Source: Glycomyces niveus (GTDB lineage: Bacteria > Actinomycetota > Actinomycetes > Mycobacteriales > Micromonosporaceae). Taken from it: a stretch of 64,000 bases of DNA. Under the pieces are notes generated by a model. It did not search any database and had not been told where the DNA came from. It worked only from the letters and a program-made list of their open reading frames with translations. The position numbers and the translations under genes were made by a program. Positions 1-64,000 of this stretch are shown here, in pieces. Position 1 is the stretch's first letter, and every line of letters begins with the position of its first letter. Where the stretch lies: positions 299,546-363,545 of the forward strand of contig NZ_JAGFNP010000001.1 of assembly GCF_017592475.1 (NCBI RefSeq), written 5' to 3'.

Positions 1-1884
1 CACGACGTCGGGCGACTGGCCGTCGTCGGTGGAGGCCCACTCCCAGATGCCGAGGCCCCGTTCGCAGTGGCGCACGGCCTCGTCCATGCTCGTGTACTGC
101 AGTGCGGGCTGCTTCCCGGCGACGACCACGTTCACGTACTGGCGGCCGCGCAGGCAGTGGTCCATCGTGGACAGCAGGGTGTTGGCGTCCGGCGGCAGGT
201 AGACGCGCACGATGTCGGCCTTCTTGTTCATCACGTGGTCGATGAACCCGGGGTCCTGGTGGGAGAAGCCGTTGTGGTCCTGGCGCCACACGTGGCTCGA
301 GAGCAGGTAGTTGAGCGAGGCGATCGGCTGGCGCCACGGGATCGAGTTCGTCGAGTCGAGCCACTTCGCGTGCTGGTTGAACATCGAGTCGACGATGTGG
401 ATGAACGCCTCGTAGCTGGTGAACAGGCCGTGCCGGCCGGTGAGCAGGTAGCCCTCGAGCCAGCCTTCGCACAGATGCTCCGAGAGGGCCTCCATGACCC
501 GCCCCTGCGGGGCCTGGTGCTCGTCGGTGGGCAGGATCTCGGCGCCCCACTGGCGGTCGGTGGCCTCGAAGGCCGCGCCGAGGCGGTTCGACTCGACCTC
601 GTCGGGGCCGAAGAGCCGGAACCGGTCCGGGTTGGCGGCGATGACGTCCCGGATCCACTTGCCGAGGACCTTGGTGGCCTCGCCGGTGGTGCGGCCGTGG
701 CCCTTGATCTCCTGGCCGTACTCGCGGTAGTCGGGGAGGACGAGGTCGCGCAGGAGCAGCCCGCCGTTCGCGTGCGGGTTGGCGCTCATGCGCCGCGCCC
801 CTCGCGGATGCATCTCGAGCAGTTCGGGCGCGGGCTTGCCGGTGGCGTCGAACAGCTCCTCGGGACGGTACGAGCGCATCCACGCCTCGAGCATCGCCAG
901 GTGCTGGGGGTTGCCGCGCACCGCCGCTAGCGGCACCTGGTGCGCCCGCCACGTGCCCGCGACGGGCACGCCGTCCACATCGTCCGGTCCGGTCCAGCCC
1001 TTCGGGGTCCGCAGGACGACCATCGGCCAGCGCGGCCGGATCGGCGTGCCGTTCGCCCGGCGGCGCGCGTCGGCGCGGATCTCCGCGATCCGGTCGAAGC
1101 ACGCGTCCAGCACGGCGGCGAGCTTCTGGTGGACGCTCGCGGGGTCGTCGCCCTCCACGAGGAACGGCTCGTAGCCGACGCCGCGGAAGAACGACGTGCG
1201 GTCCTCGTCGGAGATGCGCGCGAAGATCGTGGGATTCGCGATCTTGTACCCGTTGAGGTGCAGGATCGGCAGGACCGTGCCGTCGGAGACGGGGTTGAGG
1301 AACACGTTCGAGAACCACGAGCCGGCCAGCGGGCCGGTCTCGGCCTCGCCGTCGCCCACGACGCACGCGACCGTGAGGTCCGGGTTGTCGAACGCGGCCC
1401 CGTACGCGTGCGAGAGCGCGTAGCCGAGCTCGCCGCCCTCGTGGATCGAGCCGGGCACTTCGGCGGCCACGTGCGAGGGGATGCCGCCGGGGAAGGAGAA
1501 CTGGCGGAACAGCTGCCGGATGCCCTCCTCGGAGTGGTTCACCGAGGGGTGGAGCTCGGGGTAGGTGCCTTCGAGCCAGGTGTTGGCGACGATGGCGGGG
1601 CCGCCGTGGCCGGGGCCGGTCACGTAGATCATGTCGAGGTCGCGGGCGGTGATGCACCGATTGAGGTGCGCATAGAGGAGGCTGAGGCCGGGGCTGGTGC
1701 CCCAGTGGCCGAGCAGGCGCGGCTTGATGTGCTCGGGGCGCAGGGGTTCGCGGAGCAAGGGGTTGTCGAGCAGGTAGATCTGGCCGACGGTGAGGTAGTT
1801 GGCGGCCCGCCAGTAGGCGTCGATGCGGGCCAGCTCCTCATCGCTCAAAGGCGCGGTCGACAGGCCGGATTGCGTCGTGTCCAT
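1..1884 (-). CDS. xfp: Phosphoketolase, C-terminal part beyond window
   Basis: Thiamine-diphosphate enzyme that cleaves xylulose-5-phosphate (and often fructose-6-phosphate) with phosphate to acetyl-phosphate plus glyceraldehyde-3-phosphate or erythrose-4-phosphate, in the cytoplasm. The product reads [20 protein letters not shown] at the N-terminus, then [32 protein letters not shown] and [10 protein letters not shown], all typical of the family's TPP-binding first half. The frame stays open to base 1, giving 628 residues of an expected ~800, so the C-terminal domain lies outside the window. The ATG at 1884 matches the family start. The pta-ackA genes 9 kb away would convert its acetyl-phosphate to acetyl-CoA or acetate. 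Whether it prefers C5 or C6 substrate cannot be read here. Confidence 0.95.
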
Positions 1885-1957
1885 GCGTCCGAGGGTGCCG
1901 CATCAGGGCGGGCCTGAACCGCGATTCGCGGGAATACTTCGCATCGGCCGCCGCGGC

Positions 1958-2203
1958 TCAGTCGACCTCTTTGAGCATCCGCTCCACATTCGCCAAGCGG
2001 CCCTTGATTTCTGCCAGGGACGCCTGCACCTCGGTGCTGTCCAGACTCATCTTCGCGGCGAGCTCGTGGTAGGCGTCCTCGCGGGCCACCGAGGCCTTCG
2101 CCTTCGCGGTGGTCGCCGCGTACACGATGCCCGCGATGATGACGGCGGTGACGAGCAGGCCGAATCCGAAGACGAACAGCATCCCGGCTTGTCCCATGTT
2201 CAT
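1958..2203 (-). CDS. Small membrane protein with C-terminal coiled coil
   Basis: 81-residue protein of unknown function. A single hydrophobic segment (about residues 8-31, LFVFGFGLLVTAVIIAGIVY) is followed by a charged, helical tail ending KGRLANVERMLKEVD, which should form a short coiled coil in the cytoplasm. Its ATG overlaps the stop of the upstream winged-helix regulator in an ATGA, so the two are translationally coupled and probably act together. One possibility is that the coiled coil signals to the regulator or tethers it to the membrane; nothing in the sequence proves that. Confidence 0.7.
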   Translation of the reverse strand: MNMGQAGMLFVFGFGLLVTAVIIAGIVYAATTAKAKASVAREDAYHELAAKMSLDSTEVQASLAEIKGRLANVERMLKEVD

Positions 2204-2541
2204 GGCGAGGTTCCCTCTCTCTTGTCGGTCGACGGGGGCAGCGTCGGCAGGGCCGACTTGACGATCTGCGGGGTGATCTCCAGCTTGAAGGGGACCGCCT
2301 CGAAGTACTTGACGGCCTTGCCGTCCTCCGAGAGCTCCAGCGAGCCCTTCACCAGGCCCGCGGACTGGAGCTTCTGCAAGTGCATGTGAAGGAGGGGGCG
2401 GCTCATCCCGAGTTCGCGGGCCAGGTGGCTCACGTACTGCCGCCCGTCGGCGAGCGCCCCGAGGATGCGCAGCCGGTGCGGGTTCGCCAGGGCCGAGCCC
2501 ACCGCGAGCAGGGCCGCGCCGGTCAACTCCTCGGTTCCCAT
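2200..2541 (-). CDS. ArsR-like winged-helix transcriptional regulator
   Basis: 113-residue DNA-binding protein. Residues ~10-60 contain a winged helix-turn-helix (SALANPHRLRILGALADG, then HLARELGMSRPLLHMHLQKL as the recognition part), followed by a short beta-wing and dimerisation tail. No metal-binding cysteines of the classical ArsR type are visible. The start at 2541 is preferred over the ATG at 2550 because AAGG lies nine bases before it and none fits the upstream one. A perfect inverted repeat 20 bases upstream (2561-2578) is the likely autoregulatory operator. The gene is coupled by ATGA overlap to a small membrane protein. Confidence 0.8.
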   Translation of the reverse strand: MGTEELTGAALLAVGSALANPHRLRILGALADGRQYVSHLARELGMSRPLLHMHLQKLQSAGLVKGSLELSEDGKAVKYFEAVPFKLEITPQIVKSALPTLPPSTDKREGTSP

Positions 2542-2560
2542 GAAAACCATCCTTGTCGCA

Positions 2561-2578
2561 TGTCAGAAAATTCTGACA
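2561..2578. promoter_or_regulatory. Perfect inverted-repeat operator of the winged-helix regulator
   Basis: TGTCAGAAAATTCTGACA: eight-base arms around an AA centre, with another TGTCAG half-site beginning at 2581. It lies just upstream of the regulator start at 2541 and between that gene and the divergent acetyltransferase at 2657, so it may control both. Binding by the neighbouring regulator is inferred from position. Confidence 0.6.
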
Positions 2579-2656
2579 CATGTCAGGACCGTCTGCGGGC
2601 CCGGGGCCGCGGTTAAACCGATTGCCCCGTAGCGCCCGCCCGGAAAGAATCGAGGC

Positions 2657-3319
2657 ATGATCGCCGACCACCTCCCGATCCACCGGCTCCGTCTGCGGAC
2701 CGAACGCCTCGAACTGCGCCTGCCCGCGAACTTCGACGAGCTCGCCGCCCTCGGCGAGGCCGCCGCCGCGGGCGTCCACGACCCGGACTTCATGCCGTTC
2801 TCCGTGCCGTGGACCGCCGCCGACCCCGCGACGGTCGCGCGCGGGACGATCGTCTGGTACCACCGGGCCATCGGCCGCTGGGAACCGCAGGACTGGGGCA
2901 TCCCGTTCCTGGTCTTCCACGAGGGCAAGGCGATCGGCTCGCAGGTCGTCGCCGGCAAGGACTTCAAGATCACCCGCGAGGTCGACTCCGGCTCCTGGAT
3001 CGGCCGCGCCCACCAGGGCAACGGCTTCGGCACCGAGATGCGCGCCGCGATCCTGCACCTCGCGTTCGCCGGACTCGACGCCCAGACCGCCCGCAGCGGC
3101 TCATACATCGGCAACGACGCCTCCGAGCGCGTCTCGCGCCGCCTCGGCTACCGCGCCGACGGCGAGGAGTTCCACGTCGTCCAAGGGAAGCGGCGGCACC
3201 TGCGGCGCTGGCGGCTCTCGCGCGCCGACTGGGAGGCGAACCGCAAGCACGAGGTCGTGATCGACGGCCTCGACGACGACGTACTGGACATGCTCGGCCT
3301 CGCGAAGGAGACCCCGTGA
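2657..3319 (+). CDS. GNAT-family N-acetyltransferase, first tandem copy
   Basis: 220-residue acetyl-CoA-dependent acetyltransferase of the RimJ/RimL-like type, probably acting on a protein N-terminus or small amine; the substrate is unknown. It begins RLRTERLELRLPANFDELAAL (beta-strand 1 and helix 1) and carries the acetyl-CoA loop in RAHQGNGFGTEMRAAILHLAF at about residues 116-136. The tail SRADWEANRKHEVVIDGLDD is shared with the next gene. Its TGA overlaps the GTG of the following paralogue, so the two form one transcription unit made by tandem duplication. Confidence 0.85.
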   Translation: MIADHLPIHRLRLRTERLELRLPANFDELAALGEAAAAGVHDPDFMPFSVPWTAADPATVARGTIVWYHRAIGRWEPQDWGIPFLVFHEGKAIGSQVVAGKDFKITREVDSGSWIGRAHQGNGFGTEMRAAILHLAFAGLDAQTARSGSYIGNDASERVSRRLGYRADGEEFHVVQGKRRHLRRWRLSRADWEANRKHEVVIDGLDDDVLDMLGLAKETP

Positions 3320-3978
3320 CGCTCACCGACTACCTGCCGGCCTACCGGCTGCGCCTGCGCACCGACCGGCTCGAGCTGCGCCTCCCGGACCTCGACGACC
3401 TCGTGGCCCTCGCTGACGAGGCCGCCGCGGGCGTCCACGGACCGGACTTCATGCCGTTCCTGGTGCCGTGGACCGAGTGCGAACCGGTCGAGCGCGGCCG
3501 CCGAACGCTGCTGCACCAGATGGGCGTCATCGCCGGGATCACCCCCGAGCGGTGGATGCTGCCGCTCGTCGTCCTCCACGACGGCAAGGTGATCGGCATG
3601 CAGGAGGTTGGCGCGACCGACTTCAAGGCGACCCGCGAGGCGCACACCGGCTCGTGGCTGGGTCTCGCCCACCACGGCCAGGGCTTCGGCACCGAGATGC
3701 GCGCGGCCGTGCTCGAGTTCGTGTTCACCGGGCTCGGCGCCGACTTCGCGCTGAGCGCCTCGTTCGAGGGCAACGGGCCGTCGGAGGGCGTCTCGCGCAA
3801 GCTCGGCTACAAGGCCGACGGCATCGACCACAAGGTCCTCAACGGCGTGCGCCGCCAGGACAACCGCTGGCGGCTCACCCGGGCCGACTGGGAAGCGAAC
3901 CGCAAACACGAGGTCGCGATCGAGGGCCTGGACGCCGAGGTCCTGGCGTCGCTCGGCCTCGACGGCGCCGAAGCCTGA
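3316..3978 (+). CDS. GNAT-family N-acetyltransferase, second tandem copy
   Basis: Paralogue of the preceding gene, exactly the same length (220 residues) and collinear throughout: RLRTDRLELRLPDLDDLVAL, the acetyl-CoA loop LAHHGQGFGTEMRAAVLEFVF, and the tail TRADWEANRKHEVAIEGLD. The start is GTG at 3316, overlapping the upstream stop as GTGA. The central 60 residues, where GNAT proteins bind the acceptor, differ most, which suggests divergence in substrate. Function beyond acetyl transfer cannot be assigned. Confidence 0.85.
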   Translation: MTLTDYLPAYRLRLRTDRLELRLPDLDDLVALADEAAAGVHGPDFMPFLVPWTECEPVERGRRTLLHQMGVIAGITPERWMLPLVVLHDGKVIGMQEVGATDFKATREAHTGSWLGLAHHGQGFGTEMRAAVLEFVFTGLGADFALSASFEGNGPSEGVSRKLGYKADGIDHKVLNGVRRQDNRWRLTRADWEANRKHEVAIEGLDAEVLASLGLDGAEA

Positions 3979-4040
3979 CCGGGACGGGCGCGGCCCAGGC
4001 GTGAGCCGCGCCCCAATCGGTCCCAAGGCCCTATCAAGGC

Positions 4041-4078
4041 CCGGGGAACGATGCGCTAAAGTAATCATCGTTCCCCGG
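4041..4078 (+). promoter_or_regulatory. 13-bp inverted repeat enclosing a putative tRNA promoter -10
   Basis: Arms CCGGGGAACGATG and CATCGTTCCCCGG are perfectly complementary around a 12-base AT-rich loop that contains TAAAGT, a plausible -10 element 16 bases before the first tRNA-Gly. It may be the terminator of the acetyltransferase pair, the array promoter held inside an operator, or both. No U-tract follows, which argues against a simple terminator. Confidence 0.5.
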
Positions 4079-4094
4079 TCAACACCGGAGAAAT

Positions 4095-4170
4095 GCGGAC
4101 GTAGCGCAGTTGGTAGCGCGACACCTTGCCAAGGTGTAGGTCGCCGGTTCGATCCCGGTCGTCCGCTCCA
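4095..4170 (+). tRNA. glyV: tRNA-Gly(GCC), canonical copy
   Basis: 76 bases with encoded CCA. Acceptor GCGGACG pairs with CGTCCGC, D-arm GCGC/GCGC has an eight-base loop AGTTGGTA, anticodon stem ACACC/GGTGT carries loop TTGCCAA with anticodon GCC, and T-arm GCCGG/CCGGT holds TTCGATC. All stems fold normally. It is the first of four tandem copies and the only one with a normal D-loop. A 12-bp-stem terminator follows. The gene symbol is conventional only. Confidence 0.95.
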
Positions 4171-4177
4171 GTGAGTG

Positions 4178-4205
4178 AAAGGCCCGGTCTTCCGACCGGG
4201 CCTTT
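4178..4205 (+). terminator. Terminator after first tRNA-Gly (repeated in each unit)
   Basis: AAAGGCCCGGTC pairs with GACCGGGCCTTT around a four-base loop, a 12-bp stem. Equivalent hairpins with one G-U pair lie at 4344-4371, 4510-4537 and 4676-4703, so each tRNA seems to end its own transcript. Confidence 0.85.
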
Positions 4206-4236
4206 ACTCTTGCCCGGGAACTGGGGCTGGCTCTGG

Positions 4237-4336
4237 GCGGACGTAGCGCAGTTGGCTGTGCCTTTGCAGCGCTTCGCGCTGGTGCGACACCTTGCCAAGG
4301 TGTAGGTCGCCGGTTCGATCCCGGTCGTCCGCTCCA
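4237..4336 (+). tRNA. tRNA-Gly(GCC) with 24-nt enlarged D-loop, copy 2
   Basis: 100 bases including CCA. Acceptor, anticodon and T-arms are identical to the canonical copy at 4095. After GTTGG the four bases TAGC are replaced by 28 bases that include CAGCGCTTCGCGCTG, a six-bp hairpin with a TTC loop. The D-stem can still form as GCGC/GTGC with one G-U pair, leaving a 32-base D-loop instead of eight. It may be a functional tRNA with an extra arm, a processed precursor, or a pseudogene; the sequence cannot decide. Confidence 0.6.
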
Positions 4337-4402
4337 GTGAGTGAAAGGCTCGGTCTTCCGACCGGGCCTTTACTCTTGCCCGGGAACTGGGGCTGGCTCG
4401 GG

Positions 4403-4502
4403 GCGGACGTAGCGCAGTTGGCTGTGCCTTTGCAGCGCTTCGCGCTGGTGCGACACCTTGCCAAGGTGTAGGTCGCCGGTTCGATCCCGGTCGTCCGCTC
4501 CA
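4403..4502 (+). tRNA. tRNA-Gly(GCC) with 24-nt enlarged D-loop, copy 3
   Basis: Identical in tRNA sequence to the copy at 4237, including the D-loop segment with its internal hairpin, encoded CCA and intact GCC anticodon loop. No substitutions have accumulated in any stem, which is not what is expected of a long-dead pseudogene. Confidence 0.6.
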
Positions 4503-4568
4503 GTGAGTGAAAGGCTCGGTCTTCCGACCGGGCCTTTACTCTTGCCCGGGAACTGGGGCTGGCTCGGG

Positions 4569-4668
4569 GCGGACGTAGCGCAGTTGGCTGTGCCTTTGCA
4601 GCGCTTCGCGCTGGTGCGACACCTTGCCAAGGTGTAGGTCGCCGGTTCGATCCCGGTCGTCCGCTCCA
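4569..4668 (+). tRNA. tRNA-Gly(GCC) with 24-nt enlarged D-loop, copy 4
   Basis: Last copy of the array, identical to copies 2 and 3. Its terminator (4676-4703) runs into TTTCGCTTTGC and then a second hairpin (GGGCCGCCCGTCGGACGGCCC, from about 4721) that also serves the convergent TetR gene. Confidence 0.6.
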
Positions 4669-4746
4669 GTGAGTGAAAGGCTCGGTCTTCCGACCGGGCC
4701 TTTCGCTTTGCTTATCGATGGGCCGCCCGTCGGACGGCCCTCTCGC

Positions 4747-5391
4747 TTATCCCTTGGCGTCCTTGGGAATCCAACGCATGTTCATCTCCTCCTCACTGGG
4801 CGGTGAGCTCGGCAGCGGGCCCCTGGCCGGCGCCTGCAGCGCCTGCAGGTACAGCTCCAGACTCCGCAGCCGCACCTCCCGCGTGCGTTCGGCGTCGCCG
4901 ATGTCGATCGAGGCCAGCGACTCGGTGATCATGATGACGTCGCCGATCTTCACATCCTCGCGGATCGCGCCGGCCTCGTGGAGCTTCCGCATGAGCACGT
5001 CGTTCAATTCGGCCGCCGCCGCGCCCGCGCCGAACATGTCGGGCGTCGGCGTGAAGGTCCCCGCCAGCTTCACGGTGATCGAAGCCGTGTCCGCCGCCAC
5101 GACCTGCCTCATGAAGCGGCAGAACGCCTCCCACATGTCGCCTTCGGCGTCGACCGCCTCCTGCACCAGCGCCACGTGCTTGGCCAGGCCGTCGCCGCAG
5201 AGCTTGCGGAGCAGGTCCTCCTTGCTCGGGTACCGCCGGTACAACGCACTGATGCCGACGCCGGCGCGCTTCGCGACCTCCGCGATCGGCGCCTCGGGGT
5301 TCGCCACGAACACCTCGTGGGCGGCTTCGAGGATGAGCTTGTCGTTGCGGGCGGCCTGGGCCTTGCGCCCGCTGAGCGGCTTGTCGGTCAT
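4747..5391 (-). CDS. TetR-family transcriptional repressor
   Basis: 214 residues. The N-terminal helix-turn-helix spans about residues 20-65 (LILEAAHEVFV, IAEVAKRAGVGISALYRRYPSKEDLL), followed by a helical ligand-binding and dimerisation domain with no recognisable ligand signature. It lies 110 bases downstream of a drug exporter on the same strand and probably represses it, using the inverted repeat at 7050-7070. It also has its own start signal: TAGGAT lies six bases before the ATG, with no Shine-Dalgarno, suggesting a leaderless transcript. Confidence 0.9.
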   Translation of the reverse strand: MTDKPLSGRKAQAARNDKLILEAAHEVFVANPEAPIAEVAKRAGVGISALYRRYPSKEDLLRKLCGDGLAKHVALVQEAVDAEGDMWEAFCRFMRQVVAADTASITVKLAGTFTPTPDMFGAGAAAAELNDVLMRKLHEAGAIREDVKIGDVIMITESLASIDIGDAERTREVRLRSLELYLQALQAPARGPLPSSPPSEEEMNMRWIPKDAKG

Positions 5392-5501
5392 GACGGCATC
5401 CTATCCGGAACAGAGCGATTCATTCTGTTGCACCTTTCTCGAGAGACGCCCCTGACCGGCCGCGCCCGCGAGGGCCCGACCGGTCAGGGGACTCATGGCA
5501 T

Positions 5502-6995
5502 CTAGTGCTCGGCCTTGGCCTGCTTCGGGAGACCGAAGGCCACCCCGAAAGCGACCACGGTCAGCAGGACCGTGAGGCCCGTGACCAGCTGCGCCGCGCC
5601 CATCGCCGCGGCGGCTCCGGCGCCGATCGCGAACTGGCTGAAGAAGACCGTCCCGAGGCCGGCCACGCCCAGCGCCGCCGCGCCCTGCTGGAACGACTCC
5701 AGGAGCCCCGAGGCCGAGCCGACCTCGTGGTCTTCGAGGTCGCCGGTGATGATCCCGAACAGCGGCACGAAGATCGCGCCCATCCCGATCCCGAAGACCA
5801 GCAGGGCCGGGACCAACGCCCACGGGCCGGGGGCCGAGTCGCCGCCGAGCTGGAAGAACAGGATCGAGAGGCCGATGACCATGCCGGCGAGGCCGATGTG
5901 GAGGATGTTGCGGCCGAGCTTCGGCGCGATGCCCGCGCCGACACCGGAGCCGATGAACGCGCCGACCGCCCAGGAGGCCATCGCCAGGCTCGCCTTGAGC
6001 GGGCTGTAACCGAGGCCGAGCTGCAGGAACAGGCCGACCGCGAGCGAGAAGCCCGTCACCGAGCCGAAGAAGACGACCACGAACGCGATGCCGGAGGTGT
6101 ACGAGCGCTTCTTGAAGACGCTCAGCTCGATCAGCGCGGTCTTGCCGCTACGGGCGCGGCGGACCTGGAGGCGGACGAAGACGGCCAGGACCGGGACGGA
6201 GGCGACGAGCATGGCGATCGACCAGGCGGGCCAGCCGAGTTCGTGGCCCTCGACGAGCGGGATGAGCAGCAGGCTCATGCCGACCGCAGCGATGACCGCG
6301 CCGCCGAGGTCGAGCTTCAGGCCCTTGACCGTGGGAGCGCCCGCCGGGAGGATCTTCACGCCCAGGGCGAGCGCGGCGATGCCGAGGGGCAGGTTGAGCA
6401 GGAAGATCGAGCGCCAGCCGGAGCCGAACAGGTCGGCGTCGACGAGCAGGCCGGCGAGAATGGGGCCGCCGATGGTGGCGAGGCCGATCATCGGGCCGAA
6501 GAGCGCGTAGGCCTTGCCCATCTCGCGGCCGAACATGTCGCGGATGAGGCCGAAGCACTGCGGCACCATCACGGCCGCGAACGCGCCCTGCACGACGCGG
6601 GCGATGAGCAGCAGCTCGATCGTCCCGGCCGCGCCGCACGCGAGCGAGGCGGCGAGGAAGCCGACCAGGCCGATCATGAGGACCTTCTTGCGGCCGAACA
6701 TGTCGCCGAGGCGACCGCCGGTGAGCAGGCCGATCGCGAGAGCGAGCGTGTATCCGGCGGCGAGCCACTGGATGGTCGCGGCGGTGCCGCCGAGTTCGGT
6801 GCGGATCGCGGGAGCGGCGACGTTGACGATCGACGCGTCGAGCAGGTTGAGGAGGGTCGTCGCGAGGATCGCGATGAGCCCGAGCCAGCGCCGCGGGAAG
6901 GGCGCTTCATTTGCGGCCGAAGCGGTTTCGGCGGTGTCGACGGCCGCGGCGGGGCGCGCGGCGTCGTTGGTCGGGATTTCGGCGGTCAGGGTCAC
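5502..6995 (-). CDS. MFS multidrug exporter, DHA2 (EmrB/QacA-like) family
   Basis: 497-residue integral membrane transporter with 14 predicted helices, using proton motive force to expel drugs or metabolites. The family motifs are present: LDASIVNVAAPAI in helix 1, the loop motif GGRLGDMFGRKKVL between helices 2 and 3, and a helix-5 GPILAG motif. The GTG at 6995 is chosen as start because GGAGG precedes it by six bases; a 17-codon upstream extension to 7046 lacks such a site. The substrate is unknown. The TetR gene downstream and the operator upstream indicate induced expression. Confidence 0.9.
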   Translation of the reverse strand: MTLTAEIPTNDAARPAAAVDTAETASAANEAPFPRRWLGLIAILATTLLNLLDASIVNVAAPAIRTELGGTAATIQWLAAGYTLALAIGLLTGGRLGDMFGRKKVLMIGLVGFLAASLACGAAGTIELLLIARVVQGAFAAVMVPQCFGLIRDMFGREMGKAYALFGPMIGLATIGGPILAGLLVDADLFGSGWRSIFLLNLPLGIAALALGVKILPAGAPTVKGLKLDLGGAVIAAVGMSLLLIPLVEGHELGWPAWSIAMLVASVPVLAVFVRLQVRRARSGKTALIELSVFKKRSYTSGIAFVVVFFGSVTGFSLAVGLFLQLGLGYSPLKASLAMASWAVGAFIGSGVGAGIAPKLGRNILHIGLAGMVIGLSILFFQLGGDSAPGPWALVPALLVFGIGMGAIFVPLFGIITGDLEDHEVGSASGLLESFQQGAAALGVAGLGTVFFSQFAIGAGAAAAMGAAQLVTGLTVLLTVVAFGVAFGLPKQAKAEH

Positions 6996-7049
6996 GGTTG
7001 CCTCCGGGCTCTCGTTGAAGCTGTGGAACGGAACGCTTGATTCCACTAT

Positions 7050-7070
7050 AACAGACCGGAATGATCTGTT
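7050..7070 (-). promoter_or_regulatory. Promoter and inverted-repeat operator of the MFS exporter
   Basis: On the minus strand, AACAGA and TCTGTT arms are separated by nine bases, and a TATAGT -10 sits directly beside the second arm (7045-7050). The repeat would occlude polymerase, as TetR operators usually do. Outer GTGGAAC/GTTCCAC copies at 7023 and 7066 extend the symmetry. Confidence 0.6.
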
Positions 7071-7116
7071 CCACTACGAAGGCTGGGAAATTTTCAAGGA
7101 CCCGATGAACAGCGAA

Positions 7117-7144
7117 AACGCCCGGTCGAACCCGACCGGGCGTT
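7117..7144 (-). terminator. Rho-independent terminator of small membrane gene
   Basis: AACGCCCGGTC pairs with GACCGGGCGTT (11 bp); on the minus strand the hairpin is followed directly by TTTTC. It lies 14 bases after the stop of the gene at 7159-7341. Confidence 0.85.
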
Positions 7145-7158
7145 GCAAGAAGCGGGTT

Positions 7159-7341
7159 CTAGGTCTGCTGGCCCGCGTTCAGGTAGCCGAAGATGATGAT
7201 CATCGCGACCGCCACGATCACCAGCCACAGTGTGGCCTTGCGGAACTTGTGCCGGGCGCCGGGGGAGAACCACATGACTGCCGCGAGGATGAGCAGCACC
7301 CCGACCACCACGCCGGGCGCGGAGTTGATTCCTTCGTCCAC
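7159..7341 (-). CDS. Small two-helix membrane protein
   Basis: 60 residues with two hydrophobic segments (about 10-25 and 37-53) joined by a short basic loop, SPGARHKFRKA, expected in the cytoplasm. The start is GTG at 7341, preceded by AGGG at a fair distance. A good terminator follows. There is no family I recognise; many actinomycetes carry such small hairpin membrane proteins. Its neighbours, a drug exporter and a Ser/Thr kinase, give no functional link. Confidence 0.65.
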   Translation of the reverse strand: MDEGINSAPGVVVGVLLILAAVMWFSPGARHKFRKATLWLVIVAVAMIIIFGYLNAGQQT

Positions 7342-7478
7342 TTTGATCCCTATCCCGTCAGAGCCGACCGACCGTGCCACGAGGCGACCGCGCCTCGACG
7401 GTCGCCCCGGTCGCCCATTCAATCATTCAGTGCGGAGCCGGACCGGTCAACCCGTTCCGCCGCAGTGCCGCCTATCCG

Positions 7479-9026
7479 TCACCACGAGCAGCTGGTGCCC
7501 TCGGACGTGCGCTCGTGGAAGTACACGGTGATCTGGGCGGTGTAGTCGGCGGTCTCTCCCGCCGTCGGGCTCTGCTGCATCACCGTGCAGTGCGCGGGCT
7601 CGGGGCTGTAGTAGTAGTAGCCGATCGCCGCGACCACGTTCGAGAACCCCGCCTGCGTCAGCTCGTCGCGGGCGTCGAACGTGGACACGCCGGTCACATC
7701 GGGCACCTCGCCGCTGCCCTCCTTCACGGTGTCGTCCCCGCCCGAGTCCTCCTCGCCGCCGCCGGTCTGGCCGCCGTCCTCGGTGCCGTCCCCCGCACCA
7801 TCGCCCTCCGAACCGCCGGTGTCGCCCTCGGCGGCGCTCGACTCGGCTGCGCTCGTCGCGCCCGCCTCAGCGGTAGCGGTGTCGGCACCGGCGGTCGTGC
7901 TCGGCTCCGCCGTCGGGCTCGAAGACGCCCCTGTGGACGAATGGCCCTCCGCGCCTTCGGCGACCCGCCCGTCGCCCGCGAACGGGTTCAGTGCCAGGAC
8001 CGCGATCACGACGGCCACCAATGCGACCGCCGCGCCGACGAGGATCATCCGGCGGCGCCGGCGCGGATCCGGCTGCTCGACCGCCGCAGGCTGCGCGGGC
8101 CGCGTCACCGGAGGCGGGAACGGCGCCCGCGCCGCGGGCGGGGCATCCGCGGTCGTTGCGTCCTTTGAGGACTTCACCGCCGGGGGCGTCTCGACCGGGT
8201 GCTGCCCGGTCGTGGCCGCCCGGGCCGCCGCCGCGAGCACGTCGCCGGACTCCCAGCGGTCCTCAGGGGATTTCAAGAGTGACCGGGAGACGATCCCGGC
8301 GACCTCGGCCGACACGTCGGCCGGCAGCGCGGGCGGCTCGGAGTACAGGTGCCCGTGGATGACCGCCGCCGGGTCCGCCGCGTCGAACGGCGGCGTCCCG
8401 GTCAGGCACTCGTACGCCACGGCCCCCAGCGAGTACAGATCGGACGCGCCCGTGACGCCCTTGTCCCGCAACTGCTCCGGCGAGACGTAAGGCGCCGTGC
8501 CCAGCACCTGGTCGCTCGGGGTGAGCCGCGACCGGTTCTGGAACAGCGAGATCCCGAAGTCCACCACCTTGACCCTGTCCTCGGCGTCGATGAGGATGTT
8601 GCCCGGCTTGATGTCCCGGTGCACGATCCCGCGCCGGTGCGCCGCCGCCAGGGCCTCGGCCGCCTGCGCCATGATCGTCATCGTCCGGGCCGGGTCGAGC
8701 TTCTCCTCCCGGTGCAGCAGCTCCGCCAGCGAGACGCCGTCGACGAGCTCCATCACGAGGAACACGACCGTCCGGTCCCCGTCGGCCTCCTCGCCGAAGT
8801 CGTAGACCTCCACGCACCCCGGGCCCTTCAGGCTCGCCAGGGTCTTCGCCTCCCGCTCGAACCGGTCGCGCGGCCGCTGCGAGCCGTCGAGGCCCGCGTG
8901 CAGGACCTTCACTGCCACCGTGCGGTCGAGCCGCTCGTCCTCGGCCCGCCACACCGAACCCATCCCGCCTGAGGCGATCACGCGGTCGAGTCGGTAGCGG
9001 CCGGCGATGAGCGTTCCGGAGTCCAC
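7479..9026 (-). CDS. Membrane Ser/Thr protein kinase with one PASTA domain
   Basis: 515-residue PknB-type receptor kinase. The kinase domain occupies about residues 10-265: glycine loop ASGGMGSVW, Lys40 in VAVKVL, catalytic HRDIKPGN (136-143), DFG (156-158) and APYVSPEQL in the activation segment. A proline-rich linker, five arginines and one transmembrane helix (327-347) follow, then an acidic Ser/Gly/Glu-rich extracellular linker of ~90 residues. A single PASTA repeat (VPDVTGVSTFDARDELTQAG, ~440-505) contains two cysteines that could form a disulphide. PASTA domains bind peptidoglycan fragments. The start is GTG at 9026, with GAGGA seven bases before. It lacks the usual neighbours (rodA, pbpA, phosphatase). 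Confidence 0.92.
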   Translation of the reverse strand: MDSGTLIAGRYRLDRVIASGGMGSVWRAEDERLDRTVAVKVLHAGLDGSQRPRDRFEREAKTLASLKGPGCVEVYDFGEEADGDRTVVFLVMELVDGVSLAELLHREEKLDPARTMTIMAQAAEALAAAHRRGIVHRDIKPGNILIDAEDRVKVVDFGISLFQNRSRLTPSDQVLGTAPYVSPEQLRDKGVTGASDLYSLGAVAYECLTGTPPFDAADPAAVIHGHLYSEPPALPADVSAEVAGIVSRSLLKSPEDRWESGDVLAAAARAATTGQHPVETPPAVKSSKDATTADAPPAARAPFPPPVTRPAQPAAVEQPDPRRRRRMILVGAAVALVAVVIAVLALNPFAGDGRVAEGAEGHSSTGASSSPTAEPSTTAGADTATAEAGATSAAESSAAEGDTGGSEGDGAGDGTEDGGQTGGGEEDSGGDDTVKEGSGEVPDVTGVSTFDARDELTQAGFSNVVAAIGYYYYSPEPAHCTVMQQSPTAGETADYTAQITVYFHERTSEGTSCSW

Positions 9027-9309
9027 GGGCAGTCCTCGTTCGGGGTGTCGAATCGCGCGACCGCCTGCGGGCCAATAAGGGTCGTGAACCGGCGGCTCGC
9101 GGTGTCGGCGCTGCTGTCGGGCAGGAGGTTCCACTCTAAGACGCGCCCGCCAAGACCCCGCCGCCGCCCGGGCCGTGAAGCGCGACGCCTGGCGGACGTT
9201 CAGGTCCGGGCCGCGCGAAATCCCGTAGGCTGTCAAGCGAACCGGAGCGGCGATCGCGACAGCAAGCGTCACCAGGCGGCCCACAGGCGTGCCGGACGAG
9301 GAGAAGCCA

Positions 9310-10455
9310 ATGACCGAATTCATCGAAGTCCCCAAAGGCCTGGACCGTGTCGTCGTCGCCGACACCGAGATCGGCGACGTCCGCGGCGAAGAGGGCTTCT
9401 ACCACTACCGCCAGTACAACGCGGTGGAGCTCGCGCAGCGGTGCTCGTTCGAGCAGGTCTGGTACCTCATGACCCACGCCGCCCTCCCCACCCGCGACCA
9501 GCTCGCCGAGTTCAAGGACCAGGTCGCGCCCTACCGCACCCTCACCTCCGGGCTCCGCGGGCTCCTGCCGCTCCTCAAGGGCGCCACGCCCCTCGACGGC
9601 CTGCGCACCGCGCTCTCCGCGGCGTGCGCGGCCCGGCCCATGAAGCCCGTCCTCGACATCGACGAGGCCGCCCGCGCCGACGACGCGCTCTTCGCGTGCG
9701 CCGTCACGCCCGCGATCCTCACCGCCATGTGGCGCATCGGCCAGGGCCTCGAACCGCTCGACCCCCGCGAAGACCTCGGGTACGCCGCGAACTACCTGTA
9801 CATGATGACCGGTGAGGTCCCCTCCGAGGCCAACGCGCGCGCCGTAGAGCAGTACCTCATCCTCACGATCGACCACGGCTTCAACGCCTCCACGTTCACC
9901 TCCCGCGTCATCGCCTCCACCGGAGCGGATCTCGGTGCGGCCCTGGTGGGTGCGATCGGCGCGCTCTCCGGCCCGCTGCACGGCGGCGCGCCCGCGCGGG
10001 CCTTGGACGCTTTGGACGCGATCGGCGGCCCCGACAACATCGACGCCTGGATTCGCGGCGAGCTCGAGGCCGGGCGGCGCATCATGGGCTTCGGCCACGC
10101 CGTCTACAAGACCGACGACCCGCGCTCGCTCCACCTGCGCGACGTGGCCGACGGCCTCGACGGCGAGATCGTCGACTTCGCCAAGACCGTCGAGCGCCGC
10201 GTGGTCGAGATCCTCGCCGAGGTCAAACCGGGCCGCAAGCTCTACACGAACGTGGAGTTCTACGCCGGGGTCGTGATGGAGCTCGCGGGCGTGCCGCGCA
10301 CCATGTTCACCCCGACGTTCACGACCAGCCGCGTCGTCGGCTGGAGCGCCAACATCCTCGAGCAGGCCCGCGACTCCAAGATCATCCGCCCGCGCGCCCG
10401 CTACGTCGGCACCCCGCCGCCGCAGCCGGTCCCCGCGGACGGCTTCGCCAGCTGA
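9310..10455 (+). CDS. citA: Citrate synthase (CitA type)
   Basis: 381-residue small-type citrate synthase condensing acetyl-CoA with oxaloacetate at the entry to the TCA and glyoxylate cycles. Both catalytic histidines are present, in SGPLHGGAP (~222) and FGHAVYK (~262). The third catalytic position, Asp in most citrate synthases (NVDFY), reads NVEFYAG here (~314). The C-terminus FTTSRVVGWSANILEQ and RPRARYVG are typical. The start at 9310 has GAGGAG six bases upstream. It could be a second isoform or a 2-methylcitrate synthase, but no prp genes are nearby; the pta-ackA pair follows. Confidence 0.85.
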   Translation: MTEFIEVPKGLDRVVVADTEIGDVRGEEGFYHYRQYNAVELAQRCSFEQVWYLMTHAALPTRDQLAEFKDQVAPYRTLTSGLRGLLPLLKGATPLDGLRTALSAACAARPMKPVLDIDEAARADDALFACAVTPAILTAMWRIGQGLEPLDPREDLGYAANYLYMMTGEVPSEANARAVEQYLILTIDHGFNASTFTSRVIASTGADLGAALVGAIGALSGPLHGGAPARALDALDAIGGPDNIDAWIRGELEAGRRIMGFGHAVYKTDDPRSLHLRDVADGLDGEIVDFAKTVERRVVEILAEVKPGRKLYTNVEFYAGVVMELAGVPRTMFTPTFTTSRVVGWSANILEQARDSKIIRPRARYVGTPPPQPVPADGFAS

Positions 10456-10496
10456 CACGGGCGCCGCGGCCCGAGCGGGCTTCGCGGCCGTTCACG

Positions 10497-10601
10497 CTTT
10501 CAGGTGACACGGCCGCCGGTTCGCGGCGTTCTTGTCGGACCCCCGCGCCATGGTGGGACCTACCTTTCCCCCGGGTGGGTGGGGGATAGGGATGGCAGTC
10601 A
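10497..10601 (+). repeat. Interspersed repeat A (copy 1), ends in a G-quadruplex tract
   Basis: Intergenic segment aligning with 17591-17703: CTTTC, then GTGACACGGC(C)GCCGG, a GC-rich middle ending CCTAC, a C-run, and a G-run GGGTGGGTGGGGGATAGGG (10573-10591), which fits the four-tract quadruplex pattern. It sits between citA and pta, in the 236-base leader of pta. Confidence 0.5.
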
Positions 10602-10691
10602 CGAGAGCGGCGCCGCACGGGCGCAAGCTCACAGGTGAGCCGCCGCGCAGATACGCTGCGCGGCTCGCACGGGATGGATAGCGTTGGAGCC

Positions 10692-12749
10692 GTGGCTCAA
10701 AGTCTCTACCTCGCCAGTCTCGACCCCGGCAGCGGCAAGTCCGCCGTAGCGGTCGGCGTCATGGACCTGCTCACCCGGCGCGCCGGCTCCGTCGCCGTGT
10801 ACCGCCCCATCGTCCGCGACGAGCACACGCTCTCCGGCGACCCCGTCATCACCCTCCTCCGCGACCAGTACCGCCTCCCGAGCCCCTACGAGGCCTCGGT
10901 CGGCGTCACCTACTCCGACGTCCGCTCCGACGCGGACGCCGCCCTCACCTCGATCGTCGAGCGCTACCACGCGCTGGCCGACGCGCACGACGTCGTCCTC
11001 GTCGTCGGCTCCGACTACTCCGATGTGGGCGCTTCGGTCGAGTTCACCTACAACACCCGCGTGGCCGTGAACCTCGCCGCGCCGATGCTCCTCGTGGTCG
11101 CCGGCCACCGCAAGAGCCCCGCCGAGATCGCCGCCGCCCTGCGCTTCGGCACCGCTCAGGCGGAGGCCGACCACGCCACGGTCCTCGGCACCGTCGTCAA
11201 CCGCGTCGACCCGGCGGACGTCGAACTCGTCAAGGCCGCGCACCCCGGCACCGGCGTCATCGCGGAGGACCCGGTCGTCGTGGCGCCCACCGTGGGCGAG
11301 CTCATCGAGGCCGCCGACGCGACCCTCATCTCAGGCGACCCGGACGTCCTCACCCGCACCGTCGGGGACGTCGTCGTCGCGGCGATGACCCTCCCCAATC
11401 TCCTCACCCGCCTCGCCGACGACAAGGCCGTGATCCTCCCCGGCGACCGCTCCGAAGTCCTCCTCGGACTCCTCGCCGCCCACCAGGCCGAAGGCACGCC
11501 GAGCCTCTCCGCGGTGTTCCTCACCGGCGGCATCCGGCCCGAGCCGCAGATCCTCGACATCGTCGCCGGCCTCGACTCGCGCCTGCCGATCGCCCTGGTC
11601 CAGCACGACACGTTCGACATGGCGAACCTCGTCGGCGACACCTCCGGCTCGCTCGCCGCCGGCGGCCAGCGCAAAATCGCCCGCGCCCTCGAGGACTTCG
11701 CGGCCGGTGTGGACGGCGACGACCTGCTCGACCGGCTCGCGCTCGCCAAGCCGACCGTGGTCACCCCGGTCATGTTCGAGCACGCCATGATCGGGCGCGC
11801 CAAGGCCCTCGACAAGCACATCGTGCTGCCCGAGGGCGCCGAGCCGCGCATCCTCAAGGCCGCCGAGATCCTCATGCGCCGCGACGTGGCCCGCCTGACG
11901 CTCCTCGGCGAGGAGTCCGAGATCCGCTCGCAGGCCGGGCAGCTCGGCGTCGACCTCGGCGGCGTCGCGATCCTCAACCCGGGCGACCATGAGATCCGCG
12001 AGCGGTTCGCGAAGGAGTACGCGCAGCTGCGCGCCCACAAGGGCGTCACCGTCGAGCAGGCCTACGACACGGTCGCCGACGTCTCCTACTTCGGCACGAT
12101 GATGGTCCACACCGGCATGGCCGACGGCATGGTCTCGGGCGCGGTCCACACCACCGCCCACACCATCCGGCCGTCCTTCGAGATCATCAAGACCAAACCC
12201 GAAGTCGCCGTGGTCTCCTCGGTGTTCTTCATGTGCCTGGAGGACCGGGTCCTCGTCTACGGCGACTGCGCCGTCAACCCCAACCCCGATGCGGCGCAGC
12301 TGGCCGACATCGCGCTATCCTCTGCTGACACCGCCATCGAGTTCGGCGTGGAACCGCGCGTGGCGATGCTCTCGTACTCCACCGGCACCTCGGGCCACGG
12401 CGAAGCCGTGGACAAGGTCCGGGCGGCCACCGAGATCGTCCGGACCCGCAGGCCCGGACTCCTGGTGGAGGGCCCGATCCAGTACGACGCCGCCGCCGAC
12501 GCCGGCGTCGCGGGCACGAAACTGCCCGACTCGCAAGTGGCCGGGAAGGCCACGGTCTTCATCGTCCCCGACCTGAACACCGGCAACAACCTGTACAAGG
12601 CCGTGCAGCGCTCCGCCGGCGCGATCGCCGTCGGCCCGGTGCTCCAGGGCCTGCGCAAGCCCGTGAACGACCTGTCGCGGGGCGCGACCGTGCCCGACAT
12701 CGTCAACACCGTCGCGCTGACCGCCATCCAGGCGAGCCAGCCCGGCTGA
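10692..12749 (+). CDS. pta: Phosphate acetyltransferase, long form
   Basis: 685-residue enzyme interconverting acetyl-phosphate and acetyl-CoA. It is the long form: a BioD-like P-loop domain at the N-terminus (SLDPGSGKSAVAVG, residues ~8-21), a middle DRTGG-type domain, and the catalytic PTA domain from ~370 to the end, with LPEGAEPRILKAAEILMRR, VSGAVHTTAHT and MLSYSTGTSGHG. The GTG at 10692 matches the usual VAQSLYLASL start, but GGAG lies only two bases before it; ATG at 10674 would add six residues. ackA follows after 29 bases, as one operon. Confidence 0.95.
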   Translation: MAQSLYLASLDPGSGKSAVAVGVMDLLTRRAGSVAVYRPIVRDEHTLSGDPVITLLRDQYRLPSPYEASVGVTYSDVRSDADAALTSIVERYHALADAHDVVLVVGSDYSDVGASVEFTYNTRVAVNLAAPMLLVVAGHRKSPAEIAAALRFGTAQAEADHATVLGTVVNRVDPADVELVKAAHPGTGVIAEDPVVVAPTVGELIEAADATLISGDPDVLTRTVGDVVVAAMTLPNLLTRLADDKAVILPGDRSEVLLGLLAAHQAEGTPSLSAVFLTGGIRPEPQILDIVAGLDSRLPIALVQHDTFDMANLVGDTSGSLAAGGQRKIARALEDFAAGVDGDDLLDRLALAKPTVVTPVMFEHAMIGRAKALDKHIVLPEGAEPRILKAAEILMRRDVARLTLLGEESEIRSQAGQLGVDLGGVAILNPGDHEIRERFAKEYAQLRAHKGVTVEQAYDTVADVSYFGTMMVHTGMADGMVSGAVHTTAHTIRPSFEIIKTKPEVAVVSSVFFMCLEDRVLVYGDCAVNPNPDAAQLADIALSSADTAIEFGVEPRVAMLSYSTGTSGHGEAVDKVRAATEIVRTRRPGLLVEGPIQYDAAADAGVAGTKLPDSQVAGKATVFIVPDLNTGNNLYKAVQRSAGAIAVGPVLQGLRKPVNDLSRGATVPDIVNTVALTAIQASQPG

Positions 12750-12778
12750 GCCCCCGGGGCTCGCGAGAAAGGAACGCC

Positions 12779-13963
12779 ATGAGCGCACCGGTCCTGGTGA
12801 TCAACTCCGGTTCCTCGTCGATCAAGTACCAGCTGATCGACGGCGAGACCCTGGAGGCCTCGACCTCGGGCGTGATCGAGCGCATCGGCCAGGCGGAGTC
12901 GGTCCTCACCCACAGGCACGACGGCGAGAAGCACCAGTCCACCGCGCACCTCGCCGACCACGCGGCCGGGCTCGAGGCCGTGGTCGCCGCGTTCGAGGCG
13001 CACGGGACCCCGCTCTCGCGCGCCGGGCTCATCGCGGTCGCGCACCGCGTCGTGCACGGCGGCGAGCGGTTCGTGCAGCCGGTCGTCGTCGACGACGAGG
13101 TCGAGCAGGCCATCGAGGACCTCGCCGCACTCGCACCGCTTCACAACCCGGCCAACCTCGAGGGCATCCGGGTGGCGCGCAAGCTCTTCCCGAAGCTCCC
13201 GCAGGTCGCCGTGTTCGACACCGCGTTCCACGCCACCGTGCCCGAGCGGGCCCACCTGTACGCCGTGCCGGGCGCCTGGCGCGAGGAGCACGGCGTGCGC
13301 CGTTACGGCTTCCACGGCACCTCCCACGCTTACGTCTCCCGCAAGGCCGCCGAGCTGCTCGGCAAGAGCCCCAAGGAGGTCAACGTGATCGTCGCCCACC
13401 TGGGCAACGGCGCGTCGGTCACCGCCGTCGAGCGCGGCCGCTCGATCGACACCTCCATGGGGCTCACGCCGCTCGAAGGGCTCGTCATGGGCACCCGCTC
13501 GGGCGACATCGACCCGGCGATCGTGTTCCACATGCACCGCCAGACCGGGGCCTCGTTCGAGGACCTGGACGCGGCGCTCAACAAGGAGTCGGGGATGCTC
13601 GCCCTGACCGGCCAGATCGACATGCGCGCGGTCGAGGCCGCCGCCGCGTCCGGCGACCGGGCCGCGCAGATCGGCCTCGAGATCTACTGCTACCGCATCC
13701 GCAAGTACATCGGCTCGTACATCGCCGCGCTCGGCGGCGCCGACGCGATCGCGTTCACCGCCGGCGTCGGCGAGAACAGCGCCGAAGTGCGCGCCGGCGC
13801 GCTCGGGTCGCTCGTCGCCCTCGGCGTGCACCTCGACGAGGCCGCGAACGCCGCGGGCGGGCCGGTCATCTCCACCCCGCAGTCGCCGATCACGGTCATG
13901 GTCGTCCCCACCAACGAGGAGGGCGAGATCGCCTCCCAGACGGCGGCGCTCCTGCGCTCCTAG
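12779..13963 (+). CDS. ackA: Acetate kinase
   Basis: 394-residue cytoplasmic kinase converting acetyl-phosphate plus ADP to acetate plus ATP, reversibly. The family motifs are all present: VLVINSGSSSIKYQLI at the N-terminus, catalytic region HRVVHGGERF, VFDTAFHATVP, YGFHGTSHAYVS and LGNGASVTAV. AAAGGA precedes the ATG by five bases. It is cotranscribed with pta, and with phosphoketolase elsewhere in the window it completes a sugar-phosphate-to-acetate route; in reverse it would activate acetate for the glyoxylate shunt at 31.6-34.6 kb. Confidence 0.97.
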   Translation: MSAPVLVINSGSSSIKYQLIDGETLEASTSGVIERIGQAESVLTHRHDGEKHQSTAHLADHAAGLEAVVAAFEAHGTPLSRAGLIAVAHRVVHGGERFVQPVVVDDEVEQAIEDLAALAPLHNPANLEGIRVARKLFPKLPQVAVFDTAFHATVPERAHLYAVPGAWREEHGVRRYGFHGTSHAYVSRKAAELLGKSPKEVNVIVAHLGNGASVTAVERGRSIDTSMGLTPLEGLVMGTRSGDIDPAIVFHMHRQTGASFEDLDAALNKESGMLALTGQIDMRAVEAAAASGDRAAQIGLEIYCYRIRKYIGSYIAALGGADAIAFTAGVGENSAEVRAGALGSLVALGVHLDEAANAAGGPVISTPQSPITVMVVPTNEEGEIASQTAALLRS

Positions 13964-13978
13964 CGCTCACCACCTGCG

Positions 13979-14004
13979 GCCGCGCCCCGGTTTCGGGGCG
14001 CGGC
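13979..14004 (+). terminator. Terminator of pta-ackA
   Basis: GCCGCGCCCC pairs with GGGGCGCGGC around GGTTTC, and TCTGTGTTTT follows. It is 15 bases after the ackA stop. Confidence 0.85.
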
Positions 14005-14088
14005 TCTGTGTTTTCCGCGAACTTCGACACGCTTAGTGTGCCTATGATCACTTTCGGAAATCGGAAGTCCGAGAGAGGGGCCCGCACC

Positions 14089-14544
14089 ATGAGAGTCGTC
14101 TACCGCGTCCTCGCGTACATCATCGCCGCCGAGGTCGCGCTCCAGGCCGCGTTCATGGCCTACGCCATCGCCGGGCTCGGCATCTGGGTCGAAGACGGCG
14201 GCGTCCTCGACGCGGCGGTCCTCGAGAGCGAAGAGCCGCCGTTCGACGAGGCGATCGGCTTCATGCTCCACGGCATCAACGGCATGATGGTCGTCCCGGC
14301 CCTCGCCCTGATCCTGCTCATCATCTCGTTCTTCGCCAAGATCAAACGCGGCGTCCTTTTCGCGCTCCTCCTCCTCGGCTGGGTCGTCGTCCAGATCTTC
14401 CTCGGCCTCTGGGGCCACGAGGCCGCGATCTTCGGCCTGCTCCACGGCCTCGTCGCGTTCGCCGTCTACGGCACCGCCTTCATGGCCGGCTTCCGCGCGA
14501 AGAAGCCCGCACCCGAAGCCGCGGTCGGGAATGAGCCTTTCTAG
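14089..14544 (+). CDS. Four-helix membrane protein coupled to multicopper oxidase
   Basis: 151 residues with hydrophobic segments at about 5-28, 63-83, 90-110 and 116-138. The segment between helices 1 and 2 (EDGGVLDAAVLESEEPPFDEA) is acidic and probably outside the cell. Histidines in GFMLHGIN, WGHEA and LLHGLV lie at membrane edges. The ATG at 14089 is preceded by GAGAGGGG. The gene overlaps the multicopper oxidase start by 14 bases, so it may assist copper delivery or anchor the oxidase; this is inferred from coupling only. Confidence 0.75.
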   Translation: MRVVYRVLAYIIAAEVALQAAFMAYAIAGLGIWVEDGGVLDAAVLESEEPPFDEAIGFMLHGINGMMVVPALALILLIISFFAKIKRGVLFALLLLGWVVVQIFLGLWGHEAAIFGLLHGLVAFAVYGTAFMAGFRAKKPAPEAAVGNEPF

Positions 14545-15985
14545 GAGGGCCAAGACCCTCACCGCCCTCGCCGCCACGGCGATCGTCCTCGCGCCGGTCG
14601 CCTGGATCTGGCAGGCCAGTCTCCTGCCGGAGTCCTACTCCATCGCCGACATGGGCCGCCACGACCACGGCGGCCACACCGGCACGGACGACGCGTCCAC
14701 CGTCCCGGTGGACGCGCTCACCGTGCCCGACGACCGCGAAGCCGACGTGCGCGCCACCCTCACCGCCGCCCGCGGCACCATCACGCTCGACTCCGGGCGC
14801 ACCGTCGACGGCTACACCCTCAACGGCACCTCGCCCGGCCCCGAGATCCGCGCCGAGCAGGGCCAGCTCGTCGAAGTCGTCCTTGAGAACTCGAACGTCG
14901 ACGAGGGCGTGACCCTCCACTGGCACGGCGTCGACGTCCCCGGCGCCATGGACGGCGCCGCCGGGGTCACCCAGGACGCCGTCGCGCCCGGCGACGACTT
15001 CGTCTACCGCTTCATCGCCGACCAGGTCGGCACCTTCTGGTACCACTCGCACCAGGTCTCCCACGAGCAGGTCTTCGGCGGCCTCCTCGGCCCCCTCGTC
15101 GTCACCCCCGCGGAAGGCGCAGCGGCGGCCGATGTGGACGTGGTGGTGCTGGCGCACCTCTACGACGGCCGCCGCACCGTCAACGGCCGCGACGGCACCG
15201 ACCATGTGGACGCCCCGGCGGGCAGCACCGTCCGCGTGCGGGTGGTCAACACCGACTTCGGGGTCATGCCGGTGTGGGTGGACGGCGCGCCGTTCCGCGT
15301 CGCCGCCGTCGACGGCACCGAACTCCATGAGCCCCAACAGGTCGAGGACGTCGCCGTCGAAGTGCCCGCCGGGGGCCGGGGCGACCTCGAGTTCACCGTG
15401 CCGCCCGGCGGCGGCGTCCGCGTCAACCTCAGCGCCTCCACGGCCCTCCTCGTCGGCGACGCCCCCGTCGAAGCCTCCATCCCGCCGACCGAGACCCTCG
15501 ACTTGCTCCACTATGGAACATCCGCGCCGATCGGATTCGACCCCGGCGACGCCGACCGCGAATTCGAGTTCGGTATCGACCGCCGCCCCGGATTCCTCGA
15601 CGGCAAGCCGGGTTTCTGGTGGACCGTGAACGGCGAACTCGTCCCCGAGGTGCCGATGTTCACCGTCGCGTACGGCGACATCGTGACGATGCGGATCGCC
15701 AACGACAGCGGCGAGGCCCACCCGATGCACCTGCACGGCCACCACGCGGTCGTCCTCTCCCGCGACGGGGTCGCCGCGACCGGCAGCCCCTGGTGGGTCG
15801 ACTCGCTCGAAGTGCGCGACGGCGAGGTCTACGAGATCGCGTTCGCCGCCGACAATCCCGGCATCTGGATGGACCACTGCCACAACCTGCCGCACGCGGC
15901 CGAGGGCCTGGTCGCGCATCTGGCGTACGAAGGGGTGAGCGAGCCGTTCCTCATCGGCGGTCCCGCCGGCAACCGTCCCGAGTAG
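14531..15985 (+). CDS. Exported multicopper oxidase
   Basis: 484-residue laccase-like oxidase coupling one-electron oxidation of a substrate (phenols, Cu(I) or Fe(II)) to reduction of O2 to water. An N-terminal hydrophobic segment (RRAKTLTALAATAIVLAPVAW) anchors or exports it. Copper ligands are complete: HWHG and HSHQ in the first cupredoxin domain, HPMHLHGH and HCHNLPHAAEGL in the last. The residue at the axial type-1 position is Leu, a high-potential arrangement. A histidine-rich stretch GRHDHGGH lies near the N-terminus. It is translationally coupled to the upstream four-helix protein. Confidence 0.92.
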   Translation: MSLSRRAKTLTALAATAIVLAPVAWIWQASLLPESYSIADMGRHDHGGHTGTDDASTVPVDALTVPDDREADVRATLTAARGTITLDSGRTVDGYTLNGTSPGPEIRAEQGQLVEVVLENSNVDEGVTLHWHGVDVPGAMDGAAGVTQDAVAPGDDFVYRFIADQVGTFWYHSHQVSHEQVFGGLLGPLVVTPAEGAAAADVDVVVLAHLYDGRRTVNGRDGTDHVDAPAGSTVRVRVVNTDFGVMPVWVDGAPFRVAAVDGTELHEPQQVEDVAVEVPAGGRGDLEFTVPPGGGVRVNLSASTALLVGDAPVEASIPPTETLDLLHYGTSAPIGFDPGDADREFEFGIDRRPGFLDGKPGFWWTVNGELVPEVPMFTVAYGDIVTMRIANDSGEAHPMHLHGHHAVVLSRDGVAATGSPWWVDSLEVRDGEVYEIAFAADNPGIWMDHCHNLPHAAEGLVAHLAYEGVSEPFLIGGPAGNRPE

Positions 15986-15996
15986 GCGGAGGGGAC

Positions 15997-16038
15997 GCGG
16001 AAGGGGCGGCCCGGGTCTCCCCGGACCGCCCCTTCCGC
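15997..16038. terminator. Bidirectional hairpin between oxidase and SsgA-like gene
   Basis: An 18-base arm starting GCGGAAGGGGCGG pairs, with one mismatch, with an arm ending CCGCCCCTTCCGC. It separates two convergent genes. Confidence 0.7.
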
Positions 16039-16066
16039 TCGCTGGTAAGGCAGGTCGGCGCGGTCG

Positions 16067-16501
16067 TCAGACCCCGCCGGCCAGGAGCTTGATGAGGGTC
16101 GAGTCCATGTCGACGTAGCCGGACTCGCGGCCGCGCGGCACCAGGCTGTAGGCCCGGCGGAGGAAGCGCTGCACGACGCCGCGGTTGATCTCGAAGAGGG
16201 CGTTCCCGTCCGGGGACGAGAGTGCCAGCGCGACCGATTCGCCGCGCGGGGTGGTCCAGGGCCACACCCTGACGTCGCCGATGCCCGTGGGCTCCTCCAG
16301 CCCCTTCGCGAGGAGCTCTCGCGAGAAGGACCAGGCCACCTGGTCGGCGTCGGTGCCGTCGGGGTGGAACATGACGCAGACGGCGTAGGGATCGTCCGGG
16401 TCGTAGCGCAGGCTCGCGCGCACACTCACCGTCGCGAAGTCGGGCGCGACGAGCCGCATGGTGGTGCCGATATCGACTGTCGCCGATCGTGCCATGCTCA
16501 T
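16067..16501 (-). CDS. SsgA/SsgB-family sporulation and cell-division regulator
   Basis: 144-residue protein of a family found only in morphologically complex actinomycetes, where members recruit FtsZ to sporulation septa or guide wall remodelling. It matches along its length: SLRYDPDDPYAVCVMFHPDG, SFSRELLAKGLEEPTGIGDV, VWPWTTPRGESVALALSSPD and DMDSTLIKLLAGG. The ATG at 16501 has a G-run seven bases upstream. Which paralogue it is (SsgB versus SsgA/C-G) cannot be told. A 400-base regulatory region with two palindromes lies upstream. Confidence 0.93.
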   Translation of the reverse strand: MSMARSATVDIGTTMRLVAPDFATVSVRASLRYDPDDPYAVCVMFHPDGTDADQVAWSFSRELLAKGLEEPTGIGDVRVWPWTTPRGESVALALSSPDGNALFEINRGVVQRFLRRAYSLVPRGRESGYVDMDSTLIKLLAGGV

Positions 16502-16720
16502 AGCGTTACCCCCCAGTGTGCGACCGGCTCCCCCCGAAGCCGGTCGTCATTCCAATCCGCGACCGCACCGGAGGTCCGGAACTTCGGTCGCGAACAAGTC
16601 GTGATTCAGGTCTATCATTCAAGCCGTTGCGCCGTACGACGATCCGCAAGACCGAGACCGGCGCGTTCCCCTGATAAGGGGGCAAATTCTGACAAAAGAC
16701 CACGGTCAATCAGCGTTCCA

Positions 16721-16736
16721 TGTCGTAATTACAACA
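16721..16736. promoter_or_regulatory. Near-perfect palindrome upstream of SsgA-like gene
   Basis: TGTCGTAATTACAACA has an eight-base perfect core GTAATTAC and TGT/ACA ends, broken by one mismatched pair. It lies in an unusually AT-rich stretch of the 400-base spacer (16502-16901) between the divergent SsgA-like and O-methyltransferase genes, and looks like a GntR- or TetR-type operator. The remainder of the spacer holds no coding signal that I can support. Confidence 0.5.
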
Positions 16737-16783
16737 ACGTCCTTCACCCTTTAGCGGTACTATTCCCGACCCTCAGTCCCGGT

Positions 16784-16806
16784 AGTCGCAAATCGGTGTT
16801 GCGACT
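16784..16806. promoter_or_regulatory. Inverted repeat AGTCGCAA/TTGCGACT
   Basis: Perfect eight-base arms separated by seven bases, with a third half-site TTGCGATT at 16810. It lies about 100 bases upstream of the O-methyltransferase start and just ahead of TAGCGT (about 16858), a plausible -10. Confidence 0.5.
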
Positions 16807-16901
16807 CGGTTGCGATTCCGCGGAATTATCGACGTGAATCGGGCGGCACGGCGGTGATAGCGTTTGACCGACGTTCTCGGACTCCTCGGAAGGGGCGAAC
16901 C

Positions 16902-17570
16902 ATGGGCCAGGCGCAATGGACCGAAGTCGACGCGTTCCTCTCATCGCTGCTCGTCGGCGAGGACGACGCCCTCACCGAGGCCACGGCCGCGGGCCGGCGG
17001 GCCGGCCTGCCGCCGATCTCGGTGTCGCCCGCCCAGGGCAAGCTGCTATACCTGCTCGCGAAGACGCTCGGCGCGAAGCGGGTGCTCGAGATCGGGACGC
17101 TCGGCGGTTACAGCGCGATCTGGATGGCGCGGGCGCTGCCGAAGGACGGGCACCTGGTGAGCCTCGAGTACAGCCCGCGGCACGCCGAGGTCGCGAGCGG
17201 CAACATCGCGCGCGCCGGGCTCGTGGGAGTCGTCGAGATCCGCGTCGGGGCCGCGGCCGACAACCTGCCGAAGCTGGCCGCCGAGGGCGGGGAGCCGTTC
17301 GACATGGTCTTCATCGACGCGGACAAGGGCGGCTATCCCGACTACCTCGACTGGTCGCTGCAGCTGACGCGGCCGGGCGGACTCATCGTGGCCGACAACG
17401 TGGTCCGCGGCGGCGCCGTCGCCGACGGGCTCAGCCGCGACGCGAACGTCCAAGGCGTACGGTCCTATCTGGAGAAGGTGGCGGCCGACCCGCGCCTCGA
17501 AGGCACCGTCATGCAGACCGTGGGCGTGAAGGGCTACGACGGCCTCTCGATCGCCCGCGTCGTCGCCTAG
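16902..17570 (+). CDS. SAM-dependent O-methyltransferase, COMT-like class
   Basis: 222-residue cation-dependent O-methyltransferase (caffeoyl-CoA OMT-like) methylating a catechol hydroxyl. Signature residues: SAM motif VLEIGTLGGYSAIWMA (~62-77), acidic loop LVSLEYSPRHAEVA, metal-binding FIDADKGGYPDYLDW (~143-157) and DNVVRGG (~176-182). The start at 16902 has AAGGGG six bases upstream. The natural substrate is unknown; neighbours give no pathway. Confidence 0.9.
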   Translation: MGQAQWTEVDAFLSSLLVGEDDALTEATAAGRRAGLPPISVSPAQGKLLYLLAKTLGAKRVLEIGTLGGYSAIWMARALPKDGHLVSLEYSPRHAEVASGNIARAGLVGVVEIRVGAAADNLPKLAAEGGEPFDMVFIDADKGGYPDYLDWSLQLTRPGGLIVADNVVRGGAVADGLSRDANVQGVRSYLEKVAADPRLEGTVMQTVGVKGYDGLSIARVVA

Positions 17571-17590
17571 CGGTCGCTGGAACCGCCACT

Positions 17591-17703
17591 CTTTCGAGTG
17601 ACACGGCGCCGGCGAGGCCCGGTTTCCGTCGTACCCGGGCGGGACGCTGGGCCTACAGTATTCTCCCCTCAAGTGGTGGGTGGGGGGTGGAGGGTGGGAG
17701 TCA
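17591..17703 (+). repeat. Interspersed repeat A (copy 2), with G-quadruplex tract
   Basis: Diverged second copy of the segment at 10497-10601, sharing CTTTC, GAGTGACACGGCGCCGG, GGGCCTAC, CTCCCCTC and the run GGGTGGGGGGTGGAGGGTGGG (about 17678-17698). It fills the space between two convergent genes and ends at the stop of the SDR gene. Confidence 0.5.
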
Positions 17704-18504
17704 GCGGCGCTGGTAGTCGGCGAAGCGGCGCAGGACCAGGCCGATGAGGCGGGTCATGAGCCGGCGCGGGCGCCGCGGCAGCAGGTGCGCCTCGGGCCAG
17801 TTCTTCCAGTCGGGCACCACGTACCCCCTGTCGCGGTCGAGGGCCTTGAGCGACTGCCGCACGATCGCCTCTGGGTCGGCCAGGAGCCACCCGAGGCGGC
17901 CCTCGTCGTACTTGATGCCGTTGGCGATCGGGAAGTCGGTGTCCACCGGCCCCGGGCAGACGGCGAGCACCTTCACGCCCGAGCCTTTGACCTCCACCCA
18001 CAGCCCGAGGCTGTAGTTCACGACGAACGCCTTCGTCGCCGCGTACAGCGCCATGTACGGCTGCGGCTGGAACCCGGCCATCGAGGCGACGTTCACGACC
18101 GCCCCCGACCCGCGCGCGACCATGCCCGGCAGGAACCGCTGGACCAGGTCCGCGACCGCGACGACGTTCACCATCGCAACGTCGCGGTTGTAGTCCGCGC
18201 CGATCTCCGCGTCCCGGCCGAACGTGCCGATGCCGGCGTTGTTGACCAGCACTTCGACGGTGATGCCCGCGCCCGCCACGGCCTCGGCGATCCGCTCGGC
18301 GGCGCCCGGCGCCGCGAGGTCCTGCACCGCCACCCGCGCCTTGACGCCGTGCGCCGCGCGCAGCTCGGCCGCGAGCGCCTCCAGCTTCTCCTCCGAACGC
18401 GCCACGAGGACCACGTGGTGCCCGCGGGCCGCCAGCTGCCGCGCGAAGGCCGCGCCGAGCCCCGCGGAAGCGCCCGTGACCAGCGCCCACGTCCCCTCGC
18501 CCAT
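17701..18504 (-). CDS. Short-chain dehydrogenase/reductase
   Basis: 267-residue NAD(P)-dependent oxidoreductase of the classical SDR type. It shows the cofactor motif TGASAGLGAAFARQL (~11-25), NNAGIGTFG (~89-97), catalytic Ser in VNVASMAGFQ and YMALYAATKAF for Tyr/Lys. Arg18-type residues (RGHHVVLVARSE) suggest NADPH preference. The basic C-terminus (LLPRRPRRLMTRLIGLVLRR) resembles acyl- or steroid-handling SDRs that lie at membranes. The start at 18504 has AAGGGG six bases before it. The substrate is unknown. Confidence 0.88.
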   Translation of the reverse strand: MGEGTWALVTGASAGLGAAFARQLAARGHHVVLVARSEEKLEALAAELRAAHGVKARVAVQDLAAPGAAERIAEAVAGAGITVEVLVNNAGIGTFGRDAEIGADYNRDVAMVNVVAVADLVQRFLPGMVARGSGAVVNVASMAGFQPQPYMALYAATKAFVVNYSLGLWVEVKGSGVKVLAVCPGPVDTDFPIANGIKYDEGRLGWLLADPEAIVRQSLKALDRDRGYVVPDWKNWPEAHLLPRRPRRLMTRLIGLVLRRFADYQRR

Positions 18505-18626
18505 GCCGGTCCCCTTCAGCGGTAGTCGATCAGCAGGCACCAGCCTAGCGAGGGGCGCACTGCGGGCGGCGACACCGCAGGCAGCGGCGCCGGGAGCGAA
18601 TCGGGGGCGGGTACTCTTGCCGCACC

Positions 18627-19931
18627 ATGTCGATCCCGGCCAATCCCATCACGCGGCGACTGGCCCTTCCGGGCTGGTCGGTCCTGCGGTTCAGCCTCAC
18701 GCTCGTCGCCGGCGCCCTGCTGGCCGCCGCGGTCGTCACGGGCGCGCTCGTGGTCTTCTGGATCGGCATCCCCGTCGCCGTGTTCGTGCTCCTCGCCATC
18801 CGCGTCTGGGCCAACACCCAGCGGCGCGTGATCGGCGAGCAGCTGGGCGTCCACATCCCCGCCCCGTACCGGCCGCGCCCGAAGACCCGCTTCGACCAGC
18901 AGGCCCTGTGGCTCGTGCGCGAGGCCGCGACCTGGCGGGACTTCGCGTGGCTGGCGATCGACGCCACCCTCGGGTTCATCGTGAACCTGCTGTACCTCGG
19001 CGTCTTCAGCATCGCCGTCTACTACCTGGTGCAGCCGCTGCTGCTCGCGACGGTCTTCCACCGCGCGCCGAGCCCGTTCGTGAACGACTTCGGGTTCTAC
19101 GACTTCGACACGCCCGCGAAGACGCTCATGCTCGTGCCGGTCGCGCTCGCGTGCGGGGTGGCGTGGTGGCGCTGGGGCGAGCTGCTGCTGCGCTGGTACG
19201 CGCACCTGGGCGTGCTGCTGCTGGGGCCGACCGCGAAGGCGCTGCTCACCGAGCAGGTCTCGGAGCTGCGTCAGTCCCGCGACCAGACCGCCGACCACGC
19301 CGCCGCCGAACTGCGGCGGATCGAGCGGGACCTGCACGACGGCGCGCAGGCGCGCATCGCGGCGCTGAGCCTCACCCTAGGGATGGCCGAGGAGCTGCTG
19401 AGCCGGAACCGGCCCGAGCAGGCCGCCGCGCTCGTCGGGGAGGCCCGGCAAGCGTGCTCCGACGCGCTGGAGGAGATCCGGCAGCTGGTGCGCGGCATCC
19501 ACCCGCCGGTACTGGCCGACCGGGGCTTCACCGGTGCGCTGCAGGCGATGGCGCTCGACCACCCGCTCCCGGTGTCCGTTGTGGACCGTCTGGTGGACAA
19601 GCTGCCGGCGCCGCTGGAGGCCGCCGCGTACTTCGCGACGAACGAGGTCCTGACCAACATCACGAAGCACGCCGAGGCGACCCAGGTGCAGGTCGTCGTC
19701 AACCGCGAGCGGGACCGGGTGGTGATCGAGGTCCGCGACGACGGGATCGGCGGCGCCGCGTTCGCCACCGGCGGGGGCCTCGACGGGGTGCGGCGGCGCC
19801 TCGCCGCGTTCGACGGGACGGTCGAGGTCGACAGCCCCGAGGGCGGCCCCACGGTCGTCACCATGAACCTCCCCGCCGCCGTCGTCGAGCTCGGCAGCGC
19901 CCATAATGCGGCCAGGCCCGCTCCGGACTGA
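18627..19931 (+). CDS. Sensor histidine kinase, NarL-partner type
   Basis: 434 residues. Two N-terminal membrane helices (about 20-60) and two more (~115-145, ~170-195) form a sensor domain of the type common in actinomycete kinases. A dimerisation/phospho-acceptor domain follows with RIERDLHDGAQARIAALSL (His about 238), then a HATPase_c domain (NEVLTNITKHAEA, DDGIGG, GGGLDGVRRRL). It phosphorylates the LuxR-type regulator encoded 141 bases downstream. No Shine-Dalgarno is visible; TACTCT nine bases before ATG suggests a very short leader. The signal sensed is unknown. Confidence 0.92.
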   Translation: MSIPANPITRRLALPGWSVLRFSLTLVAGALLAAAVVTGALVVFWIGIPVAVFVLLAIRVWANTQRRVIGEQLGVHIPAPYRPRPKTRFDQQALWLVREAATWRDFAWLAIDATLGFIVNLLYLGVFSIAVYYLVQPLLLATVFHRAPSPFVNDFGFYDFDTPAKTLMLVPVALACGVAWWRWGELLLRWYAHLGVLLLGPTAKALLTEQVSELRQSRDQTADHAAAELRRIERDLHDGAQARIAALSLTLGMAEELLSRNRPEQAAALVGEARQACSDALEEIRQLVRGIHPPVLADRGFTGALQAMALDHPLPVSVVDRLVDKLPAPLEAAAYFATNEVLTNITKHAEATQVQVVVNRERDRVVIEVRDDGIGGAAFATGGGLDGVRRRLAAFDGTVEVDSPEGGPTVVTMNLPAAVVELGSAHNAARPAPD

Positions 19932-19975
19932 CGCCGGTCCGGGACGCGCCGCCGGGCGCAGTGGTATGTCACCGG

Positions 19976-20039
19976 TGCCATGTCACATGGCACTGATGAC
20001 ACGAGCAAGGGACCGCCGCCGATGCCATGTCACATGGCA
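19976..20039. repeat. Two perfect TGCCATGTCACATGGCA palindromes
   Basis: Identical 17-base palindromes (eight-base arms, single central C) at 19976-19992 and 20023-20039, 47 bases apart, in the spacer between kinase and response regulator. The second ends 33 bases before the regulator start. Related copies lie at 24206, 24269 and, degraded, at 26956-27018. Confidence 0.75.
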
Positions 20040-20072
20040 CCGAGCGCCAGCCGAACCGACAAGAGGTGCCAG

Positions 20073-20714
20073 ATGGACGTCGTCCTCGCCGAAGACCACT
20101 CGCTGCTCCGCGACGGCCTGACCCGGATGCTCGAGGCCCACGACTTCCATGTGGTCGAGGCGGTCGACAACGGCCCCGCGCTCGCCGCGGCCCTCCTCAA
20201 GCACCGGCCCGACGTGGCCGTGGTCGACATCCGCCTCCCCCCGACCTTCACCGACGAGGGCCTGCGCGCCGCGATCGAGGCCCGCCGCCACATCCCGGCC
20301 CTGCCGATCCTCGTGCTCTCCCAGTACGTCGAGCAGCTGTACGCCCGCGAACTCCTCGGGGACCGCCGCGGCGGCGTCGGGTACCTCCTCAAGGACCGCG
20401 TCTCGAACGTCGCCGAGTTCATCGAGGCCCTGCGCCGCGTCGCCGCCGGCGGCACCGCCATGGACCCCGAGGTCGTGGCCCGCCTCCTCGGCAAGCAGCA
20501 GAATCGGCTCGACGCGCTCACCCCTCGCGAGCTCGAGGTCCTGGCCCTCATGGCCGAGGGCCGCACCAACGCCGCGATCGCCGCGAGCCTGTTCATCACC
20601 GAGAAGGCCGTGGGCAAGCACTCCGCGAACGTGTTCCGCAAGCTCGGCCTGGGCCAGTCCGAGGACGACAACCGGCGCGTCCTCGCCGTCCTCGCCTACC
20701 TCGAAGGGAACTGA
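20073..20714 (+). CDS. Response regulator, NarL/LuxR family
   Basis: 213 residues. Receiver domain ~1-115 with acidic pocket AEDHS and phospho-acceptor Asp in VAVVDIRLPP (~50), Ser/Lys switch residues VLSQY and LLKDR. Linker, then LuxR-type helix-turn-helix at ~150-205 (LTPRELEVLALMAEGRTNAAIAASL, EKAVGKHSANVFRKLGL). The start at 20073 has GAGG six bases before. It pairs with the preceding histidine kinase. Two palindromes in its leader are candidate binding sites, though similar copies far away suggest another protein may use them. Confidence 0.93.
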   Translation: MDVVLAEDHSLLRDGLTRMLEAHDFHVVEAVDNGPALAAALLKHRPDVAVVDIRLPPTFTDEGLRAAIEARRHIPALPILVLSQYVEQLYARELLGDRRGGVGYLLKDRVSNVAEFIEALRRVAAGGTAMDPEVVARLLGKQQNRLDALTPRELEVLALMAEGRTNAAIAASLFITEKAVGKHSANVFRKLGLGQSEDDNRRVLAVLAYLEGN

Positions 20715-20755
20715 TCCGGCGGCGTCAGCCCTGGTCACGGACGTGCTCGCCGACC

Positions 20756-20798
20756 GATCAGGATTCGAGAAGCACGCGTCGGAGGCTCCCTCTAGAGT
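20756..20798 (+). promoter_or_regulatory. Conserved promoter (GATCAGGAWTCGAGAAGC) of UvrA-like gene
   Basis: GATCAGGATTCGAGAAGC (20756-20773), 19 bases, then TAGAGT (20793-20798), seven bases, then ATG. The same arrangement occurs before the VOC genes at 23752 and 52298. The -10 position implies a leaderless transcript starting at or next to the ATG. Confidence 0.8.
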
Positions 20799-20805
20799 GG
20801 CGTCC

Positions 20806-23178
<2,373 letters not shown>

Positions 23179-23204
23179 CCGGTTCCCCACGCGCAGATCG
23201 AGAC

Positions 23205-23237
23205 GGCACGCCCGCGGCCCCGCGCCGCGGGCGTGCC
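23205..23237 (+). terminator. Terminator of UvrA-like gene
   Basis: GGCACGCCCGCGG pairs perfectly with CCGCGGGCGTGCC (13 bp, seven-base loop); no long T-tract follows. Confidence 0.75.
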
Positions 23238-23297
23238 GCCTCCTTACGGGGAGCGCCGTCCCTGGCCGAGGGCCGGCAGCGATGGCAAAATGGGGCG

Positions 23298-23741
23298 GTG
23301 ACCAGCCGACCGACCTCCGAGCAGCGCCTGCGCGACCTCGCGCTGTTGCGCCGCGTGCGCGACCGCATCGACCGCGAGTACACCGAACCGCTCAACGTCG
23401 AAGCCCTCGCCCACGGCGTCCACATGTCGGCCGGGCACCTCAGCCGCGAGTTCAAGGCCGCGTACGGCGAATCGGTGTACTCGTACCTCATGACCCGGCG
23501 GATCGAACGCGCGATGTCCTTGCTGCGCATGGGGGAGATGAGCGTGACCGAGGTGTGCTTCGCGGTCGGCTCCTCCTCGCTCGGCACGTTCAGCACGCGA
23601 TTCACGGAGCTCGTCGGCATGCCTCCGAGCGTCTACAAGGAGAAGGCGGCCGACGCGACCGAGGGCATCCCCGCGTGCGTCTCCAAGCAGATCAGCAGAC
23701 CGATCAGGAATCGAGAAGCACCCGGTACCGCCAAGAAATAG
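23298..23741 (+). CDS. AraC-family transcriptional regulator, single-domain
   Basis: 147 residues made almost only of the AraC DNA-binding domain: two helix-turn-helices at ~22-70 (NVEALAHGVHMSAGHLSREF, KAAYGESVYSYLMTRRI) and ~70-115 (MSVTEVCFAVGSSSLGTFST, RFTELVGMPPSVYKE). No ligand domain is present. The start is GTG at 23298, with CAAAAT six bases upstream and a nearby G-run. The C-terminal codons ISRPIRNREAPGTAKK are dictated by the promoter of the next gene, which lies inside this gene; the stop TAG is part of that promoter's -10. It probably regulates the three genes carrying the shared motif. Confidence 0.88.
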   Translation: MTSRPTSEQRLRDLALLRRVRDRIDREYTEPLNVEALAHGVHMSAGHLSREFKAAYGESVYSYLMTRRIERAMSLLRMGEMSVTEVCFAVGSSSLGTFSTRFTELVGMPPSVYKEKAADATEGIPACVSKQISRPIRNREAPGTAKK

Positions 23742-23744
23742 AGT
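23702..23744 (+). promoter_or_regulatory. Conserved promoter of VOC gene, embedded in AraC gene end
   Basis: GATCAGGAATCGAGAAGC at 23702-23719, 19 bases, TAGAGT at 23739-23744, then seven bases to ATG. It overlaps the last 14 codons of the AraC-type gene. Confidence 0.8.
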
Positions 23745-23751
23745 TGGCCGC

Positions 23752-24156
23752 ATGGATATCAACATCTACCAGGCCTATCTGCCGCAGAACGACCCTGAAG
23801 CCGCGCTCGGGTTCTACCGGGACGTGCTCGGATTCGAAGTCCGGAACGACGTCGGCTACGAGGGGATGCGCTGGATCACCGTCGGCCCCGTCGGCCAGCC
23901 GGACGTCTCCATCGTGCTGCACCCGCCGGCCGCCGACCCCGGCATCACCGACGAAGAGCGGGCGACCATCGCAGAGATGATGGCCAAGGGCACCTACGCC
24001 TCCATCAACCTCTCGACCCCCGACCTCGACGAGGTCTTCGCGAAGCTCCAGGAGACCGCCGAGGTCGTCCAGGAACCTACTGACCAGCCATACGGCATCC
24101 GCGACTGCGCCTTCCGCGATCCCGCCGGCAACATGGTCCGCATCAAGCAGCAGTAA
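23752..24156 (+). CDS. VOC/glyoxalase-superfamily protein
   Basis: 134 residues forming one vicinal-oxygen-chelate fold: INIYQAYLPQNDPEAALGFYRDVLGFEVR at the N-terminus and RDCAFRDPAGNMVRIKQ at the end. Candidate metal ligands are the C-terminal half's Asp/Asn region and His in SIVLHPP. Members include glyoxalases, dioxygenases and antibiotic-binding proteins; the activity here is unknown. It follows the AraC-like regulator by 10 bases with its own leaderless promoter, an arrangement seen again at 52298. Confidence 0.88.
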   Translation: MDINIYQAYLPQNDPEAALGFYRDVLGFEVRNDVGYEGMRWITVGPVGQPDVSIVLHPPAADPGITDEERATIAEMMAKGTYASINLSTPDLDEVFAKLQETAEVVQEPTDQPYGIRDCAFRDPAGNMVRIKQQ

Positions 24157-24205
24157 CTCGCACCGCACCGCACTGCGCCCGGCCGCATCCTTCGGCCGGG
24201 CGCGG

Positions 24206-24285
24206 TGGCATGTCACATGGCACATCGAGCCCTCTGGCAGGCCGCGGCGCAATCAGTCCGGGGCGCAGTGCCATGTGACATGCCA
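24206..24285. repeat. Two further copies of the CATGTSACATG palindrome
   Basis: TGGCATGTCACATGGCA at 24206-24222 and TGCCATGTGACATGCCA at 24269-24285, each with one change from the perfect palindrome at 19976, 63 bases apart. A degraded copy (CCATGCTGTGTGACATTCCA) lies at about 24321. They fill the 223-base spacer between the VOC gene and the MFS gene. Confidence 0.7.
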
Positions 24286-24346
24286 CCTGCTCTCGTCGGG
24301 GAGTCGAACTCGGCTCAGAGCCATGCTGTGTGACATTCCATAGAGG

Positions 24347-24371
24347 TTCACTGACACAAGACGTCAGTGAA
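24347..24371 (+). promoter_or_regulatory. Perfect nine-base inverted repeat upstream of MFS gene
   Basis: TTCACTGAC and GTCAGTGAA are separated by seven bases, ending nine bases before the first ATG of the transporter gene. This spacing suits a dimeric repressor at the promoter; which protein binds is unknown. Confidence 0.6.
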
Positions 24372-24379
24372 CTTCGTGC

Positions 24380-25630
24380 ATGCTCCAGCGCATGACCATC
24401 ACCGCGTCCGCCGCACCGCCCGCACCGTCCCTGCCGCGCCCCGGCCGCGCCGAACGGCTCCTCCTGCCCGCCACCTTCATCACCAGCCTCGGGAACGGCA
24501 TCCAACTCGTCGCCGCCGCCGTCCTCGTCTTCACCACCGGCCACAGCGCTCTCGCCGTCGGCTGGCTGTACATCCTCGTCTCCATCCCGCCCGCCCTCCT
24601 CTCCCTCTGGTTCGGCGGCATCGCCGACCGCTTCGACCGCCGCACCCTCTGCCTCATCGCCGATCTCGCCAGCGCCGCAGCCGCACTCGTCCTGCCACTG
24701 TGGATGCTCGTGGGCGGCGATTCCGGTCCCGTCGCCTATGGCACCGCGTTCGCTCTCGCCCTGCTCGCCGCCATGTTCATGCCCGCGAGCAACGCGCTCA
24801 TCAAGGAACGCGTCCACCCCGCCCGTGTCGCCCGCTTCAGCTCCCACTACGAGATGGCGCTCCAGCTCGGCACGCTCCTGGCCGCCTCGATCGGCGGCTT
24901 CCTCATCCACTTCGTCGGCACCGCACCGCTGTTCGTGTTCAACGGCGCGACGTTCCTCGCCTCCGCGCTCGCCATGTGGGCGCTGCGCCGCGCGCCCCGC
25001 TCGACTGATGCTGGCGAAACACAAGCCGAGTTGAACGAAGTGGACGGTTCGCCTCTGCTGCGGCTCGGCTTCCTCTACGCGGTCTGCCAGGTCATGACGA
25101 TGGTCAGCAACACGACCCTGATCGTGCTCGTCTACGAGGGCTTCGGGCGCGGCGCAGGCGTGTACGGGCTCGTGGACGCGCTGGCCGGGCTCGGGTTCTG
25201 CATCGCGGCGGCGCTGTACCCCAAGGTGATCGGCCGGTTCGGAGAGTTCCGGACGGCGGCGGTCGGCGGGATCGTGTGCGCGCTGTGCTCGTTCGTGTTC
25301 CCGATCCATCTGGCGGCGCTGCTGATCTGCATTCCGCCTGCGGCGTTCATGATCGGGCTGTCGCGGGTGGGGATGCGGTCGCTGCTGCTGGCGGCGGTGC
25401 CCGAGCGGCGGGCCGGGCGGATGTTCGGCGCGATCAACGCGGTCGGGCTGGGCCTGTCGGCGGCGATGACGGTCCTCGTGGCGTGGATCGCCGACACCAC
25501 GCATATCCGCTACGGGTTCTACCTGCTCGGCGCGGTCTGCGCGGCGGCGTTCGTGGTGACGGCGGTGACCTTGCGGGGCAGGGTGAGCGGTGTGGCTCCG
25601 GTCCCCGGGGTCGGGGGTGTCGCGTCGTGA
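24380..25630 (+). CDS. MFS transporter (MdtH/enterobactin-exporter-like)
   Basis: 416 residues with 12 predicted membrane helices. Motifs: FITSLGNGIQLVAAAVLVF in helix 1, WFGGIADRFDRRTLCLIADL (loop 2-3 motif A, ~67-86), and the equivalent loop in the second half. The family mostly exports siderophores, drugs or metabolites. The start may be ATG 24380 or 24392; neither has a Shine-Dalgarno. An inverted repeat lies directly upstream. The substrate is unknown. Confidence 0.88.
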   Translation: MLQRMTITASAAPPAPSLPRPGRAERLLLPATFITSLGNGIQLVAAAVLVFTTGHSALAVGWLYILVSIPPALLSLWFGGIADRFDRRTLCLIADLASAAAALVLPLWMLVGGDSGPVAYGTAFALALLAAMFMPASNALIKERVHPARVARFSSHYEMALQLGTLLAASIGGFLIHFVGTAPLFVFNGATFLASALAMWALRRAPRSTDAGETQAELNEVDGSPLLRLGFLYAVCQVMTMVSNTTLIVLVYEGFGRGAGVYGLVDALAGLGFCIAAALYPKVIGRFGEFRTAAVGGIVCALCSFVFPIHLAALLICIPPAAFMIGLSRVGMRSLLLAAVPERRAGRMFGAINAVGLGLSAAMTVLVAWIADTTHIRYGFYLLGAVCAAAFVVTAVTLRGRVSGVAPVPGVGGVAS

Positions 25631-25711
25631 GCGCCCCCGAATCAACGATCGCACAGTGGTCTGACATGCCAAGGCGCTCAGCGCCGCCCGCGCGTGGCGG
25701 CGCCGGGCTGC

Positions 25712-25800
25712 GCGCGTAGGGCGTGCCCCCTTCCCACCCGCATCCGCCTTCCGACCAACCGAAAAGGACCACCTTCTCATGCGGGTCCGACATTGAGTTG
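25712..25800. repeat. Interspersed repeat B, copy 1
   Basis: From GCGCGTAGGGCGTGCCCC through TTCCCACCCGCATCCGCC, TTCCGACCAACCGAAAAGG to CTCATG, 66 of about 69 positions match the copy at 28919-28987; similarity continues weakly to CGACATTGAG. It occupies most of the spacer between the MFS gene and the WYL regulator (25631-25852), which has no gene. Confidence 0.8.
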
Positions 25801-25852
25801 TCTTCGCATTCGTGGGGATGGTGGAGGCGCGGCGGTTCGGCGGCTTGTTCGT

Positions 25853-26818
25853 TCAGGTGTGGAGGGCAGCCGCTTCGGTGGCGAGTTCGCGTATGAGCGT
25901 GCGCAGGGTCGCGGGTTCGAGGACTTCGACGCCGCCGAGGCGGAGGAGTTCTCCGGCGGCGTGGGCGTGGGTCTCGATGGGGATGGTCGCGACCGTCCAG
26001 CCGTCCGGCTCGACCGTGCCTTCGGCGATGGCCGCCACGGAGTCCGCGTCGAGGTTGTCCGGGGCCTTCGCCACCGCGTCCGGCGAGAGCCGCACCAGTG
26101 CCTCGCCCTGGTAGCGGCGGGCGTCGAAGTCGTCGAGCTGCCGCGCCCACCACGCCGCGAGGTCGAAGTCGTCGGGGCGTTCGAAGGTCTTGTCGGTCTT
26201 CTTGGCCGCCAGCAGGTTCGTGACCTTGTACATCCGCGCCGGCCCGTCTTCGACCGTCGCGACCAGGTACCACTGGCCGCCTTTGAGGACCAGGCCGAGC
26301 GGGCAGAGTTCGCGCTCAACTTCTTTGGGCTCGGCCCAGCGCGAGTAGCGCACCTGCAGTCGACGCCGCTCCCAGGCGGCGTTCGCGGCGAGGGCCAGGA
26401 ACGGGACCGGTTCGGCGCGGCGGAACCAGCCGACGACGTCGAGGTGGAAGAGCCGCTTGGCCTCCTCGGCGCGCTCCCGCTGGGCCTGCGGCATCGCGGC
26501 CGAGAGCTTGAGTTCGAGCGCGGCGAGCTCGGTCTGGAGCCCGAGGTCGACCGCCGCCGCCGGGACGCCCGACAGCGCGAGGGCTTCCGCTTCGCCCTCG
26601 GTGAGCCCGGTCAGCTTTGTCCGATAGCCGTCAAGGAGCCGGTAGCCGCCCGCGTGGCCGCTCTCGCCGTAGATCGGGATCCCGGCGGCGGCAAGGGCTT
26701 CGGCGTCGCGGTAGACCGTGCGGACCGAGACGCCGAGTTCCCTGGCCAGGCGCTCGGCGGTCATGCCCCCGCGCTGTTGCAGCAGGAGCAGCATCGAGAC
26801 GAGACGGCCGGCGCGCAT
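25853..26818 (-). CDS. WYL-domain transcriptional regulator
   Basis: 321 residues. N-terminal HTH_11-type winged helix (~1-60: LVSMLLLLQQRGGMTAERLA, ELGVSVRTVYRDAEALAAAG) and a WYL ligand-sensing domain (~140-215; QVRYSRWAEPKEVERELCPLGL, GGQWYLVATVED), then a WCX dimerisation tail. Such proteins repress or activate in response to small molecules or nucleic acids. The ATG at 26818 is chosen because GATACT lies seven bases upstream, fitting a leaderless start. Its target is unknown; the adjacent MFS gene is a candidate. Confidence 0.9.
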   Translation of the reverse strand: MRAGRLVSMLLLLQQRGGMTAERLARELGVSVRTVYRDAEALAAAGIPIYGESGHAGGYRLLDGYRTKLTGLTEGEAEALALSGVPAAAVDLGLQTELAALELKLSAAMPQAQRERAEEAKRLFHLDVVGWFRRAEPVPFLALAANAAWERRRLQVRYSRWAEPKEVERELCPLGLVLKGGQWYLVATVEDGPARMYKVTNLLAAKKTDKTFERPDDFDLAAWWARQLDDFDARRYQGEALVRLSPDAVAKAPDNLDADSVAAIAEGTVEPDGWTVATIPIETHAHAAGELLRLGGVEVLEPATLRTLIRELATEAAALHT

Positions 26819-26955
26819 GCCGACCAGTATCCACGGTTCCGGCGGCGGCGCGCCGGTTGCACATGGCAAGGGCGCGGGGGCGATTCGGCTGAATCGGGAC
26901 GTACCGATCGAGCGGAACTTAGCGTCCCCCTACGGCGGCCGAACGCGCGTGACGG

Positions 26956-27018
26956 GTCATATGGCACCGATGCGCAAAGCCGAGCCGGTCGGGAGTGCGT
27001 GACATGTGATATGCCACT
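26956..27018. repeat. Degraded palindrome half-sites (TCATATGGCA, GTGACATGTGATATGCCAC)
   Basis: Two half-site clusters related to TGCCATGTSACATGGCA, at 26956-26967 and about 27000-27018, in the 271-base gene-free spacer between the WYL regulator and the secreted protein. CACATGGCA also appears near 26862. Confidence 0.5.
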
Positions 27019-27089
27019 TGGTGTGGCGGTGCTGCGATGATCCGGCCGGTGCTTGACGGCTCCCGGCCGGATCGCTCATGCCGGGCCGG

Positions 27090-27698
27090 TCAAGACGTCT
27101 TCGAGAAGACGTCGAGCGCGGCGTCGAGGTGGGACAGGCCCGCCTCGATGTTCGGCTGCGGCTGCGGGTCGAACACCGACTGCTGGAAGAGCGCGGCGCC
27201 TGCGGCGAGTTCCTTGCCGAAGACGTCCAGGTGCGGTTGCGTCTTCGGGTCCTCGAAGTACTTCCCGGCCTTCGGGTCGAACCAGCCGACCTGGTCGAGC
27301 GCGATCTCGTCCTTCCCGATCACCTTCGCGGCGTGAAGGAAGTACTCGGCCGATGCCCACCGCATCTCCTTGGCCTTGCCGGGGTCTTGGACGAAGCGGG
27401 ATTCGGCCAGGAGCGCGAAGCCCTTGCCGAAATAGGCATTGAACTCTTCGAAGACTGCGGGGTCGACGTAGCCCTTGAAGACGTCGATGGCGATGCGGCA
27501 CTCGGGGCAACCGACGGGGGGCCATTCCCATGCGGGTTCGAGGATGGGGATCTCCCAGGTGTAGCAGTCATCCGGGAGGCTCTCGTGGGGGCAGATCGTG
27601 ATCGTGTCGCCGCCCGCCTGGGCGGGGGCGGGGATGAAGAGGATCGCGGCGACGGCGAGCGCGGCCGCGAGGAGGAACCGTTGGACGACGAGGCGCAT
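27090..27698 (-). CDS. Secreted protein of unknown function
   Basis: 202 residues with a Sec signal peptide (RLVVQRFLLAAALAVAAILF, cleavage after APAQA at ~30). The mature part contains four cysteines in ICPHESLPDDC and GCPECRIA, spaced to form disulphides or a metal site. The remainder is mostly helical, alanine- and aromatic-rich (DQVGWFDPKAGKYFEDPKT), with no domain I recognise. AAGGAG lies five bases before the ATG at 27698. There are no informative neighbours. Confidence 0.75.
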   Translation of the reverse strand: MRLVVQRFLLAAALAVAAILFIPAPAQAGGDTITICPHESLPDDCYTWEIPILEPAWEWPPVGCPECRIAIDVFKGYVDPAVFEEFNAYFGKGFALLAESRFVQDPGKAKEMRWASAEYFLHAAKVIGKDEIALDQVGWFDPKAGKYFEDPKTQPHLDVFGKELAAGAALFQQSVFDPQPQPNIEAGLSHLDAALDVFSKTS

Positions 27699-27878
27699 GG
27701 GCACTCCTTGAGCAGGGGTCGGTACCGCCTCAGTATGGAATCGAGATCCGGTTCTCCGGGGTACGCGCACGGCACTGATCAGGGACTGCAGTGTCCTATC
27801 GGGACTGTAGGTCGGTTCGGCGGCATTTGCGCCGCCGAACCGGTGCGAAGTTGGCACGCGGTGTGCCACTGCGCGGCG

Positions 27879-28718
27879 TCAGGCCATGCCGGCGAGGATC
27901 GCGGCCGCCTTCTCGGGGCGGACGAGGAAGCCGACGTGGCTGGTCTCGATGGTGTGCACGTCGAACGTGTTGCCGGGTGTGAGGGCGTCGGCCTCTTTGA
28001 TGAAGCGGTCCTGCAGCTCGACGGGAATCGAAGTGTCCTTTGTGATGCGGATGTAGCTGCGGGGGAGGCGGCCCCAGGTCGCGGCGTCGGCGCGGTCGCC
28101 CGGGCCGCCCGCGTCGAGGCTCTCGTCGGGGGTGAGGGTGCTGAGGAAGACGCGGAACTCGTCGTCGCCGCCGTCGGCGAGCAGCGCTTCCTTCAGGGCC
28201 GCAAGGAGGACGGGGTCGGCGGTGCGCCAGTTCATGCGGACCGCGCCGAGTCGGCCCGGGTTCGCGGCGGCGACGCCCGCGACCTGGTCGAGGACGCACG
28301 CGGCGGCCTCGGGCAGCTGCATGTACTCGCCCGGGGTGTGGTCGACGCAGCACCAGGCCGAGACGTAGACGAGCCGGTCGATGAGCTCGGGATGGCGGTT
28401 GGCGACGGCGGTGAGGGTGACGCCGCCGCGGCTGTGGGCGACCGCGATGACCGGGCCGTGCTCCTTGGCGCGCTTGAGGATCGACACCATGTGGTCGACG
28501 TTCGCCTGGAGCCCGACGCCTACCAGGTTCGACGTGGCCTCGGCCAGCTCCGCCGCGTCCTGGGTCTGGTACGCGGAGGGGACGCCCGCCTCGAACCCGT
28601 GCCCCGGCAGGTCGACCGCGAGTGAGCGGTGGCCGAGGAGGGCGAGCTCGCGCTGGAGGGGCGCCCACGAGAACGAGTTGGCGTTGGAGCCGTGGATGAG
28701 GACGAACGTCGGTGTCAT
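27879..28718 (-). CDS. Alpha/beta-hydrolase
   Basis: 279-residue esterase-like hydrolase, cytoplasmic. The first strand and oxyanion segment are TFVLIHGSNANSFSW (~3-17), the nucleophile elbow is AVAHSRGGV (Ser about 95), and the catalytic His is in IETSHVGFLVRP near the C-terminus. It resembles plant-type methylesterase/hydroxynitrile-lyase relatives. The substrate is unknown. The start at 28718 has GACAAT six bases upstream and no Shine-Dalgarno. Confidence 0.88.
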   Translation of the reverse strand: MTPTFVLIHGSNANSFSWAPLQRELALLGHRSLAVDLPGHGFEAGVPSAYQTQDAAELAEATSNLVGVGLQANVDHMVSILKRAKEHGPVIAVAHSRGGVTLTAVANRHPELIDRLVYVSAWCCVDHTPGEYMQLPEAAACVLDQVAGVAAANPGRLGAVRMNWRTADPVLLAALKEALLADGGDDEFRVFLSTLTPDESLDAGGPGDRADAATWGRLPRSYIRITKDTSIPVELQDRFIKEADALTPGNTFDVHTIETSHVGFLVRPEKAAAILAGMA

Positions 28719-29035
28719 GGAGGCATTGTCGCACCGGCCGGCATCGCGGTCGGTGCTTCGGGCGGCAGTCGCGGCGCCCGGCACTCGCTGCACTCGGCCG
28801 CGCGTGGCGCCGGGGTCTCGCGGCGCGCCTGTGCCGATCTCGCGCGGGCGCCGCGTGGGTGTGCGGGGCTCGCGGCGCTGCGTAGTGCGGGTGGCGGCCG
28901 CGCGGGGCGGCCGCGCGGGCGCGTAGGGCGTGCCCCTTCCCACCCGCATCCGCCTTCCGACCAACCGAAAAGGTCCACGGTCTCATGGGGGTGTGACATG
29001 TGAGCGGTGTTCGTGGTTGGGGGATGAGGGGTGGC
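28719..29035. other. Gene-free spacer carrying repeat B copy 2
   Basis: 317 bases without a supportable gene. The first 200 bases are extremely GC-rich. Repeat B copy 2 lies at 28919-28987 (66 of ~69 positions equal to 25712-25781), followed by GTGTGACATGTGAG, which resembles the intergenic CATGTSACATG palindrome half. Confidence 0.75.
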
Positions 29036-29833
29036 TTAGGGGGTGCAGTTGTGGCGGTGGTAGGCGGGTTTGCGGCCTTCGCGGTGGGTGGCGCGGTAGA
29101 CGCCGGTGCGGAGTTCGACTTCCCAGACGTCGGCTTCGGGCATGCCGGAGCGGTGGGCGAAGGCGATTTCGGATTCGTGGTCGTAGGCGACGCGCACGAA
29201 CTGGATCGAGAACGGGGCGGGTCCGGTCGAATCGGGGACGCCTTCGAGGATCACGTAGCCCGGGGTGGGGTCGTCGAGGGCGTTGCCGACGCTGCCGACG
29301 TTGACCAGGGTCCGGCCGTGGCGGTTGGATTCGAGGTACGGGTCGTGGATGTCGCCGTACGCCACGACGTCAGGAGCAGGGCCGTCGCCGGTGGCCTCGG
29401 TGTTCGCGAACATGCCCAGGAACTCGGCCTCGCCGTGGTCGAAGAACACCCGGTGGTACACGCTCTGAGGCGAGGCGTGGAAGACGCGGATCCGCTTGCC
29501 GCTCATCAGGAAGTCGTGCGAGAGCGGCAGGTCCCGCAGCCACTTCACCTGCTCCTCGGCGAGCTCGTCGCGCCACCATGCCGCGATCGGGAAGCCCGCC
29601 AAGCGCTCGGGATTCGTCAGCGACGCCTCCCAGTTCCCCTGGACGTGCACCTCGCAGCGCTCCCGCGAGAGGTCGACGCACGCGGCCCCGCGCGGTCCCT
29701 TCCCGACCGTGTCGCCCAGGTTGAAGACCCGGGTCACGCCGCGCGCGGCGATGTCGTCGAGCACCGCCTGGAACGCGGTGAGGTTGCCGTGGACGTCGGA
29801 GACCAGCGCGATGCGCTCGAGGGAGGAATGCAC
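29036..29833 (-). CDS. Calcineurin-like metallophosphoesterase
   Basis: 265 residues of the YfcE/DR1281-like group. The two-metal site is complete: SDVHGN (~12-17), NLGDTVGKGP (~38), QGNWE (~65), FHAS (~119), and GDIHDP (~159). Enzymes of this group hydrolyse cyclic nucleotides or phosphodiesters. The start is GTG at 29833, with AACACT seven bases before it, as in other leaderless genes here. It precedes nothing on its strand and follows ramB by 24 bases, so the two might be cotranscribed from ramB. Confidence 0.9.
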   Translation of the reverse strand: MHSSLERIALVSDVHGNLTAFQAVLDDIAARGVTRVFNLGDTVGKGPRGAACVDLSRERCEVHVQGNWEASLTNPERLAGFPIAAWWRDELAEEQVKWLRDLPLSHDFLMSGKRIRVFHASPQSVYHRVFFDHGEAEFLGMFANTEATGDGPAPDVVAYGDIHDPYLESNRHGRTLVNVGSVGNALDDPTPGYVILEGVPDSTGPAPFSIQFVRVAYDHESEIAFAHRSGMPEADVWEVELRTGVYRATHREGRKPAYHRHNCTP

Positions 29834-29857
29834 GCGCCCAAGTGTTCCACCGGAACG

Positions 29858-31489
29858 TCAGTCCTTCGAATGCCGTTCCAGGAACTGGTAGACCTCGGTC
29901 TCGTCCACGCCCGGGAACGAGCCCAGCGGCATCGCCGCGAGCTGGGAGCTCGCGGCCCGGGCGGTCGGCCACACCTGCCCGGCCCAGGACTCGGCGAGGG
30001 CGCGCGGCGGGTTGCGGCAGCAGTCCGGGTCGGGGCACTTCGACACCGAGCGGGCCTTGGTCTCCTTGCCGCGGAACCACTTCGCGGCCTCGTACGGGAC
30101 GCCGATGCTCAGCGAGAACAGGCCGTCCGCGCTGCGCTCGGTGCGCGCGGTGCACCAGTAGGTGCCCGTCGCGGTGTCCGTGTACTGGTTGAAGGCGTTG
30201 AACTTGTCGGGCACGTCGAAGACCTGCCGGCTAGTCCAGTACCGGCAGACCGGCTGGCCCTCGATCGCGCCCGTCGGGTCGGCCGGGAACGCCACGTCGT
30301 CGTTCTCGTAGGCCTTGAAGATGATCCCGGACTTGTGGACCTTCTGGAAGTGTGTGCGGATGCCCAGGTGGTGCGTGGCGAGGTTGGTGAAGCGGTGCGC
30401 GGCCGCCTCATAGGACACCGCGAAGTTGTCGCGCAGGTCCTCGACCGCGATCTCCTTGCCCGTCATCTTCTGCCGCAGGAACGCCACCGCGCTCGACTCG
30501 GGGATGAGCAGCGCCGCCGCGAGGTAGTTCGTGGCGACGCGCTGGCCCAGGAACTCCAGGTACGTGCGCGGCACGTCGTGCTGCAGCACATGGCTGGCGA
30601 GCGCCTGGAGCAGCACGGTGCGCGGGTCGTGGGCGCCGGTGCCGACCTGTGTGAGGTAGATGCGGCGGTGCTTGAGGTCGGTCACCGAGCGGGTGGAGTG
30701 CGGCAGGTCGTCCACGTGGTGCAGCGTGAACCGCAGATACGCGGCGAGGTCGGCGATCTGGTGCTGGGAGAGCGGCCCGCCGGCGTAGTCGACGCCGTTG
30801 AGGAGGGTGCGGGCCTCCGCCTCGATGTCGCCGAAGTAGTTGTCCTTGTCGCGCATGCGCCGACGCAGCTCCGTGTTGGCCCGGCGGGCCTCCTCGGGGG
30901 TCGCGGTGTGGAGGTTGACCTGCCGTTCGACCTCGCGGTGGAGGCCCACGAGCGCTTCGAGGATCTCGGTGGGGGTGCGCCCGGAGGGCTTGACGTTCGG
31001 CAGGCCGAGCGCCTGGTACTGGGCGCTGCGCTGGGCGCGTTCGAGGGCGATCTCGAGAGCGACGCGGCGGTTCGGGGGCTCGGCGCCGAGCAGCTCGTCG
31101 GAGGAGACGCCGAGGGCGCGGGCGAGGGCCCGCAGCATCGAGAGCTTCGGCTCCTTCTTGCCGTTCTCGATGAGGGAGAGCTGCGAGGCGGCGGAGCCGA
31201 CGGCCGCGCCCAGGTCGTCCAGGCTCATCTCGCGCTGCTTGCGCAGGTGCCGGATCTGCTTGCCGAGGCTGATGAGGTCCACGGTGTGGTCGTCGGCGGC
31301 TGCCAGTTCGGCCGCCTCGGCCGCGCCCCACGGGCGGTGGGCGGCCCCCGGATCCGAGGAATCGCCGTTCTTCGCAATGACACGAGTGTGCTTCGCACGC
31401 GTGGCCGGGCGCGGGTTACCGCTGCCACCGCCTGTGCTCTGGGCGTCGTTCGCGCCTGGGCCGGGGCCGTTCGCGGGCAGGTTCGTCAT
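29858..31489 (-). CDS. ramB: RamB-like regulator of acetate/glyoxylate metabolism
   Basis: 543 residues. The N-terminus is low-complexity (~1-75); then an XRE-type helix-turn-helix (~78-135: [40 protein letters not shown]), an ImmA/IrrE-like DUF955 region ([32 protein letters not shown]) and a C-terminal domain with cysteines in [13 protein letters not shown]. RamB of Corynebacterium and Mycobacterium represses isocitrate lyase and pta-ack genes. It is divergent from aceA, as expected. The ATG at 31489 has AATACT six bases upstream, so it is probably leaderless. Confidence 0.9.
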
Positions 31490-31510
31490 TTCCCCAGTAT
31501 TGCGAAGAAC
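31367..31510. promoter_or_regulatory. Inverted pair of ATTGCGAAGAAC sites at ramB
   Basis: GTTCTTCGCAAT at 31367-31378 (inside ramB) and its exact complement ATTGCGAAGAAC at 31499-31510, the latter overlapping the putative ramB -10. TTCGCAA resembles the TTTGCAA core of known RamB boxes. A further inverted pair ATCTTTC (31516) and GAAAGAT (31557) lies toward aceA. Confidence 0.5.
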
Positions 31511-31619
31511 TGTCGATCTTTCCACCCGGAACCGCTACTCAGGCCGCGCGGCAAGTGAAAGATTGTGGTTACCTGCAAGTAATGGCCGCTGCTGCGGCCC
31601 CGAATGCTCGGAGCCGACG

Positions 31620-32933
31620 ATGAACGACATGAACCGCGACCGCGAGAACCTCGACCTCACCGCCGAACGGCTGGCCCTCGAGTGGGCCTCCGACGAGCGC
31701 TGGGCGAACACGGTGCGCGACTACAGCCCCGAGGACGTCGTCCGCCTCCGCGGCCGCGTCACCGAAGAGCACACCCTCGCCCGCCGCGGCGCCGAGCGCC
31801 TCTGGTCCCGGCTCACCGAGGACGCCGCCACCGGCGGGTACACCCACGCCCTCGGCGCGATGACCGGCGGCCAGGCGGTCCAACAGGTCAAGGCCGGCCT
31901 CCACGCCATCTACCTCTCCGGCTGGCAGGTCGCCGCCGACGCGAACCTCGCCGCCCAGACCTATCCCGACCAGTCGCTCTACCCGGCCAACTCGGTCCCG
32001 CAGGTCGTGCGCCGCATCAACAACGCGCTCATGCGCGCCGACCAGATCGAGGCCTCTGAAGGCGTCCAGTCCGTCGAGGACTGGCTCGTGCCCATCGTCG
32101 CCGACGCCGAAGCCGGCTTCGGCGGGCCGCTCAACGCCTTCGAGCTCATGAAGGCCATGATCGGCGCCGGCGCGGCCGCCGTCCACTGGGAGGACCAACT
32201 CGCCTCCGAGAAGAAGTGCGGCCACCTCGGCGGCAAGGTGCTCATCCCCACCTCGCAGCACCTGCGCACCCTCAACGCGGCCCGGCTCGCCGCCGACGTC
32301 GAGAACGTCCCGACGCTCATCATCGCCCGCACCGACGCCGAGGCCGCCACCCTCATCACCTCCGACGTGGACGAACGGGACCACCCGTTCATCACCGGCG
32401 ACCGCACCGCCGAGGGCTACTACCGCGTGCGCAACGGCATCGAGCCGTGCATCGCCCGCGCCAAGGCCTACGCGCCCTACGCCGACCTGCTGTGGATGGA
32501 GACCGGCACGCCCGACCTCGAGGCCGCCCGCACCTTCGCCGAAGCGGTCAAGGCCGAGCACCCCGACCAGATGCTCGCCTACAACTGCTCGCCGTCGTTC
32601 AACTGGAAGCGCCACCTCGACGACGACACCATCGCCAAGTTCCAGCGCGAACTCGGCTCCATGGGGTTCACCTTCCAGTTCATCACCCTCGCGGGCTTCC
32701 ACGCGCTCAACCACTCCATGTTCGACCTCGCCCACGGCTACGCCCGCGAAGGCATGACCGCCTACGTGGAGCTCCAGGAGCGCGAGTTCGCCTCGGAGGA
32801 GCGCGGGTACACCGCCACCAAGCACCAGCGGGAGGTCGGCACCGGCTACTTCGACCGCGTCACCGCCGCGCTCAACCCCCAAAGTGAGACGCTCGCGCTC
32901 GCGGGCTCCACCGAAGCGGGACAATTCCACTAG
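31620..32933 (+). CDS. aceA: Isocitrate lyase
   Basis: 437-residue cytoplasmic enzyme splitting isocitrate to succinate and glyoxylate, first step of the glyoxylate shunt. The catalytic motif KKCGHLGGK lies at ~198-206 with the nucleophilic Cys; also [19 protein letters not shown] (metal site) and [14 protein letters not shown]. The length matches the ~430-residue prokaryotic form. GGAG lies six bases before the ATG. It is divergent from ramB and followed by malate synthase 73 bases later on the same strand. Confidence 0.97.
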
Positions 32934-33006
32934 CTGCCCTGCGACCTGTCCGCTGCGACGGGGTCCGCGACACCGGACCCCGTCCTGCCACATAAGGAGA
33001 ACCAAC

Positions 33007-34632
33007 GTGGTTACGCAAACCGAGACCCGCACCGATGCGGCGATCGCGGTCAACGGGCCCGCCGTCGACCGCCAGGACGAGATCCTGACCCCGGAGGCGC
33101 TGGCGTTCGTCGCCGCCCTCCACCGGGCGTTCGCGCCCCGCCGCCAGGAGCTGCTGCAGCTGCGCCAGGAGCGCCGCACCAAGATCGCCAACGGCGTCGA
33201 CCCCGGCTTCCTGCCCGAGACCGAGGACGTGCGCGAGGACTTCTCCTGGAGCGTCGCCACCCTCGCCCCGGGCCTGGAGGACCGCCGCGTCGAGATCACC
33301 GGCCCCTGCGACCGGAAGATGACCATCAACGCCCTCAACTCGGGCGCGAAGTGCTGGATGGCCGACCTCGAGGACTCCTCGACGCCCAACTGGCGCAACG
33401 TGATCGACGCGCAGGTCAACCTGCGCGACGCCATCGAGCGGCGCATCGACTTCACCAGCGCCCAGGGCAAGGAGTACCGGCTCACCGGGGAAACGCTGAC
33501 CGACCTGCCGACGATCATCGTGCGGCCGCGCGGCTGGCACCTCGCCGAGCTCCACATGCGCGTCGACGGCGTCCCCGTCGCCGGGTCCCTCGTGGACTTC
33601 GGGCTGTTCTTCTTCCACAACGCCCACCGCCTCATCGAGCTCGGCCGCGGCCCCTACTTCTACCTGCCGAAGCTCGAATCGCACCTCGAGGCGCGGCTGT
33701 GGAACGACGTGTTCACCATGGCCCAGGACCTCCTCGGGCTCCCGCAGGGGACGATCCGCGCCACGGTGCTCATCGAGACCATCACGGCCGCGTTCGAGAT
33801 GGAGGAGATCCTGTACGAGCTGCGGCACCACTCGTCGGGGCTCAACGCCGGCCGCTGGGACTACATCTTCTCGGTCATCAAGAACTTCCGCGAGCGGGGA
33901 CCGCGCTTCGTCCTGCCCGACCGCGACCAGGTGACGATGACCGCGCCGTTCATGCGCGCCTACACCGAACTGCTCGTGCGCACCTGCCACCGGCGCAGCG
34001 CCTCGGCGATCGGCGGCATGGCCGCGTTCATCCCCAGCCGCAAGGACCCGGAGGCGAACGCGATCGCGCTGGAGAAGGTGCGGGCCGACAAGACCCGCGA
34101 GGCCGACGACGGCTTCGACGGCTCCTGGGTCGCCCACCCCGACCTCGTGCCCGTCGCCATGGCGGTCTTCGACGAGACCCTGGGCGGCCTGCCCAACCAG
34201 ATCGACAAGCAGCGCGAGGACGTCGTGCCGAACGCGGCGGCCCTGCTCGACGTCGCCGCCACGCCCGGCGAGATCACCGAGACGGGCATCCGCAAGAACC
34301 TCGAGGTCGGCGTCCGGTACATCGAGTCGTGGCTGCGCGGCAACGGTGCGGCCGCGATCAACAACCTCATGGAGGACGCCGCGACCGCGGAGATCTCGCG
34401 CTCGCAGATCTGGCAGTGGATCAACGCCGAGGCCGCCACGGATGACGGCCGGACCGTCACGCGCGGCTGGGTCGAGCGGCTGCTCAAGGAGGAGTTCGCC
34501 CGCATGGAGCGGTTCGAGGGCGACCGCTTCGACGATGCGCTCTCGGTGTTCGCCGAATGCGCGCTGGGCGAGGCGTACCCGACGTTCCTGACGATCCCGG
34601 CCTACACGAGGTTCCTCGCGAACGGCCACTGA
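33007..34632 (+). CDS. aceB: Malate synthase A
   Basis: 541-residue enzyme condensing glyoxylate with acetyl-CoA to malate, the second step of the shunt. It is the short isoform (A, not the ~720-residue GlcB type found in mycobacteria). Characteristic stretches: CWMADLEDSSTPNWRNVIDA (~118-137), TDLPTIIVRPRGWHL, LIETITAAFEMEEILYELR and WDYIFSVIKNFR. The start is GTG at 33007 with AAGGAGA six bases upstream. It forms an operon with aceA and ends in a strong hairpin. Confidence 0.97.
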   Translation: MVTQTETRTDAAIAVNGPAVDRQDEILTPEALAFVAALHRAFAPRRQELLQLRQERRTKIANGVDPGFLPETEDVREDFSWSVATLAPGLEDRRVEITGPCDRKMTINALNSGAKCWMADLEDSSTPNWRNVIDAQVNLRDAIERRIDFTSAQGKEYRLTGETLTDLPTIIVRPRGWHLAELHMRVDGVPVAGSLVDFGLFFFHNAHRLIELGRGPYFYLPKLESHLEARLWNDVFTMAQDLLGLPQGTIRATVLIETITAAFEMEEILYELRHHSSGLNAGRWDYIFSVIKNFRERGPRFVLPDRDQVTMTAPFMRAYTELLVRTCHRRSASAIGGMAAFIPSRKDPEANAIALEKVRADKTREADDGFDGSWVAHPDLVPVAMAVFDETLGGLPNQIDKQREDVVPNAAALLDVAATPGEITETGIRKNLEVGVRYIESWLRGNGAAAINNLMEDAATAEISRSQIWQWINAEAATDDGRTVTRGWVERLLKEEFARMERFEGDRFDDALSVFAECALGEAYPTFLTIPAYTRFLANGH

Positions 34633-34656
34633 GCGCCTCGGCACCAGCCCCTGAAG

Positions 34657-34696
34657 CAGCGGGGCCGGCCCGTACCCGCACGGGCCGGCCCCGCTG
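34657..34696. terminator. 17-bp perfect hairpin after aceB
   Basis: CAGCGGGGCCGGCCCGT pairs with ACGGGCCGGCCCCGCTG around six bases. No T-tract follows; it lies between convergent genes and may act in both directions. Confidence 0.8.
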
Positions 34697-34742
34697 TGCC
34701 CATGTCCAAGGCGCGCAACAGATATACATCGGACTCGATATT

Positions 34743-35810
34743 TTACGGTTCGCTCCACCGGCGGCGGTCGACGCGCCGGTCCAGCGTTAAACGTCGGCCC
34801 GCCGCGGATTCGACGGGGCGGATCGGGGTCTGGGCCGCGGCGTAGGCGGAGTGGTAGAGCTGGCGCATGGAGCGGATCGCGGAGCGGACCTCCTGGAGGT
34901 AGCCGCTGGCGGTGTGCCGCTTGCGGAAGTGGGGCTCGGGGAGGGTGGCGGGGTCGACGCCGACGGTGTCGACGGTGCAGCCGTAGGGGAGCCCCATGTG
35001 GGTGATGGCGTCGCAGTGCTGGAACGCGGTGTAGGGCGCGGAGGTGACGACGAGGACGCTGTCGCCGGGCGCGAGGTCGACGACGCGGTCGGCCCAGAAG
35101 CGGCAGGTGTCGACGGTGTCGGCGCGGCGGCGGCCGGGCTGCGATGACGGCGCGGCGACGGCGCGGACGGTGGTCCGCCCGGCCGTGTAGGTCGCGACCT
35201 TCCAGGCCCGGCCCGGGTCGCGCAGCGGGTCGCCGCCTTCGTCGACGCGGGGGTTCCCGGCGAGGTCGAAGGCGCGCTTGAGGCTCGCCTCGATGGCGTC
35301 GACTTCGAAACCGCCGCAGTCGATCCCGCTGAGGGCCGCCGATTCGAGGTCGGCCCCGCCGAGGGGCCGGAAGCCGCCGACGCCGGTGACGTGGTCGGCG
35401 CTGACGCCGTTCGCGAGGATCTCGGCGGCGAAGCGGGTGCGGAAGACGCAGGAGGCGACGAGGCCGCCGAGGACGAGGACGTGCGTGTAGTGCGCCAGGC
35501 GCGGCGTCGCGGCGGCGCCGAGGCCGAGGGCGAGGGCCGCTGCGGTGGCGGCGTGCTCGTGCTCGGGGGCGAGCGGCTGGGGCGCGGTCTCGTGGCGTTC
35601 GCGCCCGGCGCGGAAGTCCCAGTGGTCGGCCGAGAACGCCTCGAGGTAGGCGAGGTCGTCGGCGGTGCCGTTGCCGGGGAGCCTGCCGCCGAAGAGGGCG
35701 AGGAGCCGGTGCATCGGCTCGGAGCCGGTCCAGGCGGCGACATCGGCGAGGAGCGAGTGCGGGCCTTGGCCGTCGTAATGCGGCAATCGCACCGGGGTGA
35801 ACTCGGGCAT
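34743..35810 (-). CDS. Uncharacterised protein, possible Rossmann-like domain
   Basis: 355 residues, not recognised. The N-terminal third is MPEFTPVRLPHYDGQGPHSL onwards, with GGRLPGNGTADDLAYLEAFS; the middle has THVLVLGGLVASCVFRTRFA, a strand-loop-helix reminiscent of nucleotide-binding or DUF218-like folds, and the C-terminal half has DSVLVVTSAPYTAFQHCDAI and VDTVGVDPATLPEPHFRKRH. It appears soluble with no signal peptide. The start at 35810 lacks a clear ribosome site; GTG at 35867 is an alternative adding 19 residues. Confidence 0.7.
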   Translation of the reverse strand: MPEFTPVRLPHYDGQGPHSLLADVAAWTGSEPMHRLLALFGGRLPGNGTADDLAYLEAFSADHWDFRAGRERHETAPQPLAPEHEHAATAAALALGLGAAATPRLAHYTHVLVLGGLVASCVFRTRFAAEILANGVSADHVTGVGGFRPLGGADLESAALSGIDCGGFEVDAIEASLKRAFDLAGNPRVDEGGDPLRDPGRAWKVATYTAGRTTVRAVAAPSSQPGRRRADTVDTCRFWADRVVDLAPGDSVLVVTSAPYTAFQHCDAITHMGLPYGCTVDTVGVDPATLPEPHFRKRHTASGYLQEVRSAIRSMRQLYHSAYAAAQTPIRPVESAAGRRLTLDRRVDRRRWSEP

Positions 35811-36252
35811 GGCTGGTCCGATCTGCGGTGGTGTCGCGGCCAGGGGGCCGGGGTGGTGTTGTGGCACATGCTAGGCGGTTACTGACCGTGCCTCACTGGT
35901 CAGACCAGGAGAAACGCCGTGTCGCTGCCCAAATACGGTCCGGTCGGACGGGATCGGGGCGATTTCCGGTGGTCAGTGCCGGGGGTGCGTGTGCCAAAAG
36001 GGACTGCTGGGGTGTGGGACTGCTGCTGCCGTGCGGGTGTCGTGGAAACCTTTCTGGGTATGTGACGCGTGATGTACTACAGCAAGTTGCAAAGCGCCGG
36101 GTGTGGCGATGCGCACGAAGGAAATCGCCGGACCGGACAACGGGGGTGCGGCGCCGGAGCGGCGGCCGCGTTGCAGGGGCGGGGGACATAGGGGGACCTG
36201 CCGCCGAGCCGGTGCGGGAGCCGGCTCGGCGCGGCAGGGTGAAGCGGCCGCG
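35811..36252. other. 442-base spacer: operator-like palindrome and terminator
   Basis: No gene is supported here. CTGGTCAGACCAG, a perfect 13-base palindrome, lies at 35896-35908, about 90 bases upstream of the gene at 35810 and a candidate operator for it. A large hairpin at 36197-36238 (CCTGCCGCCGAGCCGG against CCGGCTCGGCGCGGCAGG) is the probable terminator of the DUF4383 gene on the minus strand. The part between is ordinary GC-rich sequence. Confidence 0.6.
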
Positions 36253-36696
36253 TCAGGTTCGGCTGCTTCGGGCGAACGCGGCGCCGAGGCCGATCATGCC
36301 GACCGCGAGCGCCAGGTGGAGCCAGTTGTCGGCGTCGTTGACCGGCACGAAGTTCGCGCTCGAGTCGAGGTCGATGAGCACCCCGTACAACCAGAGCACG
36401 AGGTAGATCACGCCGCCGACGATAAGGAACGTCACCGATCCGCTCGCCGTGCGGGCCATCAGGAAACCGACGATCCCGAACAGCAGGTGGACGATGTTGT
36501 GGAGCACCGAGACCGCGAAGATCCCGAGGAGCTCGGCGTCCGAGTGGTGGCCGGCGAAGGTGAGCGAGTCGTAGTCGGTGGTGACCCCGGGGATGAACCC
36601 GAGGACGCCGACCAGGACGAACACCAGCGCGACGACCATCGTCACGACTTGTACGGGCGCCCGTCCGCGGGTCGCCTCCATGCGAGTGTCTGACAT
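36253..36696 (-). CDS. DUF4383 membrane protein
   Basis: 147 residues with four predicted membrane helices. The family signature is clear: PGVTTDYDSLTFAGHHSDAELLG and FAVSVLHNIVHLLFGIVGFL (~37-80), followed by YLVLWLYGVLID. The histidines in AGHHS and LHNIVH lie at the membrane face. The role of the family is unknown; it is common in actinomycetes. GGAGG lies five bases before the ATG at 36696. Confidence 0.88.
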   Translation of the reverse strand: MSDTRMEATRGRAPVQVVTMVVALVFVLVGVLGFIPGVTTDYDSLTFAGHHSDAELLGIFAVSVLHNIVHLLFGIVGFLMARTASGSVTFLIVGGVIYLVLWLYGVLIDLDSSANFVPVNDADNWLHLALAVGMIGLGAAFARSSRT

Positions 36697-36785
36697 CTCC
36701 GCCTCCCTCATCGTTGGGCCGGGAGATCGGCGGGGGAGTACCCGCTTCAAGCGGTTTCCACACCGTGTGAGTCGGGAAGTTGGAC

Positions 36786-37490
36786 TCAGCCGGGGAGCAT
36801 CGCGGTGCGGACCTCGACCAGGAGCGCTCTCATGGCGGTCTCGGCCTCGGCGGAGCGGCCGCCGGCGACGGCCGCGGCGACGGCGTCGTGCAGGTCCATG
36901 GCCTCGGGGACGGGCTTGTGCGGCATGAGGCCGAGCTGGGTGCGGCCGCGCAGGACCGCCGCGATGACGTCGGCGAGCGCGGCGAACATCTCGTTGCCGC
37001 TCGCCTGGAGCAGGAGGCCGTGGAACTCGACGTCGCGCTCCATGAACTCGGTGAGCTCGCCGGCCTCGCCGAGGCGGCGGAGGGTGGCGGCGAGTTCGAC
37101 GGCGCGGGAGCGCTGGGCGGGGGTGGCGGCGCGGGCGGCGGCGCCGGCGGCGAGGGGTTCGACGGCGATGCGCAGTTCGGTGAGGGTGCGCAGCTGGGCG
37201 CCGCGGGCGGGGCCGGAGAGGCGCCACCAGATGACCTTGGGGTCGAAGACGTTCCAGTCGGCGGTGGGGCGGACGGTGATGCCGACGCGGCGGCGGGACT
37301 GGACGAGGCCCATGGATTCGAGGACGCGCATGGCCTCGCGGGCGACGGTGCGGGAGACGCCGAACCGCTCCTGGATGCCGTCGAGGGTGAGGACGTGCCC
37401 GGGCGGGAGCTCGCCTGCGGCGATCTCCATGCCGAGTTTCTCGAGAACGGGGTCGTGGAGGCCGGTGCCGGTCTGGCGGCGCTCGATCAT
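36786..37490 (-). CDS. gntR: GntR/FadR-family repressor of gluconate genes
   Basis: 234 residues: a winged helix-turn-helix at ~10-75 (LEKLGMEIAAGELPPGHVLT, ERFGVSRTVAREAMRVLESMG) and a helical FCD ligand domain (LRIAVEPLAAGAAA, ERDVEFHGLLLQASGN, DLHDAVAAAVAGG) with the metal/ligand His and Asp residues. It is divergent from gluconokinase and permease, so it most likely represses them and releases DNA when gluconate is present. The ATG at 37490 has a G-run seven bases before. Direct repeats at 37590-37623 are the probable operators. Confidence 0.9.
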   Translation of the reverse strand: MIERRQTGTGLHDPVLEKLGMEIAAGELPPGHVLTLDGIQERFGVSRTVAREAMRVLESMGLVQSRRRVGITVRPTADWNVFDPKVIWWRLSGPARGAQLRTLTELRIAVEPLAAGAAARAATPAQRSRAVELAATLRRLGEAGELTEFMERDVEFHGLLLQASGNEMFAALADVIAAVLRGRTQLGLMPHKPVPEAMDLHDAVAAAVAGGRSAEAETAMRALLVEVRTAMLPG

Positions 37491-37589
37491 GCCGTCGCCC
37501 CGCGCCGGCGGTCCCGGTGTCCTGTCTCCTTGCGCCTGTCGCCCATGCCCGAATCCTATACGGCCGGTGTTTGCGGCGCTGGGCAATTG

Positions 37590-37623
37590 GTGCTACCTTT
37601 CCGTGGATTAAGTACTACCTTTC
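37590..37623. promoter_or_regulatory. Tandem operator GTRCTACCTTTC, 22-base spacing
   Basis: GTGCTACCTTTC (37590-37601) and GTACTACCTTTC (37612-37623) repeat directly at a 22-base pitch, two helical turns, so both face the same side of the DNA. The second ends 15 bases before gntK. TTGGTG and TTAAGT fit as -35 and -10 overlapping the repeats. Confidence 0.65.
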
Positions 37624-37638
37624 GATGAGGAGGGGTCC

Positions 37639-38142
37639 ATGGCGACGACCTGCCTGGTGGTCATGGGGGTTGCTGGCTCGGGCAAGAGCACCGTGGCGCG
37701 GCTGCTGGCCGATCGGCTCGGCCTGCCCATGGCCGAGGCCGACGAGTTCCATCCGGCAGCGAACATCGCCAAGATGAGCGCGGGCGTCCCGCTGACCGAC
37801 GCCGACCGGGAGCCGTGGCTCCGGGCCCTCCGGGACTGGATCAGCGAGCACGACGCGGCTGGACGCGGTTCGGTCGTCACCTGCTCGGCGCTCAAGCGCT
37901 CCTACCGGGACCTCCTCCGCGAGGCGAGCGCCCGCGTCCGCTTCGTCCACCTCAGCGGCACCCGCGAGGTCATCGCCGCCCGAATGGCCTCCCGCAGCGG
38001 GCACTTCATGCCCCCCAGCCTCCTCGACTCCCAGTTCGCCGCCCTCGAACCGCTCGGCGACGACGAGGACGGCATCACCGTCGACGTCGCCGCCTCCCCC
38101 TCGCGAATCGTCGAGACCGTCTGCGAAGGCCTCGACCGCTAG
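37639..38142 (+). CDS. gntK: Gluconokinase
   Basis: 167-residue cytoplasmic kinase phosphorylating D-gluconate to 6-phosphogluconate, feeding the pentose-phosphate pathway. P-loop VMGVAGSGKSTVARLLADRL (~8-27), AEADEFHPAANIAKMSAGVPL for the gluconate site, VVTCSALKRSYRDLLRE and HFMPPSLLDSQFAALEPL are all family-typical. AGGAGG lies six bases before ATG. It is followed by the permease 51 bases on. 6-Phosphogluconate leads to the xylulose-5-phosphate used by phosphoketolase. Confidence 0.95.
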   Translation: MATTCLVVMGVAGSGKSTVARLLADRLGLPMAEADEFHPAANIAKMSAGVPLTDADREPWLRALRDWISEHDAAGRGSVVTCSALKRSYRDLLREASARVRFVHLSGTREVIAARMASRSGHFMPPSLLDSQFAALEPLGDDEDGITVDVAASPSRIVETVCEGLDR

Positions 38143-38193
38143 CGCCCCGCAGCGCACCCTCACACCCTCCGTGAAGCAAAGGAGCTCTCACCC

Positions 38194-39585
38194 ATGGAAA
38201 TGGACTGGACACAGACCCTCGGAGCGGCACCGCTCCTGGGCATCGCCGCTGGGGCCGTCGCGCTCCTGCTGGTGCTCATCATCTGGCTGCGCGTCCACGC
38301 GTTCCTCGCCCTGGTCACCGTCTCGGCGCTGACCGCGTTCGCGACCGGCATCCCGGCCGAATACCTCATCCCGACGCTCACCAGCGGCTTCGGCGCCACC
38401 CTCGCGAGCGTCGCCCTGCTCGTGGGCCTGGGCGCGATGCTCGGCCGGCTCGTCGAGGTCTCCGGCGGCGCGAAGGCGCTGACGGACATGCTCATCGCGA
38501 AGTTCGGCGAGCGGCGGGCACCGCTCGCGCTGGGCGTGGCCTCGCTGATCTTCGGGTTCCCGATCTTCTTCGACGCCGGGCTCGTCGTCATGCTGCCGAT
38601 CATCTTCGCGGTGGCGCGGCGCCTGGGCGGCGGCGTCCTCAAGTACGCGCTGCCCGCGGCCGGCGCGTTCTCGGTCATGCACATCTACGTGCCGCCGCAC
38701 CCCGGCCCGGTCGCGGCGAGCACGCTGCTCGGCGCCGACGTCGGCCTCGTGGTGGCGCTCGGCCTCCTCATCGCCGTCCCCACCTGGTACGTGACCAGCT
38801 ACCTGTTCGGCCTGTGGGTCGGCAAGCGCATCGAGCTGCCCGTCCCGGACGTGCTCTCCGGCGGCCCGCAGGCCGACGACGTCGAGAACCCGCCCCGGGC
38901 GCGAACGGTGATCCTGCTGCTGCTCCTGCCGCTGGTGATGATCTTCTTCGACACCGGCCTCAACACGGCCGGCTCGGCGGGCTGGATCGACGCGGACGCC
39001 GCCTGGTTCAGCGTGGCTCGGGCGCTCGGCTCGACGCCGATCGCGCTCCTGGCGACCGTGTTCGTGGCGAGCTTCGTGCTCGGCACCCGGCGCGGACGCA
39101 CCCGCGCCTGGATCGAAGACCTGCTCGACAAGGCGCTCGGCCCGGTCTGCGCGATCATCCTCATCACCGGCGCGGGCGGCATGTTCGGCGGGGTGCTGCG
39201 CGCCAGCGGCATCGGCGACGCGCTCTCGGGCGCGCTCTCCGACATCGGCCTGCCGGTGATCGTGGCGGCGTTCCTCATCGCGACCGCGCTGCGCGTCGCC
39301 CAGGGCTCCGCGACCGTGGCCCTGACGACGGCGGCGGGCCTGGTGCAGCCGATCGTTGCCGGGAACGGCTACAACGCGGTCGAGCTGGCCGCGATCGTGC
39401 TCGCGATGTCCGCCGGCTCGGTGATGGTCAGCCACGTCAACGACTCGGGGTTCTGGCTCGTGGGCCGCTTCCTGAACATGGACGTGAAGACGACCCTGAA
39501 GACCTGGACGGTCATGGAGACCACGATCGGCCTCATGGGCTTCGCCGGGGCCTCGCTGATCTTCGCCCTGGCGGCCGCCGCCTAG
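38194..39585 (+). CDS. gntP: Gluconate:H+ symporter, GntP family
   Basis: 463 residues, 12-14 hydrophobic segments, taking up gluconate with protons. Typical GntP stretches: LTSGFGATLASVALLVGLGAML, PIFFDAGLVVMLPIIFAVAR, HIYVPPHPGPVAASTLLGAD and SVMVSHVNDSGFWLVGRFLN. AAAGGAG lies nine bases before ATG. It is cotranscribed with gntK under the divergent GntR. Other family members carry related sugar acids, so specificity rests on context. Confidence 0.94.
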   Translation: MEMDWTQTLGAAPLLGIAAGAVALLLVLIIWLRVHAFLALVTVSALTAFATGIPAEYLIPTLTSGFGATLASVALLVGLGAMLGRLVEVSGGAKALTDMLIAKFGERRAPLALGVASLIFGFPIFFDAGLVVMLPIIFAVARRLGGGVLKYALPAAGAFSVMHIYVPPHPGPVAASTLLGADVGLVVALGLLIAVPTWYVTSYLFGLWVGKRIELPVPDVLSGGPQADDVENPPRARTVILLLLLPLVMIFFDTGLNTAGSAGWIDADAAWFSVARALGSTPIALLATVFVASFVLGTRRGRTRAWIEDLLDKALGPVCAIILITGAGGMFGGVLRASGIGDALSGALSDIGLPVIVAAFLIATALRVAQGSATVALTTAAGLVQPIVAGNGYNAVELAAIVLAMSAGSVMVSHVNDSGFWLVGRFLNMDVKTTLKTWTVMETTIGLMGFAGASLIFALAAAA

Positions 39586-39600
39586 CGGCACCGGGGATGC

Positions 39601-39635
39601 GCGGTCGGCGGGACGCGAGGTGTCCCGCCGACCGC
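39601..39635. terminator. Hairpin between gntP and M20 hydrolase
   Basis: GCGGTCGGCGGGAC pairs with GTCCCGCCGACCGC (14 bp, seven-base loop) between convergent genes. Confidence 0.8.
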
Positions 39636-39641
39636 TTCGCG

Positions 39642-40832
39642 CTAGCCGCGGGCCATGCGGCGCACGGCGAGTTCCGCCAGCAGCGCCGCGCCGTCGGCGA
39701 GGACCGAGTCGTCGAAGGCCGCGCGCGGGGAGTGGTTGGACGCGCCCTGGTCCGGGTCGTCCTGGATCGTCGCGCCGTAGAACATGTAGCTGCCCGGCAC
39801 GTTCTCGAGCACCCGCGAGAAGTCCTCCGAGCCCATGACCGGGAAGGGCATCTCGAGGTACCGCTCCGCGCCGAACAGATCCTCCACCGTCGACTCGACG
39901 AACGCCGCCTCGTCGGCGTGGTTCACCGTCGCCGGGTACTCGCGGTCGAACCGCACCTCGGCCGTCAGCCCGTGCGCCGCCGCGATGTCCTCCGCCAGCT
40001 GCACCGACTCCTTCTCGACCTGCGCCAGCGCCTCCTCCGAGAACGTGCGCACCGTCGCCTCGAACCGCGCGTTGTCGGGGATGATGTTGTACTTCGTGCC
40101 CGAGTGGAAGGTGCCCACCGTGATCACGATCGGCTCGAACGTCGAGAACCGGCGCGTGACGAGCGTCTGCAGCGCGGTCACGATCTCGGCCGCCACCGGG
40201 ATCGGGTCGAGCGTCGAGTGCGGGCGGGAGCCGTGCCCGCCCTTGCCGACCACGTTCACGAACAGGCCCGAGGACGCGGCCATCATCGGCCCGGCCTTGG
40301 TCGTGAACACGCCGCGCGGCACCATGTCCGAGATGACGTGCAGCCCGTAGGCGGCGTCGGCCTTGCGTCCGGCCGCTTCGAGGACGCCCTCGGCGATCAT
40401 GTGGCCCGCGCCGTCCTGGCCCTCTTCGCCGGGCTGGAACATGAACACGACGTCGCCGGCCAGTTCAGCCTGGTGCGCGGAGAGCAGCCGGGCCGCGCCC
40501 ACGAGCCCGGCGGTGTGCATGTCGTGGCCGCACGCGTGCATGGTGCCCACGTGCTGCGAGGTGTACTCGAGGCCGGTCTCCTCGGTGACGGGCAGGGCGT
40601 CCATGTCGCCGCGCAGCAGCACGACCGGGCCGGGCTTGCCGCCGCGGAGGACGGCGGTGACCGACGTCGAGGTCCTCCCGAGGGTGATCTCCAGCGGGAG
40701 GCCCTCCAGCGCCGCGAGCACGGCCGCCTGCGTCTTGGGGAGGTCGAGCCCGATCTCGGGGATCCGGTGCAGTTCGCGGCGCAGCGCGATCAGCTCGGGT
40801 GCGATCGCTGCGGCCTCTTCACGGAAGTCCAT
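39642..40832 (-). CDS. M20-family amidohydrolase (hippurate-hydrolase/IAA-amino-acid type)
   Basis: 396-residue metal-dependent enzyme hydrolysing N-acyl amino acids. It has LRRELHRIPEIGLDLPKTQA at the N-terminus, the RGDMDALPV motif (~76-84), MHACGHDMHTAGLVGAA (~100-116) with the conserved Cys and His, PGEEGQDGAGHMI, and GSEDFSRVLENVPGSYMFYG. A dimerisation lid sits between (GKGGHGSRPHSTLDPIPVAA). AGGAG lies five bases before ATG. The physiological substrate is unknown. Confidence 0.93.
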   Translation of the reverse strand: MDFREEAAAIAPELIALRRELHRIPEIGLDLPKTQAAVLAALEGLPLEITLGRTSTSVTAVLRGGKPGPVVLLRGDMDALPVTEETGLEYTSQHVGTMHACGHDMHTAGLVGAARLLSAHQAELAGDVVFMFQPGEEGQDGAGHMIAEGVLEAAGRKADAAYGLHVISDMVPRGVFTTKAGPMMAASSGLFVNVVGKGGHGSRPHSTLDPIPVAAEIVTALQTLVTRRFSTFEPIVITVGTFHSGTKYNIIPDNARFEATVRTFSEEALAQVEKESVQLAEDIAAAHGLTAEVRFDREYPATVNHADEAAFVESTVEDLFGAERYLEMPFPVMGSEDFSRVLENVPGSYMFYGATIQDDPDQGASNHSPRAAFDDSVLADGAALLAELAVRRMARG

Positions 40833-41013
40833 GTGCGCTCCTGGCTTCGGGGGACGGTCGTTACTAGCCGGGCGGCAAGCCCGTCCGCTGCCGCAATATT
40901 GCCACGCGCGCATACGACGCCGGAAGGGTATTTCCCGGATCGTGCCGCGACGCCCCCGCCCGTCCGCTACACCTGCATGAGGAGCTCAGGAACCGCTGGA
41001 GAGGGGAGCGGCC

Positions 41014-41667
41014 ATGGCGGCCGAGATCAGGCCCATGCGATACCTGGTCATGTCCGGTTCGGGCAGGCAGGGGTCGTACAACGGCCGCCTCGCGGCGCTG
41101 GCCGCCGCGGCGGTCGAGACGAACGGCGGCATCGCCGAGCGGACCCGCATCACCGACTTCCCCGTCCCCGTCTACGACGGCGACCTCGAAGCGGCCGAAG
41201 GCATCCCGGCCGGCGCCGAGGCGTTCCGGGAGCGGCTGGAGGCGACCGACGCGTTCATCCTCGCCTGCCCCGAGTACAACGCCTCGGTGCCCGGCTCGGT
41301 CAAGAACCTCATCGACTGGGTCTCGCGCATGCGCCCGCACCCGCTCCACCAGCGGCAGGTGCTCGTCATGTCCGCCTCGCCGTCCATGGCCGGCGGCAAC
41401 CGGGGCCTGTGGGCGCTGCGCGTCCCGTTGGAGCACTTGGGCGCCCGCGTCTACCCGGACATGTTCTCCCTCGCCGCGGCGCACGCCGCGTTCGGCGACG
41501 ACGGCGGCATCGCCGACGACCCGCTCGCCAAGCGCCTGGACGACAACGTCGCCGGGTTCATGGAGCTGGTCGAGGCGGCCGTGGTCTTCCCGTGCGTCAA
41601 GCACGCCTGGGTCGAGTTCCTTGGCGAGCGGCCCGACCCGGCCATCGACCGCGTCCAGATGGAGTGA
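41014..41667 (+). CDS. NADPH-dependent FMN reductase
   Basis: 217-residue flavodoxin-fold oxidoreductase. FMN phosphate loop SGSGRQGSYNGRLA (~14-27), and CPEYNASVPGSVKNLIDWVS (~85-104), the family signature around the isoalloxazine. Such enzymes reduce quinones, azo compounds or supply reduced FMN. The C-terminal ~20 residues are longer than usual. A GGGGAGCGGCC stretch precedes the ATG. The partner is unknown. Confidence 0.9.
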   Translation: MAAEIRPMRYLVMSGSGRQGSYNGRLAALAAAAVETNGGIAERTRITDFPVPVYDGDLEAAEGIPAGAEAFRERLEATDAFILACPEYNASVPGSVKNLIDWVSRMRPHPLHQRQVLVMSASPSMAGGNRGLWALRVPLEHLGARVYPDMFSLAAAHAAFGDDGGIADDPLAKRLDDNVAGFMELVEAAVVFPCVKHAWVEFLGERPDPAIDRVQME

Positions 41668-41676
41668 GCGCGCGAC

Positions 41677-41705
41677 AACGGCGCCTCGCAGCCCGAGGCG
41701 CCGTT
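41677..41705. terminator. Terminator between FMN reductase and 5'-nucleotidase
   Basis: AACGGCGCCTCG pairs with CGAGGCGCCGTT (12 bp, five-base loop), followed by TCGCTT; it serves convergent genes. Confidence 0.8.
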
Positions 41706-41718
41706 TCGCTTGCGTCCC

Positions 41719-43494
41719 TTAGAAGACCGGCGTGCCCTCGCGGGTCAGGAACCAGTCCACCGAGGCGAACTCGGCCGGGTCGAGCGCGCCCTTCGCGGTC
41801 ACCCACTCGATGATGCGGGTGCGGATCTCGATCGACTCGCTCCACAGCTCCTCGGCCGCCGCCACGTGCGGGAAGTTCCCGCCGCCGTTCGCCCGGTAGT
41901 TGTTGACCGCGAGCACGAACCGCTGCGCGGGGTCCACCTCGGCGCCCGCGAACTTCAGGTTCGCGATGCGCGAGCCGGCCGGCTTGGCGATGTCGATCTC
42001 GTACGTGAAGCCCGAGACGTAGTCGTAGTTGTAGTCCGGGCGGCCCTCGGCGTTCGTGATCGCGTTCGGGTCCACCGCGGCGCCGGCCGCGGTCTGCACG
42101 AAGTACTGCGCCGAGTACTCGAGGTAGTCGCGGATCTGCGCGCCCGTCATGAGCTTCGCGACCAGCGTGTTGTCGTAGATGTACAGGCTCGAGAGGTCCT
42201 TGATCCGCACGTCCCCGGCCGGGATCACCGAGGTGCGCGAGAACGGCGAGGCCTGCGCGACCACCGGCAGGTCCGCGTGCGCGGTGCCCGCCAGCGCGGC
42301 CTTCACCGTGTCCTCCTGGACCTTGGTGATGAGGTCGATGATCGGCTCGTCCTTGTACCGCGCCTCGGCGGTGTCGAGGTCGATGGCGGCCTGGCCGACG
42401 ACCTGGTTGACGTAGGTGACGACCTCGTTGTGCTCGTCGGAGAGGATCGCGACGATCCGCTCGTCCTCTTCGACCTCGTTGGAGTTGAGGATCGAGGCCT
42501 TGACCGATTCGACCTTCCACTTGCCCTTCTCGAGGACGAGGTCGAAGTCGAACAGGGTGAGGCGCTGGCCGTAGCAGAGCGGGTTGGAGAGGACGACCTC
42601 GTGGCCGTCGGGGTCGGCGACGCGGAGCTCCTCGATCTCGACGTGGGCGTGGCCGACGAGGATGGCGTCGATGCCGCTGACCTGCTGGGCGACGAGCGCG
42701 GAGGCGTTCTCGACGCCGAGGCCGGTGGAGGTGTCGTACGCGGACTTGCCGGAGGTGCCGGAGTGGGCGGAGATGACGACGACGTCGGCGCCCATGGCCT
42801 TGAGCTTGGGCACCCAGTGGGCGGCCTCGGACTCGAGGCTGGGGAACTCGAGGACGCCGTCGACGTAGGCCTTGTCCCAGATGGTGACGCCGGGGGTGCA
42901 GAGGCCGAGGATGGCGACCTTGACGTCCTTGCCGCAGCCGGTGCGCAGGCGGGCCATGTGGTAGGGCGGGAAGGCGGGTTCGCCGGTGGCGACGTCGATG
43001 GTGTTGGCGCCCAGGAGGGGGAACTCGAGCTGGGATTCGAATTTGCGGAGGGTGTCAAGGCCGTAGTTGAACTCGTGGTTGCCGAGGGCGGCGGCGTCGT
43101 AGCCGATCTCGTTCATGGACTGGGCCATGGGGTGGACGGGGCCGGCTTCGGCGACGATGGGGTCGACGCGCGCGTAGTAGTACGCGAGGGGCGTGCCCTG
43201 GATGGTGTCGCCGGAGTCGATGAGGAGGGTGTTCTTGCGGCCCTTCTCGGCGCGGACCCGCTCGACGAGGGTGGCGATGCGGGCGATGCCGCGGGTGTTG
43301 CCGGCGGCGTCGGCGTACTCCTTGTCGGCGAAGTAGTCCCAGTTGAAGACGTTGCCGTGGAGGTCGGTCGTGCCCATCACGGTGAAGGAGTATCGCTTGG
43401 CGGGCTTCGCCTCGGCGGGCGAGGCCGCTGCGACGGCAGCGGCCGCCCCCGCGGCGGCCGATGCCCCGAGCAGGGTCCTGCGGTTGACGGTCAT
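41719..43494 (-). CDS. Tat-exported 5'-nucleotidase/2',3'-cyclic phosphodiesterase
   Basis: 591 residues. The twin-arginine signal NRRTLLGASAAAGAAAAV (~4-21) shows export folded. The metallophosphatase domain has TDLHGN (~44-49), DSGDTIQGTP (~95-104), GNHEFNYG (~137-144), ISAHSG and VGHAHVEIE; the C-terminal 5'-nucleotidase domain has DLSSLYIYDNTLVAKLMTGA and NNYRANGGGNF. It dephosphorylates extracellular nucleotides to recover phosphate and nucleosides. AAGGAG lies nine bases before ATG. No Pho box was identified. Confidence 0.94.
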   Translation of the reverse strand: MTVNRRTLLGASAAAGAAAAVAAASPAEAKPAKRYSFTVMGTTDLHGNVFNWDYFADKEYADAAGNTRGIARIATLVERVRAEKGRKNTLLIDSGDTIQGTPLAYYYARVDPIVAEAGPVHPMAQSMNEIGYDAAALGNHEFNYGLDTLRKFESQLEFPLLGANTIDVATGEPAFPPYHMARLRTGCGKDVKVAILGLCTPGVTIWDKAYVDGVLEFPSLESEAAHWVPKLKAMGADVVVISAHSGTSGKSAYDTSTGLGVENASALVAQQVSGIDAILVGHAHVEIEELRVADPDGHEVVLSNPLCYGQRLTLFDFDLVLEKGKWKVESVKASILNSNEVEEDERIVAILSDEHNEVVTYVNQVVGQAAIDLDTAEARYKDEPIIDLITKVQEDTVKAALAGTAHADLPVVAQASPFSRTSVIPAGDVRIKDLSSLYIYDNTLVAKLMTGAQIRDYLEYSAQYFVQTAAGAAVDPNAITNAEGRPDYNYDYVSGFTYEIDIAKPAGSRIANLKFAGAEVDPAQRFVLAVNNYRANGGGNFPHVAAAEELWSESIEIRTRIIEWVTAKGALDPAEFASVDWFLTREGTPVF

Positions 43495-43693
43495 ATGGGG
43501 TCGCTCCTTAACGGGGTGTCCGGGGAATATGTGAGGAGTATTGCACTCGAATCCGGGTGTCATCCCATGACCCCATCTTGAACTGGGGATGTCGATCGCG
43601 AAACGATCTCGCGCGAATCCGCGGGCGGGCGGTGATGCTGCACCGCTGCATCGGGCGCGGCCGGATGGTGAAGGGGCCGAGTAGCATCCGGGG

Positions 43694-44686
43694 ATGATCT
43701 GCGTGTACGGCGCCGGGAGCGTCGGCTGCTATGTGGGCGGGCGGCTCGCGGCGGGCGGGGCCGAGGTCGTGTTCGTGGGGCGGGAGCGGATCGCCGCCGA
43801 GGTGGCGACGCACGGGCTCACCGTGACCGATCTGCACGGCGCCGAGCTGCGGGTCGAGTCGCCCCGGTACGGGACCGCGCCGGTGGCCGGGGCGGATCTG
43901 GTGCTCTTGACCGTCAAGTCGGCCGCTACTGCTGAGGCGGCGGATGCTCTTGCGCCCCATCTCGAGGCGGGGACGGTCGTCGTCAGCCTCCAGAACGGGC
44001 TGCGGAACGCGGCGGTGCTGCGCGAGCGGCTGCCGCAGGCGCGCGTGCTCGCCGGGACGGTCGGGTTCAACGTCGTCCACGCCGGGCCCGGCCGCTTCCA
44101 CCAGGGCACGGCGGGCGACCTCGGGGTGGAGGACCACGCCGCGCTCGACGCGTTCGCGCCGGACTTCGCGAGGGCGGGGCTCCCGCTGGTCCGCGAGCGC
44201 GACCTGGCGGGCGTGCAGGCCGCGAAGCTCCTGCTCAACCTCAACAACGCGGTCAACGCGCTCTCGGGCCTGCCGCTCAAGACCGAGCTCTCTCAGCGCG
44301 ACTACCGCCGCTGCCTCGCCCTCGCCCAGCGCGAGGCCCTCGCCGCCTACCGGGCCGCCGGCGTGCGCCCTGCCAAGTCCGCGGGGCTCGACCCCCGTCT
44401 CCTCCCGGTCCTGCTCGGCCTGCCTGACGCGCTGTTCACCCGCGCCGCCGCGAAGATGCTCGCCATGGACCCGCACGCCCGCTCCTCCACCTGGGAGGAC
44501 CTGGAGGCCGGGCGGCCGACCGAAGTGGACTACCTGAACGGCGAGATCGCCGCCCTCGCCGCCGAACACGGCACCGCCGCCCCCGTCAACCGCCGCCTCA
44601 CCGCCCTCGTCCACGCCGCCGAGCGCGGCGGCCGCCGCGACTGGACCGGCGCGGCGCTCCTCGCCGAACTGCGCCGCGCCGCCTGA
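43694..44686 (+). CDS. Ketopantoate reductase-family protein
   Basis: 330-residue NADPH-dependent 2-dehydropantoate 2-reductase family member (PanE/ApbA). Rossmann motif GAGSVGCYVGGRLA (~5-18), LLTVKSAATAEAADALAPHL, QNGLRNAAVLRERLP and AAKLLLNLNNAVNALSGLPL with the catalytic Lys. True PanE supplies pantothenate and CoA; paralogues with other substrates are common, so no symbol is given. TAGCAT lies six bases before ATG, fitting a leaderless mRNA. Confidence 0.9.
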   Translation: MICVYGAGSVGCYVGGRLAAGGAEVVFVGRERIAAEVATHGLTVTDLHGAELRVESPRYGTAPVAGADLVLLTVKSAATAEAADALAPHLEAGTVVVSLQNGLRNAAVLRERLPQARVLAGTVGFNVVHAGPGRFHQGTAGDLGVEDHAALDAFAPDFARAGLPLVRERDLAGVQAAKLLLNLNNAVNALSGLPLKTELSQRDYRRCLALAQREALAAYRAAGVRPAKSAGLDPRLLPVLLGLPDALFTRAAAKMLAMDPHARSSTWEDLEAGRPTEVDYLNGEIAALAAEHGTAAPVNRRLTALVHAAERGGRRDWTGAALLAELRRAA

Positions 44687-44820
44687 AGCGCGGAGGCGCC
44701 GCGCCGTGTTCAGCAACGCGCCACTGCCGGTTCACTCCCGGTGGCTAGCTTGACAACCGCCCCACCAAGCACAGCCAATCAGCGGCGCCGCAACGGCACC
44801 GCCGGTGACGAAGGACGACG

Positions 44821-45174
44821 ATGCGCACCCCCGAAGAGATCATGCAGGACCTGGAGCGGCGCGTCGCCGTGATCCAGGAGCAGGCCGGCCGGGCCGAGGA
44901 GGCGCTGGCGGCGTCGGAGACGGTCCTCGCCAGCGACGAAGGCGCCGTCACCGTCACGGTGAACGCGGGCGGCGCGCTCACCGGGCTCCGCTTCTCCAAC
45001 GAGGCCAAGCACATGTCCGGGACCGGCCTCGCCGACCTCGTGCTCGACACCTACCGGCGGGCCGTGGAGGAGTCGGGGCGCAAGACCGCCGCGATCATGT
45101 CCGACCTGCTCGGCGGCGACCAGGAGGCCATGGGCCTCCTGCAGTCGTTCACCGCCCCGAAGGCGGAGGACTGA
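44821..45174 (+). CDS. YbaB/EbfC-family protein of a type VII-like set
   Basis: 117 residues: N-terminal helix (IMQDLERRVAVIQEQAGRAE), beta-hairpin VTVTVNAGGALTGLRFSNEA (~44-63), then a C-terminal helix, as in YbaB nucleoid proteins. In actinomycetes such YbaB-like genes often begin small operons encoding type VII secretion-associated proteins. AAGGA lies five bases before ATG. Its stop overlaps the next start by one base. Confidence 0.88.
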   Translation: MRTPEEIMQDLERRVAVIQEQAGRAEEALAASETVLASDEGAVTVTVNAGGALTGLRFSNEAKHMSGTGLADLVLDTYRRAVEESGRKTAAIMSDLLGGDQEAMGLLQSFTAPKAED

Positions 45175-45503
45175 TGGTCAAGGTCGACCCGCAGGCGCTG
45201 CGCGAGCACGCCGCGCGACTCGCGAACGGCCCCATGGCGAGGGTCAAGACCGCCGCCGACGCCGCGAACACGGTGCGCCTCGGCGACGTCGACGCTTACG
45301 GCATCGTCTTCGCCCAGGTCGTCCCGCCCGTCCTCGACCTGTTCCTGGACGACGCGGGCGCGGCCCTCACCTCGGCCGACGACCTCGGCCTCGGGTTCGC
45401 GGAGGCCGTGAACGACACCGCGATCCAGCACCTCGCCGCCGACCAGGAGGTCGCGGCGCTCTTCGACGCACTCGGCAGGGAACTGGACGGGCACACCCCA
45501 TGA
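45174..45503 (+). CDS. EspC-like type VII secretion-associated protein
   Basis: 109-residue all-helical protein resembling the ESX-1 EspC/DUF2580 family: KVDPQALREHAARLANGPMA at the N-terminus and FAEAVNDTAIQHLAADQEVA in the second helical hairpin. It is translationally coupled on both sides (TGATG upstream, ATGA downstream). No signal peptide. It likely pairs with the larger helical protein encoded next; that is inferred from operon structure. Confidence 0.75.
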   Translation: MVKVDPQALREHAARLANGPMARVKTAADAANTVRLGDVDAYGIVFAQVVPPVLDLFLDDAGAALTSADDLGLGFAEAVNDTAIQHLAADQEVAALFDALGRELDGHTP

Positions 45504-46519
45504 CGAACCCCCTCATCGAAGGCCCCACCGCGACCTCGGCCCTCCAGGGCACCAAGGTGATCGGCGGCCTCGCCAAGACCGCCACCGCGTACTCCACGGT
45601 GTTCACCGCCGAGAAGTTCAGCTACCTCGACGCCGGGGTCGCGACCGTGACCACCGGCATCGACGTGCTGTCGTTCGTGGCCAACCCCTTCAAGCACCTC
45701 CTGCAGGCCGGGGTCGGCTGGCTCTTCGAGCACATCTCGTTCCTGCGCGAACCCCTCGACTGGGTCGCCGGGAACCCGCAGGCCATCGAAGGCCTGGCGT
45801 TGACGTGGAACAACATCGCGATGGAGATGAGCACCGCCGCCGACGAATGGGCGGCCGAGCTCAAGAGCGTCGAGGACTGGGACGGCGCGGACGCCACCGC
45901 CTACCGGTCCGCCGCGGCCGGGTTCGAGCAGGTCCTGCGCTCCAGCGCCGAAGCGGCCGCGACGACCGCGAACGGCGTCAACGTCGCCGGTGTGGCCGTG
46001 GGCATCCTGCGCACGATCTTCCTGGAGATCATCACCAACTTCATCGCCGAGGCGATCATGTGGGCGCTCAGCGCCCTCGCCACCGCCGGGTTCACGTTCG
46101 GCGCGACCCTCGCCGCCGCGATCGCCCGCATCGTCTCCAAGGCCGTGAGCGTCTTCGCGAACCTCGTCGGCAAGCTCGGGCAGCTCATGTCGAAGTTCGG
46201 CCGGTACGTCTCCTCGTTCCGCACCTTCGGCGCCCAGTCCCAGGGGCTCAAGAAGGCCATGGACGCCGCCACCGACCAGCTCCTCAAGGGCTCCTCGAAG
46301 GCGCTCATGAACGGCGGGCGGCTGAGCATGAACGGCGCTCAGAACATGCGCAACGCCTCCATGGACACGCTCCAGAGGTCCTTCGTCCCGCTCCAGAACA
46401 ACTGGGGGAACCCGATCAACGCCCAGAAGGTCCTCAAGTACTCGGCGACCGAGATCAACCGCGGCCGCAACCTCGACGACCGGATGGAGCAGGAGCGCAA
46501 GGACAACGGCGGCCCTTGA
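45500..46519 (+). CDS. Large WXG100-like helical membrane-associated protein
   Basis: 339 residues. A central helical hairpin resembles a WXG100 protein, with WDG in SVEDWDGADATAYRSAAAGF (~121-140) as the turn motif. It is followed by hydrophobic helices (AGVAVGILRTIFLEIITNFI; AIMWALSALATAGFTFGATL). The C-terminal ~120 residues are basic and Asn/Met/Gln-rich (LMNGGRLSMNGAQNMRNASM), with no toxin or enzyme motif visible. It is probably a type VII substrate or pore-like protein; no secretion ATPase lies nearby. It ends two bases before the convergent histidine kinase. Confidence 0.75.
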   Translation: MTNPLIEGPTATSALQGTKVIGGLAKTATAYSTVFTAEKFSYLDAGVATVTTGIDVLSFVANPFKHLLQAGVGWLFEHISFLREPLDWVAGNPQAIEGLALTWNNIAMEMSTAADEWAAELKSVEDWDGADATAYRSAAAGFEQVLRSSAEAAATTANGVNVAGVAVGILRTIFLEIITNFIAEAIMWALSALATAGFTFGATLAAAIARIVSKAVSVFANLVGKLGQLMSKFGRYVSSFRTFGAQSQGLKKAMDAATDQLLKGSSKALMNGGRLSMNGAQNMRNASMDTLQRSFVPLQNNWGNPINAQKVLKYSATEINRGRNLDDRMEQERKDNGGP

Positions 46520-46521
46520 CC

Positions 46522-47565
46522 TCACTCCACTCGGACCGGGAGCGTCAGCCGGAACCTGGCGCCCCGGTCCGAGCCGAGGAGTGCGACGTCGCCGCCGTGG
46601 GCCTGCGCGATCTGCCGCGCGATCGGCAGCCCCAGGCCGGTGCCCGGCGCTCGGTCGCCGCGCCAGAACCGCTCGAAGACCCGGTCCCGTTCGGCCGCGG
46701 GCACACCCGGGCCTGCATCGGCGACGACCACGTCGATGCCCGCTTCGGTGCGTGCGACATGGACGGTGACGGCCGTGCCTTCCGGAGCGTGCTTGACCGC
46801 GTTGTGGACCAGGTTCGCGATGGCGCGGTGGACGCTCGGGGCGTCCACCGGGGCTTCGGCGGCCTCCCCGCGCAGTTCGAGGCGGACCGCGCGTGCAGCG
46901 GCGAAGGCCGCGACCTCCGCGAAGACCTCGCGCACCAGGGCCGTGACGTCGGCGGGGCGGCGTTCGATCGCGCGGGCGCGCCCGCGCGCGTCCACCAGCA
47001 GCTCGCCCACCGCGTCCCGCAGCCGCTCGGCCGCGTTCCGGCTGCGCTCCAAGCCCTCCCGGTACAGCGCGAGGTCCGGTTCGGGGTGGCGCAGCAGCAC
47101 GTCGGCCCCGGTGATCAAGACGGCCAACGGTGTCCGCAGCTCATGGCTGGTCTCCTCGATGAGCCGCCGCTGCACCCGCGCCGACCGCTCGAGCCGGTCG
47201 AGCATCGCGTCGAACGCGGCCGCCAGCCCCCGCGCCTCCGCGGTGCCCTCCGCGCCGCCCACCCGCAGGCTCAGGTCCGAGGCCTCGATCCGCTCGGCCG
47301 CTTCGCGGATCCGCTCGAACGGGCGCACCGCCCGACCCGCCCACCACCACGCCAGTGCCAGCGTGACCGGCAGCAGCGCGGCCACCGTGAACCACGCCCA
47401 CCCCGTCGGGTCCACACTGGAATCCGAAACGAGGCGGGTGGTGCCGCCGGGCAGGGTCTCGGTGACCTCCTGCGCGTCGATCGAGGTCACCGCGAACACC
47501 AGGACCACCGGCAGGTAGATCGCCAGCGCCCCGGTCAGCGCGAGCCGGGCGCGCAGCGAGCGCAT
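46522..47565 (-). CDS. Sensor histidine kinase, OmpR-partner type
   Basis: 347 residues. Two membrane helices (~9-29 and ~57-77) flank a short ~28-residue extracellular loop, then a HAMP domain, HisKA with EETSHELRTPLAVL (phospho-His about 145) and HATPase_c with HRAIANLVHNAVKHA, DAGPGVPA and GTGLGLPIARQIAQAHGG. The short sensor loop suggests detection within or near the membrane. The ATG at 47565 shares one base with the stop of the regulator upstream (TGATG), so they are coupled. Confidence 0.93.
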   Translation of the reverse strand: MRSLRARLALTGALAIYLPVVLVFAVTSIDAQEVTETLPGGTTRLVSDSSVDPTGWAWFTVAALLPVTLALAWWWAGRAVRPFERIREAAERIEASDLSLRVGGAEGTAEARGLAAAFDAMLDRLERSARVQRRLIEETSHELRTPLAVLITGADVLLRHPEPDLALYREGLERSRNAAERLRDAVGELLVDARGRARAIERRPADVTALVREVFAEVAAFAAARAVRLELRGEAAEAPVDAPSVHRAIANLVHNAVKHAPEGTAVTVHVARTEAGIDVVVADAGPGVPAAERDRVFERFWRGDRAPGTGLGLPIARQIAQAHGGDVALLGSDRGARFRLTLPVRVE

Positions 47566-48236
47566 CACGGCGCGCCCCGCAGCACGTACCCGACCCCGTT
47601 CACCGTCGCGATCGGCCCCGGCTCGCCCAGCTTGCGCCGCAGGCGGCTCAGGATCACCCGCACCGAGTTGGTGAACGGGTCGGCGTGCGCGTCCCACACG
47701 TGCTCGAGCAGCTCCTCCGCGCTCACGGTCCGGCCCGGGTGGTGCATGAGGTAGCGCAGCATCGAGAACTCCCGCGGGGTGAGGTCGAGTTCGCCGTTCC
47801 CGCGCCAGGCCCGGTGCGCGGCGGCGTCGAGGGCCAGGTCGCCGACGGTGAGGACCGCGTCGCGCACGTCGGCGCGGCGGGCGAGCGCCCGCAGCCGGGC
47901 GGCCAGCTCCTCGAAGCTGAACGGCTTCACGAGGTAGTCGTCCGCCCCCGCGTCGAGCCCGGCCACGCGGTCCTCCACGGCGTCGCGGGCAGTGAGCACG
48001 AGGACGCGGCGGGGGCGGCGCAGCGCCGGATCGGCGCCGAGGCGGCGCAGCAGCGCCAGGCCGTCCCCGTCGGGCAGCCCGAGGTCGAGGCAGGCCGCGT
48101 CGAAGTCGTTGCAGCACAAGAGCGCCTCGGCTTCGGCGACGGTGGCCGCGAGGTCCACCGCGTAGGCCTCGTTGCGCAGGCCCAGCGCCAGGACCGGGCC
48201 GAGGTCGCGGTCGTCCTCGACCAGCAGGATGCGCAC
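47565..48236 (-). CDS. OmpR/PhoB-family response regulator
   Basis: 223 residues. Receiver domain (~1-115): acidic pair in LLVEDDRDLG, phospho-Asp in ACLDLGLPDGDG (~51), LTARD and VKPF. C-terminal winged helix (~130-222): LDLTPREFSMLRYLMHHPGR, RVILSRLRRKLGEP and VNGVGYVLR. It works with the coupled kinase at 46522. Ten bases separate it from the lipoprotein serine hydrolase upstream, so the three genes probably form an operon. Confidence 0.95.
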   Translation of the reverse strand: MRILLVEDDRDLGPVLALGLRNEAYAVDLAATVAEAEALLCCNDFDAACLDLGLPDGDGLALLRRLGADPALRRPRRVLVLTARDAVEDRVAGLDAGADDYLVKPFSFEELAARLRALARRADVRDAVLTVGDLALDAAAHRAWRGNGELDLTPREFSMLRYLMHHPGRTVSAEELLEHVWDAHADPFTNSVRVILSRLRRKLGEPGPIATVNGVGYVLRGAP

Positions 48237-48246
48237 ATGAACCCCT

Positions 48247-49893
48247 CTACGCGTCGCGGCGGGCCTCGAGCCCGCCGCCCGGTCCGGCGGCGGTCATCAG
48301 GTCGTCCTCGAACGCGACCCGCACGTCCGCTCCGGCGAGATCGGCGGGCCGGTACTCGCCGTCACCGATGGGCACCAGCGTAAACGCGGGCGGCTCGGTC
48401 GGGACGGCGACGGCGCCGACATCGCCGTGCTCGCCGAGCGCGTACCAGGCGAGCACGTCCCCGTCCGCGGTGCCGAGCCGCACGTAGGTCTGCAGCTCCC
48501 CGTTCCCGGCCGTGGTCCCGGCGAGCGACACGCCCGCGATCGCGCCGAGCTCGGCTTCGAGCGCGTCGCGCTCCTCCCGGCCGGCCGCGGTCTCGCCGTT
48601 GAGGAGGGCGAGGACGGCCGCTTCGTGCGCGGCGACGTCCTCGGGGGTGAAGTCGTCCGAAGCGAACAGGGCCGCGACGGCGTCGGCGCCGTCGGCCGCG
48701 ACGAGGAGGCCGTCCTCCTCGGCCGTGACCGTGTAGGTCGAGCCGGAGCCGGCGGTGTAGACCCCTTCGCGCGCTCGCAGTTCCGCCGGGTCGATTTCGG
48801 CGTGCGGCTCGGGGGCCGGGATCGGCTCGCCCGCGATGAGCGCGGGCGCGATGGCGTCGACCAGCTCCCCGGCGATGACGCCGTCGCCGTTGGAGGCGAC
48901 CGCGAGGGTCGTGCCGGTCTCGGGGAGCCAGGCCGCGACGGCGTTGTGGCCGGTGTCGCCGCCGCCGCCCGACGCGGTGACGACCGGCGCGCCGAACAGG
49001 TCCGGGCCCACCGACACCCAGCCGGGGATCTCCGCGGTGCCGTCGCCGTTGTCGAACCGCGTGCCCAGCAGCAGCTCGACCGCGTCCTCGCTGACGACCC
49101 CGCCGGTGAACAGCGCGTCCGTCCAGTCCCTGAGTTCGGCGGCGGTCATCGCCAGGTCGCCGTTCCCGGCGAGCGCCCAGTGCGGCCCGGCGAAACCGCC
49201 CTTCTCGACGGCGGGCGCCCCGTCGACGGTGCCGACCGCGCGCGGCCCCGGCGCGGCCGGCTCGCCGTCCCAGAACCCGCCGATCCGCTCGCCGCCGACC
49301 ACCAGGATCTCCTCGGCCAGGTAGCCGCGGTAGTCGCCGGTCGCCTCGTCCACGATCAGCGCCAGCAGCGCGTACCCGGCGTTGGAGTAGAGGAACTCGG
49401 TGCCGGGCTCGAACGCGGACCGCATGCCGCTCAGCAGCGCGACGGCCGCGTCGCGTTCGAGCGGCCGATGATCCTCGCCGTACTCGCCTTCGAGGCCGCT
49501 GGTGTGCAGCAGCAACTGCTCCACCGTGGCGTCCGCGGCCGGGCCGCCCAGACCGGGCAGGAGACCGCCCGCGCGGTCGTCCAGCGCCAACGACCCGGCG
49601 TCGACGAGGTCGAGCACGGCGGCCGCCGTGAACGCCTTGCTGATCGAGCCGATCGCGAACACGGTCTCGTCGGCATTCGGCGTCTCGGTGTCCGCCATGC
49701 CGAACGCGGCCCGGCAGTCGAATCCGGCGCCGTCGCCCCAGGCGAGCGCGCCGCTGAACCCGGCGGCGGCCCAGTCGCGAATCGCGCCGGTGAACGCGGG
49801 ATCGCACCCGGAGGCGCCGGTCTCCACTTCAGGGTCGGCGGTGCAGCCGGCCGCCAGCAGGGCGGCCGCGAGTAGAACGGGAATGCGTCTCAT
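48247..49893 (-). CDS. Lipoprotein serine hydrolase, class C beta-lactamase family
   Basis: 548 residues. Lipoprotein signal RRIPVLLAAALLAAGC (lipid-modified Cys ~17), so it is tethered outside the membrane. Penicillin-binding fold: SxxK as GSISKAFTAAAV (~87), YSN in LYSNAGYALL (~166), and GHNAV near ~316 in the KTG position. The C-terminal ~200 residues form an extra beta-rich domain (REGVYTAGSGSTYTVTAEED). It may be a D-aminopeptidase or DD-peptidase. TACGGT lies seven bases before ATG (leaderless). It is first in an operon with a two-component system. Confidence 0.88.
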   Translation of the reverse strand: MRRIPVLLAAALLAAGCTADPEVETGASGCDPAFTGAIRDWAAAGFSGALAWGDGAGFDCRAAFGMADTETPNADETVFAIGSISKAFTAAAVLDLVDAGSLALDDRAGGLLPGLGGPAADATVEQLLLHTSGLEGEYGEDHRPLERDAAVALLSGMRSAFEPGTEFLYSNAGYALLALIVDEATGDYRGYLAEEILVVGGERIGGFWDGEPAAPGPRAVGTVDGAPAVEKGGFAGPHWALAGNGDLAMTAAELRDWTDALFTGGVVSEDAVELLLGTRFDNGDGTAEIPGWVSVGPDLFGAPVVTASGGGGDTGHNAVAAWLPETGTTLAVASNGDGVIAGELVDAIAPALIAGEPIPAPEPHAEIDPAELRAREGVYTAGSGSTYTVTAEEDGLLVAADGADAVAALFASDDFTPEDVAAHEAAVLALLNGETAAGREERDALEAELGAIAGVSLAGTTAGNGELQTYVRLGTADGDVLAWYALGEHGDVGAVAVPTEPPAFTLVPIGDGEYRPADLAGADVRVAFEDDLMTAAGPGGGLEARRDA

Positions 49894-49940
49894 GCGCCGA
49901 ACCGTAAGGGCGGCGCTGTGAACCAGGCGTAAACGAGCCG

Positions 49941-51239
49941 TCAGGGGCGCGGCATGTCGAGCAGCACCACTTCGCAGCGGTAGTGCTGCGAGGCGGTCAT
50001 CGGGCCGCGGAACCACAGCAGCGGGGTGCGGGACGGGTCGCCGGGGGCCACGATCGGCCGCAGGTTGTCCGCATCGGAGTTCTCGGTGACGGGGGTCCAC
50101 GCCCAGAACCGGCCCGCCGCCGCGGCGCGGCCGTGGAAGATCTCGCGGTGGGGGAGGACCGCCCCGTCGCGCGGGTCCACGGCGGTGGAGACGTAGACCG
50201 AACCGGGGTCGTACGGGTCGATCGCGGCGAGCCCGGTGTAGTCCTCCTCGTGCGGCATGAGCCCGGGCCCGGCCTTCGCCAGCTCGTTCACCGTCCACTC
50301 GCCCGAAGGGGCCATGCGGGCGTAGAAGAACCGCAGGTCCGGGGCGGCCCGCCGGCGGCCGAGGTCGAGCTCCTCCTCGCCCGCGCGGGCGGTGAGGACC
50401 GCGGCGACGCCGCCGTTCGCGGTGGTGCGGATGTCGGTGGTCCAGCAGTGCGAGATCCGCACCCCGTTCCAGCGCGAGCCCGCGGCGAGGACCGTGGTCA
50501 GCCCCTCCTGCGAGGGCGCTTCCCCGTTGAGGGCCTGGGGGTCCAGGACGGTGCCGTCGCTCTTGTGGAGCGCGCCGTGCTCGAGGTAGCCGTGGTAGAT
50601 CGAGTTGTCGAAGTCGCGCGGGTGGTGGTCGGTGGTCACCAGGTGGAGGCGGTCTCCGGCGGCTGCATAGCGGGTGTAGCCGTTGACGTACCCGACCTTC
50701 GGCCTGGTGAACAGCTTGCCCGCGTACGACCAGGTCTCCCCCTCGTCGTCGGAGACGAGCGCGCACTGGTCGTCGTTCACCGCGCGCGCGAAGCAGTACA
50801 GCCGCCCGTCCATGGCCCGCAGGTTCGAGTAGGTGACGCCGCGGCCCTCGGTATGCGGGCTCCAGTCGAAGACCCGCTCCGGGCCCCACGCGGTCGGATC
50901 GTTCGGTTCGCTGATGCGCCAACGGGTCAGGTCGTCGGTCTTGTGCTTGGTGTAGACGGCGAGCCAGCGGCCGTCGGAGCGGCGCCACAGGGCGGGCACG
51001 TCGTGGTCGTCGGTCTCGAACCGCTCATGGAGGACCACGACCTGCGACGCGCCGGTCGCCAGGTCGACGACCGCGAGCTCGACGTTGCCCGAGCGGGCCT
51101 CGCCGCCGGGGCCTTCGGCGGCCGCGATCGACCCGACCACGAGGGTCTGCGACACCGGGTCCACGAGCGCGCGCTCGTCCTGGAACCAGCACCATGCGCC
51201 GTTGTCATTGACGACGACCGGCTCGGCGATCAAGGGCAT
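49941..51239 (-). CDS. BNR-repeat (BNR_4) protein, probable polysaccharide-active
   Basis: 432 residues forming a beta-propeller-like BNR_4 domain: GAWCWFQDERALVDPVSQTL at the N-terminus, then repeated strand units with WxxG/Asp-box-like stretches (DDEGETWSYAGK, DHHPRDFDNSIYHGYLEHGA, DPYDPGSVYVSTAVDPRDG). The family includes ulvan or rhamnogalacturonan lyases and sialidase-like proteins. No signal peptide is visible, so it may act inside the cell on imported oligosaccharides. AAGGAGG lies five bases before ATG. The substrate is unknown and no transporter is adjacent. Confidence 0.82.
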   Translation of the reverse strand: MPLIAEPVVVNDNGAWCWFQDERALVDPVSQTLVVGSIAAAEGPGGEARSGNVELAVVDLATGASQVVVLHERFETDDHDVPALWRRSDGRWLAVYTKHKTDDLTRWRISEPNDPTAWGPERVFDWSPHTEGRGVTYSNLRAMDGRLYCFARAVNDDQCALVSDDEGETWSYAGKLFTRPKVGYVNGYTRYAAAGDRLHLVTTDHHPRDFDNSIYHGYLEHGALHKSDGTVLDPQALNGEAPSQEGLTTVLAAGSRWNGVRISHCWTTDIRTTANGGVAAVLTARAGEEELDLGRRRAAPDLRFFYARMAPSGEWTVNELAKAGPGLMPHEEDYTGLAAIDPYDPGSVYVSTAVDPRDGAVLPHREIFHGRAAAAGRFWAWTPVTENSDADNLRPIVAPGDPSRTPLLWFRGPMTASQHYRCEVVLLDMPRP

Positions 51240-51424
51240 GACGGCCTCCTTGGGCGTGTCCGCGCGGTGCGAACGCATCGAGGAGAACATATCGGAAAGC
51301 GGTATCCAGTGCCAGTGCGGCCCCGACCGCACCCAACGGCGTGCCACCAAAGGTGCAGGCCCTCAACGAAACATCGATCCCGCGACCGACGCGCCCGTCC
51401 CCACCGCGTCCCTACGCTCGGCAC

Positions 51425-52171
51425 ATGGACCTCGCACTCGCCGCCTCCCTAGCGGCCCTCGCGCTCATCGACTCGACCAGCTTCGGGACCCTGCTCATCC
51501 CGATCTGGCTGCTCCTCGCCCCCGGCCGCGTCCGCGCCGGGCGCATGCTCGCCTACCTCGCCACCATCGCCGTCTTCTACTTCGCCGTGGGCCTGCTCAT
51601 CGCCGTCGGCGCCACCACGTTCATCGACGACATCGGCGCCGTCCTCGACACGAGGCCCGCACTGTGGACGCAGCTCGTCCTCGGCGTCGGCCTGCTCCTG
51701 CTGTCCTTCCGCTTCGACTCCAAGAAGCAGCAAGGCGAAGGCGGGCGCACTGCGCGCTGGCGCGAGAAGGCCCTCGGCATCGAAGGGGCCGAAGGCGAAG
51801 GCGCCACGCGCACGCGCGCCTCGGTGCTGCCGCTCATGGGCCTCGCGCTCGGCGCGGCCACCATCGAGGTCGCCACGATGCTCCCGTACCTCGCCGCGAT
51901 CGGCATGGTCACCTCCGCTGGGATCGGGGCCGCCGGGATCACCGCGACGATGGCCGGGTACTGCCTCGTCATGGTCCTGCCCGCGCTCGTGCTGCTCGCG
52001 GCCCGCCTGGTCGCCCGCAACGCCGTCGAACCGGTGCTGCGGCGCATCAACGACTGGATGGTCAAGAACGCCGCGTCCACCACCGGCTGGGTGCTCGGCA
52101 TCGTCGGGTTCCTCGTCGCCCGCGACGCGGCCTGGCGGCTCGGCCTCTTCGAGATCCTGCTCAACCGCTGA
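51425..52171 (+). CDS. GAP-family (Sap-like) membrane protein
   Basis: 248 residues with six predicted helices. The pattern LAALALIDSTSFGTLLIPIWLLLAPG at the N-terminus and PLMGLALGAATIEVATMLPY in the middle fits the GAP/Sap family, relatives of LysE-type exporters including the mycobacterial sulfolipid-addressing protein. A charged cytoplasmic loop (RFDSKKQQGEGGRTARWREK) separates two halves. TACGCT lies six bases before ATG (leaderless). The cargo is unknown. Confidence 0.85.
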   Translation: MDLALAASLAALALIDSTSFGTLLIPIWLLLAPGRVRAGRMLAYLATIAVFYFAVGLLIAVGATTFIDDIGAVLDTRPALWTQLVLGVGLLLLSFRFDSKKQQGEGGRTARWREKALGIEGAEGEGATRTRASVLPLMGLALGAATIEVATMLPYLAAIGMVTSAGIGAAGITATMAGYCLVMVLPALVLLAARLVARNAVEPVLRRINDWMVKNAASTTGWVLGIVGFLVARDAAWRLGLFEILLNR

Positions 52172-52187
52172 CCCTTCCTCGAAAGCG

Positions 52188-52212
52188 CGCCCCGGCGACG
52201 CCCGCCGGGGCG
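52188..52212 (+). terminator. Terminator of GAP-family gene
   Basis: CGCCCCGGCG pairs with CGCCGGGGCG (10 bp, five-base loop), 17 bases after the stop. Confidence 0.7.
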
Positions 52213-52246
52213 TCGGCGCGTCCGCTTCGGGCCCGGTCCACGAGGT

Positions 52247-52290
52247 GATCAGGAATCGAGAAGCGCGGTGCCCCCTCCCGGAAATATCGT
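52247..52290 (+). promoter_or_regulatory. Conserved promoter (GATCAGGAATCGAGAAGC) of double-VOC gene
   Basis: The 18-base element (52247-52264) is identical to that at 23702. Twenty bases later comes TATCGT (52285-52290), and seven bases after it the ATG at 52298. It is the third copy of this promoter in the window, 28 kb from the AraC-like gene. Confidence 0.8.
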
Positions 52291-52297
52291 TGTGGAC

Positions 52298-52945
52298 ATG
52301 AGCAAGACCAGCGCATATGTCAAGGAGAACACCGTGAACGCCATCCAGACCGTCACCCTCGAAGTCGACGACACCGCCGCCGCCGAGGCCTTCTACGCCG
52401 CCGCCTTCGACCTCGGCGAGGACTCGTGGCTCCGCGTGCGGCCCGCTAAGGACCCCAGCACCGGCTTCCGCGGCTTCGCGCTCTCCCTCGTGGTCGCCCA
52501 GCCCGGCACCGTCGACAGCTTCGCCGAGACCGCCGTCGCCGCCGGTGCCACCGCGATCAAGGCCCCCGAGAAGAGCCTGTGGGGCTACGGCTGCGTCCTC
52601 AAGGACCCCTCCGGCAACATCTGGAAGATCGCCACCTCCCAGAAGAAGCAGACCGGCCCGGTCAACCGCGAGGTCGAGTCCGTGAACGTCGGCATCGGCG
52701 TCGCCGACGTCGCCGCCACCAAGCAGTTCTACATCGATCACGGCCTCACCGTCGCCAAGAGCTTCGGCCGCAAGTACGTCGAGTTCGAGGCCCCCGGCGA
52801 CACCGTCTCGCTCTCGCTGTACAGCCGCAAGTTCGCCGCGAAGACCTCGTTCGTCTCGCCCGAAGGCGACGGCTCGCACCGCATCGTCTTCGGCGGCGCC
52901 GAGACCTTCACCGACGCCGACGGCTTCGAGTGGGAAGCCGCGTAG
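52298..52945 (+). CDS. Tandem-domain VOC/glyoxalase-like protein
   Basis: 215 residues with two VOC units: ~10-108 (VTLEVDDTAAAEAFYAAAFD, GYGCVLKDPSGNIWKIAT) and ~125-215 (VNVGIGVADVAATKQFYIDH, SHRIVFGGAETFTDADGFEW). Clear metal ligands are not complete in either half, so binding rather than catalysis is possible. The start at 52298, rather than upstream, is fixed by the conserved leaderless promoter. By promoter it belongs with the AraC-like/VOC pair and the UvrA-like gene. Confidence 0.88.
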   Translation: MSKTSAYVKENTVNAIQTVTLEVDDTAAAEAFYAAAFDLGEDSWLRVRPAKDPSTGFRGFALSLVVAQPGTVDSFAETAVAAGATAIKAPEKSLWGYGCVLKDPSGNIWKIATSQKKQTGPVNREVESVNVGIGVADVAATKQFYIDHGLTVAKSFGRKYVEFEAPGDTVSLSLYSRKFAAKTSFVSPEGDGSHRIVFGGAETFTDADGFEWEAA

Positions 52946-52967
52946 AAGACCAGCGCCGCAAGCGGAT

Positions 52968-52992
52968 CGGCACGGGCCCGAGGCCCGTGCCG
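52968..52992 (+). terminator. Terminator of double-VOC gene
   Basis: CGGCACGGGCC pairs with GGCCCGTGCCG around a CGA triloop; no T-tract. Confidence 0.75.
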
Positions 52993-53088
52993 CGGCGGCG
53001 GTGACGTATCCGGCAAGCGCGGGCGGTTCGGACAATTCGTTGCCCCCGGCTGTTAGCGTGGCCGGACATCACGCGAACGGAGCAACCA

Positions 53089-53457
53089 ATGACGGCACGA
53101 CGAACCCTCGCCGCCCTCGCCATCGGCGCCCTCCTGGCCCTCAGCGCCTGCAGTGAAGACGGCGGCCTCGAGATCCCGACCGACTCGCCCACCCTCCCCG
53201 GCGAATGGCAGTCCTCCTTGGACGAACTCTCCTCCGAGATGCCCACCGACCTCGCCACGGACCTGTGGGCGATCGTCCCCGACGCCTCGCCCGAAGAGAT
53301 CCTGAACAACGCCAAGGAGATCTGCGGCGACGTGGCCGCCAACGCCGATGAAGAGCAGCTCGCCCGCGACGCCGCCGAGCTCTTCGGCGTCGAAGAGGCC
53401 GAAGGCCCCACGATCGTCGAGACCGTGAAGCCCTACTGCGACGTCGTCAACCAGTAG
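53089..53457 (+). CDS. Small lipoprotein of unknown function
   Basis: 122 residues. Lipoprotein signal RRTLAALAIGALLALSAC with lipid-modified Cys at ~21. The mature part is acidic and helical (SSLDELSSEMPTDLATDLWA; ILNNAKEICGDVAANADEEQ), with two cysteines (EICGD and PYCDV) that could form a disulphide. No family is recognised. ACGGAGC lies before ATG. A hairpin at about 53485-53516 is the likely terminator. Confidence 0.8.
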   Translation: MTARRTLAALAIGALLALSACSEDGGLEIPTDSPTLPGEWQSSLDELSSEMPTDLATDLWAIVPDASPEEILNNAKEICGDVAANADEEQLARDAAELFGVEEAEGPTIVETVKPYCDVVNQ

Positions 53458-53667
53458 CGCCTCCCGCAAGCCGCACGACCGACCGGGCGCGACCGCTTCC
53501 CGCGGTCCGCGCCCGTTCCAGTGCACTCCCCGAGTCCGGATATATGAGGACCAAAAGCGTCTAATGTCCGTTTTCATGGGCTCTGGTGAGGAAGCACCCA
53601 CCCGGATCGCCGAAACGAGCGGTCCGGGCTTTGCGGGAACGCCGTCCGGGGCGGCTACCGTTGAAGG

Positions 53668-55750
<2,083 letters not shown>

Positions 55751-55762
55751 CACGCAGACGCG

Positions 55763-55797
55763 GCGGCGCCCCGGAGTCCACGACTCCGGGGCGCCGC
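55763..55797. terminator. 16-bp bidirectional terminator
   Basis: GCGGCGCCCCGGAGTC pairs with GACTCCGGGGCGCCGC around CAC, between convergent argG and hydrolase genes. Confidence 0.85.
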
Positions 55798-55803
55798 TTC
55801 GCG

Positions 55804-56661
55804 CTACCCCTCCAGGACTTCGCGGAGGGCGGCCGCGAACTCGTCGGGCTTGCCGGTCTGGCCGTACTCGCCGCCGAGGAAGCCGCCGTGGTCGCCGGGG
55901 AACAGCACGGGCGCGGTGCCGAGCGCCTCGGCCACGACCTGCGCGGCGCGGGCCGGCAGGATCTCGCCGGAGTCGGCGCCCACCGCGAGCACGATGCGCG
56001 TCGGCGCCGCGCCGAGCGCCGCGATGTCGTGCCGGTAGGCGTTGCAGGTGACCATGTTCAGGCCCAGGAGCGGGTCGTCTCGGTCGCCGTCGTCCTCGGT
56101 CGGCAGCCCGAACGCGGCCGGGTCGGGCGCGGGCCGGTCCAGGTACGCCTCGGTGAACGGCCCCTGGTGGGAGACCAGAGCGATGAACTTCGCCATGGCT
56201 GGGCCGAACCCGGTGGCGAGGTAGGTGTCGCGGATGTCCTCGCAGGCCTTGAGGATCACCTCGGCGTCGGGCAGCTCGGCCGCCGCGGGCGGCTCGTGGG
56301 CGACGAGGGCGCGGACGTCGCCGGGGTGGCGGGCCACGAGCGCGAGGGCGTTCACCGCTCCGCCGCTGCTGGCGAACACGTCGACCGGCCCGCCGCCGAC
56401 GGCCTCGATGACGCGGTGCAGGTCATCCGCGTGCTCCTCCACAGTGTTCTCCGCCGCGCCGTCGGTGCGGCGGCTGCGCTCGGAGCCGCGCGGGTCGTAG
56501 GTGACGACGCGGCGGTCGGCGAAGTGGCCCGCGAGCGTGGCGAAGCCGGGCGCGGCCATCGGCGATCCGATGAGCAGCAGGGTCGGTCCGTCGCCGTCGC
56601 GCACGTCGTAGTGCAGGACGGCGCCGGGGGCTTCGATGGTGCGGCTCTGGGGCTCGGTCAT
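55804..56661 (-). CDS. Alpha/beta-hydrolase
   Basis: 285 residues. Oxyanion-hole strand TLLLIGSPMAAPGFATLAGH, nucleophile elbow DVFASSGGAVNALAL (Ser about 96), acid residue in AVGADSGEILPAR and catalytic His in FPGDHGGFLGGEYGQTGKPD. The HG motif before the elbow is replaced by IGSPM, as in some lactonases and haloperoxidase-like members. The ATG at 56661 has AAGGAGA four bases upstream. The substrate is unknown. Confidence 0.88.
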   Translation of the reverse strand: MTEPQSRTIEAPGAVLHYDVRDGDGPTLLLIGSPMAAPGFATLAGHFADRRVVTYDPRGSERSRRTDGAAENTVEEHADDLHRVIEAVGGGPVDVFASSGGAVNALALVARHPGDVRALVAHEPPAAAELPDAEVILKACEDIRDTYLATGFGPAMAKFIALVSHQGPFTEAYLDRPAPDPAAFGLPTEDDGDRDDPLLGLNMVTCNAYRHDIAALGAAPTRIVLAVGADSGEILPARAAQVVAEALGTAPVLFPGDHGGFLGGEYGQTGKPDEFAAALREVLEG

Positions 56662-56740
56662 GACGTCTCCTTCAGTGGTTGTCACCGGTATTGACGACCA
56701 GCGTTCCCCGAATTCATCGGCCGGATTGACCCTCGCTCAT

Positions 56741-56755
56741 TTTTATGCTTAAAAT
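56741..56755 (+). promoter_or_regulatory. LacI-type operator, autoregulatory copy
   Basis: TTTTTATGCTTAAAA, with TTTTA/TAAAA arms around TGCT. It lies 39 bases before the LacI-family gene and is matched by the site at 57837. Confidence 0.6.
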
Positions 56756-56793
56756 CTGTCGCGGACCGGGACACTTCAGGGAGGAGGCGGCGC

Positions 56794-57813
56794 ATGGGCG
56801 GCACCCGCAAGGCGAGCATGGCCGACGTGGCCGACCTCGCCGGCGTCTCCGCGATGACCGTCTCCAACGTCATCAACCGCCCCGAGATCGTCTCCGAGGC
56901 CACCCGCGCGAGGGTCCACGACGCCATGCGCGAGCTGCGCTACCGCAACAACCTCGTCGCCCGCAGCCTGCGCCTCGCGCAGCCGCGCCAGATCGCCTAC
57001 GCCCTGCCCGCCCAGGACGCCGTCGGCAACCAGTACATGGACGCGTTCGTCCACGACCTCGCCGAGAGCTGCCAGGCCGTCGACCGCAACCTTACGCTCG
57101 TCGCCGAGCGCGACACCGAAGCGCTCCTCACCGCCTGCGAGGACCTGTACTTCGGCCAGTCCGCGGCCGGGTTCGTCATCTCCAACCTCGGCCCCGACGA
57201 CCTGCGCCCGGCCGGGCTCCGCAAGCGCGGCATCCCCTTCGCCGCCTACGGCCGCACCGGCGACGCCTTCGCCAGTCCCTGGAGCTGGGTCGAAGCCGAT
57301 GCCGCCCAAGGCATCGCGATGGCCGTCGACCACGTCGCGGACCGGGGCCACCGCGAACTCGCGTTCATCGGCGCCGACACCGGCGTGGTCACCATGGCCC
57401 AGCGCGAGATCGGCTACCGCGACGCGTGCGAGCGCCGCGGCCTCACCGCCTCCCTCGGCCGGATCGTGCACTGCGGCCGCGACCTCGAGACCGGCGTCCG
57501 CGTCGCCGCGGCCCTCCTCGACGCGCCCGAACCGCCGACCGCGATCATCTGCGTCTCCGACCCCCTCGCGGCCGGCGCCGTCATCGCCCTCCAGAGCCGC
57601 GGCCTCGCGCCGGGCCGGGACGTGGCCGTCACCGGCTACGACGACACCACCCTCACCTCGTTCGGCGCCGTCGGCATCAGCTCCGTCCGGCAGCCGTCCG
57701 CCGCCATCGCCGCCGCCCTCGTGCGCCTCGTCATCGAGCAGCCCGAGACCCCCGAGCACCTGCTGCTGCCGCCCACGCTCGTCGAACGGTCGAGCACCGA
57801 CCCGAGAGCCTAG
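56794..57813 (+). CDS. LacI-family transcriptional repressor
   Basis: 339 residues. N-terminal HTH and hinge (~8-60: [40 protein letters not shown]) and a periplasmic-binding-like sugar domain ([40 protein letters not shown]). GGAGGAGG lies six bases before ATG. It precedes the ThuA and dehydrogenase operon and shares an operator sequence with it, so it probably represses both itself and the operon until a sugar or derivative binds. Confidence 0.93.
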
Positions 57814-57836
57814 GCAGGCGCCTTGGCGCCCAACGG

Positions 57837-57851
57837 TTTTTAAGCTCACAA
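57837..57851 (+). promoter_or_regulatory. LacI-type operator before ThuA operon
   Basis: TTTTTAAGCTCACAA, matching 12 of 15 positions of the site at 56741. It lies 26 bases before the ThuA start, behind a small GGCGCC hairpin. Confidence 0.6.
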
Positions 57852-57877
57852 CACCTGAAACCCATCAAAGGAGACAC

Positions 57878-58648
57878 ATGTCAACCGCACCGATCCGAGT
57901 CGTCGTCTGGGGCGAGAACCGCCACGAGCAGGTCGAGCCCTCCGTAGCCGAGCGCTACCCCGACGGCATGCACGGCGCGATCGCCAAGGGCGTCAGCGCC
58001 TGGCTCGGCGACAAGGCCACGATCACCACCCACACCCTCGACGAACCCGAGCACGGGCTCACCTCCGACGTCCTCGACGAGACGGACGTCCTCGTCTGGT
58101 GGGGCCACGCCGCCCACGGCGAGGTCGCCGACGAGGTCGTCGAGCGCGTCCACCGCCACGTGCTCGCCGGCATGGGCCTCGTCGTCCTCCACTCCGGACA
58201 CTGGTCCAAGATCTTCACCAAGCTCATGGGCACCACCTGCACGCTGCGCTGGCGCAGCGAGCACGACCGCGAACTGGTGTGGACGGTGAACCCGCAGCAC
58301 CCGATCGCCCGCGGCATCCCCAACCCGATCGTCATCCCCGAGCAGGAGATGTACGGCGAGTACTTCGACGTGCCGACCCCGGACGAGCTCATCTTCATCT
58401 CCGGCTTCACCGGCGGCGAGGTCTTCCGCTCCGGCATGACCTACCGCCGCGGCTTCGGCCGGATCTTCTACTTCAGCCCCGGCGACCAGGACTTCCCGGT
58501 CTACCACCACCCCGACGTCAACCACGTGATCGCCAACGGCATCGAATGGGCCCGCCCCGACCGCGAGCGCGAGACGCCGACCCTGCTGCGCTACGACACC
58601 GACGACTTCTTCAACGGCCAGGGCTACCGAGGGGCCTTCGAACGATGA
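57878..58648 (+). CDS. ThuA-domain protein
   Basis: 256 residues of the class-I amidotransferase-like ThuA fold. It reads [60 protein letters not shown], and ends [20 protein letters not shown]. In rhizobia ThuA acts with ThuB dehydrogenase in turnover of trehalose-type disaccharides via 3-keto sugars. Here it is first in an operon with two Gfo/Idh/MocA dehydrogenases, overlapping the first by four bases (ATGA). AAAGGAG lies four bases before ATG. Confidence 0.93.
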
Positions 58649-59766
58649 GCTTCAAGACACTCGACACCGAAGGGCCGCTGCGACTCGTCGTCGCCGGCGC
58701 CGGCGGCATGGGCCGGGCCTGGACGCGCAACATCCAGTCCAGCCCCGACGCCGAGCTCGTCGGCATCGCCGACCTCTTCCCCGCATCGGCCGAGTCGGCC
58801 GCCGCCGACACCGGCATCCCCGGCCTCGCCACGGGCACCGACGCGATCGAACTCGCGCAGCGCACCGGCGCCCACGCGCTCGTCAACGCCACCATCCCCG
58901 AAGCGCACCACCCGGTCACGGTCGCGGCCCTGAACGCGGGCCTGCCCGTGCTGGGGGAGAAGCCGGTGGCCGCCACCGTCGCCGAAGGCCTCGCCCTCGC
59001 GGCGCTCGCCGAGCACACCGGGCAGCTGTTCATGGTCAGCCAGAACCGCCGCTACCACCCGGCGCTCCACCAGGCCAAGCAGCGGCTCGCCGGGCTCGGC
59101 GCGGTCGGCGTCGTCTCGGTCGACTTCTTCCAGTCGCCGCACTTCGGCGGCTTCCGCGACGAGATGGCCAGCCCGCTCCTGCTCGACATGGCCATCCACC
59201 AGTTCGACATGGCCCGCTACCTCCTCGACGCCGACCCCGTCTCGGTCTCCTGCGAGGAGTACAACCCGGCCTGGAGCTGGTACGCCGGCGACGCGGCCGC
59301 GAACGCGGTCTTCGCGATGGACGGCGGCGCCCGCTTCACGTTCAACGGATCCTGGTGCAGCCCCGGCCACGAGACCTCCTGGAACGGCTCCTGGCGGGTC
59401 TCGGCCGAACGCGGCACGGTCCTCTGGGACGGCGAGAACGACCCGACCGCCGCCCCCGACGAGCCCTACGACCCCGGCCAGGACCACGGCCGGGACATCG
59501 CGGGCTCCTTGCGGCAGTTCATCGCCGCGCTGCGCCACGGCAGTGAGCCGATGGGGCGTGTGCACGCGAACATCATGAGCCTCGCTATGGTCGAGGCCGC
59601 GACGCAGAGTGCGGCGCAGGGGCGGCGAGTCGCGATCGACGACGTGCTCGACCGCTCCTACACCGCCGCGATCGCGAACGAGCGCGACCCGGAGGTGCTC
59701 GCCGTCCTGAAATCGTGGCCTTCCGTACGGGAGGCCCTGAGCGCTAAGAGGAGCGACAGTGAGTGA
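58645..59766 (+). CDS. Gfo/Idh/MocA-family sugar dehydrogenase 1
   Basis: 373-residue NAD(P)-dependent oxidoreductase. Rossmann motif [20 protein letters not shown] (~15-34), EKPVA (~105-109) with the conserved Lys, and [14 protein letters not shown] with the catalytic His/Asp of the family. It likely oxidises a sugar hydroxyl to a keto group. It starts inside the ThuA stop and ends eight bases into the next dehydrogenase gene. Confidence 0.92.
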
Positions 59767-60943
59767 ATCCCTCAACGTCGGCATGATCGGGTACGCCTTC
59801 ATGGGCGCCGCCCACTCCCACGCGTGGCGCACCGCGCCGCGCTTCTTCGACCTGCCGCTCGCGCCGCGCATGACCGCGCTGGCCGGGCGCGACCCCGAGC
59901 GGGTCGCGGCGGCCGCGTCGAAGCTCGGCTGGGAGTCGAGCGAGACCGACTGGCGCCGCCTCATCGAGCGCGACGACATCGACCTCATCGACATCTGCGT
60001 CCCCGGGAACCTGCACGCCGAGATCGCCATCGCGGCGCTCGAGGCGGGCAAGCACGTCCTGTGCGAGAAGCCCCTCGCGAACTCGGTCGAGGAGGCCGAG
60101 CAGATGACCGCCGTCGCCGAGGCCGCGAAAGCCAAAGGCGCGTTGGCGATGTGCGGGTTCTCCTACCGCCGCACGCCCGCCCTCTCACTGGCGAAGCGCC
60201 TGGTCGAATCGGGCGCGCTCGGGCCGATCCGGCACGTGCGCGCGCAGTACCTGCAGGACTGGCTCACCGACGAGAACGCGCCGCTCACCTGGCGCCTCGA
60301 CAAGTCGAAGTCGGGCTCGGGCTCCCTGGGCGACATCGGCGCGCACATCATCGACGCCGCGCAGTGGGTCGCGGGCTCCCCGATCACGGGCGTCTCGGCG
60401 ATCCTGGAGACGTTCGTGAAGGAGCGCCCGGTCGGCGGCGACTTCGTGGGCCTGGGCGGCGTCGGCGGCGCCGACGGACCCAAGGGCCCGGTCACCGTGG
60501 ACGACGCCGCTTTGTTCACCGCGCGCTTCGCCGGTACCGCTGAAAACCCTGGCGGCGCGGTCGGCGTGTTCGAGGCGACCCGGTTCGCGCTGGGCCGCAA
60601 GAACGCGATGCGCTTGGAGCTCAACGGCACCAAGGGCTCCCTCGCGTTCGACTTCGAGGACATGAACTCGCTGTGGTTCTACGACGCCGAAGACGGGCCG
60701 AACGCGGGCTTCCGCCGCATCCAGGCCACCGAGCCCGAGCACCCGTACACGGGCAACTGGTGGCCGGTCGGGCACGGGCTAGGGTACGAGCACGCCTTCA
60801 CCCACCAGGTCGTGGACCTCGTGGGCGCCATCGCGAAGGGCGAGCAGCCGACCCCGTCGTTCGCCGACGCCCTGCGGGTCCAGAAGGTCCTCGCGGCGGT
60901 CGAGGCGAGCGCCGCCGACGACAGCCGCTGGACGGCGATCTGA
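59759..60943 (+). CDS. Gfo/Idh/MocA-family sugar dehydrogenase 2
   Basis: 394-residue paralogue: VGMIGYAFMGAAHSHAWRTA (~7-26), CEKPLANSVEEAEQM (~102), YRRTPALSLAKRL and GDIGAHIIDAAQWVAGSPI with catalytic Asp and His. The start is GTG at 59759 with GAGGAG five bases before it, overlapping the previous stop. It closely resembles enzymes working on 3-keto or inositol-type sugars. Together with the first dehydrogenase it could perform an oxidation/reduction pair on a sugar handled by ThuA. Confidence 0.92.
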   Translation: MSESLNVGMIGYAFMGAAHSHAWRTAPRFFDLPLAPRMTALAGRDPERVAAAASKLGWESSETDWRRLIERDDIDLIDICVPGNLHAEIAIAALEAGKHVLCEKPLANSVEEAEQMTAVAEAAKAKGALAMCGFSYRRTPALSLAKRLVESGALGPIRHVRAQYLQDWLTDENAPLTWRLDKSKSGSGSLGDIGAHIIDAAQWVAGSPITGVSAILETFVKERPVGGDFVGLGGVGGADGPKGPVTVDDAALFTARFAGTAENPGGAVGVFEATRFALGRKNAMRLELNGTKGSLAFDFEDMNSLWFYDAEDGPNAGFRRIQATEPEHPYTGNWWPVGHGLGYEHAFTHQVVDLVGAIAKGEQPTPSFADALRVQKVLAAVEASAADDSRWTAI

Positions 60944-60955
60944 CGCACGCGACGT

Positions 60956-60985
60956 GAAGGCCCGGCCGGGATCGGCCGGGCCTTC
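60956..60985 (+). terminator. Terminator of LacI-controlled operon
   Basis: GAAGGCCCGGCC pairs with GGCCGGGCCTTC (12 bp, six-base loop), 12 bases after the stop. Confidence 0.85.
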
Positions 60986-61031
60986 ACCGTCCCCACCTGC
61001 GGATTCGCCCCGCTCGAAAAAACTTCTGGAA

Positions 61032-61072
61032 ACATCCCGCCGGGATGTCGAGAACCGCCGACCGGCTCCGTC
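61032..61072 (+). promoter_or_regulatory. ECF42-type promoter overlapped by a palindrome
   Basis: TGTCGA (61046-61051), 17 bases, CGTC (61069-61072) fits the -35/-10 reported for ECF42 sigma factors. The perfect palindrome ACATCCCGCCGGGATGT (61032-61048) shares three bases with the -35. Confidence 0.65.
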
Positions 61073-61120
61073 CTAGGGTTGTCAGCGGCGAACGAGCCGC
61101 CCGAACCGAAGGAGGCCGTC

Positions 61121-61534
61121 ATGGCCAAGTACCTGCTCCTCAAGCACTACCGCGGCGGACCGAAGCCGCACCCCAACGCCGCCACGCCCATGGACGACTG
61201 GACTCCCGCGGAGATCACCGCTCACATCGGGTTCATGGACGACATGATCGAGGACCTCAAGCGGCGCGGCGAATTCGTCGACGCGCAGGCCCTCGCCCCG
61301 CAGGGCGAGTTCGTCCGCTACGACGGCGAAGGGAGGCCGCCGGTCACCGACGGCCCGTTCGCCGAGACCAAGGACCTCATCGCCGGATGGATGGTCATCG
61401 ACGTCGATTCCAAGGAGCGCGCCTACGAGGCCGCCGCCCACCTCTCGTCCGCGCCCGGCAAGGACGGCGAGCCGCTCCACGAATGGCTCGAGGTGCGCCC
61501 CTTCTACGGCGAAGCGCCGGCGGTCGAAGAGTGA
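61121..61534 (+). CDS. YCII-related DGPF-domain protein
   Basis: 137 residues with the motif TDGPFAETKDLIAGWMVIDV (~69-88) that names DGPF proteins, plus KYLLLKHYRGGPKP at the start. Such proteins are small ferredoxin-like folds of unknown activity, nearly always encoded beside ECF42 sigma factors. AAGGAGG lies five bases before ATG. Its stop overlaps the sigma gene start (GTGA). Expression from the ECF42 promoter upstream would be driven by the sigma factor itself. Confidence 0.92.
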   Translation: MAKYLLLKHYRGGPKPHPNAATPMDDWTPAEITAHIGFMDDMIEDLKRRGEFVDAQALAPQGEFVRYDGEGRPPVTDGPFAETKDLIAGWMVIDVDSKERAYEAAAHLSSAPGKDGEPLHEWLEVRPFYGEAPAVEE

Positions 61535-62685
61535 TCGATGGACACCTCCTGCGGGACCTGACCCCGCAGGTGCTGGGCGCCCTCGTCCGCCGCGGAGCCG
61601 ACTTCGCGGCGGCCGAGGACGCCGTCCAGGAAGCGCTCGCCGAAGCGGTGCGCCGCTGGGACGGCGGCGCCCCAGACGAACCCAAGGCCTGGCTCGTGAC
61701 GGTGGCCTGGCGCAAGTTCCTGGACGCGCGCCGCTCCGCGTCCGCCCGGGTCCTGCGCGAGGTCGCGGCCCACCGCGAACCGGCCCCCGGCCCCGTCGGG
61801 CAGGCCGACGACACGCTCCTGCTCCTGAGTCGCTGCTGCCATCCCGCCCTCTCGCCCGCGTCCGCCATCGCGCTGACGCTCCGCGCGGTCGGAGGCCTCA
61901 CCACCGCCCAGATCGCCCGCGCCTTCCTCGTTCCCGAAACGACCATGGCGCAGCGCATCTCGCGCGCCAAGCGCACCCTCGCGGGGGAGCGGTTCGAGGA
62001 ACCGGGCGACGTGCGGGCCGTGCTGCGCGTCCTCTACCTGATGTTCGACCAGGGCTTCGCCGGCGACGAGTCCGAAGAGGACCTGTCGGCCGAGGCGATC
62101 CGCCTAGCCCGCCAGCTCGTCGCCTCCGTGCCGCACGACCCGGAGGCCGCGGGCCTGCTCGCCCTCCTCCTGCTCCACCACGCGCGCCGCCCCGCCCGCC
62201 GCACCGCCGCGGGCGAACTCGTGCCCCTCGCCGAACAGGACCGGTCCCTCTGGGACACCGGCATGATCGCCGAAGGCGTCGACCTGCTGCAGCACGCGCT
62301 GGCGATGGACCGGGTCGGCGAGTACCAGGCGCAGGCCGCGATCGCGGCTCTCCACGACGACGCGGCCTCGGCCGAGGAGACCGACTGGCCGCAGATCCTC
62401 GAGTGGTACGACGAGCTCGAGCGGCTCACCCCGGGCAGCCCGGTCGTGGCGCTCAACCGCGCGGTCGCGGTTGGCCACGTCGACGGCCCGCTCGCGGGGC
62501 TGCGCCTGGTCGAAGCGCTCGATCCGGGCCTGCCGCGCCGCGACGCCGTCGCCGCGTACCTCCATGAGCGCGCGGGGAACCGGGCGGAGGCCGCCCGCCT
62601 CTACCAGGCGGCCGCGCAGGCCACTGTGGTCATGGCCGAGCACACGCACCTGCTCAAGCAGGCCGCGCGGCTCAACCGGGCCTAG
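61531..62685 (+). CDS. ECF42-type RNA polymerase sigma factor with TPR-like extension
   Basis: 384 residues, twice the size of a simple ECF sigma. Region 2 at ~10-75 (RRGADFAAAEDAVQEALAEA, DEPKAWLVTVAWRKFLDARR), region 4 at ~100-150 (ALTLRAVGGLTTAQIARAFL, PETTMAQRISRAKRTLAG), then ~220 residues of helical DUF6596/TPR-like domain (RVLYLMFDQGFAGDESEEDL, LLALLLLHHARRPARRTAAG, YQAQAAIAALHDDA), typical of ECF42. No anti-sigma gene is present. The extension is thought to control activity in this class. The start is GTG 61531. Confidence 0.93.
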   Translation: MIDGHLLRDLTPQVLGALVRRGADFAAAEDAVQEALAEAVRRWDGGAPDEPKAWLVTVAWRKFLDARRSASARVLREVAAHREPAPGPVGQADDTLLLLSRCCHPALSPASAIALTLRAVGGLTTAQIARAFLVPETTMAQRISRAKRTLAGERFEEPGDVRAVLRVLYLMFDQGFAGDESEEDLSAEAIRLARQLVASVPHDPEAAGLLALLLLHHARRPARRTAAGELVPLAEQDRSLWDTGMIAEGVDLLQHALAMDRVGEYQAQAAIAALHDDAASAEETDWPQILEWYDELERLTPGSPVVALNRAVAVGHVDGPLAGLRLVEALDPGLPRRDAVAAYLHERAGNRAEAARLYQAAAQATVVMAEHTHLLKQAARLNRA

Positions 62686-63407
62686 CCGAGCTTCACACCG
62701 GTGTGGGCCTCGAGCCGTTCGATCAGTTCGTGCTGGAAGTCCGGGTCCGAGGCCGCGGGGTGCGAGCGGCTGACCTTGCGGTGGTACCAGTAGCCGCCGG
62801 TGCGCGGCTCGATCGCGCCGTCAGGGGCCGTCGCCAGCCACTCCTGCGTCCGGTGCCCCGCCTCGAGGTCCCCGGGCGCGCCCGGGCCGCCCATGCGCGT
62901 CGGGACCCAGCCCGGATCCACCACGTGCGCGACGGTGTCGGCCCAGCGGCGCGCGACCGCGAACGCGAGGGTGGTCACGTACAGCTTCGAGTCCTCGTAC
63001 GCGCCGGGCCGCACCCGCGTCTCGGCGAAGTCGATCGCTCCGAGGTCGGTCGAGCCGTCCCGGTGGTAACCGGAGCTGAGGTAGACCAGCCGGCGCGGCT
63101 TCGCCATCGCCGCCGTCAGCAGATATGGCGCGATCGTATTCACTTGCAGCGCAAAGGGATCGCGGTACACGCCGGCGTTGTGGACCACCGCGTCGAACCG
63201 GCCGAACGCGTCGGCCTGCGCGGCGACCGACAGGGTCTCGTCCATGCGCGAGAGGTCCCCGTGGACGGCCCCGTGCAGCGACCCGATGTCCGGCACCCGG
63301 TCCTTGCTTCGAGTGTGGACGACGACATCGTGCCCCTCGTCGGCCAGCGTCCGGGCGGCGGCCTCGCCGAGCCCCGTCGAGGCCCCGGTGATCAGGATGA
63401 GCGCCAT
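62682..63407 (-). CDS. Short-chain dehydrogenase/reductase
   Basis: 241 residues. Cofactor motif LITGASTGLGEAAARTLADE (~5-24), VVHNAGVYRDPF (~78), catalytic Ser in YLSSGYHRDG and YEDSKLYVTTLAFAV with the Tyr-Lys pair as YEDSK. RSKDRVP after strand 2 suggests NADPH. AAAGGA lies five bases before ATG at 63407. Its stop overlaps the convergent sigma-factor stop by two bases. The substrate is unknown. Confidence 0.88.
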   Translation of the reverse strand: MALILITGASTGLGEAAARTLADEGHDVVVHTRSKDRVPDIGSLHGAVHGDLSRMDETLSVAAQADAFGRFDAVVHNAGVYRDPFALQVNTIAPYLLTAAMAKPRRLVYLSSGYHRDGSTDLGAIDFAETRVRPGAYEDSKLYVTTLAFAVARRWADTVAHVVDPGWVPTRMGGPGAPGDLEAGHRTQEWLATAPDGAIEPRTGGYWYHRKVSRSHPAASDPDFQHELIERLEAHTGVKLG

Positions 63408-63496
63408 GGGCGTCCTTTCGTCGAGCCTACGAGGCCGAAGATACCGCGCCCGATAAGCGGTTGCGGCCGACCGGCCCGGCGGTGTGTCATCTGGGA

Positions 63497-64000
63497 ATGG
63501 GAATCGAACTGAACACGCCGGAAACCGCCGACCTGGGCCGAGCGCTTGCGGCACTGCGCGAATGGCAGTCCGACGACGCGCCGATGCAGCTGCACCCGGG
63601 CGACCTCGGCTGGTTCTGGCGCTTCGGCGCCGACGCGACGGCCGCGGCCGTGCGGACCTGGAGCCAGGACGGCCGGGTGCTCGCGTTCGGGTTCCTCGAC
63701 GGTGACGATGTGCTGCGGGTGACGACCGCGCCCGAACGCCTCCACGACGCCGCCCTCGCCGAGCGGATGGCCGCCGACATCGCCGACCCCGAACGCGGCG
63801 TCCTTCCCGCGGGCAAGGTCAACGTCGAAGTGCCGACCGGCGCGGCCCTCCACGACCACCTCGCCGCCATCGGCTGGGGCACCGACGAAGCCTGGACGCC
63901 GCTGCGCCGCGACCTGACCGCACCCGTGGAGGACCCGGGCCTGCGGATCGAAACGGCCGGACCCGGACAGGCCGAGCTGCGCGCCGGACTGCACCGGTCC
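63497..64000 (+). CDS. Probable GNAT acetyltransferase, C-terminus beyond window
   Basis: 168 residues visible, frame open to the end. It begins MGIELNTPETADLGRALAAL and includes GDLGWFWRFGADATAAAVRT and LAAIGWGTDEAWTPLRRDL, a pattern of two-domain GNAT proteins where an inactive first half ends this way. A second, acetyl-CoA-binding half would start at LRIETAGPGQ, but its motif A lies outside the window. TCATCT and a G-run precede ATG. Confidence 0.7.
   Translation, partial: MGIELNTPETADLGRALAALREWQSDDAPMQLHPGDLGWFWRFGADATAAAVRTWSQDGRVLAFGFLDGDDVLRVTTAPERLHDAALAERMAADIADPERGVLPAGKVNVEVPTGAALHDHLAAIGWGTDEAWTPLRRDLTAPVEDPGLRIETAGPGQAELRAGLHRS

What the first reader, a model, noticed from the sequence alone, without database searches (positions are those of the whole stretch)
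4095..4703. tRNA-Gly(GCC) array in which three of four copies have a 24-nt enlarged D-loop
Seen: copies 2-4 are identical and keep all stems, the GCC anticodon and CCA, but replace TAGC in the D-loop with 28 bases holding a CAGCGCTTCGCGCTG hairpin. Known: bacterial tRNA insertions are nearly always group I introns in the anticodon loop, not D-loop hairpins. Inference: this is either an unusual tRNA with an extra arm, perhaps processed or used outside normal translation, or a pseudo-tRNA amplified and homogenised by recombination. Identical copies, each with its own terminator, argue for expression or recent amplification.
Basis: partly seen in the sequence, partly recalled or inferred. Interest (0 to 1): 0.8.

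Follow-up and report, generated by a model that had tools for sequence, protein, structure and literature searches.

The report
Five-armed tRNA-glycine copies in Glycomyces
Next to a normal glycine tRNA gene this bacterium carries three extra copies with an added fifth hairpin arm, a structure kept in much of its genus and also found in a proline tRNA, although the extra copies seem to lack a promoter and are probably not ordinary translation tRNAs.

Summary
Window 4095-4170 is a normal tRNA-Gly(GCC); 4237-4336, 4403-4502 and 4569-4668 are identical copies with 24 extra nt. The genus is Glycomyces. The insert can be read as a fifth arm between D-arm and anticodon arm, not only as a big D-loop. 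The insert is no assembly accident: 15 of 22 Glycomyces genomes hold a long Gly copy (two partly assembled), one a remnant, five lack it, one could not be judged. Searches outside the genus found none. A similar arm sits in tRNA-Pro(CGG) copies of 3 of 22 genomes. Over 10 Gly and 3 Pro sequences 3 of 6 arm pairs show two-sided compensatory change and none is broken; the arm diverges about 5 times less than the adjacent insert. Yet the tRNA body decays: 8 of 15 genomes have damaged long Gly copies, against 0 of 33 normal loci. All 13 normal copies examined have an extended -10-like element; 0 of 18 long copies do. Best reading: promoterless tandem tRNA paralogs, probably not used in decoding, homogenised by gene conversion, with an arm still constrained as RNA structure. 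Expression is untested. New variant of a known kind.

The parts
4052..4062 (+). extended -10-like element TGCGCTAAAGT before the normal copy
   Evidence: TGCGNTANNNT in the 60 nt before 13 of 13 normal copies and 0 of 18 long copies; motif chosen after seeing the sequences; the plain sigma-70 consensus scan found no promoter at all here
4095..4170 (+). normal tRNA-Gly(GCC), CCA encoded
   Evidence: same 73-nt body in 30 of 33 normal loci held
4178..4205 (+). terminator-like hairpin after the normal copy
4206..4236 (+). spacer before the first long copy, no extended -10-like element
4237..4336 (+). long (five-armed) tRNA-Gly(GCC) copy 1
4256..4283 (+). 28-base insert that replaces TAGC, copy 1
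4267..4281 (+). fifth-arm hairpin CAGCGC-TTC-GCGCTG, copy 1
   Evidence: fold; covariation
4344..4371 (+). terminator-like hairpin after long copy 1
4403..4502 (+). long tRNA-Gly copy 2, identical to copy 1
4433..4447 (+). fifth-arm hairpin, copy 2
   Evidence: same sequence
4510..4537 (+). terminator-like hairpin after long copy 2
4569..4668 (+). long tRNA-Gly copy 3, identical to copy 1
4599..4613 (+). fifth-arm hairpin, copy 3
   Evidence: same sequence
4676..4703 (+). terminator-like hairpin after long copy 3

Best explanation
The three long genes are promoterless tandem paralogs of the adjacent tRNA-Gly(GCC) that carry an old, genus-specific insert (24 extra nt here, 24-25 in relatives) folding as a fifth arm between D-arm and anticodon arm. 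Shown by sequence: restriction to Glycomyces in the searches made, a similar arm in a tRNA-Pro paralog, concerted evolution with the normal copy in most genomes, body damage in about half of the genomes, pairing conserved in the arm, and lack of the normal copy's -10-like motif. Inferred: they are not used as elongator tRNAs; their sequence is kept tRNA-like by gene conversion from the functional neighbour and their number changes by unequal recombination; any RNA comes from read-through of the preceding terminator; and selection still acts on the arm in that RNA.
For: Long Gly copy in 15 of 22 Glycomyces genomes plus one remnant, on both sides of the midpoint root of the rpoB tree, a root set for drawing only. 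Outside the genus: all 10 stretches of the genome-contig scan are Glycomyces; 6 of 397 order genomes, all of this genus; 1 of 396 phylum genomes, the window's own; 0 viral contigs. Damaged bodies: 8 of 15 genomes (G002, G008, G009, G011, G012, G013, G014, G017) against 0 broken pairs in 33 normal loci, 30 of them identical; Fisher p 2e-5, genomes set against loci. Promoter-like element: 13 of 13 normal, 0 of 18 long. Trailers: mean distance 0.195 to the own normal copy, 0.378 to other species. Arm: mean distance 0.062 against 0.307 in the 5' part of the insert (gaps counted) and 0.22 at rpoB 4-fold sites, 13 genomes; variable columns 3 of 19 against 9 of 12, Fisher p 0.002, or 3 of 15, p 0.007. 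Covariation: 78 of 78 cells paired, 3 of 6 pairs with two-sided change, covariation score reached in 0 of 500 shuffles. Gly and Pro inserts: 11 of 18 pairs compared beat all 2000 plain shuffles.
Against: No transcript data; promoter absence rests on a motif picked after looking, and the standard sigma-70 scan misses the normal copy's promoter too. The terminators have short T runs. Six of 15 genomes, the window's included, have long bodies identical to the normal gene, which fits a working tRNA as well as gene conversion. In 4 of 13 genomes (G007, G010, G012, G017) the trailers are not alike (0.33-0.43). Persistence with rpoB 4-fold divergence up to 0.34 is long for something useless. With Gly alone only 1 pair covaries; the number of covarying pairs is reached by 18 of 500 shuffles, and related rows are not independent. 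RNAalifold on the Gly alignment gave a different fold without covarying pairs, and only 4 of 10 long Gly sequences fold five-armed by energy alone. Against hairpin-preserving shuffles only 5 of 18 Gly-Pro pairs stay at 0 of 2000; for the window's own insert 34 to 192 of 2000 do as well, and G008 with G015 is no better than chance.
Confidence: 0.55

Rival explanations
1. A dedicated non-decoding RNA: the five-armed tRNA is made on purpose (read-through or an unrecognised promoter) and acts outside translation, for example as a decoy for tRNA-binding or tRNA-cutting proteins or as an amino-acyl donor. The arm is the recognition element.
For: Arm with compensatory change and low divergence; similar arm in two isotypes, in G003 in the same normal-long tandem layout as Gly; kept in 15 of 22 genomes, with 3 copies in the window and 4 in G014.
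Against: Absent in 5 of 22 genomes beside an intact normal copy; 8 of 15 genomes have damaged bodies; no promoter-like motif; no partner gene was looked for or identified.
Confidence: 0.22
2. A wholly dead pseudo-tRNA: the arm carries no function, and its perfect pairing is kept by DNA-level correction of short palindromes (template switching) plus shared ancestry or exchange within the genus.
For: No promoter-like motif, damaged bodies, truncated remnants; compensatory change alone can come from template switching (recalled knowledge).
Against: Correction between arms does not explain why the arm diverges 5 times less than the adjacent insert and 3.6 times less than rpoB 4-fold sites; presence on both sides of the rpoB tree.
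Confidence: 0.15
3. A translation-competent five-armed tRNA-Gly that adds to decoding of GGC.
For: Window copies keep all stems, the anticodon, T-loop and CCA; Rfam 51.6 bits is above the cut-off of 29; with four D-stem pairs the five-arm parse leaves an 8-nt D-loop of normal size.
Against: No promoter-like motif; in other species changes such as C2G (2-71 is a bacterial GlyRS identity pair, recalled), A5C, G53T and loss of the T-arm occur; genomes without long copies show two normal genes.
Confidence: 0.05
4. A very small intron-like insert that is removed from the transcript to leave a normal tRNA.
For: Same place in two isotypes; in the window insert the ends carry GTGC repeats; after exact removal of 24 nt an 8-nt D-loop and a paired D-stem would remain.
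Against: Too short for group I or II introns (recalled); not at 37/38; no bulge-helix-bulge seen by eye in the predicted folds; bases 20-25 outside the removed stretch differ from the normal gene although the rest is identical.
Confidence: 0.03

Closest known systems
Canonical bacterial tRNA-Gly(GCC)
   Same: acceptor, anticodon and T arms, anticodon, CCA; identical body in the window
   Different: 24 extra nt that can form a fifth arm, no promoter-like motif, relaxed constraint in relatives
Class II tRNAs with long variable arm (Ser, Leu, Sec; recalled)
   Same: an additional helix leaves the core near the hinge of the L (inference)
   Different: arm lies between D-arm and anticodon arm (25/26) or in the D-loop, not in the variable region
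Bacterial tRNAs with group I or II introns
   Same: insert inside a tRNA gene
   Different: 24-27 nt and not at 37/38; a 2014 review calls introns at 37/38 the only significant structural example in bacterial tRNA genes (PMC4033280, passages)
Promoter-truncated duplicate tRNA genes in a P. fluorescens evolution experiment
   Same: duplicated tRNA genes that add nothing to the mature pool, possibly because the junction cuts the promoter (PMC7661048, passages)
   Different: there duplications of 45-290 kb; here units of 142-166 nt, old, with a conserved added arm
Archaeal non-canonical BHB introns in tRNA genes (recalled)
   Same: inserts outside position 37/38
   Different: no bulge-helix-bulge seen; bacterial host

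Membership tests
canonical elongator tRNA-Gly | cloverleaf stems, GCC anticodon, CCA, D- and T-loop signature bases | tested here: met
   window copies
canonical elongator tRNA-Gly | standard spacing of D-arm and anticodon arm | tested here: not met
   24 extra nt
canonical elongator tRNA-Gly | own promoter | tested here: not met
   TGCGNTANNNT before 0 of 18 long and 13 of 13 normal copies; motif only, chosen after looking; plain sigma-70 scan finds none for either
canonical elongator tRNA-Gly | base pairs kept among relatives | tested here: not met
   8 of 15 genomes with damaged long copies; 0 of 33 normal loci with broken pairs
canonical elongator tRNA-Gly | transcribed, processed and glycylated | not testable with these tools
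   no RNA data
pseudo-tRNA gene | derived from a functional gene but under relaxed constraint | tested here: met
   in relatives, not visible in the window's own intact copies
pseudo-tRNA gene | all parts evolve without constraint | tested here: not met
   arm distance 0.062 against 0.307 for the adjacent insert; covariation
tandem array under concerted evolution | paralogs within a genome more alike than orthologs | tested here: met
   trailers 0.195 against 0.378 on average; 4 of 13 genomes do not show it
dispersed mobile hairpin (REP or MITE-like) | copies elsewhere in the genome | tested here: not met
   16-mer only in the 3 long copies of the own genome; with up to 3 mismatches 19 of 22 genus hits lie in long Gly copies, the other 3 have 3 mismatches each, and the reversed control gives 11 hits
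group I or II intron | intron core and position 37/38 | tested here: not met
   24 extra nt beside the D-arm; Rfam at gathering score finds only the four tRNAs in the window
BHB intron | bulge-helix-bulge at the junctions | tested here: inconclusive
   none seen by eye in minimum-energy folds; no dedicated scan

The most novel reading that the evidence does not exclude
Glycomyces carries a genus-specific class of five-armed tRNA-derived RNAs (Gly and Pro members), encoded as the second gene of normal-long tandems and made by terminator read-through, whose extra arm is a selected recognition structure serving a role outside decoding. It would be a naturally conserved five-arm cloverleaf in bacteria.
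Probability: 0.25. Interest if true: 0.85.

Novelty: new variant of a known kind. Interest (0 to 1): 0.6.

Why it matters
A 2014 review describes bacterial tRNA genes as surprisingly uniform, with introns at 37/38 as the only significant example of structural diversity (PMC4033280, passages); a 2020 review of odd tRNAs showed no such case in the 12 of 28 passages I saw (PMC7609411). It also adds a case to the known problem that non-canonical tRNA genes are counted as standard ones (PMC9897764, abstract): Rfam passes the long copies as tRNA and ARAGORN gives them a wrong anticodon.

Tried and rejected
Assembly error: rejected for the insert, since other Glycomyces species have it; array length remains uncertain, and G013 (N run) and G015 (contig break) are not assembled through the locus.

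Mobile hairpin: no dispersed copies. In one search a loose pattern also gave many unrelated hits, and its reversed control gave more.

Other genera: none. One search used strict filters, E <= 1e-17, and its sample held 11 Glycomyces, of which 6 matched. One search is an exact pattern whose sample held only the window's own Glycomyces. The Pro pattern hit 1 of 394 class genomes, G883; ARAGORN finds no tRNA in that locus and the flanks do not continue as a tRNA, so I take it as chance. All these searches need near-Gly or near-Pro sequence, so unrelated five-arm tRNAs elsewhere are not excluded.

Folding: RNAalifold on A1 gave a non-cloverleaf consensus with no covarying pair, a result against the five-arm fold; that alignment is nearly invariant and includes the broken G009. 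By energy alone 4 of 10 long Gly sequences (window, G010, G005, G007) fold five-armed and six (G016, G008, G001, G012, G011, G014) do not. The G003 and G011 Pro sequences fold five-armed; G015 Pro folds similarly with a weaker D-arm.

Literature: Glycomyces with tRNA-Gly 0 papers; D-loop insertion with hairpin 0; enlarged D-loop 2, one read in passages and about misfolding without a modification, the other, a fish mitochondrial genome, seen as a listing only; five-arm with cloverleaf 0. Searches were seen as listings; no title or abstract start shown there describes such genes. From, PMC12803027 (M. avium tRNA arrays) was looked at in passages without such a case. Only the open-access library was searched.

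Failed or replaced steps: empty tRNA output; pattern too strict; rpoB tree with wrong reading frames, replaced; script error, replaced. One search, with an insert of fixed length, matched only 3 of 101 genomes and was superseded.

Full report
What is there. The window holds a normal tRNA-Gly(GCC) at 4095-4170 and three identical longer copies at 4237-4336, 4403-4502 and 4569-4668. Rfam scores them 69.8 and 51.6 bits, above the cut-off of 29. TAGC is replaced by 28 bases with a CAGCGC-TTC-GCGCTG hairpin. A terminator-like hairpin follows each copy. In the whole genome RF00005 finds 49 tRNAs; these three matches are the only ones of 97 bases, the next longest being 89, and two normal Gly(GCC) genes are present.

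How it folds. The minimum-energy fold of the window copy has five arms: acceptor, D (six pairs, UUGG loop), a 6-bp extra arm, anticodon and T. The D-stem strand GCGC can pair with a first GTGC, which with four pairs leaves an 8-nt D-loop and puts an extra arm before nucleotide 26, or with a second GTGC, giving one big D-loop. The first parse is better by 1.6-5.3 kcal/mol in 10 of 10 Gly sequences once non-standard pairs are taken out, and it is the one that works in the Pro sequences of G003 and G011, where the second GTGC is missing (alignment). Against it: only 4 of 10 long Gly sequences fold five-armed by energy alone, and RNAalifold on the Gly alignment gave another consensus.

Where it occurs. 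All 10 stretches found in the named genome collection are Glycomyces, and equal contig lengths tie ten G-handle genomes of the window's genus to them, so the window is taken as Glycomyces. Of 22 genus genomes: 12 have one or more long Gly copies through the 3' end (G000 x3, G014 x4, G001, G002, G005, G007, G008, G009, G010, G011, G012, G016), G017 has a 3'-truncated one, G013 and G015 have partly assembled ones, G021 a remnant; G003, G004, G018, G019 and G020 show none in the roughly 650 nt behind an intact normal copy nor among the listed model hits; in G006 the locus was not found. Outside the genus nothing was found. On the rpoB tree the long copy lies on both sides of the midpoint root, so it is old in the genus or was exchanged within it.

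A second isotype. The Gly model also found tRNA-Pro(CGG) copies with a similar insert in G003, G011 and G015, with a possible remnant in G017 (by eye). In G003 the Pro copy sits directly behind a normal tRNA-Pro with a terminator-like hairpin between them, as in Gly; in G011 it follows the 3' half of a tRNA-Pro that seems split by an integrated element; in G015 a normal Pro lies 2.1 kb upstream. Comparing 6 Gly and 3 Pro inserts, 11 of 18 pairs beat all 2000 plain shuffles (22-25 of 32-33 aligned positions identical) and 5 of 18 also beat all 2000 hairpin-preserving shuffles; the window's own insert is a weaker match (0, 3 and 24 of 2000 plain; 35, 34 and 192 hairpin-preserving) and G008 with G015 is at chance. 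Common origin is likely, not proven.

Constraint on the arm. In 13 genomes the 15-nt hairpin has a mean distance of 0.062, against 0.307 for the 5' part of the same insert (gaps counted as differences) and 0.22 for rpoB 4-fold sites, range 0.10-0.34. Variable columns are 3 of 15 in the hairpin against 9 of 12 in the 5' part, Fisher p 0.007, or 0.002 with the four invariant bases that follow. Across 10 Gly and 3 Pro sequences all 78 cells are paired and 3 of 6 pairs changed on both sides; 0 of 500 shuffles reach the covariation score, 18 of 500 reach the number of covarying pairs. With Gly alone one pair covaries. The sequences are related, so counts are not independent events.

Relaxation of the body. 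Of 15 genomes with a long Gly copy, 8 have damage outside the insert: G008 and G013 (A27.C43), G011 (G53T), G012 (A5C), G014 (C2G and T41G in all four copies), G002 (T-loop), G009 (a second hairpin inserted in the T-loop), G017 (3' half deleted). Six are intact (G000, G001, G005, G007, G010, G016), and G015 is intact as far as assembled. Normal copies: 33 loci, 30 identical, none with a broken pair.

Expression. TGCGNTANNNT starts 41-43 nt upstream of 13 of 13 normal copies and is missing in the 60 nt before 18 of 18 long copies; a bare TANNNT occurs before 3 of 18, all in the window's own array. The motif was chosen after looking, and a plain sigma-70 consensus scan found no promoter before any copy, the normal one included. 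In G001 and G002 the leader but not the promoter-like element was duplicated (by eye). So the long copies probably depend on read-through of terminators whose T runs are short. This is inference from motifs.

Concerted evolution. Trailers differ on average by 0.195 between a genome's normal and last long copy, and by 0.378 between a normal copy and other species' long copies; 9 of 13 genomes lie at 0.22 or less, while G007, G010, G012 and G017 (0.33-0.43) do not show the effect. G005, G001 and G016 have leftover spacers of deleted copies, and G021 has a normal D-arm in a long-type position (by eye). Copy number is therefore fluid, and the identity of the window's copies needs no selection.

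Conclusion. These are promoterless, tandemly duplicated tRNA paralogs with an added, structurally conserved fifth arm. They probably do not decode. Whether the arm's conservation reflects a job in read-through RNA (my lead), a dedicated RNA, or DNA-level palindrome correction cannot be settled without RNA data.

Noticed in passing
window 25353-25444 (+): ARAGORN calls a tRNA-Ser(GCT) here, but Rfam at gathering score reports no tRNA there; possibly a false call or degenerate gene.
   Followed up: no
L099 (G011:C12), reverse complement 389-433: A 3' half of tRNA-Pro(CGG) lies next to what looks by eye like an integrase reading frame, just upstream of the long Pro copy at 487; the DNA behind tRNA-Pro differs strongly among genomes, as at an integration hot spot.
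   Followed up: partly
L040 (G009) long Gly copy, T-loop: A second hairpin-bearing insert (CCAGC-TTC-GCTGG) of about 29 nt sits in the T-loop of the G. buryatensis long copy, so such hairpins can be gained more than once.
   Followed up: no
window 2657-3319 and the frame ending at 3978 (+): Two adjacent, similar, acetyltransferase-like frames precede the tRNA array; a TetR-like frame (4747-5391, -) and an MFS-like frame (5502-7046, -) follow (names by eye, not searched).
   Followed up: no
L026 (G002) normal tRNA-Gly: One normal copy of G002 carries a compensated acceptor pair change (C6T with G67A), showing that normal copies keep pairing when they change.
   Followed up: yes
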